64,000 bases of DNA from Hyposmocoma kahamanoa (taxonomy: Eukaryota; Arthropoda; Insecta; Lepidoptera; Cosmopterigidae), in the NCBI RefSeq assembly GCF_003589595.1, contig NW_020653993.1:5805255-5869254 (forward strand), in the 5' to 3' direction. The stretch's first letter is position 1. Every line of letters begins with the position of its first letter. Positions 1 to 64,000 of the stretch are shown here, one piece after another. The position numbers were made by a program, and so were the translations under genes. The notes below the pieces were generated by a model. That model saw only the letters and a list, made by a program, of their open reading frames with translations. It made no database searches and was not told where the DNA came from.

Positions 1-212
1 TTCATTGTAGAATCAACCAAAGCATTTGAGGTAGTATAGATTTTTAAACAATGCATTGTTTCACCTTCTTTTCTTTATTTAAACCGACGTAACATTTTTT
101 ACATTCAAGTAAGAAAATATACATGTACAATTAGAATAGAGGCAACGGCCACTAATCCTGGCTATTATGTCATACTTCTGACAGTTTATTAGTAGAAACA
201 ATGGTTTAAATC

Positions 213-440
213 CATTGACTTACAATTATATGGACGTCGGGTCCGCGCTAAAAAGTGTCCGCACTTGTAAGGCGCTAAAATCGTATACAGAGCGCGACAC
301 TCCGCTTTAGTCTTCATTTGTTCTACGGACAGCGAGATACAGCGATGACATAACAATTTAAATTCCGAATAGGTTGACTTGGGACATTTTTTTCGTGGTT
401 TTTGTATTAGACCCGTCGTCCATTTATTTGTAAGTCAATG
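213..440 (+). mobile_element. hAT-like MITE, copy 1 (internally deleted)
   Basis: Non-autonomous DNA element beginning CATTGACTTACAA and ending TTGTAAGTCAATG (inverted ends). It is flanked by the 8-bp direct repeat TTTAAATC at 205-212 and 441-448. Related copies are at 51187-51470, 60867-61152 and 61743-62028; this one is about 228 bp against 284-286 bp, so about 57 bp is missing from the interior. An 8-bp target duplication is typical of hAT and P superfamilies; hAT is favoured by inference only. No coding capacity. Confidence 0.85.
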
Positions 441-561
441 TTTAAATCGCAATATTGTGCATGGAAAGACAAATTAGTGCAACCGGGCTATCCTTCGCTT
501 TACATGTTTATGTTGTGAAAAGAAAAACCTTTATTTAAAGATACGTAAGCATTTACTTTAT

Positions 562-786
562 GAAGCAAGTGTCAGGACGTACAAGTCGTGCGCCTGGGGG
601 TAAGTCTGTCCATATCAGTTGCAGTGCACTCGGAACTTTGGATCGAAAACACCTGAGAGGCAATGCCACTGCACCGGTCATCTTGAGACATAAATTGACA
701 AGTCCCATGACATTACTGCTTGGCGGCGGAAATAGCTAAGGTTACTGTACTTCCCTGGACGACCTCATTTACACGGAGCTCTACTA
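562..786 (-). repeat. GAGCTC repeat, degraded copy
   Basis: First of more than 18 copies or fragments of a ~300-bp dispersed family. I orient it from AGTAGCAGTAGAGCTCC (5') to CACTTGATATTATAAAA (3', A-rich tail). Shared internal landmarks are GTTCGTCCAGGG, GGTGAAATTACAGGCACATG, CTCAGGGTGACGGGCGCAGT and CACCAGGCGCACGACTTGTT. The tail suggests a SINE or a LINE 3' end, but I see no convincing pol III boxes. This copy lacks the CAGCACCC segment. Confidence 0.7.
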
Positions 787-883
787 AACACTTACAAAGG
801 GTTAGGGAAGAGCTAATTTTTTAAGGACAATAGAGAAAGGGGGAATGTGTTTAGATATGTTATGTAATGACGAATTTATAATA

Positions 884-1015
884 ATTATAATTGAGGGGAA
901 GTAAGAAGGACGAAGAAAGAGAGGAAGATCAAGGATGGCGTTTAGTGTAACAAATAAAGAAAAAGCGCTCAAGGAGCTAGCTATGAACCGTGAGGAATGT
1001 CAGGCTTTTAAATAG
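884..1015 (+). pseudogene. Fragment of a LINE reverse-transcriptase C-terminus
   Basis: In frame from about 908, the translation reads GRRKRGRSRMAF, then KELAMNREE and a stop at 1013-1015. The same order (EGRRQRGRPRMAF ... KELAMDREEW) occurs in the longer remnant at 8805-9119, so both derive from one non-LTR retrotransposon family whose polyprotein ends with a basic GRPR-type tail (the RTE-like pattern, from general knowledge). Only the last 35 or so residues survive. Flanks are unrelated AT-rich DNA. Confidence 0.6.
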
Positions 1016-3147
1016 ATTGGTAAATGCACAAACTGTGCCACTACTGCGTATTTAGTACCGAGCGCTACCAATAGATGACGTAGTTTATATCTTAAAACCA
1101 GCAAGCAAATTATTAACACAATTTGTATAACAGTGATAAGGTATTTGTGGAATATATTATCGGCATCGAAAAAGTACTTGACTCAGCTCCTCACCACCCC
1201 AATTACCTCGTGATGATTGTATATGACCCATCGACCTAGGAAAGTCCCTAACGACCCTGACGACCCTATCTATCACTATCGGTATGTGATAGGCCAACCA
1301 GATTGCAACTCGCATGAAATGACCGGGGAGGACGAAAACTCCCAAGTGCAGGGTATACTCGCGCAGATTCCAGAAGTGTCCAGTAGCGTCCTAAGCCGAG
1401 GTCGTACGAGAGTGGTACGTTGCAGCTTCAACCTCTGTAGAAAACCTCAACTGGCTAAAAATCTTAGAGATTGTGCATTAATAAAGGACTGTATGATGAC
1501 CGTGTTCACTTTATTAGACGGTTTATTGTAGGTCATTCATACGTAGGTCTATCATAAATCTAAGCTCGCTAGAGCAAATCTTCTTCTACATTAAGATATC
1601 GGTGATATCTTCTTTAACGTGTCGCACGACCCTACAAGTTGTGAATTACGTCATAAAAAATATGTCATTCAAGGGTGACGGCAACACTCAGCTTCGCAAT
1701 TTGTAACTTTTATTACAATCAATTTGCCATGTGACGCGTACTGACCGTCCGATTGACCTATGTAACTTTATTATATAAATGTAAAATGTTGTTACATTTT
1801 TCTACGTTGCTTTGAATGACGTGTAATAATGTACCTTGGAAATAGTTGTGGTCTCTTGTTGTTTTTGTGTTTGTTATTGTTTATTATGTTTTTTTTTATA
1901 TTTATTTAATACAACAACGGTCAAACATAAAGAAAAACTCCTTTGATAGTTTTTTTCCTTCTTTCCATTTTCGTCTCCAGGATTAATTAAACTAAAGACT
2001 TACATGGCTCTTACTGAAATACTGAAGACTTAAACTGAAGGATCTTACACTGAAGCCGTAAATCGAAATATTTGGTACTGAAGAAAAAGAGAAACTAATG
2101 ACTAGGCAGTCTCCTACCTTCGCCTGTTCCATGCGGAACCAAGGAAAACAAAAAAGTAAAGGAAAAGGCAAAGGTTCGACACCATACAGCCAAGCCTTAG
2201 TGAATTTATCTTATCCTTCTTGTATAATTAGGCATATACCTCAGATTGGGGTCAAATCACGGCATAATGCTCCAATATTGACGATCATTGGACTTGGCGC
2301 ATCCTCAGAATTGAAAATTCCTAATATGACAGGTCTCGAATTTGCGTCTCTATGTAAGGGCAACCGCTTTAGCAACTAACCTGATCGAATTAGCAGACCT
2401 TAAGAATTCCTCTATGTGTTCCTTACAGATCTTTGTTTTTTACCGTGGCTCCACCTGTGAGAATTTATAAAAGTTTCTTCGCTCTGGCATGAGTTTGTCA
2501 GGTTGAAGGAACTTTTCGTTGTTCTCGATCTTTGTATTATATAGAATATGTTTTAATTTATGTGTAATTTTGCATTTTTAATTAATTATAAATATAATTT
2601 AACCGAAATATACATGGTTAAAATTGACGCAAATATTTTTTTAAATATTATGTCAATTTATGCAGCGCAAATTGGAACATTCATTGAAAATTCTAATTAA
2701 GGTATTTTTTTACATAGAAACCTTATTGAAAAGTGACGATGAGGCAGACGATAGAGCATAGATAGCTAAATAATGCCTGTTCACTGTCACCTTGAAGTGG
2801 CCTAATTTATAATGGTTAGGGAATAAGATTGACTCCTACAAATTTTGAAGTAACTGTTGCTTTCTAAACAAACTCCATAAGAGGATATTCTTGTCAAGCT
2901 GCGGAATTGCGTTGGTATTCCGTAGTTCGACGTTTATTCAAACTTTGTCATAAACGAGTGGGTGTAACTTTTAAATACGGGGAATTAGTAATTTTTCCTG
3001 TAACTATGTTAGCGATTCGTGACATTAGTTCATTTTATTTTGTTAGAAATCTTCACATGCTTCATTAAGAACTAGTTTTCTTAAAATGAGAAATAAATTG
3101 ATATCATCATCAACGAATCAACGGAACGCTAACGGGCGAAAAACAAA
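1016..3147. other. Unassigned AT-rich DNA with two unrecognised short frames
   Basis: No repeat family seen elsewhere in the window is obvious here. Two frames on + (1217-1531, 104 codons, and 2098-2379, 93 codons) have no motif I recognise, no splice context that convinces me and no neighbour that suggests a gene. The first starts in a locally GC-richer patch (1190-1400) with normal-looking codon variety and could be an old LINE remnant. Confidence 0.4.
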
Positions 3148-3288
3148 ATAACGCACACACTCAACATAGCCCCGCACTAGGGAAACCACAACCACAAATT
3201 ATATTTTTTTATTCTCCCGGCCCGGGAATCGAACCTGGAACCTCTGCGTGGCAGTCCGGCATGGTAACCGTTTGGCCACGTAGGCAGT
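3148..3288 (-). mobile_element. tRNA-Gly-like SINE (SINE-1), internally deleted, inverted
   Basis: Reverse-strand copy of the family described at 3345. Box B appears as GGTTCGATTCC on the reverse strand near 3229. The middle segment between the tRNA head and the tail (TTTCTCTCGTGAG, CATGGCACCCGCGACACAGG) is missing, replaced by an A/T run. It faces the next SINE head to head with about 55 bp between them. Confidence 0.8.
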
Positions 3289-3344
3289 TAAAATATGACG
3301 AGAAAGGACGTGGATTTGCGCTGTTTGGGTTTATAGTTTACTTG

Positions 3345-3561
3345 ACTGCCTCCGTGGCCGAACGGTTACCATACCGGACTGCCACGCAGAGGTCCCAGGT
3401 TCGATTCCCGGGCCGGGAGAAATATTTATATGGCCTACATTTATTTCTCTCGTGAGTTTGGGTGTAATTTGTGGTTGTCTATGTGTGTGTCCATAGCACC
3501 CGCGACACAGGATTTCCCTAGTGCGGGGCTATGTTGAGTGTGTGCGTTATTAAAAAAAAAA
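3345..3561 (+). mobile_element. tRNA-Gly-like SINE (SINE-1), near full length
   Basis: Best reference copy of an ~215-bp SINE. The head reads as a tRNA: box A TGGCCGAACGG, an anticodon-loop region CTGCCACGC as in tRNA-Gly(GCC), and box B GGTTCGATTCC, all correctly spaced for an internal pol III promoter. The body carries GTAATTTGTGGTTGTC and CATAGCACCCGCGACACAG; the tail is GTGTGCGTTATT followed by an A run. Eleven copies or fragments occur in the window on both strands. Mobilisation by a LINE is assumed from the family type; none with a matching tail was identified here. Confidence 0.9.
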
Positions 3562-3584
3562 TAGTGAAAAGATATAACATAACA

Positions 3585-3895
3585 ATATTTTTTTTTATAA
3601 TGTCAAGTGACGGAACGAACAACTCGTGCGCCTGATGGTAAGCTACACGCCTGTCCACAAACACAGTGCCGTACAGTACAGTGCCACTCAGAGTTTTAAA
3701 TTGCAAAGATCTGAGGGGCACAATCACTGTGCCCGTCACCTTGAGACACAAGTTGACAAGTCCCATGTGCCTGTAATTTCACCAGCCTTCAAAACTGAAA
3801 CACAGTAATTCTGACATTACTGCTTGGCGACAGGAAGAGGAAAGGTGGCAGTACCACCTTGGACGACCTCTTTCACAAGGAGCTCTACTGCTACG
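3585..3895 (-). repeat. GAGCTC repeat, nearly full length
   Basis: Contains both ends on the reverse strand: the A-rich tail (as T run plus ATAATGTCAAGTGACGG at 3590-3612) and the GAGCTCC head at about 3880-3890. It directly follows a SINE-1 copy, so the two insertions sit end to end. Confidence 0.8.
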
Positions 3896-5080
3896 AAAAA
3901 TAATGTAACAATATTAATATAATATTTAATGTAACAGTCATAGGAGTTTCATTTTTATGATTACTATGAAAACTTTATGTGTGGTTTGTTTATGGTACGT
4001 TGTTTGCCACAGACCACATAAATACTAGTCCGTGTTGTTTGTCTAGAATTCGCTACATGACGTGATGACGTTATGTTGTATAAGGGTAACGGGGCATAGA
4101 AGACAGCGCAATACTGACAATTTTTGTTAGTTGCAGGGATCGCCGAGTTGTAAAAGAATTTCTCCGTGAAGAATGTCGCCAATTTTTGGATAGTGTTGTT
4201 TTGCGGTGGTTTTGCATTAAGGCATTTGACGTTGAGCCAGATCTTCGCTGCTTAGTGGTTTAAAGTAATTTTTCCTTTTATTTTCGAAGGTTAAAATTAA
4301 ATGTCATGGCATAATTTGTTTTTATGAATCCTTTGTGACGTTATTGAATAATAAGAAACATTAATTTACATGAAAAGATTATGACAAATGGTGATATTAA
4401 ACGAAATTCTCAAACATACCTTTATTTTATTGTCGTAGGTGAAAATTTGTATAACACTTCTACCTATGTAGGTTCACCTTTATTGTAGATGAAAACCGCA
4501 TTCAAAAACCTTCGTTGAGTAAGAAATTTTAGTTATGACAATTTTCAAAACTTTAAATGTTCATTACTCAAAACGAAAAGTTTTGCATTGTGTCACTGTC
4601 ATTATCAGTGTGCGATATTATTTTGTTGTCTTGAAAAATGTGTACAAAGTCCGGTTGTTATCGTTTGAAAATTACGATTTATTGGGCACTTGTAATTTTG
4701 AAAGTATGTCATTTGACGAAACATGGACAAAGCACGAGTATGTAGAGTAATGCATTGAATCTCATTAACTTTAAATTAATGTCCAAAATGGACTAAATGG
4801 TCCTGCAGAAACTTGCGGTTGGGGCAATTTACAGTCGGAGCTCTAGAGTATCTTTGAGAGATAGTTTTAAGGAAATTAACATTCTTACTCTAGCGTCATA
4901 GTAAATTTATGAAAACGTAATTTATGTAAAGCAGAAATAGTAACTTCTTTACGAAAAATAGTGACAGACATAACATTAAATGTATACGCTTCTATACCAA
5001 GATTCCGGTTGACATACAGAATTTACCACTCACGACGTTTAAACTAGTGTGAAACAAAAACTTTATAGTAAATCTTATTA
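3896..5080. other. Unassigned AT-rich DNA
   Basis: No repeat family, RNA gene or convincing coding region recognised. The longest open frames (72 and 71 codons) have no family motif. Confidence 0.4.
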
Positions 5081-5084
5081 TGCA

Positions 5085-5345
5085 ACTTCTGCGTACTGTG
5101 ATGACAAAAATCCGTGGTAGTTACCCGTTTGGCTTTAAGAGGTAGTCTCGATCTAGATGTTTAAAAAAAATGTAAATGATAAATGTGTACACGTGTTTAT
5201 TTACAAAGAGCAATCCCTACAGTTACTTGCTCATTCTTCTCAGGGGAACCTGCCTTACGAATGAGCGGTAGAGTTTAACCAATGTGTGGATTTCACGTGT
5301 AATATACTACATATATGAAATAAAGATCATTTTGATTTTGATTTT
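5085..5345 (+). repeat. LINE 3'-end-like repeat, copy 1
   Basis: The block running GATGACAAAA...CGTGGTAGTT...TTTACAAAG...GCTC recurs at 21290-21435 in the same orientation. Here it continues into TTGCTCATTCTTCTCAGGGG and ends with AATAAAGATCATTTTGATTT, a poly(A)-signal-like end with a short degenerate tandem tail. This organisation is typical of LINE 3' untranslated regions (inference). Confidence 0.5.
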
Positions 5346-5751
5346 AGACCCAAACTCAGTTTGTATCTCAGGATGTCCTACAAAGCGCTGCGTAAAAGGG
5401 GCAATTTTCATTGGCAGAACTGTCCAGTTTACGGTTGCTGCAATTTTAAATAAACTTTCGAATTCGAACTGGTTTCGAAATGGTCATTAGCAAGAGCCAG
5501 ACTGACGCTGCGGGAGACGGGGAGGAAGTGTAGTAGCTCTACGCTTTGCGTTTGCCGGTTGAGGAAATTGAGACAACCGATAACTTGCAAGTTTCTAGTT
5601 GCGGCAATTGACAATTTATTTAATTACAGATTTCGGCAATTTAAAATCTGTTCTCGATTACCGAAACTCTCAACTGAAATAGCTACGTCTGCGCAGTTTC
5701 ATTAAATTATATGAAAATAGGATCAAAATTACTCCGTCTGCGCAGCGCCTT

Positions 5752-6395
5752 CAGTAGAGCTCCTTGTTAAGGAGTTCGTCCAGGGAATTACTGCCGCCTT
5801 ACATACTTCTTATTCATTGCCGCCAAGCAGTGATGTGACCATTGCTGCGTTCCGGCATTGAAGAGTAAGGGTGCTGGTGACACTACAAGCACATGAGATT
5901 TGTCAACTTATTTCTCAGGGCGACGGGCGCAGTGGCAGTGCCTCTTAGAACCATACGATTTAAAGCTCTGAGTGGCACTGCAACTGCTACAGACAGGTAT
6001 ATCATTCAATACCAGGCGCACGACTAGCTCGTCCAGTTGGTACAAAAAATGCCTAGGCTGACATTTATACCTCGCCCATTTTCTTTTCCTCACTCCCCGG
6101 TGTCACTAGGTACATGATATCACTGCTGATACATGATGTGAGTGCGGCAGTTGGCCGTACGCCCAAGGTTCGCTCAAAGTAGCTTTTCCTAAAGGTGATT
6201 TGCATAAGAATTATTTTCTTCTATATTGTGCAAGTCATTATTGATGCATGCGAAGATAGATACTTGAACAGTAAACATCAGAACTTTTGTCAAGATCGAC
6301 TGCATGCAATCGACATTAACTCCAGGCAGTTATTGTCTAGCTCAGGAGGTCAGTGTAAAAGTTGATGGAAGCACGAACACTACTTGATATCATGA
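5752..6395 (+). repeat. Composite 640-bp repeat, copy 1 (GAGCTC repeat plus linked unit)
   Basis: The first ~280 bp is a GAGCTC repeat (head at 5756, CACGACTAGCTCGTCC near 6019). It is followed without a break by about 360 bp with GTACATGATATCACTGCTGA, GCGGCAGTTGGCCGTACGCC and CTGCATGCAATCGACATTAA. The whole arrangement recurs inverted at 19254-19930, including the unusual CCAGTTGGTACAAAAAATG junction, so the two parts moved or were duplicated as one unit. This copy lacks about 60 bp near 6095-6110 that the other retains. Confidence 0.75.
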
Positions 6396-6904
6396 AAAAA
6401 TAGAATCAAACTTCGTTTGTATCAAGTGCGTCTTCAAACGGTCACCTCAAGTAGCTCTGACCGTAAGAGCCAAAATCGCGATGTTACTGGGAATTATTCC
6501 GTAATTTGTCATAGAGAAATTCCCGCTCCCGTCCATATTGTCACGGGCGATAAATCAAACCCCCTGTCCACGAACAGGGGAGGCGAGGTCGAAAATCGGT
6601 CACTGGGTATGAATAGAACTTGGCGAGCTATCGATATTCATTTCCGATTCGCAGCGTCGCTATTTGACTAAGTGGAGTGTGGAGCTTATGTGAATGACGA
6701 AGATAAAATAAAGCCTGAGAAGATGAAGATAATAAATAACAATAAACATGATCATCATCGACCATTATTTATTTTCTTTGCCAATATGTTTGCGGTTTGC
6801 ATAAGCTGTATGTACATTGGATATGATACAATTTTTTTTGGAACAAAGCCGCTGCTAACAAGATGTTAGTTACAGAAAAAAAAAAACATTTATTTGTGTA
6901 AAAA
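6396..6904. other. Unassigned DNA
   Basis: An 84-codon open frame on + (6417-6671) has no recognisable motif. Nothing else seen. Confidence 0.35.
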
Positions 6905-7660
6905 CGGGTTACATTTTTTTATAACATCAAGTGACGCGACGAACAAGTTGTGCGCCTGATGGTAAGCTACACGCCTGTCCATAACAGTTGCAGTGCAACT
7001 CAGAGCTTTAAGTCGCAAGGATCTGAGGGGCACTGCCAATGCGCCCGTCACCCTGAGACATAAGTTGACAAGTCACATGTGCCCACTTTGCTATAATGGA
7101 CGAAAATTGATACGTAATAAAATTATTTCGGAGTTTCTCTTCGACGAAGCAATGAAACCCAAAATTCTTTATAATAAATGTCGTTCAACCAACAAAGTGA
7201 ATGGCAATAATTCAATAGAAAATGGCCTTTGTCTATAAGGAGCTAGAAGCCAAATTGTTGCTTTGATTGATCGACCATTGTCCACGGCTCGTCGACAGAT
7301 GTTTTTTATTGATTCTATCATGATTCATCCATTGCAAGTTATTGATGATGATAAAAATATAAAGTAACATTGTATTTGACTTCAATCTGGTTGTAAATGA
7401 GAGCTGGGAGATTTTGGTTCGAATCCAACTGGATCGAAATTTTTTCAAAATGTTCGATCGTCGTTCAAAAAATTATAACAAAGTGGTGGAGTAATTTCAC
7501 AAGAAATTATTGAATATCATGATAGTGAAACATCCTGCCATCCAATAGACTTTAAAAGGACAAATTTGTTGTCAATTGGTAAGTAGCTGGTATCCCAAAC
7601 TTGTCCCATCCTCCAATCGTAGTAATGTGCACATTACTGCTTGGCGTAAGAAGTAATGCC
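6905..7660 (-). repeat. GAGCTC repeat split by about 540 bp
   Basis: The tail half (ATAACATCAAGTGACG at 6920 through GACAAGTCACATGTGCC near 7082) stops abruptly. A short continuation, CACATTACTGCTTGGCG, appears at about 7629-7645. The intervening DNA includes a SINE-2 copy (7400-7522) and other unassigned sequence, so the simplest reading is one repeat interrupted by later insertions. Confidence 0.5.
7400..7522 (+). mobile_element. SINE-2 (tRNA-derived), 5'-truncated
   Basis: Carries a box-B-like GGTTCGAATCC, then GGATCGAAATTTTTTC and the family tail GTTCGATC...AATTATAACAAA...GTGGAGTAATTT. The same tail follows GACGTCGGTTCG heads at 50212 and (reversed) 55161, which defines the family. The box A half is not recognisable here. 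Confidence 0.6.
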
Positions 7661-7664
7661 TACC

Positions 7665-8090
7665 ATCTGTTGATAGACTTGATTGTAACTTTTTCATTGA
7701 ATAAAAAACCGAACCGATTTTTTCGATTTCCATGGGATTCCATCATCAGATTCTGACTTCTTTGTGACAATATGAGTGTTATGGACTCCTTTGTACATTT
7801 TATACTATTTTTCTGGTAACATAATTTTAAAAATTGGTCCACAATTGATGGAGAAACGATAAGTACACTGTCATGCATATCAAATTTGAGGATTTTCCTC
7901 GATTGCCGTGGATCCCCTCATTAGATTCTGACTTGGTGACAATGGGACCACCATGAAAGTGCACCCTTTCATACAAAAAAAGAATTTTCAAAATCGGTCC
8001 ACAATTGACGGAGAAATCGGAAAACATAAATTCAGCCGAACGTATATCCCTCCTCCTTTTTTTGAAGTCGGTTAAAAAGGAAATAATAAT
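7665..8090. repeat. Two diverged ~200-bp direct repeat units
   Basis: The segments TCAGATTCTGACTTC...GGTCCACAATTGATGGAGAAA (7747-7856) and TTAGATTCTGACTTG...GGTCCACAATTGACGGAGAA (7921-8014) repeat with about 160-bp spacing. The block ends near CTCCTTTTTTTGAAGTCGGTTA (8060-8080), a sequence also seen at the ends of the repeats at 27228 and 62112. A further diverged relative (ATCGGTTTAGAAATGACGGA) lies at 8690-8710. Confidence 0.55.
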
Positions 8091-8804
8091 ATGGTCAAAA
8101 ATCAACGACACCCAATTTAAAAAAAATATAATTGAAAATGAAAAATTTAAAGCTCTGAGTGGTATTGCAACAGCAGCTGCGAGTTGTACGACTCGATGTC
8201 ATAAAAAAAGTGTTGCCAGTTTGGCGTTATTTCAAATTCGCTTATTAGAGTGCGGTAGAAATTTCCCCAAATAATAAATGTTTATTTACTCTTCTTTAAA
8301 AAATATTTTATATTTTAGACTATTTAGAACACAAACATTTTTTCCGAATAAATAATTTCATTTCCAAATAGTTAAATTCGTTTACGATAAAATATTTCAA
8401 CTTACAAAACTATATATTGATGAATCAATATCAGCTACTTTCTCCAGCTTACCTGAAAAGAAAAGAAGAAAATAATTATAACTTTTTATAATAAAAAAAG
8501 GACCTCAAACGTTTGTGGAATTACGTCTATTTGACAAGTTTTATTGAAATCGGTGGACAGAAAGTGAGTAAAATTCAATGAACTGGATTCATCCTTTAAT
8601 TGGCCACCCTTAGACGTGGAATATTTTCTTTAAATAAAAGAATCATCATAGAGGTATCCCCTTACCAACAAAAAAAGAATTATCGAAATCGGTTTAGAAA
8701 TGACGGAGTAATTGCTTAACATACCTATTCACAAAATAAAAAGAAATCTTCAATCAAGAAGTGAGAACCTCCTTTATTAAAGTTACTTAAAAAATTGGAG
8801 ACGT

Positions 8805-9119
8805 ATGGAGAGGATAAGCTGGACCGAGAGAGTGACTAATGAGGACGTTCTGGAGAGGATTGGGGAACGGAGAGGCCTGACGGAGACAATAGAGAATAGG
8901 AGGGGAAAAATGTTTGGACATTTGTTGCGCAACGACGAACTATTGACGGTTGTTGTTGAGGGAAAGATGGAAGGAAGGAGACAGAGAGGAAGACCGAGAA
9001 TGGCATTCTGTGACCAAATAAAAAGAAAGGTTAATGTGAGCAGTTACAGGGAGGTCAAGGAGTTGGCTATGGACCGTGAGGAGTGGAGGAGGCTACACCG
9101 ACAAGAGCATGGTTCTTAA
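8805..9119 (+). pseudogene. LINE reverse-transcriptase C-terminal domain (104 codons)
   Basis: Open from ATG 8805 to TAA. Reads ISWTERVTNEDVLERIGERR, then RRGKMFGHLLRNDE, then EGRRQRGRPRMAF and KELAMDREEWRRLH. This order (W-T/D-R-V-x-N-E-x-V-L, G-H-x-L-R, GRxxRGRP, DRxxW) is the region after the reverse-transcriptase core of many RTE/CR1-type LINE polyproteins (established pattern, recalled). The upstream catalytic YADD region is absent, so it is a 5'-truncated dead copy that happens to stay open. Shares its family with 884-1015. Confidence 0.75.
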
Positions 9120-9904
9120 ATAAAATGAATGAATGAAAAAATTCATACAGAATTCACTCAATGCACCATCACTTAAAAATAAAGCATTCAAATAACCTTT
9201 GTTCTTGGTTTCGATCATATCGACATAAAACCATTCGATTAATGTGCAGACTTCTTTTTTTTTAATAAATGGACTTGCTCTGGTCAAGAACCTAGTCCTG
9301 GAGCAAAGATACGACGCCCAGAAGATGTCTATTCAGTCGCACTTTAAAGACACTCTGGTTGTACTATGTGCTCTGTAACTGAAGGCCGGGAATTGCATTC
9401 CTGTGCGGTGCGCATAATAAAAGGTGATGAAAAGTGTGGAAAAGCCTGAAGAGCGTACGTTAACTTCAGATCTTGCTCGAATGACTTACAGCAAAATAAA
9501 TAAAAAAAAATAAAGTGAAAAGACTTGTGAAGTGAAACTGCTGAATAAAAATACGACTGCAAAACACGCATGGCAGCCCACGAACGTTTTGCTATCACAC
9601 AAACATCGGACGATTGATTGCATGGAAAGTAGATGACGACGTTGCTTCACGATTACGGGCTCCCGTTATTACCGATAACGTAAACTGAATTCAGTGGATT
9701 GTAGATTTAAACAACCCCGCTGGTACTTTTATACTTTTTCTGGATATAAATCCTATATCTTTTCGTGCTTTACGACAGGCAAGATGAATAAAAACTTCAC
9801 GACAATTTGTCGGAGAGGTATTTCGAAATGTGAGTTAAGAAATGAAGGTATGGAAAGGAAGGATTTTAGGGTCATATGAGATATTAGCTTTGTTAGATTA
9901 TTTT
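9120..9904. other. Unassigned DNA
   Basis: No recognised repeat, RNA or coding feature. The 84-codon reverse-strand frame at 9344-9598 has no motif. Confidence 0.35.
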
Positions 9905-10135
9905 GTTAATTGACGGGAAGAACAAGTTGTGCGCCTGGTGGTAAGCAGTACGCCACGACATAGCTTTAAATCGCAAGGATCTGAAAACCACTGCCACTGC
10001 GCCCTTCACCCTGAGACATACGTTGACAAGCCCCATGTGCCTGTAATTTACCAATACCATTACCTTTCAAAATTGTAACGGAGTAATACTCACATTACTG
10101 CTTGGAAGCAGAAATAGGTAAGGTAGCAGTGCAGG
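9905..10135 (-). repeat. GAGCTC repeat, head-truncated
   Basis: From TTGACGGGAAGAACAAGTTG (tail side, 9910) through CTTTCAAAATTG and TTACTGCTTGGAAGCAG to GTAAGGTAGCAGTG. The last ~40 bp with GAGCTCC are missing. About 30 bp around 9955-9965 (the GTTGCAGTGCC segment) is also deleted. Confidence 0.7.
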
Positions 10136-11064
10136 ATGGATTCTGCCCCTCCCCCCGTGGGTTTGATGTTGATAGTTGATGGTAGTGACAGCCGTAAAAA
10201 ATGTGTAACAAAATTTTACTCTTTATTGTGACCGCCAAGAGTACTGTACTGTATTCCATAAGAAATATAATAGAAAATCTATTAATTATTAGGTATGATA
10301 GAGGTGCAGTATAATCCAAGGTAGTATGTATACATCTGCACACAATCCGTTAGTGATGCAAAGTAAAGCAAGCTAAACCTTAATCCAAACTCCCTCAGTC
10401 TTAATACGAAACAGGTAAATAGGATGTCGGCGGCTAAGTAAGACGAATGGAAGCCTTTTCCTGCTACGCTATTTTGTGTTACATGTGAAACGGATTTCTT
10501 CGAAAAACGACACATTCATGATTGTGCCTGTGTTATTTAACAAATGTTTCAAAACTAAAAGTGTTTATTTTTTGCATTTTTAGTTTGGTTCGATTCCCGG
10601 TTCCGGCTAGCTTTTCAAAAAGTCTGCGAATGCACTTATTCATATTAAGTAAAATAAAAGAATGTTTCCTTTATGTAAAACTGGCTTTCAAAACATTAAA
10701 GGCGTGTACAAATTTGACGCTCGTAATAGCGCTGCAGTGACGCGGCTGTGACGTTACAGTTAATTACAACAGTGTTGTAACCATAGATTGTAACTTAAAA
10801 TATGTGAAATGAAGATTATATCATTGCTGAACGTAAAATTTGATTCTCTACACGTGTATAATAATAATCGTTTAGTTCTCCTTCCCCAAAAAGTTATAAT
10901 TAGGTAATTTAGCAAAAAAACTTACGAAACAGAGTACATATTTTGTGGAAAGCTGGAGCCTAAAATAAATCTAAAGATTTGTATTTTAGATCCCCCAACT
11001 CGGATTATAATTACATCATTAGTTCTGTAGGTACTAAGAGCCTATACAGAGAAGAAAACACAAT
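10136..11064. other. Unassigned AT-rich DNA
   Basis: No gene or repeat recognised. Three open frames of 72-82 codons (10095-10740) have no recognisable domain. Confidence 0.35.
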
Positions 11065-11070
11065 TGTGTG

Positions 11071-11130
<60 letters not shown>
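11065..11130. repeat. (GT)n microsatellite
   Basis: Thirty or so GT dinucleotides with single interruptions (GC near 11077, AT near 11126). Confidence 0.95.
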
Positions 11131-11189
11131 AGTGTTTAAAATAAAAGTCGTGGTAAGAATATTGTAAGAAACAATTGAAAAATAACTAT

Positions 11190-11895
11190 ATCAGTTGCAG
11201 TGCCACTTAGGCGATTATTACACTGCACCACGCCCCGCGACGGAGTCAAGCGCTCGGTGGAGACTTTGCGCGGGGGTAGCGGTCTGGCGGCCCCGCGTCA
11301 CTTACAGTACTCGCTTCGCAGTTGATAGCAGTTGTGAGCAGCTAGATCCTTCTTTGACAAGATTGGTTAATAATACGGAACTCATTCAGGACGCTGCAGT
11401 TATACTGTATATTTGGTTTTTGTTTACTCAAATAAGAAGACACCGAAGATGTTGGACACATCTCTTTTTACATCAGTTCAACTTCATTACAAAGATTTAA
11501 GAAAATATGAAGATAAGTTTGGTCGATTTTCAATAGCAAATATAAATTTATCGATATCGAGATCTATTCTAGAAAACTAAACATGTCATTAAGCTTAAAA
11601 ATCTGCGCGGTAGTGCGGAACGCAGTCAGCCATACCCTGCGGTTCGCCGCGCTCCCGTGGAGAAGCGTTGTCAGTGTGTTCGACGGCGCGTGTTTTCCAT
11701 AGAAACTGAGGTACTTCAGTACAACGTTAAAAAACGCAGCTCCGCGCTTCGTCGGGGGGCGCTGTGTTGTGTGATAATTGCCGAGCTTTAAATCGCAAAG
11801 ATCTGAGGGGCATTGCCACTGCGCCCGTCACCCTGAGCCATACATAAGTTGACAGTCCCATGTGCCTGTAATTTCATCAGTCCTTACTAAAAGTA
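11190..11895 (-). repeat. GAGCTC repeat fragment carrying a nested element
   Basis: The repeat sequence runs TCAGTTGCAGTGCCACTTA (to 11209), is interrupted by the element at 11210-11782, and resumes as GAGCTTTAAATCGCAAAG through CCTGTAATTTCATCAG (11783-11882). Joining the two sides restores the repeat with no base added or lost. Confidence 0.8.
11210..11782. mobile_element. 573-bp inverted-repeat element, GC-rich ends, no target duplication visible
   Basis: Starts GGCGATTATTACAC and ends with the complement of GGCAATTATCACAC. Similarity of the two ends continues imperfectly through CACGCCCCGCGACGG against CAGCGCCCCCCGACGAAG, roughly 35-40 bp. CpG-rich ends contrast with AT-rich surroundings. 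A 101-codon frame inside (11195-11500) crosses the boundary and is not a gene. Boundaries are fixed by the interrupted GAGCTC repeat. Superfamily unknown. Confidence 0.7.
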
Positions 11896-12360
11896 TGAAA
11901 TATAAATAAATATATTCGGCATTAATTGATTAGATTGTATGTAATAAACTTTAACCTTTACATAAATATTAATGAATTTTCACGGGAAGTGAGTAATTCG
12001 TTTTTCATCGATTCTGAAAAAGTATACTTTTTGAATTAATACACTATTTTATCAACATTGCGATTAATGATCACAACATGTGTTTTTATTACACCATGGG
12101 TGCGATTTGTTACCTCGTGGACTTATCGTTCAGCTATACCTATGTATTTCTACTTTCTACACTAGGACCCTTACAAAGTGGTTCTATTACTTTTACATTT
12201 ACATAAGTAACATCATCAAGATTTACAATGCGAAGTGTACGTGCCTGAAAAAATCGATTTTACCGAGGCCGATCCACACAAGGTCGTTTAAGTACCCAAG
12301 GTTCAACGTGGCATGTGGAATGTGACCTTTAAGCTTTACTAACAATATTCGACTTATGTA
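11896..12360. other. Unassigned DNA with one dispersed block
   Basis: TTCACGGGAAGTGAGTAATT...TTTTTCATCGATTCTGAAAA (11978-12040) recurs inverted at about 47180-47245, so this is an additional low-copy repeat. The remainder up to the gap shows nothing recognisable. Confidence 0.45.
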
Positions 12361-12760
12361 NNNNNNNNNNNNNNNNNNNNNNNNNNNNNNNNNNNNNNNN
12401 NNNNNNNNNNNNNNNNNNNNNNNNNNNNNNNNNNNNNNNNNNNNNNNNNNNNNNNNNNNNNNNNNNNNNNNNNNNNNNNNNNNNNNNNNNNNNNNNNNNN
12501 NNNNNNNNNNNNNNNNNNNNNNNNNNNNNNNNNNNNNNNNNNNNNNNNNNNNNNNNNNNNNNNNNNNNNNNNNNNNNNNNNNNNNNNNNNNNNNNNNNNN
12601 NNNNNNNNNNNNNNNNNNNNNNNNNNNNNNNNNNNNNNNNNNNNNNNNNNNNNNNNNNNNNNNNNNNNNNNNNNNNNNNNNNNNNNNNNNNNNNNNNNNN
12701 NNNNNNNNNNNNNNNNNNNNNNNNNNNNNNNNNNNNNNNNNNNNNNNNNNNNNNNNNNNN
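12361..12760. other. Assembly gap (400 N)
   Basis: Exactly 400 unknown bases; the true length may differ. Any element spanning it cannot be delimited. Confidence 1.
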
Positions 12761-12778
12761 TTGTCTTCAAATCCGGGC

Positions 12779-12915
12779 TTGCACCTATGAGTTTCTCGTT
12801 CTCGTTTAATTTGAAATTTACGATGAGCTTTTCGTTGAAGGAAAATATCGTGAGGAAACCTGCAAGAAAATTTGTGAGAGGAGGCTTATACCCAGCAGTG
12901 GGACTTTAAAGGCTA
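12779..12915 (+). repeat. LINE/SINE 3' tail (RTE-like)
   Basis: GTTGAAGGAAAATATCGTGA, GGAAACCTGCAAG and GGAGGCTTATACCCAGCAGTG...GGGACTTTAAAGGCTAAC in order. This series is the usual 3' end of RTE-type LINEs and dependent SINEs in moths (recalled, not checked). No coding part remains; its 5' side runs into the gap. Confidence 0.6.
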
Positions 12916-14033
12916 ACTATTACTTAATATGAGTTTCAAGTTAAAATAAATTTGTATATTGGATGATACCTAGTCTATAGTGATAGCGTACGTATCACTC
13001 AACAGGCTTAAAAAATGTTTAGTGCTTTGCATAACCTACATTGGACCTTCTGTCTAATTTGATATGAACTTATAGCAGACCAGCAGTTAATCAACAAATT
13101 GAAATAACTCTATAATTAAATTAGTTCTGCCGCCAGTTGATGTTGCACATGCATGGAATCGTATTTCCCTTTGAAATTTATTTTCATTTACCAACACTGA
13201 AGCTTTCCACGTTTAATTATCGAGCTTGTTGTGTTCCCGTTTGGCTCAAGGAATAAGTGAAGCACATCTAGTTGTGCAATCGGGAAAGTTTACGCGCAGT
13301 CTGTCGCTACGGCTCAACTCTTTGAGTAGTAAAAATTCACAGCGAGTTGTTTCGTTTTTAGCTTTATGAAACACAACTTCTGTGAAAAACACAACTTCTC
13401 TGAAAAACACAGGCGAGTTTTCCGCTCGTTCCGATTCAATTCATTAGGGTGTCTTTGAAACGATATCCAGTAGTATAGAGCGTCGGTTTTTGTTGATTAA
13501 ACCTTCTAGAAATTTCTTGTGAAATAAATGTGGGTGCTTTCGGGATCTAGAGGCGACGAGAAAAATTGGTAACTTAAGAATACCACTTTTGTTTCTCTTC
13601 TGTTTAGATTTAAATAGCCGTATTATTGAGATAGTCAAACTTAAAGTGGATGGGCATTAATTATGGAGCGTATCGGATTTAAACAAACAAAGCGAGAGTC
13701 CATGTTTATAGTAACCGATAGCTAAACTTTCCAATCGAAAAGCGGGTTTGAGGGAGGCGTTTCGTTATTACCATATTTGGTCATGCAAAAGGTGATATTT
13801 TAGCAAAATAGGTTTGATGGCGAGAAGCGCCATCTACATTCAAAAGGACTAATTGATAATGTCACTTAGCGATGGGTGGTCGTCATGGTATCGGGTCAGA
13901 CGTTTGCGAGTATGCAATTATACAGAAGAAAGATAATGTACATTTGAAAATTGAGATAATTCAATTGCATGTTCAGAACTATATTCAAAATTTAACTTCA
14001 ACTCTATGTCACTTATGACAAGATGATGTATGG
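12916..14033. other. Unassigned DNA
   Basis: A 64-codon reverse frame (13444-13638) reads SRSRKHPHLF...FLEGLINKNRRS and may be an old coding remnant, family unknown. AAACACAACTTCT-type 20-bp units repeat three times at 13368-13415. The palindrome GATGGCG-agaa-GCGCCATC occurs at 13818-13835. Confidence 0.4.
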
Positions 14034-14340
14034 ATCATCTTAGCCTAAGGAGAGACGTTGGCTTTCTGTGTGTGTTCTACGGTCTTTATAATGGGGCGAA
14101 TGCTCAGAGGAACTTTTCGAACTGGTGCCACCGTCTGGATTCCACCATCGCACCTCTCGTCAAAGGAGAAAAGTTTATCCCCACATCTTAGATGCCTGTC
14201 ATTGTAAGACCACGCGGGCATCTCATTCGTTCCTTACTGCAAGATGCAAGATGTGGAATGATCTGTCTCCTGAAATATTTCCTTTGCGCTATGACGTGAG
14301 GTTCTTCAAAAAGCGTGTCTACAGGGCTCTCAAAGGCTGA
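14034..14340 (+). pseudogene. LINE reverse-transcriptase C-terminus, frameshifted
   Basis: LSLRRDVGFLCVFYGLYNGA in one frame, then after a frameshift near 14100 SEELFELVPPSGFHHRTSRQ, HILDACHCKTTR, KMWNDLSPEIFPLRYDV and FFKKRVYRALKG before the stop at 14338-14340. This is the C-terminal end of a common non-LTR retrotransposon of Lepidoptera (recalled). A second copy of the same family lies inverted at 32690-33440. The 3' untranslated stretch continues to about 14440, with GGCTCGTCTGCTCGTTTGCC. Confidence 0.8.
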
Positions 14341-14919
14341 CAACGTATAAGCAGCTAACCTGCTGTTGCAAATGTCTATGGGCGACGATGACCATCTATC
14401 AAGTGGCTCGTCTGCTCGTTTGCCTCCTTCTTTATATAAAAATAACGATCCGAAGTACAAAGCTGCACTCATCTATAGACCGCACTTCACAACTGGGATC
14501 ACAAGAAGCCCTCAGGTTGTATATTGAAAACATATTTTATTTCCTATCAAAACAGAGTAGTAAAATAGCGTGATGACGTCATTACACGATTATAATGCTA
14601 CATGTACATGATATCATGTATAGTTTAGAAATGTGTCATAAGCGATAGGTAAGACAAACGTAATTTATTACTAAGAATCTCACCCGAAATGCTTGTAAGC
14701 ATGCAACTGAGTTCAAGGTCGTCCACGAAATCATAAGTCCTTACATACGTAAGCGACACTTCTACCAGCTGCATTGCCGCTCAAATCTTTAAATCGCAAA
14801 GATATTGACGACCTCAGTTAGTTTATTGGTTAGTTCGGTTTCCGGTAGGACCAAATTGGGAAATGAACTTTCTTAAATTGGTTCTGGTCTGGTTGTGCTA
14901 TACACACTTAACATCAACT

Positions 14920-15199
14920 GAAAAGGTATACAAAGAAACTAAAATCATGAACATTAAACAATTATATAACTACACAACATGCATTCACACTGAGCTTACA
15001 TTCGTAAAGAAAAGACAATTGCATAAGTACAATATCAGCTACAGCCTATCATCTGCCCATGATCAGAATTAACTACGGCAAGAGGTCAATAGGTTTTGAA
15101 GGAGTACAAATCTTTAACAAACTGCCCTCAAATGTAAAGGATGCGGAGTCATTTAGTTTATTTAAATCAAATGTTCACGACCATTCACCACCGAAATAA
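14920..15199 (+). pseudogene. Second LINE C-terminus, frameshifted
   Basis: IMNIKQLYNYTTCIHTELTF in one frame, then INYGKRSIGFEGVQIFNKLP and DAESFSLFKSNV in another, ending at TAA 15197-15199. The N-x-L-P...F-K pattern is the last conserved block of jockey/CR1-like polyproteins. A 3' UTR with AATAAACTATCTTTGA follows to about 15320. Confidence 0.65.
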
Positions 15200-15410
15200 A
15201 GATTTAATTGATATAATGAAAATGTAAATTTCTAAACAGTTGTACTCTCAACTTGCGTTTGTTTTAGTTGTCAAGTTCTTATGTAAGTGACAAATGTCTT
15301 AATGAGAATAAACTATCTTTGAACTCGAATGCGACATAGAGAATTCCGTTGCTCTGTTACACATAGTACAGGGAAGTCCATATTTGAGACCAGGAAATTG
15401 ATATTTTACG

Positions 15411-15625
15411 ACCTCTGTGGTCGGATGACTTGCATACTGGTTTTCATGGAATCGCCATTTGTTAGGTTCCGGGTTCGATCCCCGACCGGGTCAATGTACA
15501 AACTGAATTTTCTATATTGTCTCGGGTCTGAATGTTTGTGGTACCGTCGTTGTTTCCGTTTTCCATAACACAAGTGTTTTAGTTACTTACTTTGGTATCA
15601 GTGCAACGCATGTGATGTTGTTTAA
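15411..15625 (+). mobile_element. tRNA-derived SINE of a third type (SINE-4)
   Basis: Box B GGGTTCGATCCCC at 15472-15484, preceded by a box-A-like TGGTCGGATGAC. The body reads GTCTCGGGTCTGAATGTTTG, GTGGTACCGTCG and CATAACACAAGTG. Only copy of this type seen in the window. Confidence 0.65.
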
Positions 15626-15644
15626 TATAACATATAAGTATACA

Positions 15645-16025
15645 TATAAGTCAAAGTCAAAGTCAAAGATTATTTATTCCATAGGTAAAATGAATTTACA
15701 CTTGAAATCGTCACATTTAAGCTACTGCTCGTTCACTACGCTGACTAGAGTTCACTAGAGTTTCTTGCTCGTTCTTCTCAGGGAGAGAAGAACGAGCAAG
15801 AAACTCTAGGGATTGCTCTTTTCAAATAAACTTAAATGCTATGGAATACACTTTGAATCAAATTTGTGTGGATTCTGGAGCCATGTCGTCTTTCCATACA
15901 TGTTTATCTAACACGTAGTCTTCAATTTTGTAATATGATTTTTCGATCCAAATATTGTTAATGTAGTTTTTAAACTTAGGAAATGATAAACTTAATATAT
16001 GCTCCGGAATCTTATTGTAAAAACG
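15645..16025 (-). pseudogene. LINE 3' end with partial C-terminus, inverted orientation
   Basis: On the reverse strand, part of an FYNKIPEHILSLSF-type ending followed by KIEDYVLDKHVW-like residues and the 3' UTR, closely matching the better copy at 39598-40030. The stop and UTR (CCATAGGTAAAAT, TATGGAATA) are shared. Broken upstream at 16025, where a GAGCTC repeat begins. Confidence 0.65.
15755..15809. repeat. Perfect 25-bp hairpin inside the LINE 3' UTR
   Basis: Left arm 15755-15779 (CTAGAGTTTCTTGCTCGTTC plus TTCTC), loop AGGGA, right arm 15785-15809 exactly complementary. The related copy at 39598 has only one arm, so the second arm looks like a local inverted duplication. Confidence 0.85.
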
Positions 16026-16044
16026 TATACAGTATCAATTTGAG

Positions 16045-16215
16045 GGGAACTACTAATACCCACCCTGAGGTATAAACTTGACAAGTCCTTTGTGCGTTTA
16101 GTTTCACCAGCGCTCTTCGAAACCGGAACGCAATAATACTCACATTACAACTTGTCGACAGAAATTGTACAGTATTTCCCTGGACGACTCTTTCACGAGA
16201 ATCCTACCGCTATTA
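16045..16215 (-). repeat. GAGCTC repeat fragment
   Basis: Matches from ACCCTGAGGTATAAACTTG through CAGCGCTCTTCGAAACCGG to CCTGGACGACTCTTTCACG. The tail third is missing; it abuts the LINE fragment. Confidence 0.7.
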
Positions 16216-17299
16216 AATAGTACATAATGTAAGGAATAACTCTAAACGTAAACATTTCCTCTCGTGAGGTTCGTCCTATTGTGAGATACACATGTCCAAA
16301 GTAATAAGAGCTGTTGCAAATGTTACGGACGTCTGCTTCGTTGTTGCCAACTCTCCAATTGAAATTGTTCTGATTTGCTGAAAACTTAGCATGTTCGGAA
16401 TCTAGTTTGACTTGCGGTGCTTATATTACAGATTAGCCAAAGCATTATTTCTTTTTCGCTCTTATTACAGCATTTTTGACCGGCGCGTTTATGAATATGG
16501 TGAATCAATGTTTGTGAATGATTAATTGAAGATTGACACATCTACGTTAATATCTTTTATTTTATTATTTATGCACAGGCTGGCGTAAGTGTAGTCTGGG
16601 GTGATCGTAACACATCCCGAATTTAATAAATCATTGTCAATATTTCTCCTTAACGGGTTCATCGTGACAGTTTGGTTCATAAAGTTACATAACCATTTAT
16701 GAGCTAAACGCGTACACGTTTTGCAATAAGATTCTTATTGATATAGAGTGGCATCTGGCGTAACCTTATTTATTAAAATGTTGTACGCAATCTAGATTCC
16801 TATAGTCGTCCGAATTTTATTATTAGTTGTAATAATCAAGGTTCTCCTTTGGCTGCGCCGTTGCGTATCATTTTCAGTTCCATCTATATTTATTTGTTAC
16901 ATTTATTGATTAATAACATTTATTTTAAACATTTTTCTCATCGCACACAATACGCAACTCAAACGCATGTAACATGATATTCTAGCAAACACTATCCTTC
17001 TCGTACTCGCTCCCCGCTACCTCAAAAGTGTACAAGTGTCCGCGAGTGATACTCAAAATAAATTATAAAAACATTAAATAATATTAAAATCCGCTTAAAC
17101 TTATGTTCTCAACAAAAAAGTGTAGACATTGTAGTGAGACATAAGAAACCATGGATATTATATTAACCTCTTAACCTCAATTGCTGTACGTGCTGGTGCC
17201 TTCACAAGATAAGACCTAGCCCCTCCATTCTTGTTCATCTGACTCGAATTTATTGTAATAAATTAATAGTTATCCATTACTTTTCATAAGAGCGCATTT
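16216..17299. other. Unassigned AT-rich DNA
   Basis: No coding region or repeat family recognised. Confidence 0.35.
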
Positions 17300-17990
17300 T
17301 AGTAGCAGTAGAGCTCCTTGAGCAAGAGTTTATCCGGGAAAGTACTGCCACCTCACCTATTTCTGCCGCAAAGCAGTAACGTGAGCATTACTGCGTTCCG
17401 GTTTTGTTGGGTTGTGACGGACCTCCTTATACCGTCATCCCACCTTTTTGTATCGCCTCTCTCCATTTGTATCGTATCGTTTTTTCTTCTTCTACTCATA
17501 TTTAAATTTAAAATTGTTCCATTTTACCTCGCATTCTGATTTTGTTTCTTTACATCGGCACTCTCTGCGCGACCGCGGTAGCGAACATACCATTATTTAT
17601 ATTTTTGAATCGTTTACTAGCTATATATATACAGTTTACATTTTAAAGATTATATTTGTTAAAACCGATTAAATATCTATAAACTGGACTTTCAACGTTT
17701 GAATTGCTAAAGTTACTAAATAAGATGTTGGAGGCTGCAAGGCTGCGGAGGCTATTACTGCTATCCAGGCTACACACTATTACAATCTACCAGAACGCCC
17801 CCAGCAGCAGCAGCACCTCCACAGGGTAACGGTGCTGGTGAGATTACAGGCACATGGGACTTTCATCTCACGGTGACCCTCAGATCTTTGAGATTTAAAG
17901 CTCTGAACGGTACTGCAATTGTTATGGACAGGTGTGTCGATTACCACCAGATGCACGATTTGTCCGTTTTCACGTCACTTGCTATCATAA
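17300..17990 (+). repeat. GAGCTC repeat split by a 410-bp insertion
   Basis: Head half 17300-17413 (AGTAGCAGTAGAGCTCCTTG to GTTCCGGTTTTGTTGGGT) and tail half from about 17823 (AACGGTGCTGGTGAGATTAC to TGCTATCATAAAAAAATTG). Both breakpoints carry GGGT, a possible short target duplication. Confidence 0.75.
17414..17822 (+). mobile_element. Insertion of a GACCTCC...CATCCCACC repeat
   Basis: Begins TGTGACGGACCTCCTTATAC and ends CAGCAGCAGCACCTCCACA. Its first ~100 bp (CATCCCACCTTTTT, TTTAAATTT..., TTGTTTC, CACTCTCTGCGCGACCGC) corresponds to blocks at 18757-18960 and 32435-32590. Nature unknown; no coding potential. Confidence 0.55.
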
Positions 17991-18439
17991 AAAAATTGTT
18001 GCTTGATTGTGATCCTAGCTGTTTTTGATCATGAAACAAATCTATGGCATGTACTTAAATATAAAGACCTATCGCTATACATTTCATCGATACAAACAAC
18101 CTTGTCAGCTAAAATGGAACACGAAATAAGAAATATTTGTTTCGGTTCGATGGAAATATGAATTGGCAATATTTATCGTGTTAAATTATGAGGAATGGCG
18201 GTGATGGCACGGAATTGACGAGCGTGAAATGTGGAATGGTATATTTTTCCAGGGCAAAGGTTAAGTTCTTGAAAATGAGGGTTCTTTATTTAGTTGTTTA
18301 GATGGTAGGATTTGGATCTTACAAAGCTGGAATAACTTTTTAGTACTGACGAATATTATTGTTGGCTTATTTAGCTGAAACGTTAAAAGCGTTTATGCTA
18401 CATATTTTGGCTTAATTGTTATAGAAAAAACTTAATTTC

Positions 18440-18610
18440 TATCGAGTTCTTACTGCAGCAGATTGACTGCACATTTGCAGTTAATGCGTGAACTCGTAAT
18501 CAACTTCATGCAGCTGACACCTCGAGTATTTGAAGTTGATAACAACTGCACGTAGTCGAAACTCAACTGCATGCAGTTGAGACTTCAACTTCAAGCATCG
18601 ATGTGAATGA
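18440..18610. repeat. Cluster of CAACTGCATGCAGTTG-type palindromes
   Basis: The 20-bp perfect palindrome CTCAACTGCATGCAGTTGAG lies at 18562-18581, surrounded by partial versions (GACTGCACATTTGCAGTTAA, CAACTTCATGCAGCTGAC, ACAACTGCACGTAG, CTTCAACTTCAAG). Confidence 0.6.
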
Positions 18611-18756
18611 TAGTCCGAGAATCAAAAGTAGTCATTGACATTCTTACGAGGTTATACTTTTTTTTGCGTCTAAAATAACTTTTTTTAGTAACGGAAAAAG
18701 GTAATGATTATTTTAAGGTTTTAATCAATATTTTCATTGGTCTTAATTTTGGGTAC

Positions 18757-18960
18757 AGTTGTGATGATGTGACCTCCTTCCATCATCATCCCACCTTTTT
18801 TCTGGTTCCTGGCCACTTGTTTTTAAATTTTGAATCGTTCTTTTTTTCCTTTGCCTCGATGTCCCCATTTTGTTTCGTTCCGTCGTGACTTTCTGCTCAA
18901 TCGCTGAAGCAAACAGTGTTGCTCGTCTAATTTTGATACCTTTACCAGTCAACCAAACCC
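18757..18960 (+). repeat. GACCTCC...CATCCCACC dispersed repeat
   Basis: GTGATGATGTGACCTCCTTC, CATCATCCCACCTTTTTTC, TTTTTAAATTTTGAATCGTT and TCAATCGCTGAAGCAAACAG, in the same order as at 17414 and 32435. Free-standing here. Confidence 0.55.
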
Positions 18961-19253
18961 AACCAAATCATGTGCCAATTTTAATACCAATCTAACCTAG
19001 TAATATTGTATAACTCGGCCCTTTCGGGCCTTTGTTATGTAGCATTGTAACTGTTTTTTATACCCTTTTCTTGTTACAGCCTTCCTTTTTTTCGACTTTA
19101 CTTATGGAATAAATGATGTGGACCGGAGTATTCTATTTTATGGTCACGGCAATAAAATAGTATGGTAGCAACATAACAATAGTGGATATGTCCTCGCTGC
19201 AAGCTTTCTTTTTGGCTCGATTACGCCGGCGGCGTAACAGTAGTAACAGAAGT

Positions 19254-19930
19254 AGCATTCGTGATTCCATCAACTTTTACACTTACCTCCTGAGCTAGAC
19301 AATAACTGCCTGGAGTTAATGTCGATTATATGCAGTCGACCTTGACAAAAGTTCTGATGTTTACTGTTCAAGTATCTGTCTTCGCATGCATCAATAATGA
19401 CTTGCACAATATTGAAGAAAATATATGTACTTATGCAAATCACGTTTAGGAAAAACGACTTTGGGCGAACCTTGGGCGTACGGCCAACTGCCGCACTCAC
19501 ATCATGTATCAGCAGTGATATCATGTACCTAGTACGCAGAGATTCTTCAGCCACATCGTTTTTGTAATAAAGAGTAGAGCGCAAGGGAATGACGGGTGAG
19601 GAAAAGAAAATAGACGAGGTATAAATGTCAGTCTAGCCATTTTTTGTACCAACTGGATGAGCTAGTCGTGCGCCTAGTATTAAGCGATATACCTGTCTGT
19701 AGCAGTTGCAATGCCACTCAGAGCTTTAAATTGGAAAGTTCTTAGGGGCACTGCCACTGCGCCGATCACCCTAAGACATAAGTTGACAAGTCCCACGTGC
19801 CTGTAATTTCACCAGCACCTTTGCCCTACAAAACCGTAACGCAGTAATGCTCACATTAATGCTTGGGGGCAATAGGTAAGATGGCCGTATTTCCCTGGAC
19901 GAACACTTTCACAAGGAGCTCTACTTCTAA
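19254..19930 (-). repeat. Composite 640-bp repeat, copy 2 (inverted)
   Basis: Reverse-strand counterpart of 5752-6395. The linked unit occupies 19254-19650 and the GAGCTC repeat 19650-19930. This copy keeps about 60 bp (19510-19575, with ACGCAGAGATTCTTCAGCC) that the other lacks. A 104-codon frame inside is not conserved in the other copy. Confidence 0.75.
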
Positions 19931-21289
19931 TAATGGTACCAGGGTATTGAAGTCAACCCAACAATGATCCGGCAATAACCAAGTGAATTAAAGGGAGTGA
20001 GAAAGCGCAAATAGAGGAGGTAAAAATGTGCCAGCCAACCACATCAATTACATGGTCACACACAAGGGAGTTTCCCGTACTATGAGTGCCAGATATAGGA
20101 ATTCACAAAGTAGTACTAACCAAATTTTAGAAAAGTATGTTTCGAATACGACTCAAACCCGAAATGATAGTCTAAAGCACAGTATAATAAGAACAAGTAA
20201 AGCAACTCGGCGCTTAATTGCCTACTCTCCCTTTTTGTTACATTTTGTTCTTGTTGCGATTGTTCATCACAGTATTCTCGTACTATATTGAAATAACTGT
20301 TGTTATATGCAGTAGCTACTTACGTAGATTTTTTTATACCAGCACGGTGGATTGGTATTTTGATTATGGAGAATGATTATGAAATACAAATGAAATGCTG
20401 AACAATTCTGAATTTGAGGCTATCTTATTCAAACTACCACAAACATAATATTAAACACGTGTACGATTGGATGTATTGTTTTAAACACAGCCACCGCTTC
20501 AATTCTATAATTAATGACGCGTAGGACGAACCGCGAAATTATGTGAAAGTCTGCGTCCGTACACGACGTACTATAATGTATTATAATGTTATCTCTAAAG
20601 TCACGGTATAATCGTGTAAATTCCGAAGTCACCGTTATTTCGACCAAATGCAACAACTGATTTAAATTTTAACTGATGCAACTGGAGAAAGCAAAGGAGA
20701 CAGTTTTACGAGTTAAATCTGCAAACTTCTCCTGGATGTCAATTAATAATATGTTTCTACAAGGTTAATGGAAATCCGCCATTATCTACCGTCGATGACG
20801 TCACAAAAGCTTTATGCATATACATCTTTTAGAAAGAATCCACTTTTGGTTCTATCCTCGGTCCGTACTAATCACGACGAGTTTATGTGGTGCAATAATT
20901 TGAATACTCTATGTAACACTTTTAATTCAAAGTGTGATTTTGGCAACGAGAGTACTGAGTGGAGACTGGTGGATACTTCTTTGACACATAGTAAAAGAAA
21001 GAAAGAAAGAAATATTTATTTATATATAAAGAAAGAACACAGCACACATACATTTAACAATTAGGAAACATAATAACATGTAAGAAATAAATCGAAATAA
21101 AAAAGGGAAAAAAAAACAACAATTAGATAATACACACAAATAATACACTAACAGGAAGCACATAACTGTAACAATAAATAATCAAACGATACGCAAGCTT
21201 GTAATTGTGATCTCTCTCTGTAATTGGTGTCCTTATGTGATAGATTACTTAAATTGTGCACCAAGGCTTATTACAGTTGTTACAGTTAT
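19931..21289. other. Unassigned DNA with a probable inverted LINE tail
   Basis: GAAAGAAAGAAAGAAATATT at about 20997 onward resembles the reverse complement of a LINE 3' end with poly(A). Open frames of 75-98 codons show no recognisable motif. Confidence 0.35.
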
Positions 21290-21435
21290 TATACAGCTTC
21301 TGCTTACTTTGATGACAAAATCTGTGGTAGTTCTATCCCGTGTAACTCTTGCAGGTTATCTCGATCCAGAATTTTTTAAATAAAAACGTGTACAACTGTT
21401 AATTTACAAAGTGCAACTCCTAGAGTTTCTTGCTC
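21290..21435 (+). repeat. LINE 3'-end-like repeat, copy 2
   Basis: GACAAAATCTGTGGTAGTT, TATCTCGATCCAGA, AAACGTGTACA and TTTACAAAGTGCAACTCC match 5085-5210. Ends at AGAGTTTCTTGCTC. Confidence 0.5.
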
Positions 21436-21869
21436 TATATAATAAGTGCCGAGTCATTGCCGAGTGGTGTCGTAAACATTTTACTGCACGTCACTACTGA
21501 CAACAACGTACATTTAGCTTCTTTAACGTAGTTATGAATTGATACGAATTAATGAGCGGACAAATGTCAAAACGGCCATCATAGCATGTCGGTACTATAA
21601 TAGAGGATATTTCAATATAGCACGAGAATACTGTGAATAACAACCTTGAAGTACAACTAAAATAATAATGTGACAACCCCACGTTCCAAGCGAAGTGTAG
21701 GCATTTACTCGCTGAACAGGCGGGAGTTGATCTACTTATCTAATTATACATTGGTAGTATTGTGACATCCCATTAATTAAGTACAACTTTCTCCATTCGT
21801 AAGCCTGATGATGTTTGTGCTACATTTAGATGTATGCCCTGTTACAGAACTTAAACTAACTTATTGTTA

Positions 21870-22000
21870 TTGAGCCAACGGTTAGCAATGTGAGCACTTA
21901 AGTGCTCCTCATTAATGAGGAGGTTACGGGTGCGATTCCAAAACCAATTTAGGAAAAGATTTCTAAATTGGTTCAGGTCTATAACTTTTGAATAGTAACC
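21870..22000 (+). mobile_element. tRNA-derived SINE-3-like element, diverged
   Basis: Box A-like TTGAGCCAACGGTTAGC at 21871, box B-like GGGTGCGATTCC, then AATTGGTTCAGGTCT as in the SINE-3 copy at 46092. The anticodon-arm region contains an extra small inverted repeat (CACTTAAGTG, CCTCATTAATGAGG). Confidence 0.5.
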
Positions 22001-22334
22001 TCGAAAGTTCACGCCATTGTTCTGGCATTCGTTGTACCTAACTGCAATCTCCAAGTAGCTTTCAGGATCCAAAAGTATTTTGTTAGGCGTCATTATCGTA
22101 CATTAATAGCAAAATCTTGATAGCATAAAGTCCGTTATTTAATGCAAAAGGTACCAGGACCTCAGCTTCGAATACTTATTTGCAGCTTTCGCAATTGAGA
22201 CCCTAAGTTTTCGTAGTTAAAGTTCATGTATCTGTCCCCTTCCTTTCTACAACGTAATATCCAAAAAATGTGGCATGATTAATACACCCAAGGGCCAGCC
22301 CTTGCTACTTTGCCTAACGTTTTACAAAGAGTGA
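22001..22334. other. Unassigned DNA
   Basis: Nothing recognised; an 80-codon reverse frame (21851-22093) overlaps the SINE-3-like element and has no motif. Confidence 0.35.
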
Positions 22335-22600
22335 GTTTTAGCAGTAATGTTCCTTGTGAAAGAGTTCGTCCAGGGTAGTACTGCCTTACCTATTTCTGCC
22401 GCCAAGCAGTAATGTGAGTGTTATTGAGTTCCGGTTTTGAAGGGTACAAGTGCCAGGTACAAGCACATGGGACTTGCTAACTTCATGTCTCAGGGTAACA
22501 GACGCAGTGGCAATGCCCTTCATATCGTTGCGATGTACAACTCTGAGTGGCTCTGCTATAAATAGGCGTATCGCTTACCATTTCGGCCGATTTATGTATC
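22335..22600 (+). repeat. GAGCTC repeat, tail-truncated
   Basis: TTAGCAGTAATGTTCCTTGT through CTGGATATTGTAC-equivalent landmarks to GGCGTATCGCTTACCATTTC. The last ~35 bp with the A-rich tail are lost. Confidence 0.7.
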
Positions 22601-23289
22601 CTTAGACTTTGATTTTAAACTTTTATTGTATGCTCTTTTCGTCTTTATAAATAAACTTTATCAGACGCATAAAATGACAAATAAAATAAAAGTTCTATCT
22701 GCATTGCAAAAATGCATAGATTCCTTCGCATGGAATGTTATTTTCTATTTTCTTGGCAACGAAAAGATCCTATATTTTCTCATGACGATAAGAATACTGT
22801 GGAGTTGTGAAAAATCAAGTATTCTCTTATAAATCAAATACAACCAAGACACATTTTCTTGCACATTCATTTCCATTCCCGAATAAATGAATTCTAAAGC
22901 CATACGTAACGTAAAAAATAAAATACTTTCAAATTATTGTCGTTCGTCTTAATAAATACTTGAATAGTGTAACGTATATATTATATATTTATCCAGAGCT
23001 AGCCTGAACAATCGTTCCACGGTCTTGATACCAGGACCACTGCCTGATGTTATAAAGGCGTGATATTTTCCTTCTTCCAACCATCCGCTTCCCAGTTACT
23101 TCGCCCATCATTATGGTATGTGTAGCAGTCACCAGGCGTGCCAGAATGTCGAACACTCTTCCGACATTCAGGCACGTCTTAGTTGCTAACAGTAAGAACA
23201 CGTATCATATAGTATAAATAAGTTTCACAAAATATAATACATCAATCAGTCAGTCATCTACCAACCAACAACACATTCATTTAACTTTT
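22601..23289. other. Unassigned AT-rich DNA
   Basis: A 70-codon reverse frame (22989-23201) has no motif; nothing else recognised. Confidence 0.35.
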
Positions 23290-23515
23290 TAACTGCCTCT
23301 GTAGCCGAACTGTTACCATGCCTGAGTGCCACGCAGAGGTCCTGGGTTCAATTTCCGGGCCGGGAGAAATATTTGTATGGCCTACATTTATTTCTCTCGT
23401 GAGTTTGGGTGTAATTTGTGGTTGTCTATATGTGTGTGTCCATGGCACCCACAACACAGGGTTCCCCTAGTGCGGGGCTATGTTGAGTGTGTGTGTGTGT
23501 TATTATTATTATCAA
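23290..23515 (+). mobile_element. SINE-1, full length
   Basis: Box A TAGCCGAACTG carries substitutions, and box B reads GGTTCAATTTCC, so internal promoter function is doubtful. The tail is expanded: (GT)n then TTATTATTATTAT. A 87-codon frame across it is only the SINE body. Confidence 0.85.
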
Positions 23516-24170
23516 TTTGTACCTTATATCACTATGACACAGCATTGACAACTAACATCCTATCACCTGCGTCATGCTACAGTGTGTAATAGATAGTATC
23601 CTACATCATACTAACACCACGGAACAATAAATACAGTAGAAGTGCTTAGTGCGCGTGCGCCAACAGTACGCGGAGTACCACGTACATTAGCTCAGTTCAC
23701 CAGTTTCGTTTCGTACGCTGTAGTCATATATAATACTTATAGTAGTATACAGTGCTATATTTTGCTACTTTGGTGTGCTAAAGTGATATTCTGCATGTCA
23801 TATTAAATGTATGGGAGCATTTAACGTTAAAATTTGGATATTTCTAGTTTCTGAGTTATTTATGTCGTTTTTCTCATTAGGAAACATACTTTCTATGTCC
23901 ATTTAAAGTTTTCTGATATCTCTCATATTTACGGAATTATAGTTGTCAATATCGTATAACGTGAGGTTAGCAATTTATAATGTTCAATTATCCGTATGGT
24001 ATAGAAGTCAATACATTGAAAATAATAAATTTCTTTTGATGCATGATTAGAAGGCATTCTTTAATTTCATTATAGCATCTATTATCATGTACAATCAAAT
24101 GGTAAATTAAACAGAGCGACGACACCTTTTTATTATATTATAATATTACCTGTATTAAAACTATTTTTTT
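23516..24170. other. Unassigned AT-rich DNA
   Basis: No gene or repeat recognised; a CpG-containing patch at 23640-23720 (GTGCGCGTGCGCC) stands out from the AT-rich context. Confidence 0.35.
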
Positions 24171-24327
24171 AGGAAATGAAACTATTTTTCCGGATTTAAA
24201 TCGCATATATTTGTTTTTTCAAACAAACCGACGTTTCGTGCCCTTTATAGGTCCCATGGTCACATGGTTCAGTCAACCGTGACCATGAAATAAAACCGGA
24301 AAAATAGTTTCATTTCCTATGTGTAAC
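24171..24327 (+). mobile_element. Penelope-like terminal sequence with 23-bp inverted arms
   Basis: Arm AGGAAATGAAACTATTTTTC+CGG at 24171-24193 is repeated inverted at 24296-24318. Between them are GATTTAAATCGCATATATTT, AACAAACCGACGTTTCGTGC and GGTCCCATGGTCAC, the last inverted at 24277-24287 as GTGACCATG. The CGACGTTTCG...GGTCCCATGG segment also occurs at 36334 and (inverted, partly) at 59146. Assignment to Penelope-like elements is inferred from such end sequences recalled from insects and from the GIY-YIG remnant at 37927. Confidence 0.55.
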
Positions 24328-24416
24328 AATGGCGAAAACCTTCTTAGGTTTTCGCCATTTAAAATAAAAAAAAATGTATCACGAGTTCTTACTCGTGATA
24401 CATTTTTTTTTATTTT
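24328..24416. repeat. Two adjacent perfect hairpins with the same TCTT loop
   Basis: Hairpin 1: stem AATGGCGAAAACCT 24328-24341, loop TCTT, complement to 24359. Hairpin 2: 26-bp arms 24361-24386 and 24391-24416 around TCTT, containing ATGTATCACGAGT. The copy at 26585-26618 shows the same motifs once, in line (GCGAAAACCTAAGAACTCG), so this locus holds each half of that tail as its own inverted duplicate. Confidence 0.9.
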
Positions 24417-24419
24417 GAT

Positions 24420-24705
24420 TCACCCCAAGTGATGGAATGAATAGTTACAGAGTCATTACAGAGCTTTAAATTGCAGAAACTCAGATTTCTGCGATTTAAA
24501 GCTCACTGCTGCGGCACTGCCACCGCTTCCATCACCTTGAGGCATCGAGACATGCGTTCCGTGTACCTATAATATCACCAGCAAATTTACCCTTCAAAAC
24601 CGGAATGCAGTAATGTTCATGTTACTGCTTGGCGGCAGAAATAGGTAAGGTGGCAGAAATTCCCTGGACAAACTCCTTCACAAGAACTCTTTCACTCTAC
24701 TGCTA
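24420..24705 (-). repeat. GAGCTC repeat, rearranged
   Basis: CCCAAGTGATGGAATGAATA then GAGCTTTAAATTGCAGAAAC, followed by an inverted duplicate TTTCTGCGATTTAAAGCTC (24486-24503), and then the usual order to the head at about 24700. It directly abuts the hairpins. Confidence 0.7.
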
Positions 24706-25034
24706 CTAACACAAAGAATTTTAACCAATTGTATTTTAGTTGTGGTAGACTGCATGTCAGGTGCTCAGAAAAGTAATTACAAATCCGATGCTTTGTAACC
24801 AATAACAAATTTTAAAGTGTCCTCAATAATTTATGTCTTATACTTCTTCAAAATGTTTTATGCAAAATTTAAATTAAATTAATTTAAGGAACATGCTTTG
24901 TTTGTCTTTCTAGACAAAGATAAATTGAGAAATAAATAAAGCCTTTTGAACCTTCAAATAATGGAGTTAGTATCGACTTTTGTTTGAAGATATCAAAAGG
25001 AAACCATTGTTTTGGATATGATTGTGGAAATAAA

Positions 25035-25035
<1 letters not shown>

Positions 25036-25068
<33 letters not shown>
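25036..25068. repeat. (TA)n microsatellite
   Basis: About 16 TA dinucleotides, uninterrupted. Confidence 0.95.
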
Positions 25069-25070
<2 letters not shown>

Positions 25071-25369
25071 CCTCCCTCTCATCTGATGGGAAGTGGCGAT
25101 GGAGTATGCACATCTTAATAATGCCTATTCGCTCTCGCCTTCAAAAGGCCCGAGCCACCGTTCAAGGAATAAGTCTGTAGGCAGGGCATTCCACAATGTT
25201 TACAATTTTCAATACTGTATCATTATTCTACGGCTTATAGAACTCTTCAAAAACTTAAGCTACTATTTGGACAGTCATGGTTAAATTATACTCGTCACAC
25301 AAATCAAATTCTACGCACAAGTTCATAATGTAAGTATCAATATTGAAAAATTCATATCGAAATTTTTTT

Positions 25370-25855
25370 TTTATAATATCTAGTGACGGGACGAACAAGT
25401 CGTGCGCCTGATGGTAAGCTACATGCCTGTTCATAACAGTTGCAGTGCCACTCAGAGCTTTGGATCTCAAAGATCTGAGGGGCACTGCCACTGCGCCCTT
25501 CACCCTGATGTAAGCAAGTTTGATTAGATTTTGTAGTCGAAAAATGATCGCTTCTATAACGTGTAATTGATTTCTTGAACACTCGGACACTTTTTCGAAT
25601 ACATTTGATCCAACGGCTATACTCTCTCATATAATTTTTTTCATATTATTCTTCTCCCGAGTCTCTTAGTGGGTAAAGTTTCACACTGAGGCATAAGTTG
25701 ACAAGTCCCAAGTGCCTATAATTTCACCAGCACCCTTACCCTTCAAAACCGGAACACAGTAATGTTGAAATTAATGCTTGGCAGCAGAAATAGGTAACGT
25801 GGCAGTACTACCCTGGACGAACTCTTTCACAAGGAGCTCTACTGCTACTACCAGT
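25370..25855 (-). repeat. GAGCTC repeat with a ~170-bp insertion
   Basis: Tail part 25370-25510 and head part 25680-25855 are both well preserved. The insert begins after TTCACCCTGA and the repeat resumes after TTCACACTGA, an imperfect 10-bp direct repeat that looks like a target duplication. The insert (25512-25670) is not otherwise recognised; it ends CTCTTAGTGGGTAAAG. Confidence 0.75.
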
Positions 25856-26499
25856 ATATTAATGAATTACGTGTTGGTGCCCAAAACATGTTTTGATCGC
25901 AATGACGCCATCTATTGATTGAGAGTGGTTTTTGAAGTGGCCGCTCCCGTTCGCCGGTGTGCGTTGGCTCTTAAGGGATATCCGTACTCAGGATAAGGGT
26001 ATACATACGTTGAGGATTATGATTTTTTCACGTGCAAACTCACAACATTGAAATAAAATTTAAACTTCAGGAAAACAACACCGAAATACTTTACAATAGA
26101 AAATAACGAACAATCACTGGCAACAACAAATATTTTTGATTTTTATTCGAATTTATTTATTTTTCTGGCGTAAAGAAAACAGATAGCATTAGGTTTGACA
26201 ACTTGTTTTCGATTTCAGAACTTTGGAGTTCGTTCTATTGTTAGCAGACAACAAAAGTGAAAACTTTTGTTGCGGTCATGGAAGTACTATTTTCAGATCT
26301 GTATTATAATAATATCATTGTCACTTTCCATCAAGTGGGATGGGGTAAAATGTGCATTTATTTTTCAATAAAAAAATGTAGGTATCTTATGAGTGCTAGA
26401 CAACATTAAAGTGGATGTCTAAGAGGAAATACGAAGCTACGAGCATCGTTTTAGCTTCGTATCGGACCGCACACACACACACAAAAAACATTTTTTATC
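25856..26499. other. Unassigned DNA
   Basis: GACGCCATCTATTGATTGA at 25904 is one of four GCGCCATCTA-like motifs. No coding region found. Confidence 0.35.
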
Positions 26500-26514
26500 A
26501 ATGCGAATAAGCAT

Positions 26515-26621
26515 AGGAAATGAAACTATTTTTACATAAAACCAAATATACGCGATTTAAATCCGGAAAAATAGTTTCGTTTCCTATGTGTAACAATCGC
26601 GAAAACCTAAGAACTCGATAT
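26515..26621 (+). mobile_element. 107-bp Penelope-like terminal insert with 15-bp target duplication
   Basis: Flanked by AATGCGAATAAGCAT at 26500-26514 and 26622-26636 (exact). Inside are the inverted arms AGGAAATGAAACTATTTTT (26515-26533) and AAAAATAGTTTCGTTTCCT (26566-26584), ATACGCGATTTAAATCCGG, then GTGTAACAATCGCGAAAACC TAAGAACTCGATAT. No coding sequence: only the two terminal portions of the family at 24171 remain, joined. Confidence 0.8.
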
Positions 26622-26987
26622 AATGCGAATAAGCATTAAAAAAATATTATTTACACCTGCATCCATAAAATAATAATTCAGATCAGCTTTGAGCACGCCC
26701 TGCTAGCGTAATTGAAACTGAAATAGGTTAGCAGGTAATTGGATTATGTAGAACTTATACATACCTAACCAATTATTATAAAGTTTCCCAATTACCTATT
26801 AGTATGTATGATATATGAGAAAAGTAATTAAGTTTTTGATATCAATTAATGCTTACTGCTATTGGGTAATGGATGACAGATGAAAAGAAACAAAATTGTA
26901 AGATTTTATTTTACATTAATCTTCCCAATTCGAATGTTTGCAATCTCTCCCTTAAAATAAAAAAGGGATGACAGCTTTATGAATAAT

Positions 26988-27182
26988 TAATTTTGACGAC
27001 GTCGTTGACCCAACGGTTTGCCGTGTGGACTCATGAAGAGGTCCCGGATTCTACTCCCGGTAGGATCAAGTCCATTTGAGCAATGGACTTTGGTCTTGAT
27101 CTGAGCGTTCCGGGTAGTACCCCGAAGCGAATTCCGTAGCTCTGGAACTCTAGGTGCAGGAACTTCCCTAGTTTGATATTTC
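26988..27182 (+). mobile_element. SINE-3 (tRNA-derived)
   Basis: Box A-like GACCCAACGG (27006), box B-like GGATTCTACTCCC, then GGATCAAGTCCATTTGAG, TCCGTAGCTCTGGAACTCTA and GGAACTTCCCTAGTTTGATA. The 3' half matches the copy at 46092-46300. Confidence 0.6.
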
Positions 27183-27227
27183 ATCATTTGCTTCTGTTTC
27201 TTGACGCTTATTCTATTTTTTTAACCA

Positions 27228-27490
27228 ATTTAAAAAAAAGGAGGGGTTATCAATTCGACTGTATTTTTTTGTATGTATGTAAATATAACTCTGGCGCTTA
27301 TGAACCGATTTTGTTTTTTTACTGGATTGAGAGTACCTCAGTAGTGGTCCCATTTGAATTGGTAAGAAATATTTCACCTCTAAGGGTGGCAAACTAGGGG
27401 ATGAATCCGGTTTCGCGCTCTTTCGGGTAACCGATGTCAATAAAACTTGACAAATAGATGTAATTCCACGACCTTTTGGGATCGGTTGTT
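27228..27490 (+). repeat. Dispersed repeat with GAACCGATTTTG and TGAATCCGG
   Basis: AAAAAGGAGGGGTTATCAAT, TTATGAACCGATTTTG, GGTCCCATTTGAATT, CACCTCTAAGGGTGGCAAAC, GATGAATCCGGTTTCGCGC and AACCGATGTCAATAAAACTT, the same series as at 39330-39560 and (split) 62112-62545. Common in moth genomes by recollection; class uncertain. Confidence 0.65.
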
Positions 27491-27954
27491 TCTTATAAAA
27501 ACGTTAGCAATGCAAAGTCATTGAATTTGTTTAAAGTATACCCGTAAACGATACGGTAGCTGCGGGAATTTCTTAAAACCGCGCAATAATTCTCCTCAAC
27601 ACTTTTTAGCTCGTAAGTATATAGTTTATACGTAACACAACGATACAAAGTGCATTATACTATAGTTACAAATATTCTCTTCCATCCGGCTCTGCGTCAA
27701 CGTAAATTGAACCTTATACATTAACTAACCTGATCGAGAAAGCAGGTTTTATACTTATAGTTACCGGAATGTATCCAGAAGGATAATTTGGGCGTACGTT
27801 GTTTGTACGTATATTATTTATCAGCGCAGTAAAGAAATTAAGAATCTTATTTCAGATTTCTGTTCTTTTATTTATTTGTATGTACATACACATTTTACAT
27901 TTGTCACGTTTACTGTCATAAAGACAGTATATTATCTTGTGTGTCTAATGTGTG
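27491..27954. other. Unassigned DNA
   Basis: No recognised feature. Confidence 0.35.
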
Positions 27955-28137
27955 TTAACTTCCTCTGTGGTTGAACGGTTACCATGCTGGGTTAAATAGC
28001 TAATAATGCTGGGAGAAATATCTGTATGGCCTACTTCTCACGCGAACTTAGGTGTAATTTGTGGTTGTCTATTATGTATGTCCATGGCACCCGCGATACA
28101 GGGTTTCCCTAATGCGGGGCTATGAGCGTGTGCCTAT
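27955..28137 (+). mobile_element. SINE-1, degraded
   Basis: TTCCTCTGTGGTTGAACGG replaces box A, and the box B region is destroyed (GGGTTAAATAGC), while the body (GTAATTTGTGGTTGTC, CATGGCACCCGCGATACAGG) is intact. Confidence 0.8.
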
Positions 28138-28471
28138 AATTTAATATTTCATGAATTAAGATAAGATTGGATATAAATTTTCGTATGCCTCTGTAAGGGG
28201 TGCATCATAGCTGTGCTATAAAACTGTACATCCTATCATGTTATGACCTATGATGACGAATAAATATATTGATTGAGTGATTGCGTTTTTATTTGTGGTA
28301 TTTGACTTCTCCCTGCCCGTCATTGTTGCCTTTTTAGCGACTTACTCGCTAGACCCAGGGAATTTTATGAATGTTTAGCGGACGAAAATGTTGTTTTAGA
28401 ATAAATATTTTTATTCTAGCGTCCTTTTGTTCTGTATTATTTTCAAAAACTTCAAAAATGACTTGTCAAAG
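28138..28471. other. Left flank of the 3.9-kb transposon, unassigned
   Basis: AT-rich, includes a 12-bp inverted pair TAGAATAAATATTTTTATTCTA (as two arms) near 28397-28418. No gene found. Confidence 0.35.
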
Positions 28472-28473
28472 TA

Positions 28474-28489
28474 AAGGAGGATGGGCAAA
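28474..28489 (+). repeat. Left terminal inverted repeat
   Basis: AAGGAGGATGGGCAAA, preceded by TA. Transposase recognition end by inference. Confidence 0.9.
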
Positions 28490-29010
28490 TTGGTCCAAAA
28501 TGCAAAAGTCTGCCCCCAGAGCTGACACATAGTGCGTTTGAAAGAGCATTTCAAATTAAAAAAAAAAATTGTATGAGACCGTAAAAATCGAACCTGCAGA
28601 AAAAAAGATATTCAAGTTTTCGAAGTAATTAAAATAAGAATTATTGTTTTTTAAGTCGGCTTATTGGGTTAAACCTGAGATTTTGAAATAGTATTTTATA
28701 CATCGCACTTTTTTGTATGAGATCGTAAAAATACAACCAATATAATATATAACAATCAGGCTTCAATATTAATATTTACTTAGTTGATCTTTTTAGCCCT
28801 TGGCTGTTCAGTGTACACGCTATATAGCAGGTTGAATAATAATCGAAGGAATTGTATTATAAGACCACCAAGCAAACAAATCCCTCTTTTGAGTTCATAC
28901 AAGGATTTTTTAGGCTATTTATTTATAATTTGAAAATATTTATTATGTATTAATAATTATGAGAACGTAGTAACCGTTGCAAGCTTGGTACAAGCCACAT
29001 GCATATTCAC

Positions 29011-29390
29011 TTAAACAATAGGTTGTGCGAGTGAAAAGGCGTTATTAGCCACAAACGCTGGAGCAAGTCACGTGCGTATTCGCTTAAACAATATATTGTG
29101 CGAGTGAGAAGTCGCTAGTCGTTCTAAGCGGCGGAGGAAGTCAAACGGCTTAAACAATAGGTTGTGCGACTGAGAAGGCGTTACTAGCCACAAACGCTGG
29201 TTAAAGCCACGTGCTTATTCGCTTAAACAATAAGTTGTGCGAGTTAGAAGGCGTTACTAGCCATAAACGCTGGTTAAAGCCACGTGCGTATTCGCTTAAA
29301 CAATAGGTTGTGCGAGTGAGAAGACGCTAGTTGTTACAGGCGCTGGAGGAAGTCAAACTGCTTAAACAATAGGTTGTGTGAGTGATAAGG
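29011..29390 (+). repeat. Tandem array upstream of the transposase
   Basis: The anchor TTAAACAAT starts at 29011, 29084, 29150, 29223, 29296 and 29362, giving spacings 73, 66, 73, 73, 66. The 73-bp units read TTACTAGCCACAAACGCTGG and often CACGTG; the 66-bp units read GCGGAGGAAGTCAAAC or CGCTGGAGGAAGTCAAAC. Unit order is A-B-A-A-B. It ends about 270 bp before the predicted ATG, so it could be promoter or subterminal transposase-binding DNA; neither is shown. Confidence 0.9.
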
Positions 29391-29656
29391 GTTCAAGCCT
29401 TTTGAACTTAGACGCGAGTTCGCCTTGAGTGCACGAGCTTAAACCAGAGCTTGCTAGCTTCGCAGTCTTTCTTCAACGCTTGCCGTTTGTAGTTGTGTAC
29501 TGTGCGTTTCGATTTCTTTATTGATTTTGCCGACCAAATCCCGCTTTTGTTTACTGGACATTTCGATTTTGCACTGTGATTTGTGGATTTTGTTGATTTT
29601 ACCAACCTACCCCTGACTTGTTTACCGGATATTTCGAATTCACTTTGTGATTGAAC

Positions 29657-32010
29657 ATGTTTCGCCCTACTGCTGGACATTTGTGTTTATTATGTGAGAG
29701 ATCTGTGCGTTCAAACAGAAGAAGAGCATTGACTCGGCACTTATTCGAAGAATATCCGTTTGCTGCAAGGAACATAACTGAACGTGTTTCTCCTTATGAG
29801 GTTTGTATACTTTAATGAAAGATGATTATCAGATTTTTGCTCTATTATTTACTCAATTTTGAACTCAATGCACTATAGATGATAGTACAATCGTGTCATA
29901 ATGGTGGTTCTGTAACCGAAATGTTTGCATTGAGTAGTAAAATTAACTTTTACATATTTTACACGATATCATTGTCTAACATAGTGATCAGTCCGACTAA
30001 TAGAAGGCGTAATCATCATTGCTGACCCTTAAACGTTTTTATTTTCAGATACAATTGAATGACCAGGAGTTCATTTGCCAATCCTGCTGGCGACGAGAGG
30101 CTTATCCACCACGAAATCGTCGAACCACAGTTTCGTCGGACAATGTGGAGGGACCTGCTGATTATTCTGCCAATCATCCTGTGGAGCAGCAACCTACAGA
30201 ACAACCTGGAAGACAACAAGCAACCATACATCTGTCACACGTTAGTAGACCACCAAATACGTCAATCTCATGCATTTTCTTTGGTTGCCTTCATCACACA
30301 CGCTTTCGAGTGCCTCAATACATGAAAATACGTCTGTTGAATGAGTATAATTATTATATACCACCTGCTGCACGTATATGCCAAGAACATCTGCAATTGA
30401 ATGATTTTGAAGTTTTATCGTCAGCCAGTAACATTAGCCACGAATTCAATGAAGAACAAATCATGGACATAATGAATATTTTAAAATCTGTGCCTCAAGT
30501 GACCCGAAGACTAGATTTTGAAAACATACAAAATATGGATCCCCACGAAGTCTATTTTTTAACAGGGCGAACCATAGAGCAGTTTAATTCTATTTTGGAA
30601 CAAGTGCCATCTTTGGAAAGGACTTGCAACAAATCTAAGACTGCATTGGCTATTTATTTAATTAAGCTTCGGACCGGAGAACCAGACACAAGATTGGCAG
30701 ATATGTTCCATATGAGTAGAAGATCATTGGAAAGACTTCTAAAAACAGCAAAAGATTGCTTATATCAAGATTTTGTGCCACTTCATTTAGGATGGGACCA
30801 CATGACTAGACAGCAAGTTGTGGATAGAAATCTTTATATCCCTACCGCCCTTTTCGGGGACAATTCTGGAGAAGTGGTGAAAGCAATCATTATTTGTGAC
30901 GGCACATACGTGTACATACAAAAAAGTTCAAACTTTTTATTTCAAAGAGTAACATATAGCCACCACAAGTTTCAGAATCTGTTAAAGCCTTTTTTAATAG
31001 TCTGTTGTGATGGTTATATTATTGATGTGACAGGGCCTTACTCAGCTATAACATCCGACGCGACCATTTTAAGTAGCATAATGAACGCCGAAGATAGCGT
31101 TTTTCACTGGTTTTTTAGACAAAATGACGTACTAATATTAGATCGAGGTTTCCGAGATGCTTTACCTGACGTTGAAGCTTGTGGATATGAAGCTTATATG
31201 CCCCTATCTGTGCCAAGAGGTCAAACTCAATTATCAACTATAGATGCGAACAAATCGAGAATGGTGACCATTTGTCGCTGGGTCGTGGAAGTCGTGAACG
31301 GTCGCTTCAAACGCGACTTTAAATTATTTAGACAAGAGTATTTTAACAAAACCTTACTTCACATGCAGGATAATTTTAGAATTGCTGCGGCCATCACCAA
31401 TGCCTTTCACGACCCTATAACAGACAATACAAACGCCCGTGAAATTGTTCATAGAATCAACAACAGAGTAAATACGGAAAACTTGCTAGCGGAATATGTG
31501 ATTGGCGAAAACCTCAACAATAGACGTGTGCATTTTCAAAGTATGTCTGCAGAATTACCAGAGCTCCATGATTTTCCCCGTTTCACTGAGAGCGACTTAA
31601 TAATGTTTTCATTAGGGACGTATCAAATAAAACTTGCCAGAAGTTATTACGCCGAACATGCAAGAAATGGCATTTATAGTATTGAAATATATAGAGATAC
31701 TGAAGATTTAACCAATATTTTAAATAATTATAATATAGTTGGTAATAACTTCTGGTTACTTAGGGGAAGAATAAAATCAAGACATACAAGAAGTCGCACA
31801 TATTATACATATATTTTAATAAACTTAGACAAACAGGGATTGGAAGCTTTGGAACATTATTATTGTTCATGTAAAAGCGGCAGGCGTACTTTAGGTTCTT
31901 GCTCACATACAATGTCTATTGTGTGGTTTCTAGGATGGGCGCGCTACGATAATATTAGCCATCCAGCAGCATTTTTAGATTCTATTATTGTAGATGATGA
32001 TGTTCCATGA
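29657..32010 (+). CDS. DDE transposase with multiple zinc modules (two exons, ~701 aa)
   Basis: Exon 1 is 29657-29800, intron 29801-29800+248 (to 30048), exon 2 30049-32010. The donor is GAG|GTTTGT and the acceptor is TTTTATTTTCAG, both phase 0. Without exon 1 the first in-frame ATG (30322) would cut a zinc finger in half. Domains: residues 10-61, C-x2-C...C-x2-C module (HLCLLC in exon 1, FICQSCW in exon 2), ZAD-like; residues 123-162, C-x4-C-x30-C-x2-H, THAP-like finger; residues 330-465, DDE core with D332 (IICDGTYVYI), D413 (LILDRGF) and E462 (RWVVEVVNGRFKRDF); residues 654-668, C-x-C-x9-C-x-H SWIM-type finger near the C-terminus. It would cut and join element ends in the nucleus. All three catalytic acids are present with no frameshift or stop. 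Family-level function is confident; exact superfamily is not. The start ATG is the only one in exon 1 giving the first cysteine pair. Confidence 0.87.
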
Positions 32011-32031
32011 CCTTTATGTACCCTTTTAAAA

Positions 32032-32037
32032 AATAAA
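32032..32037 (+). promoter_or_regulatory. Poly(A) signal of the transposase transcript
   Basis: AATAAA 22 bp after the TGA stop. A T-rich stretch follows at 32055-32090. Confidence 0.65.
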
Positions 32038-32382
32038 ACGTGTATAAAACCAAACCTTTGCATTTTTATTTAATATTATTTTTCAATAACCTATAATTGT
32101 TTATTTTTAATTACTATATGGTATATTCTTTATTTTCATTAGTTTGTGTAACATTGTTTTTCAAGCATCATACATAAAACATATTAATTGTTACAATTGT
32201 TGTATGGTAAAACTAGATTTTGACGAACTTTTCTTTTCTAAAAACCGAAAATGTAACACTAAATATCTCAGCTACTGCGGGTTAGAATTCAATGAGATTT
32301 AACATACAGAGGTCTGTGAACGTATTGTATCAGTTAGCGCTAGTGTCAAATTTGGGAGCATTTGGACCAACTCCCATACAAT

Positions 32383-32398
32383 TTTGCCCATCCTCCTT
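32383..32398 (-). repeat. Right terminal inverted repeat
   Basis: Exact complement of the left 16 bp, followed by TA. Confidence 0.9.
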
Positions 32399-32434
32399 TA
32401 AAGGCCCAGCTAGCGAGCAGGGGCACTAAATGTG

Positions 32435-32590
32435 TGACGATGCTGACCTCCTTCATCCTTCATCCCACTTTTTATCATCCTTCTTTCCTGCCATTATTTT
32501 TTTAAATTTTGAATATTCTCGAATTCCCTTTTCTTTCACTGTTATAGCGTTTGCTTTGAATCCCATCAAAATTATTGAGACGCGAAGACT
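32435..32590 (+). repeat. GACCTCC...CATCCCAC dispersed repeat
   Basis: CTGACCTCCTTCATCCTTC, CATCCCACTTTTT, TTTTTTAAATTTTGAATATT and GTTTGCTTTGAATCCCATC match the blocks at 17414 and 18757. Confidence 0.5.
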
Positions 32591-32689
32591 TGATAATAAC
32601 GAATAACCTTCATTTCCTTATTGCAAAACTTCACGTCGATTATTTTTAAATTATACAGTTATATTATTATAGGCTCTTTTGTGTCTTCC

Positions 32690-33440
32690 TTCTTTATGTT
32701 TTCTTTTTATGTAAAGAAGGAGGCAAACGATCGGACGAGCCACTCGATGGGTGGTGGAATATGATATTACATATCATATTACAAAATTGAAGAGTATGTT
32801 TTAGATAAAGAAGTATGGAAAGACAACAAGAGTCTAGATTCCACACAATTATGATTCAAAGTGTATTCCATAGCATTTAAATTTATTTGAAATGAGCAAT
32901 TCCTTTGTTTGTTGCTCGTTCTTCTCATAGAGATCAGCGTATTGAACAAGCTACTGCTCGTTTAAAAAGTAGCTTAAGAAATGACGTTATCAAGTGTAAA
33001 AATTTTACCTATGGAATAAATGATTATTAGACTTCAGCAGCAAGATGATGTTGCTGCCTATGCGTTGCCAGCCTTTGAGAGCCCTGTTAACACGCTTTTT
33101 GATGAACGAAACTATTACGAAAATACTTCAGGAAGAAGATCTACATCTTACAGGTTCGAGGAAGGAACGAACGAGATGCCCGCGTGGCCTTACAATGCCA
33201 GGCATGTAAGATGTGGATATGGACTCTATTCCTTTGGCGGGAGGTGCGATGGTGGAAACGAGACGGTGACACCAATTGGAAAAGTTCCTCAGAGCGCCCC
33301 CATTATAAAGACGGTAGAACACACACAGAGAGCCAACGTTTCTCCGTAGGCTAAGGGGCTCCATACCATCTGCGAGTTTGGGATTATTGACAATACAAAC
33401 AGCCCTATTTTGGACCGTTGGATGGAGACACGTGGTTCAA
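32690..33440 (-). pseudogene. LINE C-terminus and 3' UTR, inverted, with a nested LINE tail
   Basis: On the reverse strand from about 33430: VQNRAVCIVNNPKLADGMEP, LSLRRNVGSLCVFYRLYNGG, then shifted frames with FHHRTSRQ and KKRVNRALKGWQRIG. Same family as 14034-14340, and longer at the N-terminal side. The UTR piece GGAGGCAAACGATCGGACGA lies at 32718-32737. Between them, 32765-33025 holds the 3' end of the other LINE family (KIEEYVLDKEVWK-like on the + strand, then GAACAAGCTACTGCTCG and CCTATGGAATAAATGAT), inserted in opposite orientation. Confidence 0.7.
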
Positions 33441-33883
33441 GCTGGTGTTTGGGTACTTCCTTTTCATCTTTTACAATAAATCTTGTGAACCGAGCCCTTG
33501 CATTTTCATTTCGCTACGTCTAGGCTACAAATGTAAGTCAATGTCTGTAATATAAAAATTATGCGCGAAAATGATTCCAATCGACTGTTATATCTCCCAT
33601 TCACGGCACGTCTTCAGACTCGATAAGCCGCTCTCTAACCTGTTCGTGACTCATATAATAGTATAATAAAACCTTATTATAAAAAGTATCCAATTGTACT
33701 TACTTAGGAAAAGTGACTCTTGTTTGATAACCTCAATTACAAACAAAACAATCGATAAGATCTCGTTTCTTCATAATTTTGAGTCGCAGCTACAACAGCT
33801 TTCTATGGAAAGTGAACAAACTATATTTGAAATAAAATTTGTGTGGCATTAGGAATACTTTCATGTACAAGTTGTCAAATATT

Positions 33884-34145
33884 TGTAATTTTCGTACACA
33901 AAAATAATACAACAAACTTTTTTAGCTTTCGTATACAAAAATATTATAACACGCTTTTGTAACTTTCGTACACAAAAATATTATTACACGCTTTCATAGC
34001 TTTTACACATAAAAATATTATTACCCGCTTTTACATTTTCAATACACCAAAACATTAATACACGCTTTTGTAGCATTTATACATAAAATAAATATCTCAC
34101 ACTTTTGTAACTTTTGTTTACGAAATATAAGTACATCCTTTCGTT
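33884..34145 (+). repeat. ~36-bp AT-rich tandem array, about 7 units
   Basis: Units contain GTAACTTTCGTACACAAAAA and TATTATTACACGCTTTT, with substitutions increasing toward the right. Purely repetitive; no coding signal. Confidence 0.85.
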
Positions 34146-34815
34146 ACATCCCTATGTTTTTATCGAATTTTGAATATAAAAACTATTTTATTAGATGTAA
34201 TATAATATATGCGAAAAATATTAAATTGTCAAATTTTGCGCGCATAAAAGTGCAGAATTGTAAAGAAAGAAAATCGGTAGGGAATCGACATTTTGCCCAG
34301 TATTATACTACTATCGTAAATTCTCCGTTATTTTCATCTCCATCTCCGCCACGACCAATTCACGGCCAGCCCAAACTTATAAATCTCACTATCTCGTAAG
34401 CAATTACGGTAAGATCAATTTCTCGACGAAAACAAACTGCCATTGTTACAAAAACAAATACAAGGTAATGGGGAAGATATAGTATCAAAATACTTTTGGA
34501 CATTGAAAGATTCTAGTGTAATTTTTTGACACTTTGCCTTTAACAAATGTACAGTATTATTTGCATGAGCATCGAACTACATTATTCAAAAATTATGGCC
34601 ATAAATATTACCGAACGTGCGCTATCTCGCTCATACATCTACGCACGTGACACGGCCGAAAGAGATAGTAGACTCTATTATGGAATACCTAACCGTGCGA
34701 CCCGGGTAAATAGTCTGGAAACTAAATCTCTGTACAAAGTTATAAATGTTTACTGGAATGAGAAAACAGTATAGGAGTGAGTAGTTTAATTTTTGAATTA
34801 AAAATATACTTATAA

Positions 34816-35584
34816 CGGCTATTCTCACATTCGGTGTTCTCAGCCTAATTACCGCAGCCATTTCGGTGTCCTCTGCATAATTACCGTAGCTATTGTTTTT
34901 ACTTGCTTAATGTACCTAATAAATTAAAATATGAACAGCTTTAAGTTTAACTATTAATATGTCTAAATGGAATTAGAATAGACAAAGTAGTTTTCGAGTT
35001 ATTAAGAAACAAATATTTATAAAATATAAATATAAATATCTTTGAATTTAATGTTCTTCACTTTTTATAATGAATTATAGTGATACAAGTTTTTTTATGT
35101 TTTAATATTTTTTATCGGCAGAAATATTAAAATGTAAATTATTACACTATTCGTGTGACAACTGTGATTAATCATAAGAAAGAATTGGAGTAATTTTTAA
35201 TCATTGCCACTAACCAAGTATTAAGAAACCTACTTTAAATTTATTTCAAAAAATCTTGACTAGCACTTGTATCAGTTGAAATAAACCAAATGTAGCAAAA
35301 TATACAATTAATAATTCAGCTGTGTCAGAAACAGTCGATTTTTTTTTTAATCTTTGAACTTTCTAATTACCGTATCCATAAAATATTCGTGTCTTAATAA
35401 CTCAAAAACTATTTTGTCTATTTTAATCCCATTTAGACATATTGATAGTTAAGCTTAAAGTTGTTCAGATTTTAATGCTATTGCCTATATTAAGCGGGAA
35501 AAAACAATGGCTGCGGTAATTAGGCCGAGGACACCGGATTGGCTACGGTAATTACGCTGAGAACACCGAACGTGTGAATGGCCG
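34816..35584. mobile_element. 769-bp foldback element with ~230-bp inverted arms
   Basis: Left arm starts CGGCTATTCTCACATTCGG; right arm, reversed, starts CGGCCATTCACACGTTCGG. Similarity runs through GTCTAAATGG(A/G)ATTA and AGTTATTAAGA, about 230 bp. Each arm tip holds two tandem ~32-bp modules, TCGGTGTTCTCAGC + TAATTACCG(C/T)AGCC and a variant beginning TCGGTGTCCTC. ATAA borders both ends (possible 4-bp duplication). The ~300-bp centre is AT-rich and non-coding. Confidence 0.85.
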
Positions 35585-36333
35585 ATAATATTATAATATT
35601 TTTTAAATACAACTGTATAATACTGCTACGAGAGGTTTTTTTATTATAATTTATTGTTTGCACCAATAACATTTAACATTAAAATGTGTCTGAATGGTAG
35701 TAGGTTGGTTAGGGTAGACAAAATCCGTTATCTTGGTCACAGAGTTACAGAAAGTCTTAGTGATAATGATGTTATTGGGCGAGAAAGAAGTGGGGCACTG
35801 GCAATGGGGGGTGTAATATAAAGGTTATTATTTACAATTATTGTTTACAATTGCCATGGACCCATAACTCAAGATGACTCTAATCGGGATACAGGACAAC
35901 ACGGTCAAGTAGTTAGTACCCTATTGGTATACCAGATGTCGCGACGAGTATCAAATAGATTTTTGTAACTAATTTGTTTTACATTCACAAGCTGCAATTT
36001 ATCAATGCTACTCTATTTTCTAGTTAAAACAAACAAATCAACTAGATGGCGCTTATTGTACATATTTTTATGTATAATGCCAGCCATTCTTTTATCTTAT
36101 TTAGAATAGCTCCATTTATCCATATTAGGAAGCGTCAATTTATAAATTAATGAGTAACACACAATGCTCAATATCAATATTTGAATAATATTACAAGGAA
36201 AAACAGAGTGACTTCTTATGTTTCCTTTTTGAAGAGGAATTAATTGATATCTACCGCCATTTACACAATATAAACTACTTCCAGGTTATTGATCAGCGCC
36301 ATCTAGATGTAAGACCGAAATGATACAATCTGT
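35585..36333. other. Unassigned DNA between foldback and retroelement remnants
   Basis: Contains CTAGATGGCGCT at 36042-36053 and its inverse AGCGCCATCTAG at 36295-36306, 240 bp apart. No gene recognised. Confidence 0.4.
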
Positions 36334-36425
36334 CCGGATTTAAATCGGGTATTTTAGTTTTTTTCAAATAAACCAACGTTTCGGGCCCTTTTGTAGGTCC
36401 CATGGTCACGGTTGGCTGAGGTGGG
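36334..36425 (+). mobile_element. Penelope-like terminal fragment
   Basis: CCGGATTTAAATCGGGTATT, AAATAAACCAACGTTTCGGG and GGTCCCATGGTCACGGTTGG correspond in order to 24191-24270. No inverted arm here, so it is truncated. Confidence 0.6.
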
Positions 36426-36549
36426 ACAGTAATCAACCAGTTATGTCTAATATTAATGTTATTAATGTAAAACACTCTATTTTTTTCACTATTGTTACAA
36501 CAGTTATTAATTAAATACCTTGTTTTTAATTTTGCAAACAAATATTCCC

Positions 36550-37668
36550 AATTTACGCTAGATATTTATAATATGTGTTATAACTGGCGCAATGTCCTCC
36601 AATACAGGAAGAATCAAGTCAAGGCTCAAATTGTCACTGCCGATGGCCTTGGTGGAGATAGAGCGGATACTTTTCTTTACAAGATCCTCTGAGATGATCT
36701 TAAAAGTGAAAAGGATACAATAAGGTGTGATAAGATTAGAAAGACATGTAAGAGTATTAGATTTAGTAAGATGGTTAAGGATGACTGGCGGAGTAGAAAA
36801 ATGGGAGTTCAAGGAATTGAGATCTACGTTGTTACGGCAAGCATCCACAGAAGACTTGCCTACACCAATCGAGTGCAGAAATTTCCATACCTGAGCCTGG
36901 GAGAGATCTTGAATAGACGAAAGAATGTAGCGACGTTTAACATCCCTACACATTCTGTTGCAGAGATTTCGTAATTTTTTGTAAACGTCGAGATTCTCTG
37001 CAGAAGGTTCAAGTTTTAGACGGCACTTGGCTTTGTCACGCTTCGTCACAATTCTTCTGATCTCAGGTGAGAGCAAGGGTGCCGGCGCGCGTTTGACTCG
37101 GACTGGCCGTACAGGTGCATGAAAATCATAAACTTTCACTAACTCAGTGTTAAGAATATCAACCTTTACATCAATATTTTCTGACGAAAATAGCACAGAC
37201 TAGACAATACAGCTAATATCCTCTCTCAAACAATCAAAACCTATATGAAATTGCGCAAGAGAAGGACGTTTCCCTTAACCTTAGGTGAACGCACTCTGTA
37301 AGAGAGATAAATTAGGTCGTGATATGAGAAAGGAGGACTCATCTGTCCAGGCGAAATGGCCAGTTTGGGGTGTGAAATTATCATTAAATCGATCAGGGAA
37401 GGTCTGCTGTTAGGGAAGTAATGGGTCGGTTTTAGTGTCCTCAAAACTTTCAGATCAAGCGCCGACGTCAGATCTGATAACTTATCGGATCGATTGTCAT
37501 TTTTGAGAAGACAAGTATTTAGATCACCCATAAGAATGACGTGATCAAAAAGGGTACCTAGGTTGTCAAGACTACTGTCCAAGATGTTGAAATAATCTGT
37601 TTTGTCGTTAGGGCTACACAAAACACCAACCAGGATTTTTTTGTGATGAACTATAACATTTATATGTT
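36550..37668 (-). pseudogene. LINE endonuclease and RT N-terminal region, broken
   Basis: Reverse strand. From 37668: KILVGVLCSPND, VILMGDLNTCLL (the GDxN motif of AP-like endonucleases), SLIDLMIISHPKL and YHDLIYLSYRV (HD motif), then a break at 37197-37240. The next frame (37196-36558) reads DFHAPVRPVRVKRAPAPLLS, IRRIVTKRDKAK, VWKFLHSIGVG and IISEDLVKKSIRSI plus SDNLSLDLILPVLEDI, the linker and start of the RT domain. The RT catalytic core is absent. One of the few 5'-side LINE pieces in the window; jockey/CR1-like by overall pattern. Confidence 0.8.
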
Positions 37669-37926
37669 TGTGTTTTGATTTTTACTTAATGTCATTAGTA
37701 TTACATTACGTATTTCATAGCTTTAATGTTTTATGTGTGTACTACAAAAATAGCCAATACTTCAGGTAGGTAAATATTCAATCGTGCTTAAATTGAATCG
37801 TACTTACAAAAACGTTACCTAATCTATGGTGGAACTGAATCAATTGCGTTGTGTTCTTCCATCTATTCTAAAATACAATGTTTTACAATTTATTTATTAT
37901 ACAGATTTTAAACTTTATAAACACTG

Positions 37927-38230
37927 GGTGTCCATAAAGTGAATTGCAGTTGTGGGAGCTCGTATATCGGTCAGACTAAACAAACAATTGTCGATCGTAT
38001 GGAGGAACACATCCGAGCAGTAAAAAACAATGATGCACAGAAGTCGGCTATCACAACATCTCACATAGACTGACTCTAACCACTGGATCGAGTTGCATAG
38101 CCCCCAGGTACTCTCGACAGAACGTCACTACATACCACGGTTGGCACGAGAAGCCATCGAGATCACGAAGTACAAAACATTTAACCGTGATGATGGTTTT
38201 AAACTGTCCAGTGCATGGAATCCGGTCCTT
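37927..38230 (+). pseudogene. Penelope-like element GIY-YIG endonuclease domain, broken
   Basis: GVHKVNCSCGSSYIGQTKQ, then IVDRMEEHIRAVKNNDAQKS, a frameshift and stops near 38060-38075, then NHWIELHSPQVLSTERHYIP, REAIEITKYKTFNRDDGF and KLSSAWNPVLS. The SYIGQT core, R-x3-H and E-x4-E context match GIY-YIG nucleases that sit at the C-terminus of Penelope-like reverse transcriptases. The RT part is missing. The 3' tail continues to about 38440, ending near CCCGTGACCATGG. Confidence 0.85.
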
Positions 38231-39329
38231 AGTGCGTGCAGTAATAAAAACAAAAACACCTCGAGTTCAGTTTCGCGTGTCGATACAGTGAGTGTGGTTT
38301 GTGTGAAGAAAATGAGTGACAATGGTAACGCCACAACAAATTGCGATGAAGGCAGTCGTCTACAGCGCAAGAGGGTAGACAGATATGTCTGCTCTTAAAG
38401 CTGTCATCTGCCGCCGTCCTGTCAACCCGTGACCATGGAGCGCGCAACCCAAATATCGGGGAAAAAAAAAGAAGCCATACCGTGGTAAGAAACCTGATAT
38501 TAGTGGTAAACATTTAAATTATTTATTCCCGACTTCTAAAAATATAGAAAAATATATCGATAACTAGGCATAGATTAAAATGCAAAATAGGAGATTAAAA
38601 TTCGTCGTTATTGGGGCAGCTTTCGCTATCCTTTACATTTTGTGTTATCAACATTGACTTTTTATTTGTAAGTCAATGGCTATCAATTAAAAAATCAGTA
38701 ATATTGTAATAGCATTGAGTAACTAACAAGTTATGCTATTTCATTTTAAATTGTCTACAATTTAATTCTTTAACAGCATCCGGCAATTTATTAAATAATT
38801 TGGCTGCTAATACGAACAATTCTTCGTTCTACTGTAAAATTCCAAACTAGGGCGTTGTTTGGGCCGTAGTTCTGTTTTATTCCTTGTGTTTCTAGGATAA
38901 CTAGTTTTGACTATATTAAAGTTGCTTAGATTTTGTTTGACATAAACGCAGGTCGACATCGATGGTAGTGTTAATATCTTCAGTTTCGTAAAGTAAAGTA
39001 CACAACTCTCTCGCTGACCCACACCAAACATGGCCCTGACACATTTCTTCTGGATTGTAGGTTGTTGATGATGGTTTATTTTATACATATATTCATACAC
39101 ATATATACTTCACACCCTTTTCCTATCGGGGAGGGGAACAGCCTTCCACTTGCAACGCACTTTCACACTTTTGTTGCCTCATCAACACGCATCGTAACGT
39201 ACACGTCCATACGTTAAGGATCCTCTTGACCGGGCCTTCCTTGAGGACGTCCTCAGTCTTGCGTTTTAAGTCTGTTTCGTCAATCTTCTTTCATTCAATC
39301 TCATTCACTTTAATTTGAAACCGACTTAA
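38231..39329. other. Penelope 3' region, then unassigned DNA
   Basis: 38231-38440 looks like the 3' flank of the Penelope remnant (101-codon frame, no motif). A 97-codon reverse frame (38807-39100) reads CVRAMFGVGQRESC...LTLPSM with VKQNL and RNKTELR, suggestive of another LINE RT C-terminal remnant (the CVRA-I-x-G block), low confidence. Confidence 0.45.
38652..38678. mobile_element. 27-bp remnant of the hAT-like MITE
   Basis: CATTGACTT at the left and AAGTCAATG at the right, with nine bases between them. Flanks GTTATCAA (38644-38651) and GCTATCAA (38679-38686) agree in 7 of 8 positions, as an old 8-bp duplication would. Confidence 0.6.
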
Positions 39330-39560
39330 AAAAAATTACTTGTATGTGTATGTTACGCGATAACTCCGAAATATGTAAACCGATTTTGATGATTGTTTTT
39401 TTATTGGAATGAGACTACCCCAGTATTGGTCCCATTTAAATTTAAAGAAAATGTTCCACCTCTAAAGGTGGCAAACTGAGGGATGAATCCGGTTTCGCGC
39501 ACTTTCCGGTAACCGATTTCAATAAAACTTGGCAAATAGATCTAATTTCACAAACTTTGG
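39330..39560 (+). repeat. GAACCGATTTTG-type repeat, copy 2
   Basis: GTATGTTACGCGATAACTCC, GTAAACCGATTTTGATGATT, CACCTCTAAAGGTGGCAAAC, GGATGAATCCGGTTTCGCGC and ACTTGGCAAATAGAT. Most complete copy of the family. Confidence 0.65.
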
Positions 39561-39597
39561 AGGTCGGTTTTTTTATAATAAAGTTACAATTAATAGA

Positions 39598-40030
39598 GTC
39601 AAAGTCAAATCACTTGTTCCATAGGTAAAATTTTTAGACTTGAAAACGTAATTTTTAAGCTACTACTCGTCTACTACACTACGCTGACCTTCCTGACAAG
39701 AACGAGCAAGAAACTCAAGATTGCTCTTTTCAAATAAGTTGCTATGGAATAAATACACTTTCAATCATAATTGTGTGGAATATAGACTCTTGTTGTCTTT
39801 CTATACTTCTTTATCTAACACATACTCTTCAATTTTGTAATATGACTTTTCAATTAAAATAGTTTTAATATAAGTTTTAAACTTAGGAAATGATAATCTT
39901 AATATATTCTCCGGAATGTTATTGTAAAAACGTATACAATTCCCCATTAAAGAATCGTTTACCTTAGTTAAACGAAATCGTGGTACCATGAGTTTGGACT
40001 TAGTTCTAAGGTTAATATTACCGATATCTT
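39598..40030 (-). pseudogene. LINE C-terminus and 3' UTR, inverted
   Basis: Reverse strand: MVPRFRLTKVNDSLMGNCIR, FYNNIPENILRLSFPKFKTY and YYKIEEYVLDKEVW, then stop and a UTR with GTATTTATTCCATAGCAAC and TTCTTGCTCGTTC. The FYN-x-IP...F-K...Y block is the last conserved motif of jockey-like polyproteins. Two more 3' ends of this family lie at 15645 and 32765. Confidence 0.75.
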
Positions 40031-40344
40031 CTTTCTTAATGAAGTTATGTATATTTTACGGGCCTACAAAATATTTGAGTATATGTACTGTGATGCTACA
40101 GTCATGATACCAGTCTCCTCAAACTTTTCTCAGAGAGAAACAGGAGAACCTAAACGGTACACAAAACAAATCGCTCGTTTTTGCAACACAAATATGGTTT
40201 GTATATTTGCCGCATTACCCCTCATGATTATGCATTCTATGATGATAATAATCCTATTATCGATAAAGATAATTCCTATTATCCGTTTAGCTCTTTTTAC
40301 CTATATATTTTCAAATAATTGCTATAAATGTTAATCAGCCCAAT

Positions 40345-40635
40345 TTTTATTGTGAATCTAAGAGCGTCTGGTGGTAACCAATACATCGTGGTTTATTACC
40401 ACCAGTCCACAGCAGTTGCAGTGCCATTCAAAGCTTTAAACAGTAAAGATCTGGGGAACACTTCCACTTCACCCTGACACATAAGTTGATAAGTCCCATG
40501 TGCCTGCAATTTCACCAGCACCCTTACCTTTCAAAACTGGAACTCCGTAATGTTCACATTACTGTTTGACGATAGAAATAGGTAAGATGGTAGTAGTTTC
40601 CTGGACCAACTCTTTCACAAGTTCTACTGCTGCTG
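40345..40635 (-). repeat. GAGCTC repeat, tail-truncated
   Basis: From AGCGTCTGGTGGTAACCAAT through CAGCACCCTTACCTTTC to GGACCAACTCTTTCACAAG. The GAGCTC hexamer itself has been lost by a small deletion (CAAGTTCTACTGC). Confidence 0.7.
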
Positions 40636-41554
40636 CTATTAAAAATAACTAGGTATTACAAGGAGCGACTACTAGATAGACTACTAGAGACTACTAGAGA
40701 GACTAGGTGCTTTATGTTTTTCTCAGGGGAATCTGGCTTGTGAAATAGAAATTGAATCATCTAGAATATAATTTTTTTATCATTGCGATGATCTTAAGTG
40801 TAATTTGCTTGTCTATGAAATAAAGATTTGTAAAATTTTGTTTGGAATGGCTTAGGACAGTGAAGTAGTAGAAGTTATTTAAAATGTGCCTCAAACATAT
40901 CATGATTAACGGCAGCATCCAAAAATAACATACAACTTAATAAAGTCTTTGTTAATTAATACTTGAATAACGACAAACAGATTCGTCATCAAAGTCCGAG
41001 CAACGTCGTTACGGAAATATAATCGCATAACGTTATAATTTCTGTTATTGCTGTTTTTAATGTATTCTATGGTAATTGTTTTTCATTATATAGGGAGGGG
41101 GAAAAATTTGGCGAAGACTGTGGTATTGTATTAATTTTTATTGATTATCATGATAGGTGACTTTTTTAACTATTAATTTTCATGTTCAACTACTCAGTTT
41201 TGTTAGAGTAATTATTGGTTAACAGTCTTTGTGACACAATCTGTACATACTTACTGTAAGAAATTTAGTTATAAGATTTAATTATGTCTGCTGTTTCTTG
41301 ACCCAAATAAATAAAAAAGTATAATTTTTGTACTATCATGATATTAATTTATTTTTTGTGAAATTGCTCCACTAGTTTGATATAATTTTAAATACAAAGT
41401 CCTTAAAATGGCCTTATTTTGGCATATATTTTTAACCAGTATACTAAATTAATGCAAACCATCCTATTTTTAACCGATTTCAAAAAATTGAGGATATAAA
41501 TAAATAAACTAAACAAAAAGAAGATGTATGTGGCATTGCAAAAGGAGGTCCACA
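40636..41554. other. Unassigned DNA with LINE- and SINE-like ends
   Basis: 40700-40830 resembles a LINE 3' end (TTTTTCTCAGGGGAATCTGG...TGAAATAAAGATTTGT). 41353-41395 is a reversed SINE-2 tail (GAAATTGCTCCACTAGTTTG). Otherwise nothing. Confidence 0.4.
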
Positions 41555-41594
41555 GGAAAGAGCGAAAGCTCTTCCTCTCACTGAAAAGTGAGAG
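41555..41594 (+). other. Two adjacent GAAA-tetraloop hairpins
   Basis: Hairpin 1: GG-A-AAGAGC / GCTCTTCC around GAAA (41555-41575, one bulged A). Hairpin 2: CTCTCACT / AGTGAGAG around GAAA (41575-41594, 8 bp perfect). They are coaxial and share the boundary C. Looks RNA-like, but transcription and family are unknown. Confidence 0.5.
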
Positions 41595-42754
41595 CCATGC
41601 AGGGTGTTACAATGCTTTTAAGTACCAATAAAAAGATGCAAGAGCATTAGGAGTTATTTGTTTTCATGTACGTGAGTGAACGTGAAACTTATACTTACAA
41701 ATTTTAATTTCACCTCTATGCCTCTATTTAGATAGCCCAAAATAGATCAGTTCGCCAGAAACAAATAAGATGTGTTTCACACAAACAACCTCAATACTTA
41801 TTGTCCTTGAAATGACGTCACTGGTTCCCCGGTACCTCGGTTGCCCCAGCCTGTCTGTCGCCACACAAATAAAAGGGGAGATTGTGTCCTTCGGCGTTTT
41901 CCTTTTGGCTTGGTTTCAAATATTAGATAGTCTTTTCAATCTCTAATAACCATACAGATATATAGGATATAAGAAAGTAGTCACAATATAATTATCATCA
42001 GCCCCCGTAGTATGCCGCCTCGATAAACCTGTTATATCCACATTTAGCTCCCAAATTCGAGTGATAAAACGGCATTTTAAAATTTTATCACAATCGCTAA
42101 CATGACGAGCTCCGTGACGTCATATTTTTATGTCATCGCAAACGCCGCGCCAATGACTGCAAAAAATTAACACGGTGCCAAATGTGGCTGCAAAGTCACA
42201 GCTGATTTTAAAACATTTTGACAGATCTACACAGTAATTTTATCAACGTAAAAATTGAGCGCAACAAACGACATGAAACGAAATAATAAAAAAAAATTGA
42301 TATTATAATGTAATAAAGGTAAGGAAAACATTTTTAATACATGAGAGTTATTATAAATACGTTAATAATAACTAATATAATGTAAAACATGTAAAAACAT
42401 AAACTACAAAAACCCGTCATTTTTTGTTTTACCGTTTTCGCGGCAATGATCGACAAAGATAGGTATACATATACGCAATGTCATATCGTTGTCCTTTTTT
42501 TTTCAAAATGCTTAACAAACTATTGTTAAATATTAATTACCGAATAAGCAAACTGAGCTTCATCAACCGAAACAAATATTGTCACGGGAAGGTTTATCAT
42601 ACATATACTGCCATGTTACGGCCACTGGTGATCGTTGCCCTGGTTACACGAAAATTATAAATAAATAAATAAAAATAGTTTCTTTATTTACATCTATATA
42701 TATCAGTAAGTAACTAAATAAACTACTTTACACATATTTTACTTTTTAGTTTTT
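41595..42754. other. Unassigned DNA
   Basis: A promoter-like patch (CACACAAATAAAAGGGG at 41862) has no reading frame behind it. 42000-42170 is relatively GC-rich and unassigned. Confidence 0.35.
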
Positions 42755-43035
42755 AGTAGAAGTAAAGTTCCTCGTGAAAGAGTTCGTAAAGGTAAGTACT
42801 GCCACCTTATCTATTTCTGCTGCCAAGCAGACCCTTCTAGGTAGGGGAAGTGGTGAAATTACTGGCATATGGGACTTGTCAACTTATGTCTCAGGGTGAC
42901 ATGCGCAGTGGCACTGACCTTAAGATCTTTGCGATTTAAAGTTCTGAGTGGCACAGCAACAGTTATAGACAGGCGTGTCGTTTACCACCAGGCGCACGAC
43001 TTGTTCGTCCCGTCATTGAGTATTATAAAAAAAAG
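42755..43035 (+). repeat. GAGCTC repeat, both ends present
   Basis: AGTAGAAGTAAAGTTCCTCG to CGTCCCGTCATTGAGTATTATAAAAAAA. The ATTACTGCGTTCCGG segment is deleted near 42830. Confidence 0.8.
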
Positions 43036-43172
43036 TTTAGTAACAGACAATAGTCCTGCTGCAGCCATGCCATGTTCAGTAATACAATAACTAACACACA
43101 TATCACTCCAGTTTTAAAATTTCTAGCAGATTTTTAATAATACTTAGCACAAAACTCAAGAATCATCATTAA

Positions 43173-43557
43173 CAGCGATGGGAATAGGTAGAGTTTTTTT
43201 TACCCAAATCTTCGATAAACAGAGACAGAAAGTGTTCGCCCCGGATTTTTTCGGAATTCGGGTAATCATTTAGGTACATTAGGAATTGGTGTTATTTGGG
43301 ATAGGCAGGTATTTATCAAAATTTAGATTTTTCTTTGTCGGAATTTCTCCTAATTGTTGCAGCTACTTGTCACAAAGCTTAGATAAATATAGTCTACCTA
43401 CTACCTATCCCAAATAACGTCAATTTTTAATCGACTTAAGTGATTTCCCGAATTCCGAAAAAATCCAGGACAAAAAATGTATACGCAAGGCAGTCTCCAC
43501 TTTTTGTCTCTGTTCCTCGATGTTTAGGTAAGTAAACTCTACTTATTACGATCACTG
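43173..43557. mobile_element. 385-bp foldback element with ~120-bp inverted arms
   Basis: Left starts CAGCGATGGGAATAGGTAGA; right reversed starts CAGTGATCGTAATAAGTAGA. Arms share CAGAGACA(G/A)AAAGTG, GGATTTTTTCGGAATTCGGG and GTTATTTGGGATAGG. The right arm has about 20 extra bases (GCCTTGCGTATACATTTTTT region). No exact target duplication seen. Non-coding. Confidence 0.75.
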
Positions 43558-43735
43558 ATATATTATACTAATATTAGTATTACACACAAAGTGCTATCCA
43601 CATACAATTACACTGCAATGCCTACTTCCAAGGGTTATATACATAGACAATAACCTGTTAAATTTAAGGAATTATAGGAACTCCCATATCTTTTCTATAT
43701 GAGTTTTGTTTATTTATTATTTATTTATTTATACA

Positions 43736-44112
43736 CTTAGAATAATAACGCATAGAAACCTAGTCCGCACACGCTAAGTGAGGCAAATTGAAGCGCGCCC
43801 AAAAGGCCTACACGAGCGGGCGGGCCTTCAGTGCTCAAGGTCAACTTGCACCGCGAACAGATCAAGAATTTTAGCTAAAAATGACGGAATGTGCAGTAAA
43901 TGAGTGTAAAGTACGTCAGACAAATATAAAATAGATACTAACATCACATTCCACAAGGAAGTAACGCGTTTCAACTTGTATTTTTATATAAATATTCACT
44001 AAAACCGAAAATTAACCTACTACTAAAACTAGCCTACATGAATTTGATTTTTGCCTCACTTGTGACAGTTCGTTCGATATGAAACTATCATTCTATGCGT
44101 TATTATTTTAAG
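43736..44112 (+). mobile_element. P-like MITE with THAP start, copy A
   Basis: Inverted ends CTTAGAATAATAACGCATAG and complement of CTTAAAATAATAACGCATAG; exact 8-bp target duplication TTTATACA (43728-43735, 44113-44120). From 43881 an ATG opens MTECAVNECKVRQTNIK before a stop; the next frame continues DTNITFHK. C-x4-C followed by F-H-K is the beginning of a THAP DNA-binding domain. P elements combine THAP transposases with 8-bp duplications, so this is probably an internally deleted derivative of a P-superfamily element. Confidence 0.8.
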
Positions 44113-44126
44113 TTTATACATATATT

Positions 44127-44415
44127 TTAGTAGCAGTAGAGCTCCGTGAGAAATACTTCGTCCAGGGTAGTACTGCCACCTTATCTATTTCTACCGCCAA
44201 GCAGTAATGCGAGCATTACTGCGTTCCGGTTTTAATGGGTAAGGCAGCTGGTGAAATTACAGGCACATAGGACTTTTCAACTTATGTCTCAAGGTGACGT
44301 GCGCAGTGGTAGTGCCCCTCAGATATTTGCAATTTAAAGCTCTGAGTTGCACTGTTATGGATAGGCTTGTAGCTTACCACCAGGCGCACGACTTGTTCGT
44401 CCCGTCATTTGATGT
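44127..44415 (+). repeat. GAGCTC repeat, full length
   Basis: AGTAGCAGTAGAGCTCCGTG to CCGTCATTTGATGTTATAAAA; one of the cleanest copies, starting 14 bp after the P-like MITE's target duplication. It lacks about 10 bp around CACTGTTATGG. Confidence 0.85.
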
Positions 44416-44529
44416 TATAAAACAAATACATTTTAGGAAAATTCACGGACAAATAATACAATTTATAGTATACTTAAATATGAATATGAAAATAAGGTAC
44501 CCATTTGTCAAAGAAAAATGAAGAGAAAT

Positions 44530-45125
44530 ACTTCTCTCGTTAAGGATAAAGCAAACAGAAAGAATTAAGAATACAACAATGAGAGTAAGAACAAAAGTAA
44601 CAAATGTAATAAAAACTATACGATCTCTTAAATGGAAGTGGGCAGGGCATATATCGACTGTGAACTGGCAACCGGTATTACTATCTCAATTTTAACAACT
44701 TTACAGGATGAAGAAAAAACTTGTTTGCGTCATTTACACAGCGTCTGGTTTATTAAATAAAAATACGTAGTTTTTGAATATTTTTATTACACATGTTAAT
44801 AAAAACAATGGAATTTCTTGCAATGCATACTGCGGAGTATGAAATAGTATAAAATGGTATTAAAAAGTGAAATTTTTAGAAAATTGAGATAGTACCGATT
44901 GCCAGTTTATCGATATGTAGAATGGAAATTGATCGGTGGACAAAAAGAATGACTGAGTAGATACCAAGAAACGAAACAAGACGTAAAGGTCGGCCGAGGA
45001 AAAGATGGGAAGACACATTTATGGAGAAAGCAGGACTACAATGGATGACGAAACCCAGTGACAGGAAGGTATGGAAGACAATAGGGGAGGCCTACGCCGA
45101 GGAGACGACTACTAATGTTGCCAGC
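44530..45125 (+). pseudogene. LINE C-terminus interrupted by a MITE
   Basis: First part (44560-44660): RIKNTTMRVRTKVTNVIKTI and RSLKWKWAGHIS. After the insert at 44663-44907: CRMEIDRWTKRMTE, RKGRPRKRWEDTF, then WKTIGEAYAEE and a stop near 45127. K-W-K-W-A-G-H...R-W...GRP-x-x-R-W is the usual C-terminal tail of another RTE/CR1-type LINE. An internal stop (TAG near 44958) is also present. Confidence 0.75.
44663..44907. mobile_element. 245-bp MITE nested in the LINE fragment
   Basis: Ends AACTGGCAACCGGT...ACTATCTCAATTTT and the complement of AACTGGCAATCGGTACTATC TCAATTTT, about 28 bp with a 3-bp indel. AT-rich, non-coding. Adjacent target duplication not evident. Confidence 0.7.
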
Positions 45126-45501
45126 TAATAGGGTAAATGTAACTAATAGGTAGAACGTATAATATGCAAAAGTAACTTATAGTATATAAATGTAGCTAAT
45201 AACATGTAAATAGTAATAATTGTAATTGTCGACTACACTAGTAACACTAGTAGTAATAAAGGCTTATTTTATTTTTATTTTATTTTATAAATATGAATAA
45301 CCCAGTGCCGTTTACGAATTAAATCTTTTATTGTTTTTTGGCTTTCTAAGCACTTTTGCTTAGCAAGCCAAAAAGAGATTTTAAGAGAAAACAAAGAAGC
45401 CAGTTACGTAGAAAAATGGACAATTATATAAAAATCAATGTAATCACCGCCAGGCACGTGATATGTTAAAGTGACGTTTGGTCATTTTTCGTTTGTGTTG
45501 T

Positions 45502-45800
45502 CTACGCTTGTACGAAACAAATCAAATTCGGATTGATTACTGACGCATTGTTAAAAAGTCTCAATCCACGCACCATGTACGTATTTTGTCTATAATTAAT
45601 GCTCGCAAACGGCATTTGCAAAGATGATCGACATCTATACGGCAACAGGTTTGTGCGCAGGTTTATGTGTGACAACAATTCTGAACAATCAATATTACCA
45701 TTGGCGATTCTCATCAGAAAACTGACGTCACAAGTGTCTCGACGTACACGAGGCGGCAAAAAAGGTGGTACCTATACCTGTGCTGATTACCTGATTGAAA
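45502..45800 (-). pseudogene. LINE C-terminus, inverted
   Basis: Reverse strand: PPRVRRDTCDVSFLMRIANG, NIDCSELLSHINLRTNLLPY and NYRQNTYMVRGLRLFNNASV plus NPNLICF, then stop. The RRxxxDxxFLxxIxNGxIDxxxLL...N...R pattern is the end of R1/jockey-like polyproteins. Confidence 0.65.
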
Positions 45801-46091
45801 TTGTTTGGTTTTGTAGTCCAGAAAATGTAAAAATCTCTGCTGAATTGCCTCCAACCGAGATATATAGGTTATAGGGACCCTCCCTATCAAACTTTTGGTT
45901 ATACAAAAAGTACACTATAACATGTGTACGCTAGTCCGCACAGGGACCTACTCAGTCAGGTCCAGACCTCAGATCAGCCTCTTTGCACGGACACAAAGGC
46001 TCGACTACTATTAAGCCTATAGATAGTACGAGCCCTATACCCACCTAGAGTGGGGTCAGGCTCGGTCTGGGGCGCGTGGTCGGGGTACTTA

Positions 46092-46300
46092 TGCTCTTCG
46101 GTGGCAAATCGATTAGTACTATGGGCGCTTGATGAGGAGGTTCCAGATTCGATTCCTGATTTGAGCCAATATATGAAAAAACCATTTTGAAGTTGGTTCG
46201 GGTATTCTAGGTATTGCCTTCAGAGTTATCGTTACTCTGGTACTCATAGCACAGGAAATTCCCTAGTTTGAAACCAGAAATTTGGTGTGGTTATCTGGCA
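46092..46300 (+). mobile_element. SINE-3 (tRNA-derived), best copy
   Basis: Box A-like region GTGGCAAATCGATTAG, box B GATTCGATTCC (46147), then GAGCCAATATATGAAAAAAC, AAGTTGGTTCGGGTATTC, TCGTTACTCTGGTACTCATA and CCTAGTTTGAAACCAG. Confidence 0.65.
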
Positions 46301-47246
46301 TTTTTTCCCCTAAATACTTCTCTTTGGCATAGCTTCCAAGAAAAAAGAATCTAACATAGAGACGGTTGAGATACAATAACGCTATAAATATCTCATTTCC
46401 ACTACATCGGGACGTTTGTCTTACATTTACCTACAATTGAAAATCGGTTGCAATAATCATTTCACATTCAATAGGAAACTCTTAACACCGCGGTTAACAT
46501 TTGCATGAAATGGATCAATGCCGTCTAGCGGATTTTTATAGAACTACAACTTGGCATAGTTAGTCGCACGTTGTTATTGTAATTTATTTTTCCATTGTTG
46601 GTCGCACGAAAAATATTTCACAACAAAACCATAGCTACAGGCACAATGCTCTATTATCGTATCAACAGTGTTTTGTTGCAGTAACAAAATGTCTAACAAA
46701 GCATTTATTGTATCTTTGTCAGCCATTTTGTTTCTGTGTGTAACTAAAACAATAACGAACAAATTTGACAAAGTAATATATCGTTAAGGTAGAAAACTGC
46801 CGTGATACTCAGACATATTAACTAAACTAACGAATTATTTATTGACACGTGTACCTATATGATAGATACATTGTACGCCTGACTTGGCTAAGAATTGTGA
46901 AGCTAATGGAGTAAAGTGCTTGTACCACCTTTATTTTACCAATTCATGCAATAAATGTTTCCGATTTCTGTAATTAAGTTGAATTTTCCCTCATATTTCT
47001 AACAAGTCCGTGATCTTTAATCATGAGCTTCCGTGGCGGTGACTTGGCGAAAACTAAGCACCAAACCCCGGGCAACTCGATCATACACAACAGGCGCGGG
47101 CGCCGGTGGCGGCTAGCATCTACCCTCGATTGCTCCATTCATAATTTAAATCATATGTAGGTCCCAGGGTAAATATAATAGTTTGTTAACTCAAAAAGTA
47201 TATTTTTTCAGAATCAATGAAAAACTAATTACTCACTTCCCGTGAA
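46301..47246. other. Unassigned DNA
   Basis: 47020-47130 is a CpG-rich patch (CAACAGGCGCGGGCGCCGG). 47160-47245 is the inverse of the low-copy block at 11978. No gene. Confidence 0.4.
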
Positions 47247-47452
47247 AGAAATAACGCACAAATAATATAATAAGGCACAGCACTCATAGCTCCGCAATAG
47301 GGACACCCTGTGTTCGCGGGTGCCATGGACACAGACAACCACAAATTACACTCAAATACACGAGGTAAATAAATATCAGCCATACAAATATTTATCTCGG
47401 CGTGAGAATCGTACCCGACCAACATGGTAACCGTTCGGCCATCGAGGCAGTT
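47247..47452 (-). mobile_element. SINE-1, inverted
   Basis: Body intact; the tRNA head is degraded across the anticodon arm and box B (GGTACGATTCTC). Box A TGGCCGAACGG is preserved. Confidence 0.85.
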
Positions 47453-48309
47453 AGTAGTAGTAATAGACATTAAAATGTATAAATAGGTTAAAATTTATTA
47501 CAGACATGTAAACAGTTTCCTACTTGCCGAATATATTTAAAAATAAAGGGATACATTATTTCATAATTTTTGGCAAGGACTCATTTGCACAGAACTAGCT
47601 CACAAAAAGTTTGTCTCACTTTGGGTTAAGTAAATATATACTTTGTTTATCACAATATTCTAACGACTGTCGTATCGACATGTATCTTGAATTTCACACA
47701 TTTTGAGTTACAACATTATTGTAATAGCAGAGCGATATGACTTTAGTAATAATAATTTAATAACAATACAACAAACGAGGAGATAAAGTAATATGTGCTA
47801 TAGTATCGTGTCTAAACTTGAACATCGTCAAGGAGATTAATTAGACCATGATCACGCAAAAGATATTTGTATAGATCAATTAAAGTTGACTTATCGACGC
47901 TATAGATTTGCTCACGGCAAAAGCTCTATTTATTATGGTCATTCCTCTATCCAAGGATGCGTCATGTTTACATATTACACGACCATTAATCCACAAATAG
48001 AAAAGCTTAGGCCCTGTTATCAAACTAGAGCACGTCCAGTTCATGACGGGGCATTTTCTGGAAGATTATAAGAGAGGACTGTCCATAATAAGCTGGCCCC
48101 CTTGTCATGAGCGATTCTTTGTACCGAGAGATAAACCTAAATGGTTCTCTACCTAATTAAACTGAGTTGCTATAGATACTAAAAAAATACTATATATCCT
48201 TCCTACTATATATAGATCCTTTGACCGATTACGTTCCTTCTTTCTACAATTTCAAAATATTCGCTATTTATTGTGAAAAGGTGAAAAGAAAACCTACGCC
48301 ATTTTTATG
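47453..48309. other. Unassigned AT-rich DNA
   Basis: No recognised gene or repeat. Confidence 0.35.
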
Positions 48310-48555
48310 ATTCCTAGTAACGGGATGGACAAGTCGTGAGACTTGCGGCAAGCGACACGCCTGTTCATACCTAACAGTTTCAGTGCCTCTTAGAGTTTTA
48401 AATCGCAAACATCTGAGGGGCACTGCCACTGCGCCCGTCACCCTCAGACATAAGTTGACAAGTCCCATGTGCCTGTAATTTCACCAGCACCCTTACCTTT
48501 CAAAACCGGAACGCAGTAATGCTCATACTTTCCTAGACGAACTTTTTCATAAGGA
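48310..48555 (-). repeat. GAGCTC repeat, internally deleted
   Basis: CTAGTAACGGGATGGACAAG to CATAAGGAACCTC, missing the CTGCTTGGCGGCAGAAATAG segment (jumps at CTCATACTTTCC). Confidence 0.75.
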
Positions 48556-48954
48556 ACCTCTCGTTATGTAGCATATAGCAAGTTATAAAAGTATATTTTC
48601 GTCTGTAAACATCAAATTTTGTTGATAATAATATAACTTAGATTATTTACTTAGAGTTTAGCAGTTTAGAAAAATATAATTTGTGTTCTTTGATCTATAG
48701 TGCAGTAGACAAGAAATATCTATGATCTTACATATATTCAAAGTTAAAACCAAAAACTGAGTGTTTTTCCAGAACTTTAACAATAACGTCATACTATAAA
48801 TTAAAATAAAATTAAAAAATGGCAGAAGAAAATGGATAGCTATTGTCTTGCGGCCTTTTATATTTTGTTAAAACTTTAACAAATGTGATAGTACAGGTAG
48901 GTACATGAATATAATGATTTTTCCACACCGAATTTAATTTTTGCCCAATTATCT
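48556..48954. other. Unassigned AT-rich DNA
   Basis: Nothing recognised. Confidence 0.35.
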
Positions 48955-48969
48955 GAAGCGTTGGATTTA

Positions 48970-49405
48970 AGAGCTATGCGTTGCGTCAGCGTTGCGCCAG
49001 CGTTGCGACGGTGAGCCACTGCGTCGTACTACATGTAAATTAGAATTACGTGGTTCATGGTGCGTTGAAACGCCGACGACGGTACGCTTCGGAAAAGGGG
49101 CCAAAAGCCGAAGCGGGGAGGGATGCTGTAAATGGCGTTAAGTCGGGTACTCACAAGCGAGCTGTAATCGTAACTGTTGCATGATAAGTTACCAAAAATC
49201 ACAGTGTGTACGTGGTTCGCGATCTTACCGGCATATCGCAGTGAGCCGTCTGATTGAAGACTATTTCAAGCGTAGATACACACTAGAACCTCGTTACTGT
49301 GTCTGTCACGTTACAGTTACACCTCGCTAATGAATGCCCAGCTTTACGTTGCAAAACACAGCGTTGCGACGATGCAACGTATGCGCGCACGTTTAGTATC
49401 ACTCT
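48970..49405. mobile_element. 436-bp CpG-rich element with TA target duplication
   Basis: Starts AGAGCTATGCGTTGCG and ends with the complement of AGAGTGATAC; inner CGTTGCG repeats near both ends (48978-49012, 49355-49380). TA lies at 48968-48969 and 49406-49407. The host sequence split here (CTGAAGCGTTGGATTT | AGTCAGAAAACCAACGTGAG) is present uninterrupted at 49766-49800 (CTGAGGCGTTGGATTTTACT CAGAAAACCAGCGTGAG). Confidence 0.7.
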
Positions 49406-49426
49406 TAGTCAGAAAACCAACGTGAG

Positions 49427-49463
49427 AAAAATCTTTTATACGGCACACGTATAAAAGATTTTT
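49427..49463. repeat. 15-bp perfect hairpin in the host repeat
   Basis: AAAAATCTTTTATAC / GTATAAAAGATTTTT around GGCACAC. The paralogue at 49790-49825 lacks the first arm. Confidence 0.8.
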
Positions 49464-49765
49464 GTAAGCACAAAATAAAAGGTTAACAACAACAAATAAA
49501 TTTACTCATTATAACAATGATATGTACATACTACGTTCTATCTTTCATGAAGTGACTCAAACTAAATCTGCTTCTTTTTTTTCATTATTTATTACAGAGC
49601 TGTACTCAGAACGTACTTAATTAGTGCCAAATTTTACAGGAGATAAAATACCGAGCTTTCCATTGTTGAAAATAATGCACGTTTGCATCGATGCAGTCGC
49701 CTTTACATCATAAGTAGCGTTTGCATTGCTGCTAAAAGTCGCTGTCCCTAACCACTATCAGTTTT

Positions 49766-49834
49766 CTGAGGCGTTGGATTTTACTCAGAAAACCAGCGTG
49801 AGGAACTGCACATAAAGTTTTTTGTAAGCATAAC
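49766..49834 (+). repeat. Uninterrupted paralogue of the repeat split at 48970
   Basis: GAGGCGTTGGATTTTACTC, AGAAAACCAGCGTGAG and TTTTTTGTAAGCATAACA, matching both flanks of the 436-bp element. Serves as an in-window empty site. Confidence 0.65.
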
Positions 49835-50049
49835 ATTATAGAAAAAACTACGAGTAAGTTAAAAAATGTATAAAGATATTCGTACATATCTTCTATTGTG
49901 CGCTCAAGTCCGTGTAAATAAAATAAAGATTTTTATATTTACATGTACTTAGTTGACAATGAATTTGTTTATAGCTATTTTTTTAAATCATATATAAGTC
50001 ATTTAATATCATTCATTTATTGTTGATTGGTCTGTGTTGCTGATCTATT

Positions 50050-50154
50050 GTAATTATTAATACAAAGAAAATTTCCTTCGATCTCATAGGACTCGAACCT
50101 GCGTCTATATGCCTATCTAGAGCAATCGCTCTAGCTACTGTGTTACAGATGCAG
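50050..50154 (-). mobile_element. SINE-2, inverted, with tRNA-like head
   Basis: Reverse strand: box A-like region TAGCTAGAGCGATTGCTC, box B GGTTCGAGTCC, then ATGAGATCGAAGGAAATTTT. Lies 58 bp from the next SINE-2, in opposite orientation. Confidence 0.65.
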
Positions 50155-50211
50155 CCTTACAAACTTCTCTATGCGTTTGTTATCTATATAATATAAATAA
50201 TATAAATCTAT

Positions 50212-50332
50212 GCTAGAAGACGTCGGTTCGAACCCGGCCTGATCGAAGGATTTTTTTCTGAGTGTTCGATCTTTGTATTAATAATTATAACAAACTAGTG
50301 GAGTAATTTTACATAAAAAATAATTGAATATC
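50212..50332 (+). mobile_element. SINE-2, 5'-truncated
   Basis: AGAAGACGTCGGTTCGAACC, CCTGATCGAAGGATTTTTTT and ATTATAACAAACTAGTGGAG, ending TTGAATATCA as at 7522. Confidence 0.75.
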
Positions 50333-50884
50333 AATTCAATAAAAATTTTAATTTGTTAATTTATTTAAAAATAAATTGCCCAACTCATTATAAAGTATAG
50401 TTTTCATGTATTTTCTATGATGGAATCTAATAAGCAGATTTATGAGTGTAATACAGAAACAATTTAGTTACAAAAGCGGCAAAAGCGCACGAAAATTACG
50501 CTGTAATGAGTTAGATAACTCATTTTATGAACATTCACATACTTATTGGATTTTGCTTCGGAGCCCTCGATATATTAAAAACCTTCAGAAAAAAAAGTTC
50601 AGAACCTTTATTTGTTATAATTATGTATTTTTACTCGAGAAACTTTATAATAGAAGGTTTAATAACAACATCAAGTTAACAAGTAGTTACTCAAGAAGTA
50701 TAAGTTATAATAATAAAACTTAGTTACGAAGTAATTCCGCCTCCACTTTTCAACTATAATGATGTGTTTAATGAAAAATTTTAAGAATAACATTTGTACA
50801 CTCTTTTGCGATGTTCTAGCTTGGTTTTTCACCCCCAACACTAAAAGAGTGATTTACAAGTTTAAAGGCTTTGTCTGCACACCT
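50333..50884. other. Unassigned AT-rich DNA
   Basis: Two 93-codon frames (50442-50723, 50759-51040) lack motifs; the second runs into a GAGCTC repeat. Confidence 0.35.
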
Positions 50885-51080
50885 GCACACCTATACATAA
50901 CAGTTGCAGTGCCACTCATAGGTTTACATCGCAAAGATCTTAGGGACACTGCCACTGCGCCCGTCACCCTGAGACAAGTTGACAAGTCCCATACACCTGT
51001 AATTTCACCAGCACCGTTGCCCTTCCAAACCGGAACGTAGTGATACTCACATTATTGCTTGGCGGCACAAATAGGTAAGG
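50885..51080 (-). repeat. GAGCTC repeat, both ends missing
   Basis: ATAACAGTTGCAGTGCCACT to GGCGGCACAAATAGGTAAGG; central part only. Confidence 0.75.
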
Positions 51081-51186
51081 TACATTCACATTCACCCATG
51101 CACTTACATATTTAATAGGATATTACAAATGCACTATTTATACGTTATAAGTATTTTATTACAATGTATAATTTTACGCACAGTCG

Positions 51187-51470
51187 CATTGACTTACAAA
51201 TAAATGGACTACGGGTCTAAAACAAAAACCACGAAAAAAATGTCCCAAGTCAACCTATTTAAACGTAGTGACATGTAAAGGAATATGAAAAAGCTAAAAC
51301 GTTGAATTTAAATTGTAATGTCATCGCAGTACTGTCTAATTTTGCTTGCTTCGCTGTCAGTCGAACAAACGAAGACTAAAGCGTGAATGACGCTCTGTAT
51401 ACGATTTTAACGCCCTGTAAGTTCGGACACTTTAGCGCGGACCCGACGTCCATATAATTGTAAGTCAATG
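51187..51470 (-). mobile_element. hAT-like MITE, copy 2 (inverted relative to copy 1)
   Basis: Exact 8-bp duplication CACAGTCG at 51179-51186 and 51471-51478. 284 bp; interior CAAGCAAAATTAGACAGTAC (on the reverse strand) matches the copies at 60867 and 61743. Confidence 0.92.
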
Positions 51471-51753
51471 CACAGTCGTTATATTTTTGCTTAACGTCTT
51501 AGAAAACTTGGCATATGCTGTCAGCGCCCGTTTACTGCTATGACAATAATGTTATGTTATTATTTTTGTATTTAATCTATAGTTGTGTCATAATAGAGAA
51601 TTTTTAGACAGTTGTTAAAACATTTTACACATAGAATTTACTAACTGGTAATAGCGGTGGGAGATATAAAGATCTGTAGTTTAGCAAAATGACGGAGTTG
51701 CCATGTTAAAAAAAAATAGAACTAACACTCATATCGTTCCTGCTACTGCTGCT

Positions 51754-51822
51754 TCTGCCTCCATGGCCGAACGGTTACCATGCTGAACTGTCAATTCCCG
51801 GGCAGGGAGAAATATATGTAAG
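51754..51822 (+). mobile_element. SINE-1 head only
   Basis: TGCCTCCATGGCCGAACGG through GGGCAGGGAGAAATATATGT; truncated after the tRNA part, and box B is partly deleted. Confidence 0.8.
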
Positions 51823-51869
51823 GCGTTATTGTTATAGTACTTCAGATAAAAAATCGAATAGGTATGAAA

Positions 51870-52015
51870 TTGTAACATTCGACAAGTTTGTAACATATAT
51901 TGCTTTTTACTACTTTTTAATGGCATTGATTCAGAAGTTGCGTACGGAGTAACAAGGCGCTTAAACCCAAATACTATAAGAGCCTATACACACGGCGTAT
52001 TTTAAAGTTTGTAGT
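51870..52015 (+). repeat. Low-copy repeat shared with 55790-55920
   Basis: TTCGACAAGTTTG, GATTCAGAAGTTGCGTACGG, AGTAACAAGGCGCTTAAACC and AGAGCCTATACACACGGCGT. At the other locus the last block belongs to a complete inverted-repeat element; here only its left end is present. Confidence 0.6.
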
Positions 52016-52611
52016 AGGTTTAAAGAACAACTGCAAAATCTTATTTAAAAGAATTTGTTAGCGTCTTCAAATATCTTAATTACAAGATAGAATAAAATAA
52101 ATTCATTAATAAAAATGGAAGTAAATGAATTTGTAAATGAAAGTTAATTAATTCCAGTTGGTTCTATGATTTCCGGCAGATTACTAAGTAAAAAAGTTTT
52201 ACTTAGGACAAAATAATGAATTCCTAACTAAATATTAGTATTACGCAGAACAATGTCCACACATGTCTACACTATAGCATCGACCTTCCTTTCTCATCAT
52301 CCGGCTATTTGTCGGTTAAGTTCGGAACCCAGTTATATTAACTTAGCAACATTTTACAAGATAAACGGTGTAACTCTAGATTATAACTGCACGTACGTGA
52401 ACATAACATGTCCTAAGTAATCTGATATGCCAGCGGAGTGGTTTACTGTATGATATTTGTTAACGTAAGACGTAGAGTTAGATAAAATGAACTAAATGCA
52501 AGTTATAAAGGACCACATGAGCTGTGTTTAAGAATAGCCAATAAATTAGTAGTTTAAACTACGAGGGCGTGGAGATGTTTATGCATCAAAATTCTATTGG
52601 ATGTCAAAACC
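52016..52611. other. Unassigned AT-rich DNA
   Basis: Nothing recognised. Confidence 0.35.
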
Positions 52612-52840
52612 AAGTAGAGCTTCTTGTACACCACATATTTCTGTCATCTAGCTTTAATATGAGCATTACTGTATTCCGGTTATGAAATGGGACTTGTCTA
52701 CTTATATCTGAGGGTGACGGGCGCAGTGGCATTGACCCTCAGACCTTTGCCCTGAATGGCACTGCAACTGTTAAGGACAGGCGTGTAGCTTACCATCAGG
52801 CGCACGAGTTGTTCGTCCTGTCGTTTGGAGTTATAAAAAA
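52612..52840 (+). repeat. GAGCTC repeat, heavily deleted
   Basis: Head reduced to AGTAGAGCTTCTTG; resumes TATGAAATGGGACTTGTC and runs intact to GTCCTGTCGTTTGGAGTTAT and AAAAAAAA. Confidence 0.75.
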
Positions 52841-53026
52841 AAAATAAGTACACCCGTAGGAGAAAACAAACAGACGCATACACGAAGGCTAAATCCACTC
52901 TTCAAGGGTCGGGGGTGAAAAACCAAGCTAGAACATTATAAAAGAATATTCACATGTTATTCTTAAACTTTCTCATTAAAGAACACATAATTACAGCTGA
53001 ACAGTGGATCTTTATGATTTAAATTC

Positions 53027-53232
53027 AACTGCCTCCGTGGCCGAACGGTTACAATGCCGGACTACCACGCAAAGGTCCCAGGTCCGATACCCGGGCCGGG
53101 AGAAATGTTTGTATGGCCTACATTTATTTCTCTCGTGAGTTTGGGTGTAATTTGTGATTGTCTATCTGTGTGTCCATGGCACCCGTGACACAGGGTTTCC
53201 CTAGTACGGGACTATGTTGAGTGCGTGTGTAA
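53027..53232 (+). mobile_element. SINE-1, full length
   Basis: Box A TGGCCGAACGG is intact and box B is GGTCCGATACC (two changes). Tail ends in AATTTATTTATTTTA. Confidence 0.88.
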
Positions 53233-53249
53233 TTTATTTATTTTATTTA

Positions 53250-53670
53250 TAAATATCTTAGTGGCACCGCAACTGTTGCTTTATTTATTTAAACTTTATT
53301 ACATACAAAATTGTATAAATGGCGGACTTAATGCCATTGGGCATTCTCTACAAGTCAAGCGGAGAGCTGGGCACAGAATAATTAACAAGGATACATAACA
53401 TGACAATTAAAAACAGATACTATCAAAGTTTATAAATAATTATTATGATATCTACATAATTTAAACACAACATACATACATTATACAACATACAATACAT
53501 TACTAACTATGTCCTTATATAAACTCTTATACATACATATTTAAATACAACAATAATGGGATGCAGATTGAGACTCCAACATGAAATTGCGAAGTAATTG
53601 CTTGAAAGGTAGCTTATTCTTATATTATTATTAACAGGTGTGTCGCTTAGTCACTTGATATCATAAAAAA
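53250..53670 (+). repeat. GAGCTC repeat tail split by an inverted LINE 3' end
   Basis: TAGTGGCACCGCAACTGTTG (to 53277) and GGTGTGTCGCTTAGTCACTT...ATAAAAAAAA (from 53637) are the two sides. The insert, reversed, ends CAATTTTGTATGTAATAAAG TTTAAATAAATAAA and carries GCCCAATGGCATTAAGTCCG, a LINE-type 3' UTR with poly(A) signal. Confidence 0.65.
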
Positions 53671-54391
53671 AACTTGAGTGTTGTTATGGATCCAGGCTGC
53701 GTAGCTTTTTCCCGAATCAAGGTGACAAACAGCACACTCTTACATTATTACCTATACTCAAAAAGAAATAAGTAACTACGTATTTTCATCAAAATACTAA
53801 GGCGATTCTATTTCTCTCCGCGATACTTTTATTTATGGATGACGTTACCTCTTGTGACGTCATCAGGCCAGAATGGTTCGACCTCGTGACGAACCCCAAA
53901 AGCCTTTGCGTGACTACTTAGACGCCTGCAAAATTAGCTTCCCGAGAAGGGGGCTGGCCTGACATGGCGAAGTAGGCGGTTAACATTGTCGGAAGATATT
54001 TCAAATAGATTTATAAAGTAAGGACTATATTTTTTATATTTTATATATATAGAGGTACGACATCAGATAGCAGACCTAGTATTTTTGCAAAAAATTGCTT
54101 CTGATGGCGTAAACTCCCCGGAACTCGTTTCCAAGATTTCTCTTAGAACAAAGTCCCTTAGGTTTAATTCACTTTTGTGCGTACCTCTGGCCTCTTCGAA
54201 TTTTCGGCGGAATGCATATCTCTTACGTGCGAGTAATAGCTTCAATTGTCCAAGCAGGTTGATATTAACCTTTTCAACACTAGTGGTGCATCGGCAAAGC
54301 GTCTTATAAGTAGTTTGTTTTTTGGCGAGTAGGTAATTACTAAGTGTTGCGAAAATGTACATAGTATAGTTAGTAGTTATATAGTTATAAC
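53671..54391. other. Unassigned DNA with one reverse frame
   Basis: A 99-codon frame (54063-54362, reverse) with a basic stretch LLLARKRYAFRRKFEEARG is not recognised; possibly a LINE linker remnant. Confidence 0.35.
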
Positions 54392-54773
54392 CTTAGAATA
54401 ATAACGCATAGAAACCTAGTCCGCACACGCTAAGTGAGGCAAATTGAAGCGCGCTCAAAGGGCCTACACGAGCGTGCGGGCCTTCAGTGCTCAAGGTCAA
54501 CTTGCACCGCGAACAGCTGCAGAATTTTAGCTAAAAATGACGAAATGTGCGGTAAATGAGTAACAATACGTCAGACAAACATAAAATAGATAAATGTGAT
54601 GTTAATCACATTCCACAAGGAAGTAACGCGTTTCAAATTGAATTTTTATATAAATATTCACTAAAACCGAAAATTAACCTACTACTAAAACTAGCCTACA
54701 TGAATTTGATTTTTGCCCCACTTGTGACAGTTCATTTGATATGAAACTATCATTTATGCGTTATTATTGTAAG
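54392..54773 (+). mobile_element. P-like MITE, copy B
   Basis: Ends CTTAGAATAATAACGCATAG / complement of CTTACAATAATAACGCATAA; exact 8-bp duplication GTTATAAC (54384-54391, 54774-54781). Nearly identical to copy A over its whole length. The THAP ATG at 54537 gives only MTKCAVNE before a stop. Confidence 0.88.
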
Positions 54774-54969
54774 GTTATAACTTAATGCTCATTTACTTAA
54801 TGTGTGTCTATTGGTGAGGACCTATAATTGGCTCTCATTTGTTATTATTTCAGTTTTTACTCTGTAAGATAGCCATTGGTCTTCCAATAAATCAAAATAA
54901 AACTAAAATAAAATAACTATATCAAGCCGTGTGTACATAGTAGGGCTTGCAAAATCGCGGTCCGGTTGC

Positions 54970-55050
54970 CAAAATTGGCTGCAGAAATAGGTAAGGTGGC
55001 AGTACTTCCCTGGACGAACTGTTTCACAAGGAGCTCTACTGCAGCTGCTA
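54970..55050 (-). repeat. GAGCTC repeat, head fragment
   Basis: GCAGAAATAGGTAAGGTGGC to CACAAGGAGCTCTACTGCAG. Confidence 0.75.
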
Positions 55051-55160
55051 CTAAGACTAAAGTCGTATCTAAGAATTTTAAATTTTTATTGAATTGACAT
55101 TTAATTATTCTTTAGTTGGCTATAATTATTAATACAAAGATCGTCGATATATATTTTTTT

Positions 55161-55313
55161 TAAATACTTCACTGGTTTGTTATTGTCATTGATAGAGAGA
55201 TCGAACACTTAGAAAAAATTCGTTCGATCCGGCCGGATCCGAACCGACGTCTTCTAACATACCTTGCCAGACACTTTACCAACTAAGCCACGGAACGAAC
55301 CAGCGGACCTCAC
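55161..55313 (-). mobile_element. SINE-2, most complete copy, inverted
   Basis: Reverse strand: box A TGGCTTAGTTGG, AAAGTGTCTGGCAAGGTATG, box B GGTTCGGATCC, GGCCGGATCGAACGAATTTT and the tail GATCTCTCTATCAATGACAA then CAAACCAGTGAAGTATTT. Defines the family as tRNA-derived. Confidence 0.8.
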
Positions 55314-55437
55314 GTATTTTTCTGTGTACTTGTTGTCCTGTCTTTGTATTTGGTTTTTCAACCTAATAAGATAATTTATTCTGTAATAGTGCGAATGCTA
55401 GATCTATGCGCGTTGCAGACGTGACAAGAAATAACGT

Positions 55438-55653
55438 ATAATAATAACAATAACGCAAACACTCAACATATCCCCACACTGGGGAAATCGTGTGTCGCGG
55501 GTGCCATAGACACAGATAAACAACCACAAATTACACCCAAACTCACGAGAGAAATAAATGTAGGCCATACAAACATTTCTCCCGACCCGGGAATTGAACC
55601 TGGGACCTCTGCGTGGTAGTCCAGCATAGTAACCGTTCGATCACGGAGGCAGT
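55438..55653 (-). mobile_element. SINE-1, inverted, full length
   Basis: Box B GGTTCAATTCC; box A TGATCGAACGG. Inserted immediately upstream of the LINE-tail block 55655-55800. Confidence 0.88.
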
Positions 55654-55654
55654 G

Positions 55655-55800
55655 ATGATGATGTATCAATCGATCTATAAAACTACTAGTCACTCTTCAG
55701 GAAAGTTCAAATTATAATGAAATGTTAATGAACCATTGACGACTTGATAAAGGTAATCGAGAGTGACTGGATAAGGGAGGGAGGTTGACAAGTTTGAAAC
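55655..55800 (+). repeat. LINE 3'-end block shared with 60531-60665
   Basis: GATGATGATGTATCAATCGA, ATTATAATGAAATGTTAATG, AACCATTGACGACTTGATAA and GAGAGTGACTGGATAAGG in the same order as downstream of the RT remnant at 60369. Confidence 0.65.
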
Positions 55801-55891
55801 ATATATTTTTTACATCTTTTTAATAAGATGATGATTCAGAAGTTGCGTACGGAGTAACAAGCTGCTTAAACCCAAATACAAAGATCTCTTA

Positions 55892-56184
55892 GAGCCTATT
55901 CACACGGCGTATGTTATACGCGACGACACGCGTTTACGCGCGTATGTATCGTTTCTATTTTAGTCTTTTTGTTAATTTCAGTTAGTTTTTGAAATGAAGC
56001 AACTACTTGAAATTTTATATAAGCTTCTTGCTTGCAACGTGATGTTTGCGCACATTTGAATTAATTCACTACAGCGCGTCTAAGACATGTATAAGCGCAG
56101 ATGACGCGCGTTTACCGCGCCGTAAACGCGTGTTCGTGGGTCGACGTCGTCAGCGCGTATAAAATACGTCGTGTGCATAGACTC
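55892..56184. mobile_element. 293-bp CpG-rich inverted-repeat element with TA flanks
   Basis: Starts GAGCCTATTCACACGGCGTA; reversed right end GAGTCTATGCACACGACGTA. TA on both sides (55890-55891, 56185-56186). Rich in ACGCG words near both ends (CGACACGCGTTTACGCGCG; TTTACCGCGCCGTAAACGCG). Confidence 0.75.
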
Positions 56185-56197
56185 TAACAATCACACA

Positions 56198-56317
56198 AAG
56201 AAATTGGTTCCGGCAAGGCAACAAAAACTGGTTCGAGTCCAATAAGATCGAAGACTATTTTTTCTTGGTGTTCGATCTCTCTATCAATGACAATAACAAA
56301 CCAGTGAAGTATTTAAA
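56198..56317 (+). mobile_element. SINE-2, internally deleted head
   Basis: GGTTCCGGCAAGGCAAC joins parts of the head, then box B GGTTCGAGTCC and the tail GATCTCTCTATCAATGACAA followed by CAAACCAGTGAAGTATTT. Confidence 0.7.
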
Positions 56318-58644
56318 AAAATATATACAAGAAAATCATTGTAATCGTGATATTCAACAAATAAATCTCTTTTTAATGACTCTACCGTACCCTGCATCGT
56401 TTTTAAACTACGCTTCTAAACTCTATATCATACAGAACCTTGACCTCAAAGTTAAATAAATGCATCAGAATAACCACACTTCTTTCCAAGCATACAAAAC
56501 AGATATAGCATGTAACTTTGGTCAATTTCCTGTTATTTTCCTGCAGTTAATCTTACTTAGTAGACAACTTTATGTAGACTATAATTTGGTTAATATATAC
56601 TAGATGAAACTAAATGTTGCAACCTTTCCTGAACTGGTGATTGTACGAACAACGGCACATCAGACTACACATTTTTGTTCGAAAATCGCCTCCAATGCAA
56701 CGGAACAAGATACGTCAATGTTTAGCTTGATGTGCTGGCGTATGTACACACATACGATACCATACTACAACATAGGCAAAAAGAGAACAGCAAATGATGT
56801 TAAAAAATTTGGTATCTCTCGAGTTCTTAAGTTATCGTGATTGAAACTATTCTTTCGAAGCTAAATCGCTATTATTTATTTTTTCATACACACCAACTTC
56901 TCGAGCTTTGGGCTTCTTGCAAGAAGTGTCTTATAGGAAGTAACTCATAGGAAATAGAGCCTTCTTTTTCAGTTTCGTTTCTCTAATAAATTCATTTAAA
57001 CAGCTTCATTTCTTGATTGACTTTTCGTAATTTTGTTTTAAAACCGTGTAACGGTGATGGAAGCTCATTTCCATTTAATTACATTCTGATAGTATACAAG
57101 TTTTACAGACGGCGACGAGTATCAACGGTAAGCCTGAAACTGCTTACAATACAAACTGCGTCCCTTCAGTGACAACACAGATTACACAAAAGTTGAGAGT
57201 TAAAAGTATAATATCAGCCTGCCCGACCCGCTTGGAATACAAAGCGAAGAGATCGTAAAATTGCTCAAAGGATTACCAAAAACCCCTTTTATTTCAACGT
57301 CGCCAATCTCCAATAAATTCTTATAAAAAATCTGACAACTTTTTTGGATGATTATCAAGGTTTTTGCATGTGCCAGTGATTTGTGATGTTGTTATGGAAT
57401 CGTTAACAGAAAGTGGGTCAGAGAAATACAATAGTTTTGGCAATCACTACATTATCCATATATGAATAAGGTCGTTATTTATTAGCTAATATCCTTTTAA
57501 AGTACATTCATTTCATGACACCAAACATTTAACAGATATATCAAACAGTCCAAGAAGGTTAAATACATACAGTCATTGTCTTATTGATTGTCATGAATAT
57601 TATGATGTTTTACTATCATGATATTATTTCTTTTTATGATACCGAGTGACAGGATGAACCAGTCGTACGCCTGGTAATAAGCGACACGCCTGTCCATTTA
57701 TTTTATGCGAAATTGCTTCATTACTTTGTTATTACAAACCACCTGAGCTACGGATCATGTCAGCGGATCTCACGAATTTTTTTATGTTGTTCAAGTCCAT
57801 TCAGATTGAAGGTATTATTCTTTGTATTCGATAGTTGTTTTAATAGTCATTGTCTTACCAAAAGTATTCACTATAACCGCTCACGCGATGCCCTCATCCT
57901 ACCGCAAAATGGCGGCTATTTGGTTTCGCAAATTAGAAAAGGATTCAGTTTAAATACAAGTTTTTATAAATAAAAATTATTATTCTGCATTGCTAAATAA
58001 ATACCCTCCGTACTACAACAAAAACATCTCAAATAAAATGCAGCAATACACCGCAAATCCTGCACTTAAAAAGCACTAATGAAATTTTTGGTGTACTTGG
58101 GTAAATATGACAATATTTCGTTTGAGTGGTTCTAACGTTTACCATGAAATTACTCCTTAAAGTATAGTTTATAAACATTTATATTCAGGATAAACTTAAA
58201 AAACGCTACTTACGGTATGTTTTCAATAAATAAACACTGAAATCACCAGCCTAAACAATAACACACACGATTGTCGTGACGTATTTTTGAAGTTGTTTAT
58301 TTTTTTTAAATGACAGACCCAGGCATTAAAAACTTTATGGTTTGCTAGAGTAGTTACCGAAATAGCAATTAGTATTAGTTCTTTTACCTGTTATAACTTC
58401 GATATCCGCTAAATCGGTATAAAATCATCACCGGCACCTCTAGGTGTGGTATGCGTCTACGGCTGCATGTATCGCGTGAGCGGTTAAAGTAGACAATAAC
58501 GGAAACAAACAAATAAATGAACAAAATAAGAGAAATCAATAAAAATACATAAGAAGCAGCAATAAGTTAACTAATAATAATAACCGAAACTTGTATATCC
58601 TGCAATAATTTAAATATGTCATGACTCAATTTGGATGCTACAAA
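56318..58644. other. Unassigned DNA, two small repeat fragments
   Basis: 57635-57695 is the tail end of a GAGCTC repeat (TATGATACCGAGTGACAGG), followed at 57705-57775 by a rearranged SINE-2 in reverse (GCTTCATTACTTTGTTATTA). Otherwise AT-rich; frames of 64-86 codons without motifs. Confidence 0.4.
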
Positions 58645-58680
58645 ATTTATACTAGTATGTATGAACATACTAGTATAAAT
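58645..58680. repeat. 16-bp perfect hairpin
   Basis: ATTTATACTAGTATGT / ACATACTAGTATAAAT around ATGA. Confidence 0.85.
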
Positions 58681-59145
58681 AATAATCATATTATTATTAA
58701 ATATTTTCTCATAAATTTAAAAGTTAAACACGTTCTTAATACAGTCCTGTAATAAAAAAAAACAGAATTTTGGTTTAAGCCACTTCATAAAAGGCATTTT
58801 TATATTGAGTCAATTATTTATTATTGCTAACATGTACAATTTGTGAAAAAAAAATAGATCTTGAAAATATCACAGTGACAGTACATGCGCCCTGTTGGGG
58901 CATGCAATTTACTACATTTAATTTAATTCAGTTGAGAGAAGTTGCAAGCACATAATTATTATAACAAACTAGTGAAGTAATCCCACTAAAATATATTATT
59001 AGTAGGTAGTCACGTTTTTTTAAAAAACCAATATTATTATATATTAATTAATACTCTGTGTTCATAAATTAAAACACAGTAATTTAAAGAAAAATGAAAA
59101 ATGGGGTGGTTTGCATTAATATGACACGTGGTGAACTATCAAGCT

Positions 59146-59203
59146 GTAAAGGGCCCGAAACGTTAATTTATTTAAAAAAAAATACGCAATTTAATTCCGA
59201 AAA
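59146..59203 (-). mobile_element. Penelope-like terminal fragment, inverted
   Basis: AAAGGGCCCGAAACGTTAAT, TATTTAAAAAAAAATACGC and AATTTAATTCCG correspond in reverse to 24191-24260. Confidence 0.5.
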
Positions 59204-59234
59204 TAAAAAATATAATGTAAAGCGTGAAGCACAC

Positions 59235-59336
59235 GGAGAGCGGGTGCGAGGCCGGTTGTCGTCCATATAAATACACAGAATTCGACCCGCCGCGGTCCCG
59301 ACCCAACCCGCAGCGGACCTGCACCCGCTCTCTGCC
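59235..59336. repeat. GC-rich hairpin in AT-rich DNA
   Basis: GGAGAGCGGGTGC at the left and GCACCCGCTCTC at the right, with GGTCCCGACC and CGGCCGG-like CpG words between. Could be a small inverted-repeat element. Confidence 0.5.
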
Positions 59337-59459
59337 TAAAACTTAATCCAAACATAAAATTTTTTTTTAGATTTATGTATACCAAAATCGTAGAATATGG
59401 GCTTGTGTAGCAAAACAGATTAAACTTGATAGTAAATTGGATAATTTTTGCATAACTTC

Positions 59460-59530
59460 GTCCTCATACGAAAGGATCAAATATTTATAATAATTTATAT
59501 GAAAAAAAAAATATTAATGATAAATTATTT
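59460..59530 (+). pseudogene. rrnL: Mitochondrial rrnL 3' end (NUMT)
   Basis: ATACGAAAGGATCAAATATT is the conserved 3'-terminal block of insect mitochondrial 16S rRNA (normally ACGAAAGGACCAAAT). It is followed by an A/T run and directly by the tRNA. Confidence 0.7.
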
Positions 59531-59533
59531 TAA

Positions 59534-59599
59534 ACTGTTTTGGCAGATAAATGTAATGATTTTAGAAATTATAAATATATAATTTACTTATATAATTCG
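59534..59599 (+). pseudogene. trnL1: Mitochondrial trnL(UAG) (NUMT)
   Basis: ACTGTTTTGGCAGATAAATG (acceptor and D-arm), GATTTTAGAAATT (anticodon TAG in its loop), then an AT-rich T-arm ending TATAATTCG. The acceptor 3' strand no longer pairs well with ACTGTTT, as expected for a decayed nuclear copy. Confidence 0.75.
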
Positions 59600-59605
59600 T
59601 AAATT

Positions 59606-60040
59606 ATTGATTTTTATATAATTTTATTAAGAGTTTTAATTTTAGTTTTAGGAGTATTAATTGGTACAGCTTTTTTAACTCTTTTAGAACGGAAAGTTTT
59701 AGGTTATATTCAAATTCGAAAAGGACCTAATAAATTCGACTGGCTCCGTGGCCGAACGGTTACCATGCCGGACTGCCATGCAGAGGTCCTAGGTTTGGAT
59801 TCCCAGGCCGGGAGAAATATGTGTATGGCCTACATTTATTTCTCTCGTGAGTTTGGATGTAATTTGTGGTTGTCTATGTGTGTGTTTGTCCATGGCACCC
59901 GCGACACAGGGTTTCCCTGGTGCGGGGCTATGTTGAGTGTGTGCGTTATTATTATTATTATAAATTAGGAATTATAGGAATTTTGCAACTTTTTTCAGAT
60001 GCTATTAAATAATTTACTAAAGATGTAGTTTAGTTTTCTT
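59606..60040 (+). pseudogene. nad1: Mitochondrial nad1 5' part (NUMT) with SINE inside
   Basis: From ATT 59606 the frame reads IDFYIILLRVLILVLGVLIG, then TAFLTLLERKVLGYIQIRKG and PNK up to the SINE at 59737. It resumes after the second ATAAATT (59960-59966) as LGIMGILQLFSDAIK, then a stop (TAA 60010-60012, where TTA Leu is expected) and FTKD. The LLERK-x-LGYIQ-x-RKGPNK motif is diagnostic of NADH dehydrogenase subunit 1. It covers roughly the first quarter of the protein. Confidence 0.9.
59737..59959 (+). mobile_element. SINE-1 inserted in the nad1 NUMT
   Basis: Box A TGGCCGAACGG intact, box B GGTTTGGATTCC; tail TTATTATTATT. Bounded by the 7-bp direct repeat ATAAATT (59730-59736 and 59960-59966). 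Deleting the SINE plus one repeat restores the nad1 reading frame exactly. Confidence 0.95.
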
Positions 60041-60368
60041 TTATGAAAATTTCTCATTACTTTTATTGTTAGTTGGCAGCTGATGGCTTTTTTATTGCGC
60101 CACCGGACAAAAGAGTGAGCTGAAGGCTTTTAGTGCATAGATATGTTTACTAATATTACACAAAAGCTTAGCATATAATTTGGTCTAATGGACGAAGCTT
60201 TTAAAGAAGGTAGAAGAAAGTGAGAAACGCCTCGCATTTAAATGTCTATTAGGCTAGGCTATTAATTGATAGCGATGGTATCACAGTGGGACAAAGGTAG
60301 CTTATTTGCAATTCAGATTTCGGCGGCAAGTAAAGCTAAGTTTGACTTTAATTTCAAATTTGTAAATG
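60041..60368. other. Unassigned DNA
   Basis: The nad1 similarity fades after 60040; nothing recognised. Confidence 0.35.
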
Positions 60369-60665
60369 TTTAGTAGCATCGACGGTAAAAGTCCGAAGGC
60401 TCGTTGTCCCACAAGATGGTATGACCAAGTCTGTACGGCCTTCGGCGTGAATCTCCATAATGCGCTCCACTATGCCAAAGACTGCCACAGAAATAGTTTC
60501 CGAGGGAGAGTCTCGACCCTCACGCAGTGATGTTGATGTAGTATATATCAATCGATCTACAAAACTATAATTTTTATATCAAAAATTATAATGAAATGTT
60601 AATGAACCATTGACGATTTGATAAATGTAATCTATGTAGAGTGACTGGATAAGGAAGGTACAAGA
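60369..60665 (+). pseudogene. LINE C-terminus and 3' UTR
   Basis: FSSIDGKSPKARCPTRWYDQ, VCTAFGVNLHNALHYAKDCH and RNSFRGRVSTL, stop at 60528-60530. The P-T-R-W-x-D-x-x...A-x-D/C...W/F-R spacing is an RTE-like C-terminal tail. The UTR (60531-60665) has GTTAATGAACCATTGACG and GAGTGACTGGATAAGG, shared with 55655-55800. Confidence 0.65.
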
Positions 60666-60866
60666 GCACTGGTGAGTAATTTTCATTAATCATTTCATCA
60701 ATCATTTTCAAATAATGGATTTTTTTCTAGAAATTTGGAAATTATAATTAGAAGGCTCATATTATGTTCTAAATTTGGAGATACCTTTTGAAATTTTATT
60801 TAACTTGAATCATAAAATACAATTGTGTGGCCAACAGCAAGTTTGAGTAAAAAAGAGATTTAAAAT

Positions 60867-61152
60867 CATTGACTTACAATTATATGGACGTCGGGTCCGC
60901 GCTAAAAAGTGTCCGAACTTATAGGGCGTTAAAATCGTACACACAGCGTCATTCACGCTTTAGTCTTCGTTTGTTCGACTGACAGCGAAGCAAGCAAAAT
61001 TAGACAGTACTGCGATGACATTACAATTTAAATTCAACGTTTCAGCTTTTTCATATACCTTTAGATGTCACTAAGTTTAAATAGGTTGACTTGGAACATT
61101 TTTTTAGTGGTTTTTGTATTAGACCCGTCGTCCATTTATTTGTAAGTCAATG
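60867..61152 (+). mobile_element. hAT-like MITE, copy 3
   Basis: Exact 8-bp duplication TTTAAAAT at 60859-60866 and 61153-61160. 286 bp; interior CAAGCAAAATTAGACAGTAC intact. Confidence 0.93.
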
Positions 61153-61742
61153 TTTAAAATGATTGGACAACAGCGAAAACAAAAAATCATAGGTAAATAA
61201 ATCTTTATAATCAATCCAACATTTTCGTTTAGTATCCTCACCTTTTGATAAGTGTCAACTGTCAAATGTGGAAAAACATAGAAAAAATATTTATTATATT
61301 ATTTTCAAAATGGACCTAACACTATACAAGAACGACCGTTGTGCCTGGGGGGTTAGAACACGGTGACGGACTATGATAATGAATAATAAAAGGTATTTCA
61401 GTCAATTATACCCAGCCAGTTTGTTGTAGCTATTAATTTCTTCTATAATGATATCACGAAAGTAACAAGTAAAGTTACTCCTAACAAAAGGAAAAAGGAA
61501 ACTAAAGTTACATCCCCTTACATCCTATGTTCTTTATCGAACTTTTAAAAAGGATTTATCTATGTAAATCTTAAGCTATTTCAATTTAGAACTTTAAATT
61601 GAAAAAGGTTCGCTCTAAGCCGCACGTTTTCAATTTCTGATTCTGCGCTGTTTCGATGTTAAAATCCTTTTGATTTTATGCAAATTTTATATACATTTCT
61701 CGGATACGAATCGGGCGTAGCGCGCAAACATTCCTAGGTGTC
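61153..61742. other. Unassigned AT-rich DNA between two MITE copies
   Basis: No gene or repeat recognised. Confidence 0.35.
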
Positions 61743-62028
61743 CATTGACTTACAATTATGTGGACGTCGGGTCCGCGCTAAAAAGTGTCCGAACTTATAG
61801 AGCGTTAATATCGTATACAGAGCGTCATTTACGTTCTAGTCTCCGTTTGTTCGACTGACAGCGAAGCAAGCAAAATTAGACAGTACTGCGATGATATTAC
61901 AATTTAAATTCAACGTTTTAGCTTTTTCATATTCCTTGACATGTCACTACGCTTAAATAGGTTGACTTGGGACATTTTTTTCGTGGTTTTTGTATTAGAC
62001 CCGTCGTCTATTTATTTGTAAACCAATG
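61743..62028 (+). mobile_element. hAT-like MITE, copy 4
   Basis: Exact 8-bp duplication TAGGTGTC at 61735-61742 and 62029-62036. The right end has drifted (TTGTAAACCAATG). Confidence 0.93.
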
Positions 62029-62111
62029 TAGGTGTCAGTAAAAAAAAAACTTACATGTCGTTGCTAAACATGGTAACCGTGATGGCAATGCACGTACTTA
62101 ATTTTATAATT

Positions 62112-62545
62112 TTTAACCGACTTCAAAAAAGGAAGAGGCTCTACATTTTTTTTTGTATGTATGTTACGCGATAACTGACAAACGGCATTTGCGAACCGAT
62201 TTTGATGATTCTTTTTTTTTGTTAGAAAGTGGGTAGCAGTGGTCTCATTTCATTTTGAAGAAAATATTCCACCTCTAAGGGTGACGACTGTTCACGCCTT
62301 CAGTCTTCATGACTTACTTTTACTTTACTTATAAATAGCGCCTAAATTTTATAAGAAGCAATTATTTTAATGGTTGATTTTGCTATGCTCCAATTGAAGG
62401 CGTTTTTCTCTCAATATTCTTTAAGCAGTGAGCACTGATTTTTATTAACTCCTATGTTATGTCCCGTATGGTGGCGAACTAGAGGATGAATCCGGTTTTG
62501 CGCATTTTCCGGCAACCAATTTCAATAAAACTTGACTTGATGTAC
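62112..62545 (+). repeat. GAACCGATTTTG-type repeat, split
   Basis: TTTAACCGACTTCAAAAAAG, GCGAACCGATTTTGATGATT and CACCTCTAAGGGTGACG up to 62287; the rest (GGTGGCGAACTAGAGGATGA, ATCCGGTTTTGCGCATTTTC) resumes at about 62471. Some 180 bp of other DNA lies between. Confidence 0.6.
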
Positions 62546-62817
62546 TCTGTACTGAGATTATGTCATCTCTTTTCGGTCTATACCTCATATTATAGGTTTT
62601 TAAACTTTAGTGTTGCATTTTATTTAAATTACGGGGATAGACGCGATAAAACCAGTCAAGTAGTTATACTCTATCTATTATTAAGACTGAGTAAAATAAC
62701 ATTTGCAGGGTTGTCAGTTTTCATAAAATTTTTAACAGCCATGTAGTTGTTGTCGATAGTTGTATCGATAGATTGTGAAAGCAGGTAAAATTTTGCCAAA
62801 CAACAACAAACAACAAC

Positions 62818-63022
62818 AACGCACACACTCAACATAGCCCCGCACTAGGGAAACCCTGTGTCGCGGGTGCCATGGACACATACATAGACAAACACAAATT
62901 ACACCCAAACTCACGAGAGAAATAAATGTAGGCCATACAAATATTTCTCCCGGCCCGGGAATCGAACTTAGGACCTCTGCGTGTCAGTCCGGCATGGTAA
63001 CCGTTCGGCCACTGAGGCAGTT
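62818..63022 (-). mobile_element. SINE-1, inverted, full length
   Basis: Box A TGGCCGAACGG, box B AGTTCGATTCC. Preceded (3' side) by an AAC-rich stretch. Confidence 0.9.
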
Positions 63023-63250
63023 AAACATGTCTGAATGTGAATGTTAAGACGTTCTAATAATTATTAATTGCATTATTGTCTTCATCATTCTTAACAGTTG
63101 GCCTACTTATATTGAAATCAAATTTTATTCATATTTTGTGACGTGATTATCTATTTGAATAAAAATGAAAAATTAAATTAAATATTTTAATTTAATTTTA
63201 TAACATGTCGCCTTTTCGTATTTTTAACAGACATAGTTAAATAAATAAAT

Positions 63251-63421
63251 AAATAACGCACACAGTCATAGCCTCGCACTAGGAAGCCCTGTGTCGCGGG
63301 TACCATGGACACACACATAGACAACCAAAAATGACGTCCAAAATCACGAGTGAAATAAATGTAGACAAACAAATATTTCTTCCGGCAGGAGAATTAAACC
63401 GTTCGGCCACGGAGGCAGTTA
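63251..63421 (-). mobile_element. SINE-1, inverted, internally deleted
   Basis: Box A TGGCCGAACGG present; the anticodon arm and box B are deleted (GGTTTAATTCTCC). Tail is (AAATA)n reversed. Confidence 0.85.
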
Positions 63422-64000
63422 CAAGTTCTAAATACAGATGTATGTATGAACTTACAAAAATAGACATTTCAAATGAACCTGTTCCCCAGCAGTTGGAAGA
63501 ATAATGAACCGATGATAATTCAAAATTAAATGAAATAAGTTCGAGTATTGGATAAAGATTACTTTTTCATTCAACATGATTTAATTTCGCCTGCACCTTT
63601 ACATCTGCGATGAACTAGATGCACCTGCCGATTTCGCTGTTTCAAGATATATATCCAATTAGCACGAAGCTTGTAGCTTCCATGTTCATTATGCCAACAG
63701 CTATGGAGTGGAACTCTTTGCGGTGTTCTGTATTTCTGTAACGATACAATTTTGATATCTGTGAACGCATATCGAGATGACCGTGTACCATTCTAGTGAC
63801 ATCTCTTTCTATATAAGCATTCCAAAAATGGCCTTCCAAGGCCCGTGATTTTCCAGATTTCCTCGCACGGCCCACGACCACGGTCGGTCACACACTGGCC
63901 TCGCCTATTTCATATTAATAATTAACCAGTCACAGACATGACAACTCATCTCTGCACGCCAATCCTGCCCGTAATCAACTTCAAAAGAAAGGAGGAATTT
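63422..64000. other. Unassigned DNA with a possible coding remnant on the reverse strand
   Basis: Reverse frame 63881-63642 (79 codons) reads ALEGHFWNAYIERDVTRMVH, GHLDMRSQISKLYRYRNTEH and RKEFHSIAVGIMN. It looks like real, not random, protein sequence, but I cannot name the family; a retroelement remnant is most likely. Confidence 0.4.

What the first reader, a model, noticed from the sequence alone, without database searches (positions are those of the whole stretch)
28474..32398. Complete DNA transposon encoding an intact four-module transposase
Perfect 16-bp ends, TA on both sides, all three acidic catalytic residues (D332, D413, E462), no stops, splice sites in phase and a poly(A) signal. 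The combination C2-C2 module + THAP-like C2CH + DDE + SWIM finger is unusual; in a window full of dead elements this one looks young. The superfamily (IS5/PIF-like; ISL2EU is a candidate) is inference.
Basis: partly seen in the sequence, partly recalled or inferred. Interest (0 to 1): 0.8.

Follow-up and report, generated by a model that had tools for sequence, protein, structure and literature searches.

The report
Probable Spy-type DNA transposon, apparently intact
This stretch is an apparently intact cut-and-paste jumping gene, probably of a known insect type (Spy, within the Harbinger-like transposons) and probably in a moth or butterfly genome; it most likely inserted between AAA and TTT without duplicating target DNA, rather than at a duplicated TA as first read, and it is largely ordinary apart from a rich set of zinc-binding motifs on its enzyme.

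Summary
The protein is a DDE_Tnp_4 transposase (E 2.7e-14) with a predicted RNase H-like fold. It belongs to a large family; every listed relative with an organism name is lepidopteran. Catalytic, C2CH, C2-C2 and SWIM residues are conserved across it.

Two interpretations change. The ends fit better as AAA|GGAGGATGGGCAAA...TTTGCCCATCCTCC|TTT, an insertion into AAATTT without target duplication, as published for Spy. With one ORF of about 700 aa and no AT duplication or second long ORF, Spy is likelier than ISL2EU. A TA duplication still fits arithmetically. 'Young' and 'other copies' could not be tested: the own-genome search did not complete 22 times, so there are no paralogs and no empty site.

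The zinc motifs are family-wide, not peculiar to this copy. I found no description of them for Spy in the papers searched, but the founding Spy paper is not held. Verdict: new member of a known kind.

The parts
28473..28475 (.). left target half AAA (Spy reading)
   Evidence: sequence; Spy flank rule from PMC11304231 section 6
28476..28489 (+). left terminal inverted repeat GGAGGATGGGCAAA
28490..28499 (+). left inner block TTGGTCCAAA, shared with the right end
   Evidence: score of the two 120-base ends 64.4; best of 2000 shuffles 49.4; without the first 14 bases 10 of 2000 shuffles reach the score
28992..29390 (+). array of diverged ~73-bp direct repeats in the 5' non-coding part
29657..29800 (+). 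exon 1 of the transposase (48 codons; Cys pair C10, C13)
29801..30048 (+). intron, 248 bp, GT..AG, phase 0
   Evidence: 24 of the 79 relatives (of 143 aligned) with residues before this boundary end in Q just there, mostly after a hydrophobic run like a translated pyrimidine tract
30049..32010 (+). exon 2 of the transposase, 653 codons plus stop
29684..30087 (+). N-terminal C2-C2 motif (C10, C13, C58, C61), split by the intron; possible ZAD-like module
   Evidence: Pfam only sub-threshold
30271..30390 (+). C2CH motif (C123, C128, C159, H162), THAP-like by spacing
   Evidence: no Pfam THAP match
30655..30774 (+). helix-turn-helix (HTH_Tnp_4-like)
   Evidence: E 0.0041, 17.1 bits, below the cut-off of 27; 34 of 39 relatives at E <= 0.1
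30898..31401 (+). DDE catalytic domain (D332 at 30898, D413 at 31141, E462 at 31288)
31864..31908 (+). SWIM-type motif C654-x-C656-x9-C666-x-H668
   Evidence: Pfam SWIM only in relatives and below cut-off
32032..32037 (+). poly(A) signal AATAAA
32361..32370 (-). right inner block TTGGTCCAAA
32383..32396 (-). right terminal inverted repeat GGAGGATGGGCAAA
32397..32399 (.). right target half TTT (Spy reading)

Best explanation
A full-length, apparently coding-intact Spy-group (PHIS / Harbinger-like) cut-and-paste transposon, 28476-32396, in what is probably a lepidopteran genome. Shown: the ends, the gene, conserved catalytic and zinc-binding residues, a predicted DDE fold. Inferred: the transposase binds the bipartite terminal repeats (GGAGGATGGGCAAA, then TTGGTCCAAA further in) through its HTH and C2CH/C2-C2 modules; its RNase H-like D332/D413/E462 centre cuts the element out and joins it between AAA and TTT of an AAATTT target without stagger, so that no duplication forms. 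The SWIM motif probably helps to hold DNA or a partner subunit; that role is a guess. One spliced mRNA makes the only protein encoded.
Against: No empty site and no second copy were seen: the AAATTT reading rests on one insertion plus the literature. A TA duplication (16-bp ends) and an AAG duplication (18-bp ends) also fit. No named Spy transposase was at hand, so membership by tree was not tested. The Spy descriptions I saw mention DDE and a DNA-binding or HTH domain, not SWIM or THAP; the GG start and THAP-like motif are features that PMC4482050 gives for ISL2EU. Foldseek alone gave no PDB match at E <= 0.001.
Confidence: 0.8

Rival explanations
1. One reading: 16-bp ends (AAGGAGG...) between duplicated TA, an ISL2EU-like or otherwise TA-inserting Harbinger-like element.
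For: TA lies on both sides of 28474-32398. ISL2EU transposases are described with THAP, HTH and DDE and with TIRs that usually start GG, as the 14-bp reading does (PMC4482050), and ISL2EU is the sister clade of Spy (PMC11304231).
Against: ISL2EU duplicates AT within A|AT|T; no AT duplication fits at offsets 0-6. Most autonomous ISL2EU have a second, YqaJ, ORF; none of that size is here. The AAATTT target explains the extra inverted bases, and so the TA, without further assumption.
Confidence: 0.13
2. An element with 18-bp perfect ends (TAAAGGAGGATGGGCAAA) and a 3-bp AAG duplication.
For: AAG precedes and follows the 18-bp ends.
Against: AAG is none of the TSDs that PMC4482050 gives for PHIS groups (TWA, AT, ANT, CWG, TNA); a 3-base match at one offset has a chance of about 1 in 50 (my arithmetic from the base composition), and seven offsets were tried.
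Confidence: 0.03
3. No longer a mobile element: a host gene domesticated from such a transposase.
For: Only one copy seen; many relatives are annotated as plain genes.
Against: Both terminal repeats and the catalytic residues are kept, and one species holds several diverged family members (Euphydryas editha: P0001, P0008, P0013, P0127), as expected of transposons.
Confidence: 0.04

Closest known systems
Spy transposons (PHIS superfamily), e.g. cgSpy of Colletes gigas and ldSpy of Lymantria dispar (PMC11304231)
   Same: AAA/TTT flanks without TSD (best reading), one gene of about 700 aa, total length, short TIR, DDE plus HTH, probably an insect host
   Different: the gene here has an intron; C2-C2, C2CH and SWIM motifs are not mentioned in the Spy passages I saw; no sequence comparison with a named Spy was possible
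ISL2EU (PHIS)
   Same: DDE_Tnp_4-type transposase with HTH and a THAP-like C2CH; GG start if the 14-bp reading is right
   Different: no AT duplication fits and no second (YqaJ) ORF of that size is present
PIF/Harbinger and IS5
   Same: DDE_Tnp_4 catalytic domain and HTH_Tnp_4-like helix-turn-helix
   Different: no TWA or ANT duplication fits; no second (Myb/SANT) ORF of that size
Lepidopteran 'SWIM-type / DDE Tnp4 domain-containing' proteins, nearest P0001 of Euphydryas editha
   Same: 81% to 84% identity; DDE, C2CH and SWIM residues shared
   Different: P0001 has another annotated N-terminus, without the first Cys pair; the DNA ends of the relatives were not available

Membership tests
Spy | AAA on the 5' flank and TTT on the 3' flank, no target duplication | tested here: inconclusive
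   flanks are exactly AAA and TTT, but TA and AAG duplications also fit and no empty site was obtained
Spy | one ORF for a transposase of about 700 aa with DDE and a DNA-binding (HTH) domain | tested here: met
   701 aa; DDE_Tnp_4 above cut-off, HTH_Tnp_4 below it but in 34 of 39 relatives at E <= 0.1; other ORFs at most 92 aa
Spy | transposase groups with named Spy transposases in a tree | not testable with these tools
   no named Spy sequence was available; the tree (window plus 132 of 143 relatives) holds this family alone
ISL2EU | AT target duplication within AATT | tested here: not met
   no AT duplication at offsets 0-6
ISL2EU | second ORF with YqaJ exonuclease (most autonomous members) | tested here: not met
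   no second long ORF
PIF/Harbinger | TWA target duplication | tested here: not met
   the only 3-bp repeat at offsets 0-6 is AAG
PIF/Harbinger | second ORF with Myb/SANT domain (most candidates) | tested here: not met
   no second long ORF
DDE_Tnp_4 transposases (IS5/PIF-like) | catalytic domain above the curated score | tested here: met
   53.5 bits against 24.8; predicted RNase H-like fold
THAP domain | Pfam THAP match | tested here: inconclusive
   none reported for this copy nor among the 24 families of 39 relatives, but the C2CH is conserved and the model has short strand, helix, short strand there; the THAP label is by recalled spacing
ZAD (zf-AD) | Pfam zf-AD match | tested here: inconclusive
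   none for this copy, whose N-terminal piece matches zf-C2H2_12 at E 0.12 and DUF7562 at E 0.7; zf-AD E 0.22 in relative P0063; all below cut-off
SWIM finger | CxCxnCxH and Pfam SWIM score | tested here: inconclusive
   pattern in 119 of 120 relatives; residues in 143, 143, 142 and 142 of as many rows with letters; Pfam at E <= 0.1 in 4 of 39 relatives, best E 0.0012 in a P0118 piece, 18.7 bits against 19.6, none in the window, P0008 or P0063 pieces

The most novel reading that the evidence does not exclude
Spy-type transposases as a group carry a so far undescribed C2-C2 / C2CH / HTH / DDE / SWIM architecture, and the added zinc modules are what lets a DDE enzyme join both strands flush at AAATTT, giving insertion without target duplication.
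Probability: 0.12. Interest if true: 0.5.

Novelty: new member of a known kind. Interest (0 to 1): 0.3.

Why it matters
Intact natural Spy elements are of practical interest because two (cgSpy, cvSpy) were active in human cells (PMC11304231). This gives a further, probably lepidopteran, example with its ends, intron and zinc motifs defined, and it puts the question of how a DDE enzyme inserts without a target duplication in testable form. Otherwise it is an ordinary transposon.

Tried and rejected
Own-genome search for copies and empty sites: the same request was sent 22 times and never answered. No other copy of the element in the window; no empty site for the joined flanks in the window. No relative confirmed in viral contigs or prokaryote genome contigs; no exact match of an end pattern in viral contigs; no near match of exon 2 in plasmids. 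PDB sequence search: one match at E 0.65, not meaningful. NCBIfam: nothing for exon 2 of this copy and only sub-cut-off matches for P0008. Foldseek against the PDB gave no E <= 0.001 for either model, with Mos1 and piggyBac at the head; against BFVD 8 matches at E <= 0.001, named as transposases of giant or large algal viruses. These searches are filled by the DDE domain and say nothing on the zinc motifs. TWA, AT and ANT duplications were rejected by the offset table, which besides TA and AAG also shows a 1-bp A at an offset without inverted ends. The idea that this copy has a special set of modules was rejected: the family shares it. In one search the second N-terminal Cys pair was indexed one residue off (57, 60 instead of 58, 61); for that pair I rely. 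Rows left out: the 25 proteins first seen (P0144-P0168) are in no alignment; A1 holds 42 and A2 39 of the 120 proteins then at hand; the tree holds 132 of 143. The founding Spy paper (10.1093/gbe/evu140) is not held.

Full report
What is there. The window holds a 3.9 kb element whose ends are perfect inverted repeats. The motif GGAGGATGGGCAAA occurs exactly twice in 64 kb, at the two ends and in opposite orientation. Behind it the ends share further blocks, above all TTGGTCCAAA, set 12 bases further in on the right side (score of the two 120-base ends 64.4 against a best of 49.4 in 2000 shuffles; without the first 14 bases, 10 of 2000 shuffles reach the score, so the inner part is less certain). 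Between the ends lies one gene on the + strand: ATG 29657, exon 1 to 29800, intron of 248 bp, exon 2 30049-32010, AATAAA at 32032. Exon 2 has 653 codons without a stop (chance about 1e-20). The 5' part has an array of diverged ~73-bp repeats. Other ORFs are at most 92 aa (antisense) and 88 aa (inside exon 2, other frame).

The splice is supported by comparison. In an alignment of 143 relatives, 79 have residues before the exon 2 boundary, and 24 of these end in Q exactly there, mostly after a hydrophobic run such as FLFQ or FLLFQ, as a pyrimidine tract ending in CAG would read in unspliced DNA (one of the 24, P0013, is an annotated full-length protein and is no evidence for this). Annotated relatives such as P0001 and P0034 have the joined form, although P0001 has a different N-terminus further up, without the first Cys pair.

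The family. Three protein searches found 249, 464 and 200 proteins at E <= 0.001; 120 of each were listed. Every listed row that carries an organism name is, to my knowledge, a lepidopteran; most rows carry none, and the unlisted rows were not seen. That the window itself is lepidopteran is inferred from this. The nearest relative is P0001 of Euphydryas editha (81%; 84% over 633 alignment columns). This copy departs from the family at one of 93 columns that are at least 95% conserved, K for R, so it looks coding-intact.

Ends and target. Published Spy elements have AAA and TTT flanks, no duplication, one ORF of about 700 aa and TIRs of 5-691 bp (PMC11304231, section 6 and passages; PMC4482050, passages and sections 5 and 10). 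ISL2EU has AT duplications, TIRs that usually start GG and mostly a YqaJ ORF; PIF/Harbinger has TWA and mostly a Myb/SANT ORF. Of these descriptions only that of Spy fits both the flanks and the single gene; the GG start and the THAP-like motif would also suit ISL2EU, which PMC11304231 finds to be the sister clade of Spy. Since AAATTT is a palindrome, an insertion in its middle makes the inverted repeats look three bases longer, and the neighbouring T and A here extend them further; that is enough to produce the TA.

What could not be shown. The decisive empty site needs other copies or another allele. The own-genome search did not complete in 22 attempts (listed under Tried and rejected). A 210 kb sample of that genome (4,004 bases of it N) had no copy. 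Copy number, age and activity are unknown, and 'young' stays a guess.

Mechanism. Shown: coding capacity, ends, conserved catalytic and zinc-binding residues, predicted fold. Inferred from known DDE transposases: binding of the ends, excision, and joining into AAATTT without stagger. The roles of the C2-C2, C2CH and SWIM motifs are guesses; DNA binding is likeliest for the first two.

Novelty. A new member of a known group. The zinc and SWIM motifs are family-wide, and public databases already name some relatives 'SWIM-type domain-containing'. I found no paper in the held library that describes them for Spy, and for ISL2EU only THAP. Of the papers listed there I looked for SWIM or THAP in PMC8697882 (only in its reference list) and PMC4482050, and besides in PMC9179366 and PMC11304231; the others I saw as listings only. 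The founding Spy paper is not held, so the architecture may well be described there.

Noticed in passing
window 36558-37681 (-): Two neighbouring ORFs that look like pieces of a non-LTR retrotransposon; 37241-37681 matches Exo_endo_phos_2 (E 1.5e-06), 36558-37199 has no Pfam match at E <= 0.001.
   Followed up: partly
window 55222-55298 (-): tRNA-like sequence, tRNA-Thr with anticodon GGT by ARAGORN, Rfam tRNA 41.9 bits; GGT is unusual for a eukaryotic tRNA-Thr (recalled), so it may be a tRNA-derived SINE.
   Followed up: no
window 3342-3551, 23288-23507, 53024-53234, 55443-55653, 59739-59956, 62809-63025: Repeat family of about 210 bp, 84-94% identical between copies; part of it also matches about 28008-28133 beside the element.
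   Followed up: no
window 51187-51470, 60867-61153, 61743-62029; diverged copy 205-446: Another repeat family of about 287 bp, 93-95% identical among three copies, the fourth 71-74%.
   Followed up: no
window 12361-12760: Run of exactly 400 N, probably an assembly gap.
   Followed up: no
proteins P0078, P0089, P0118 and others: By pattern alone, some relatives have a second CxxC..CxxC stretch about 70-80 residues after the first.
   Followed up: no
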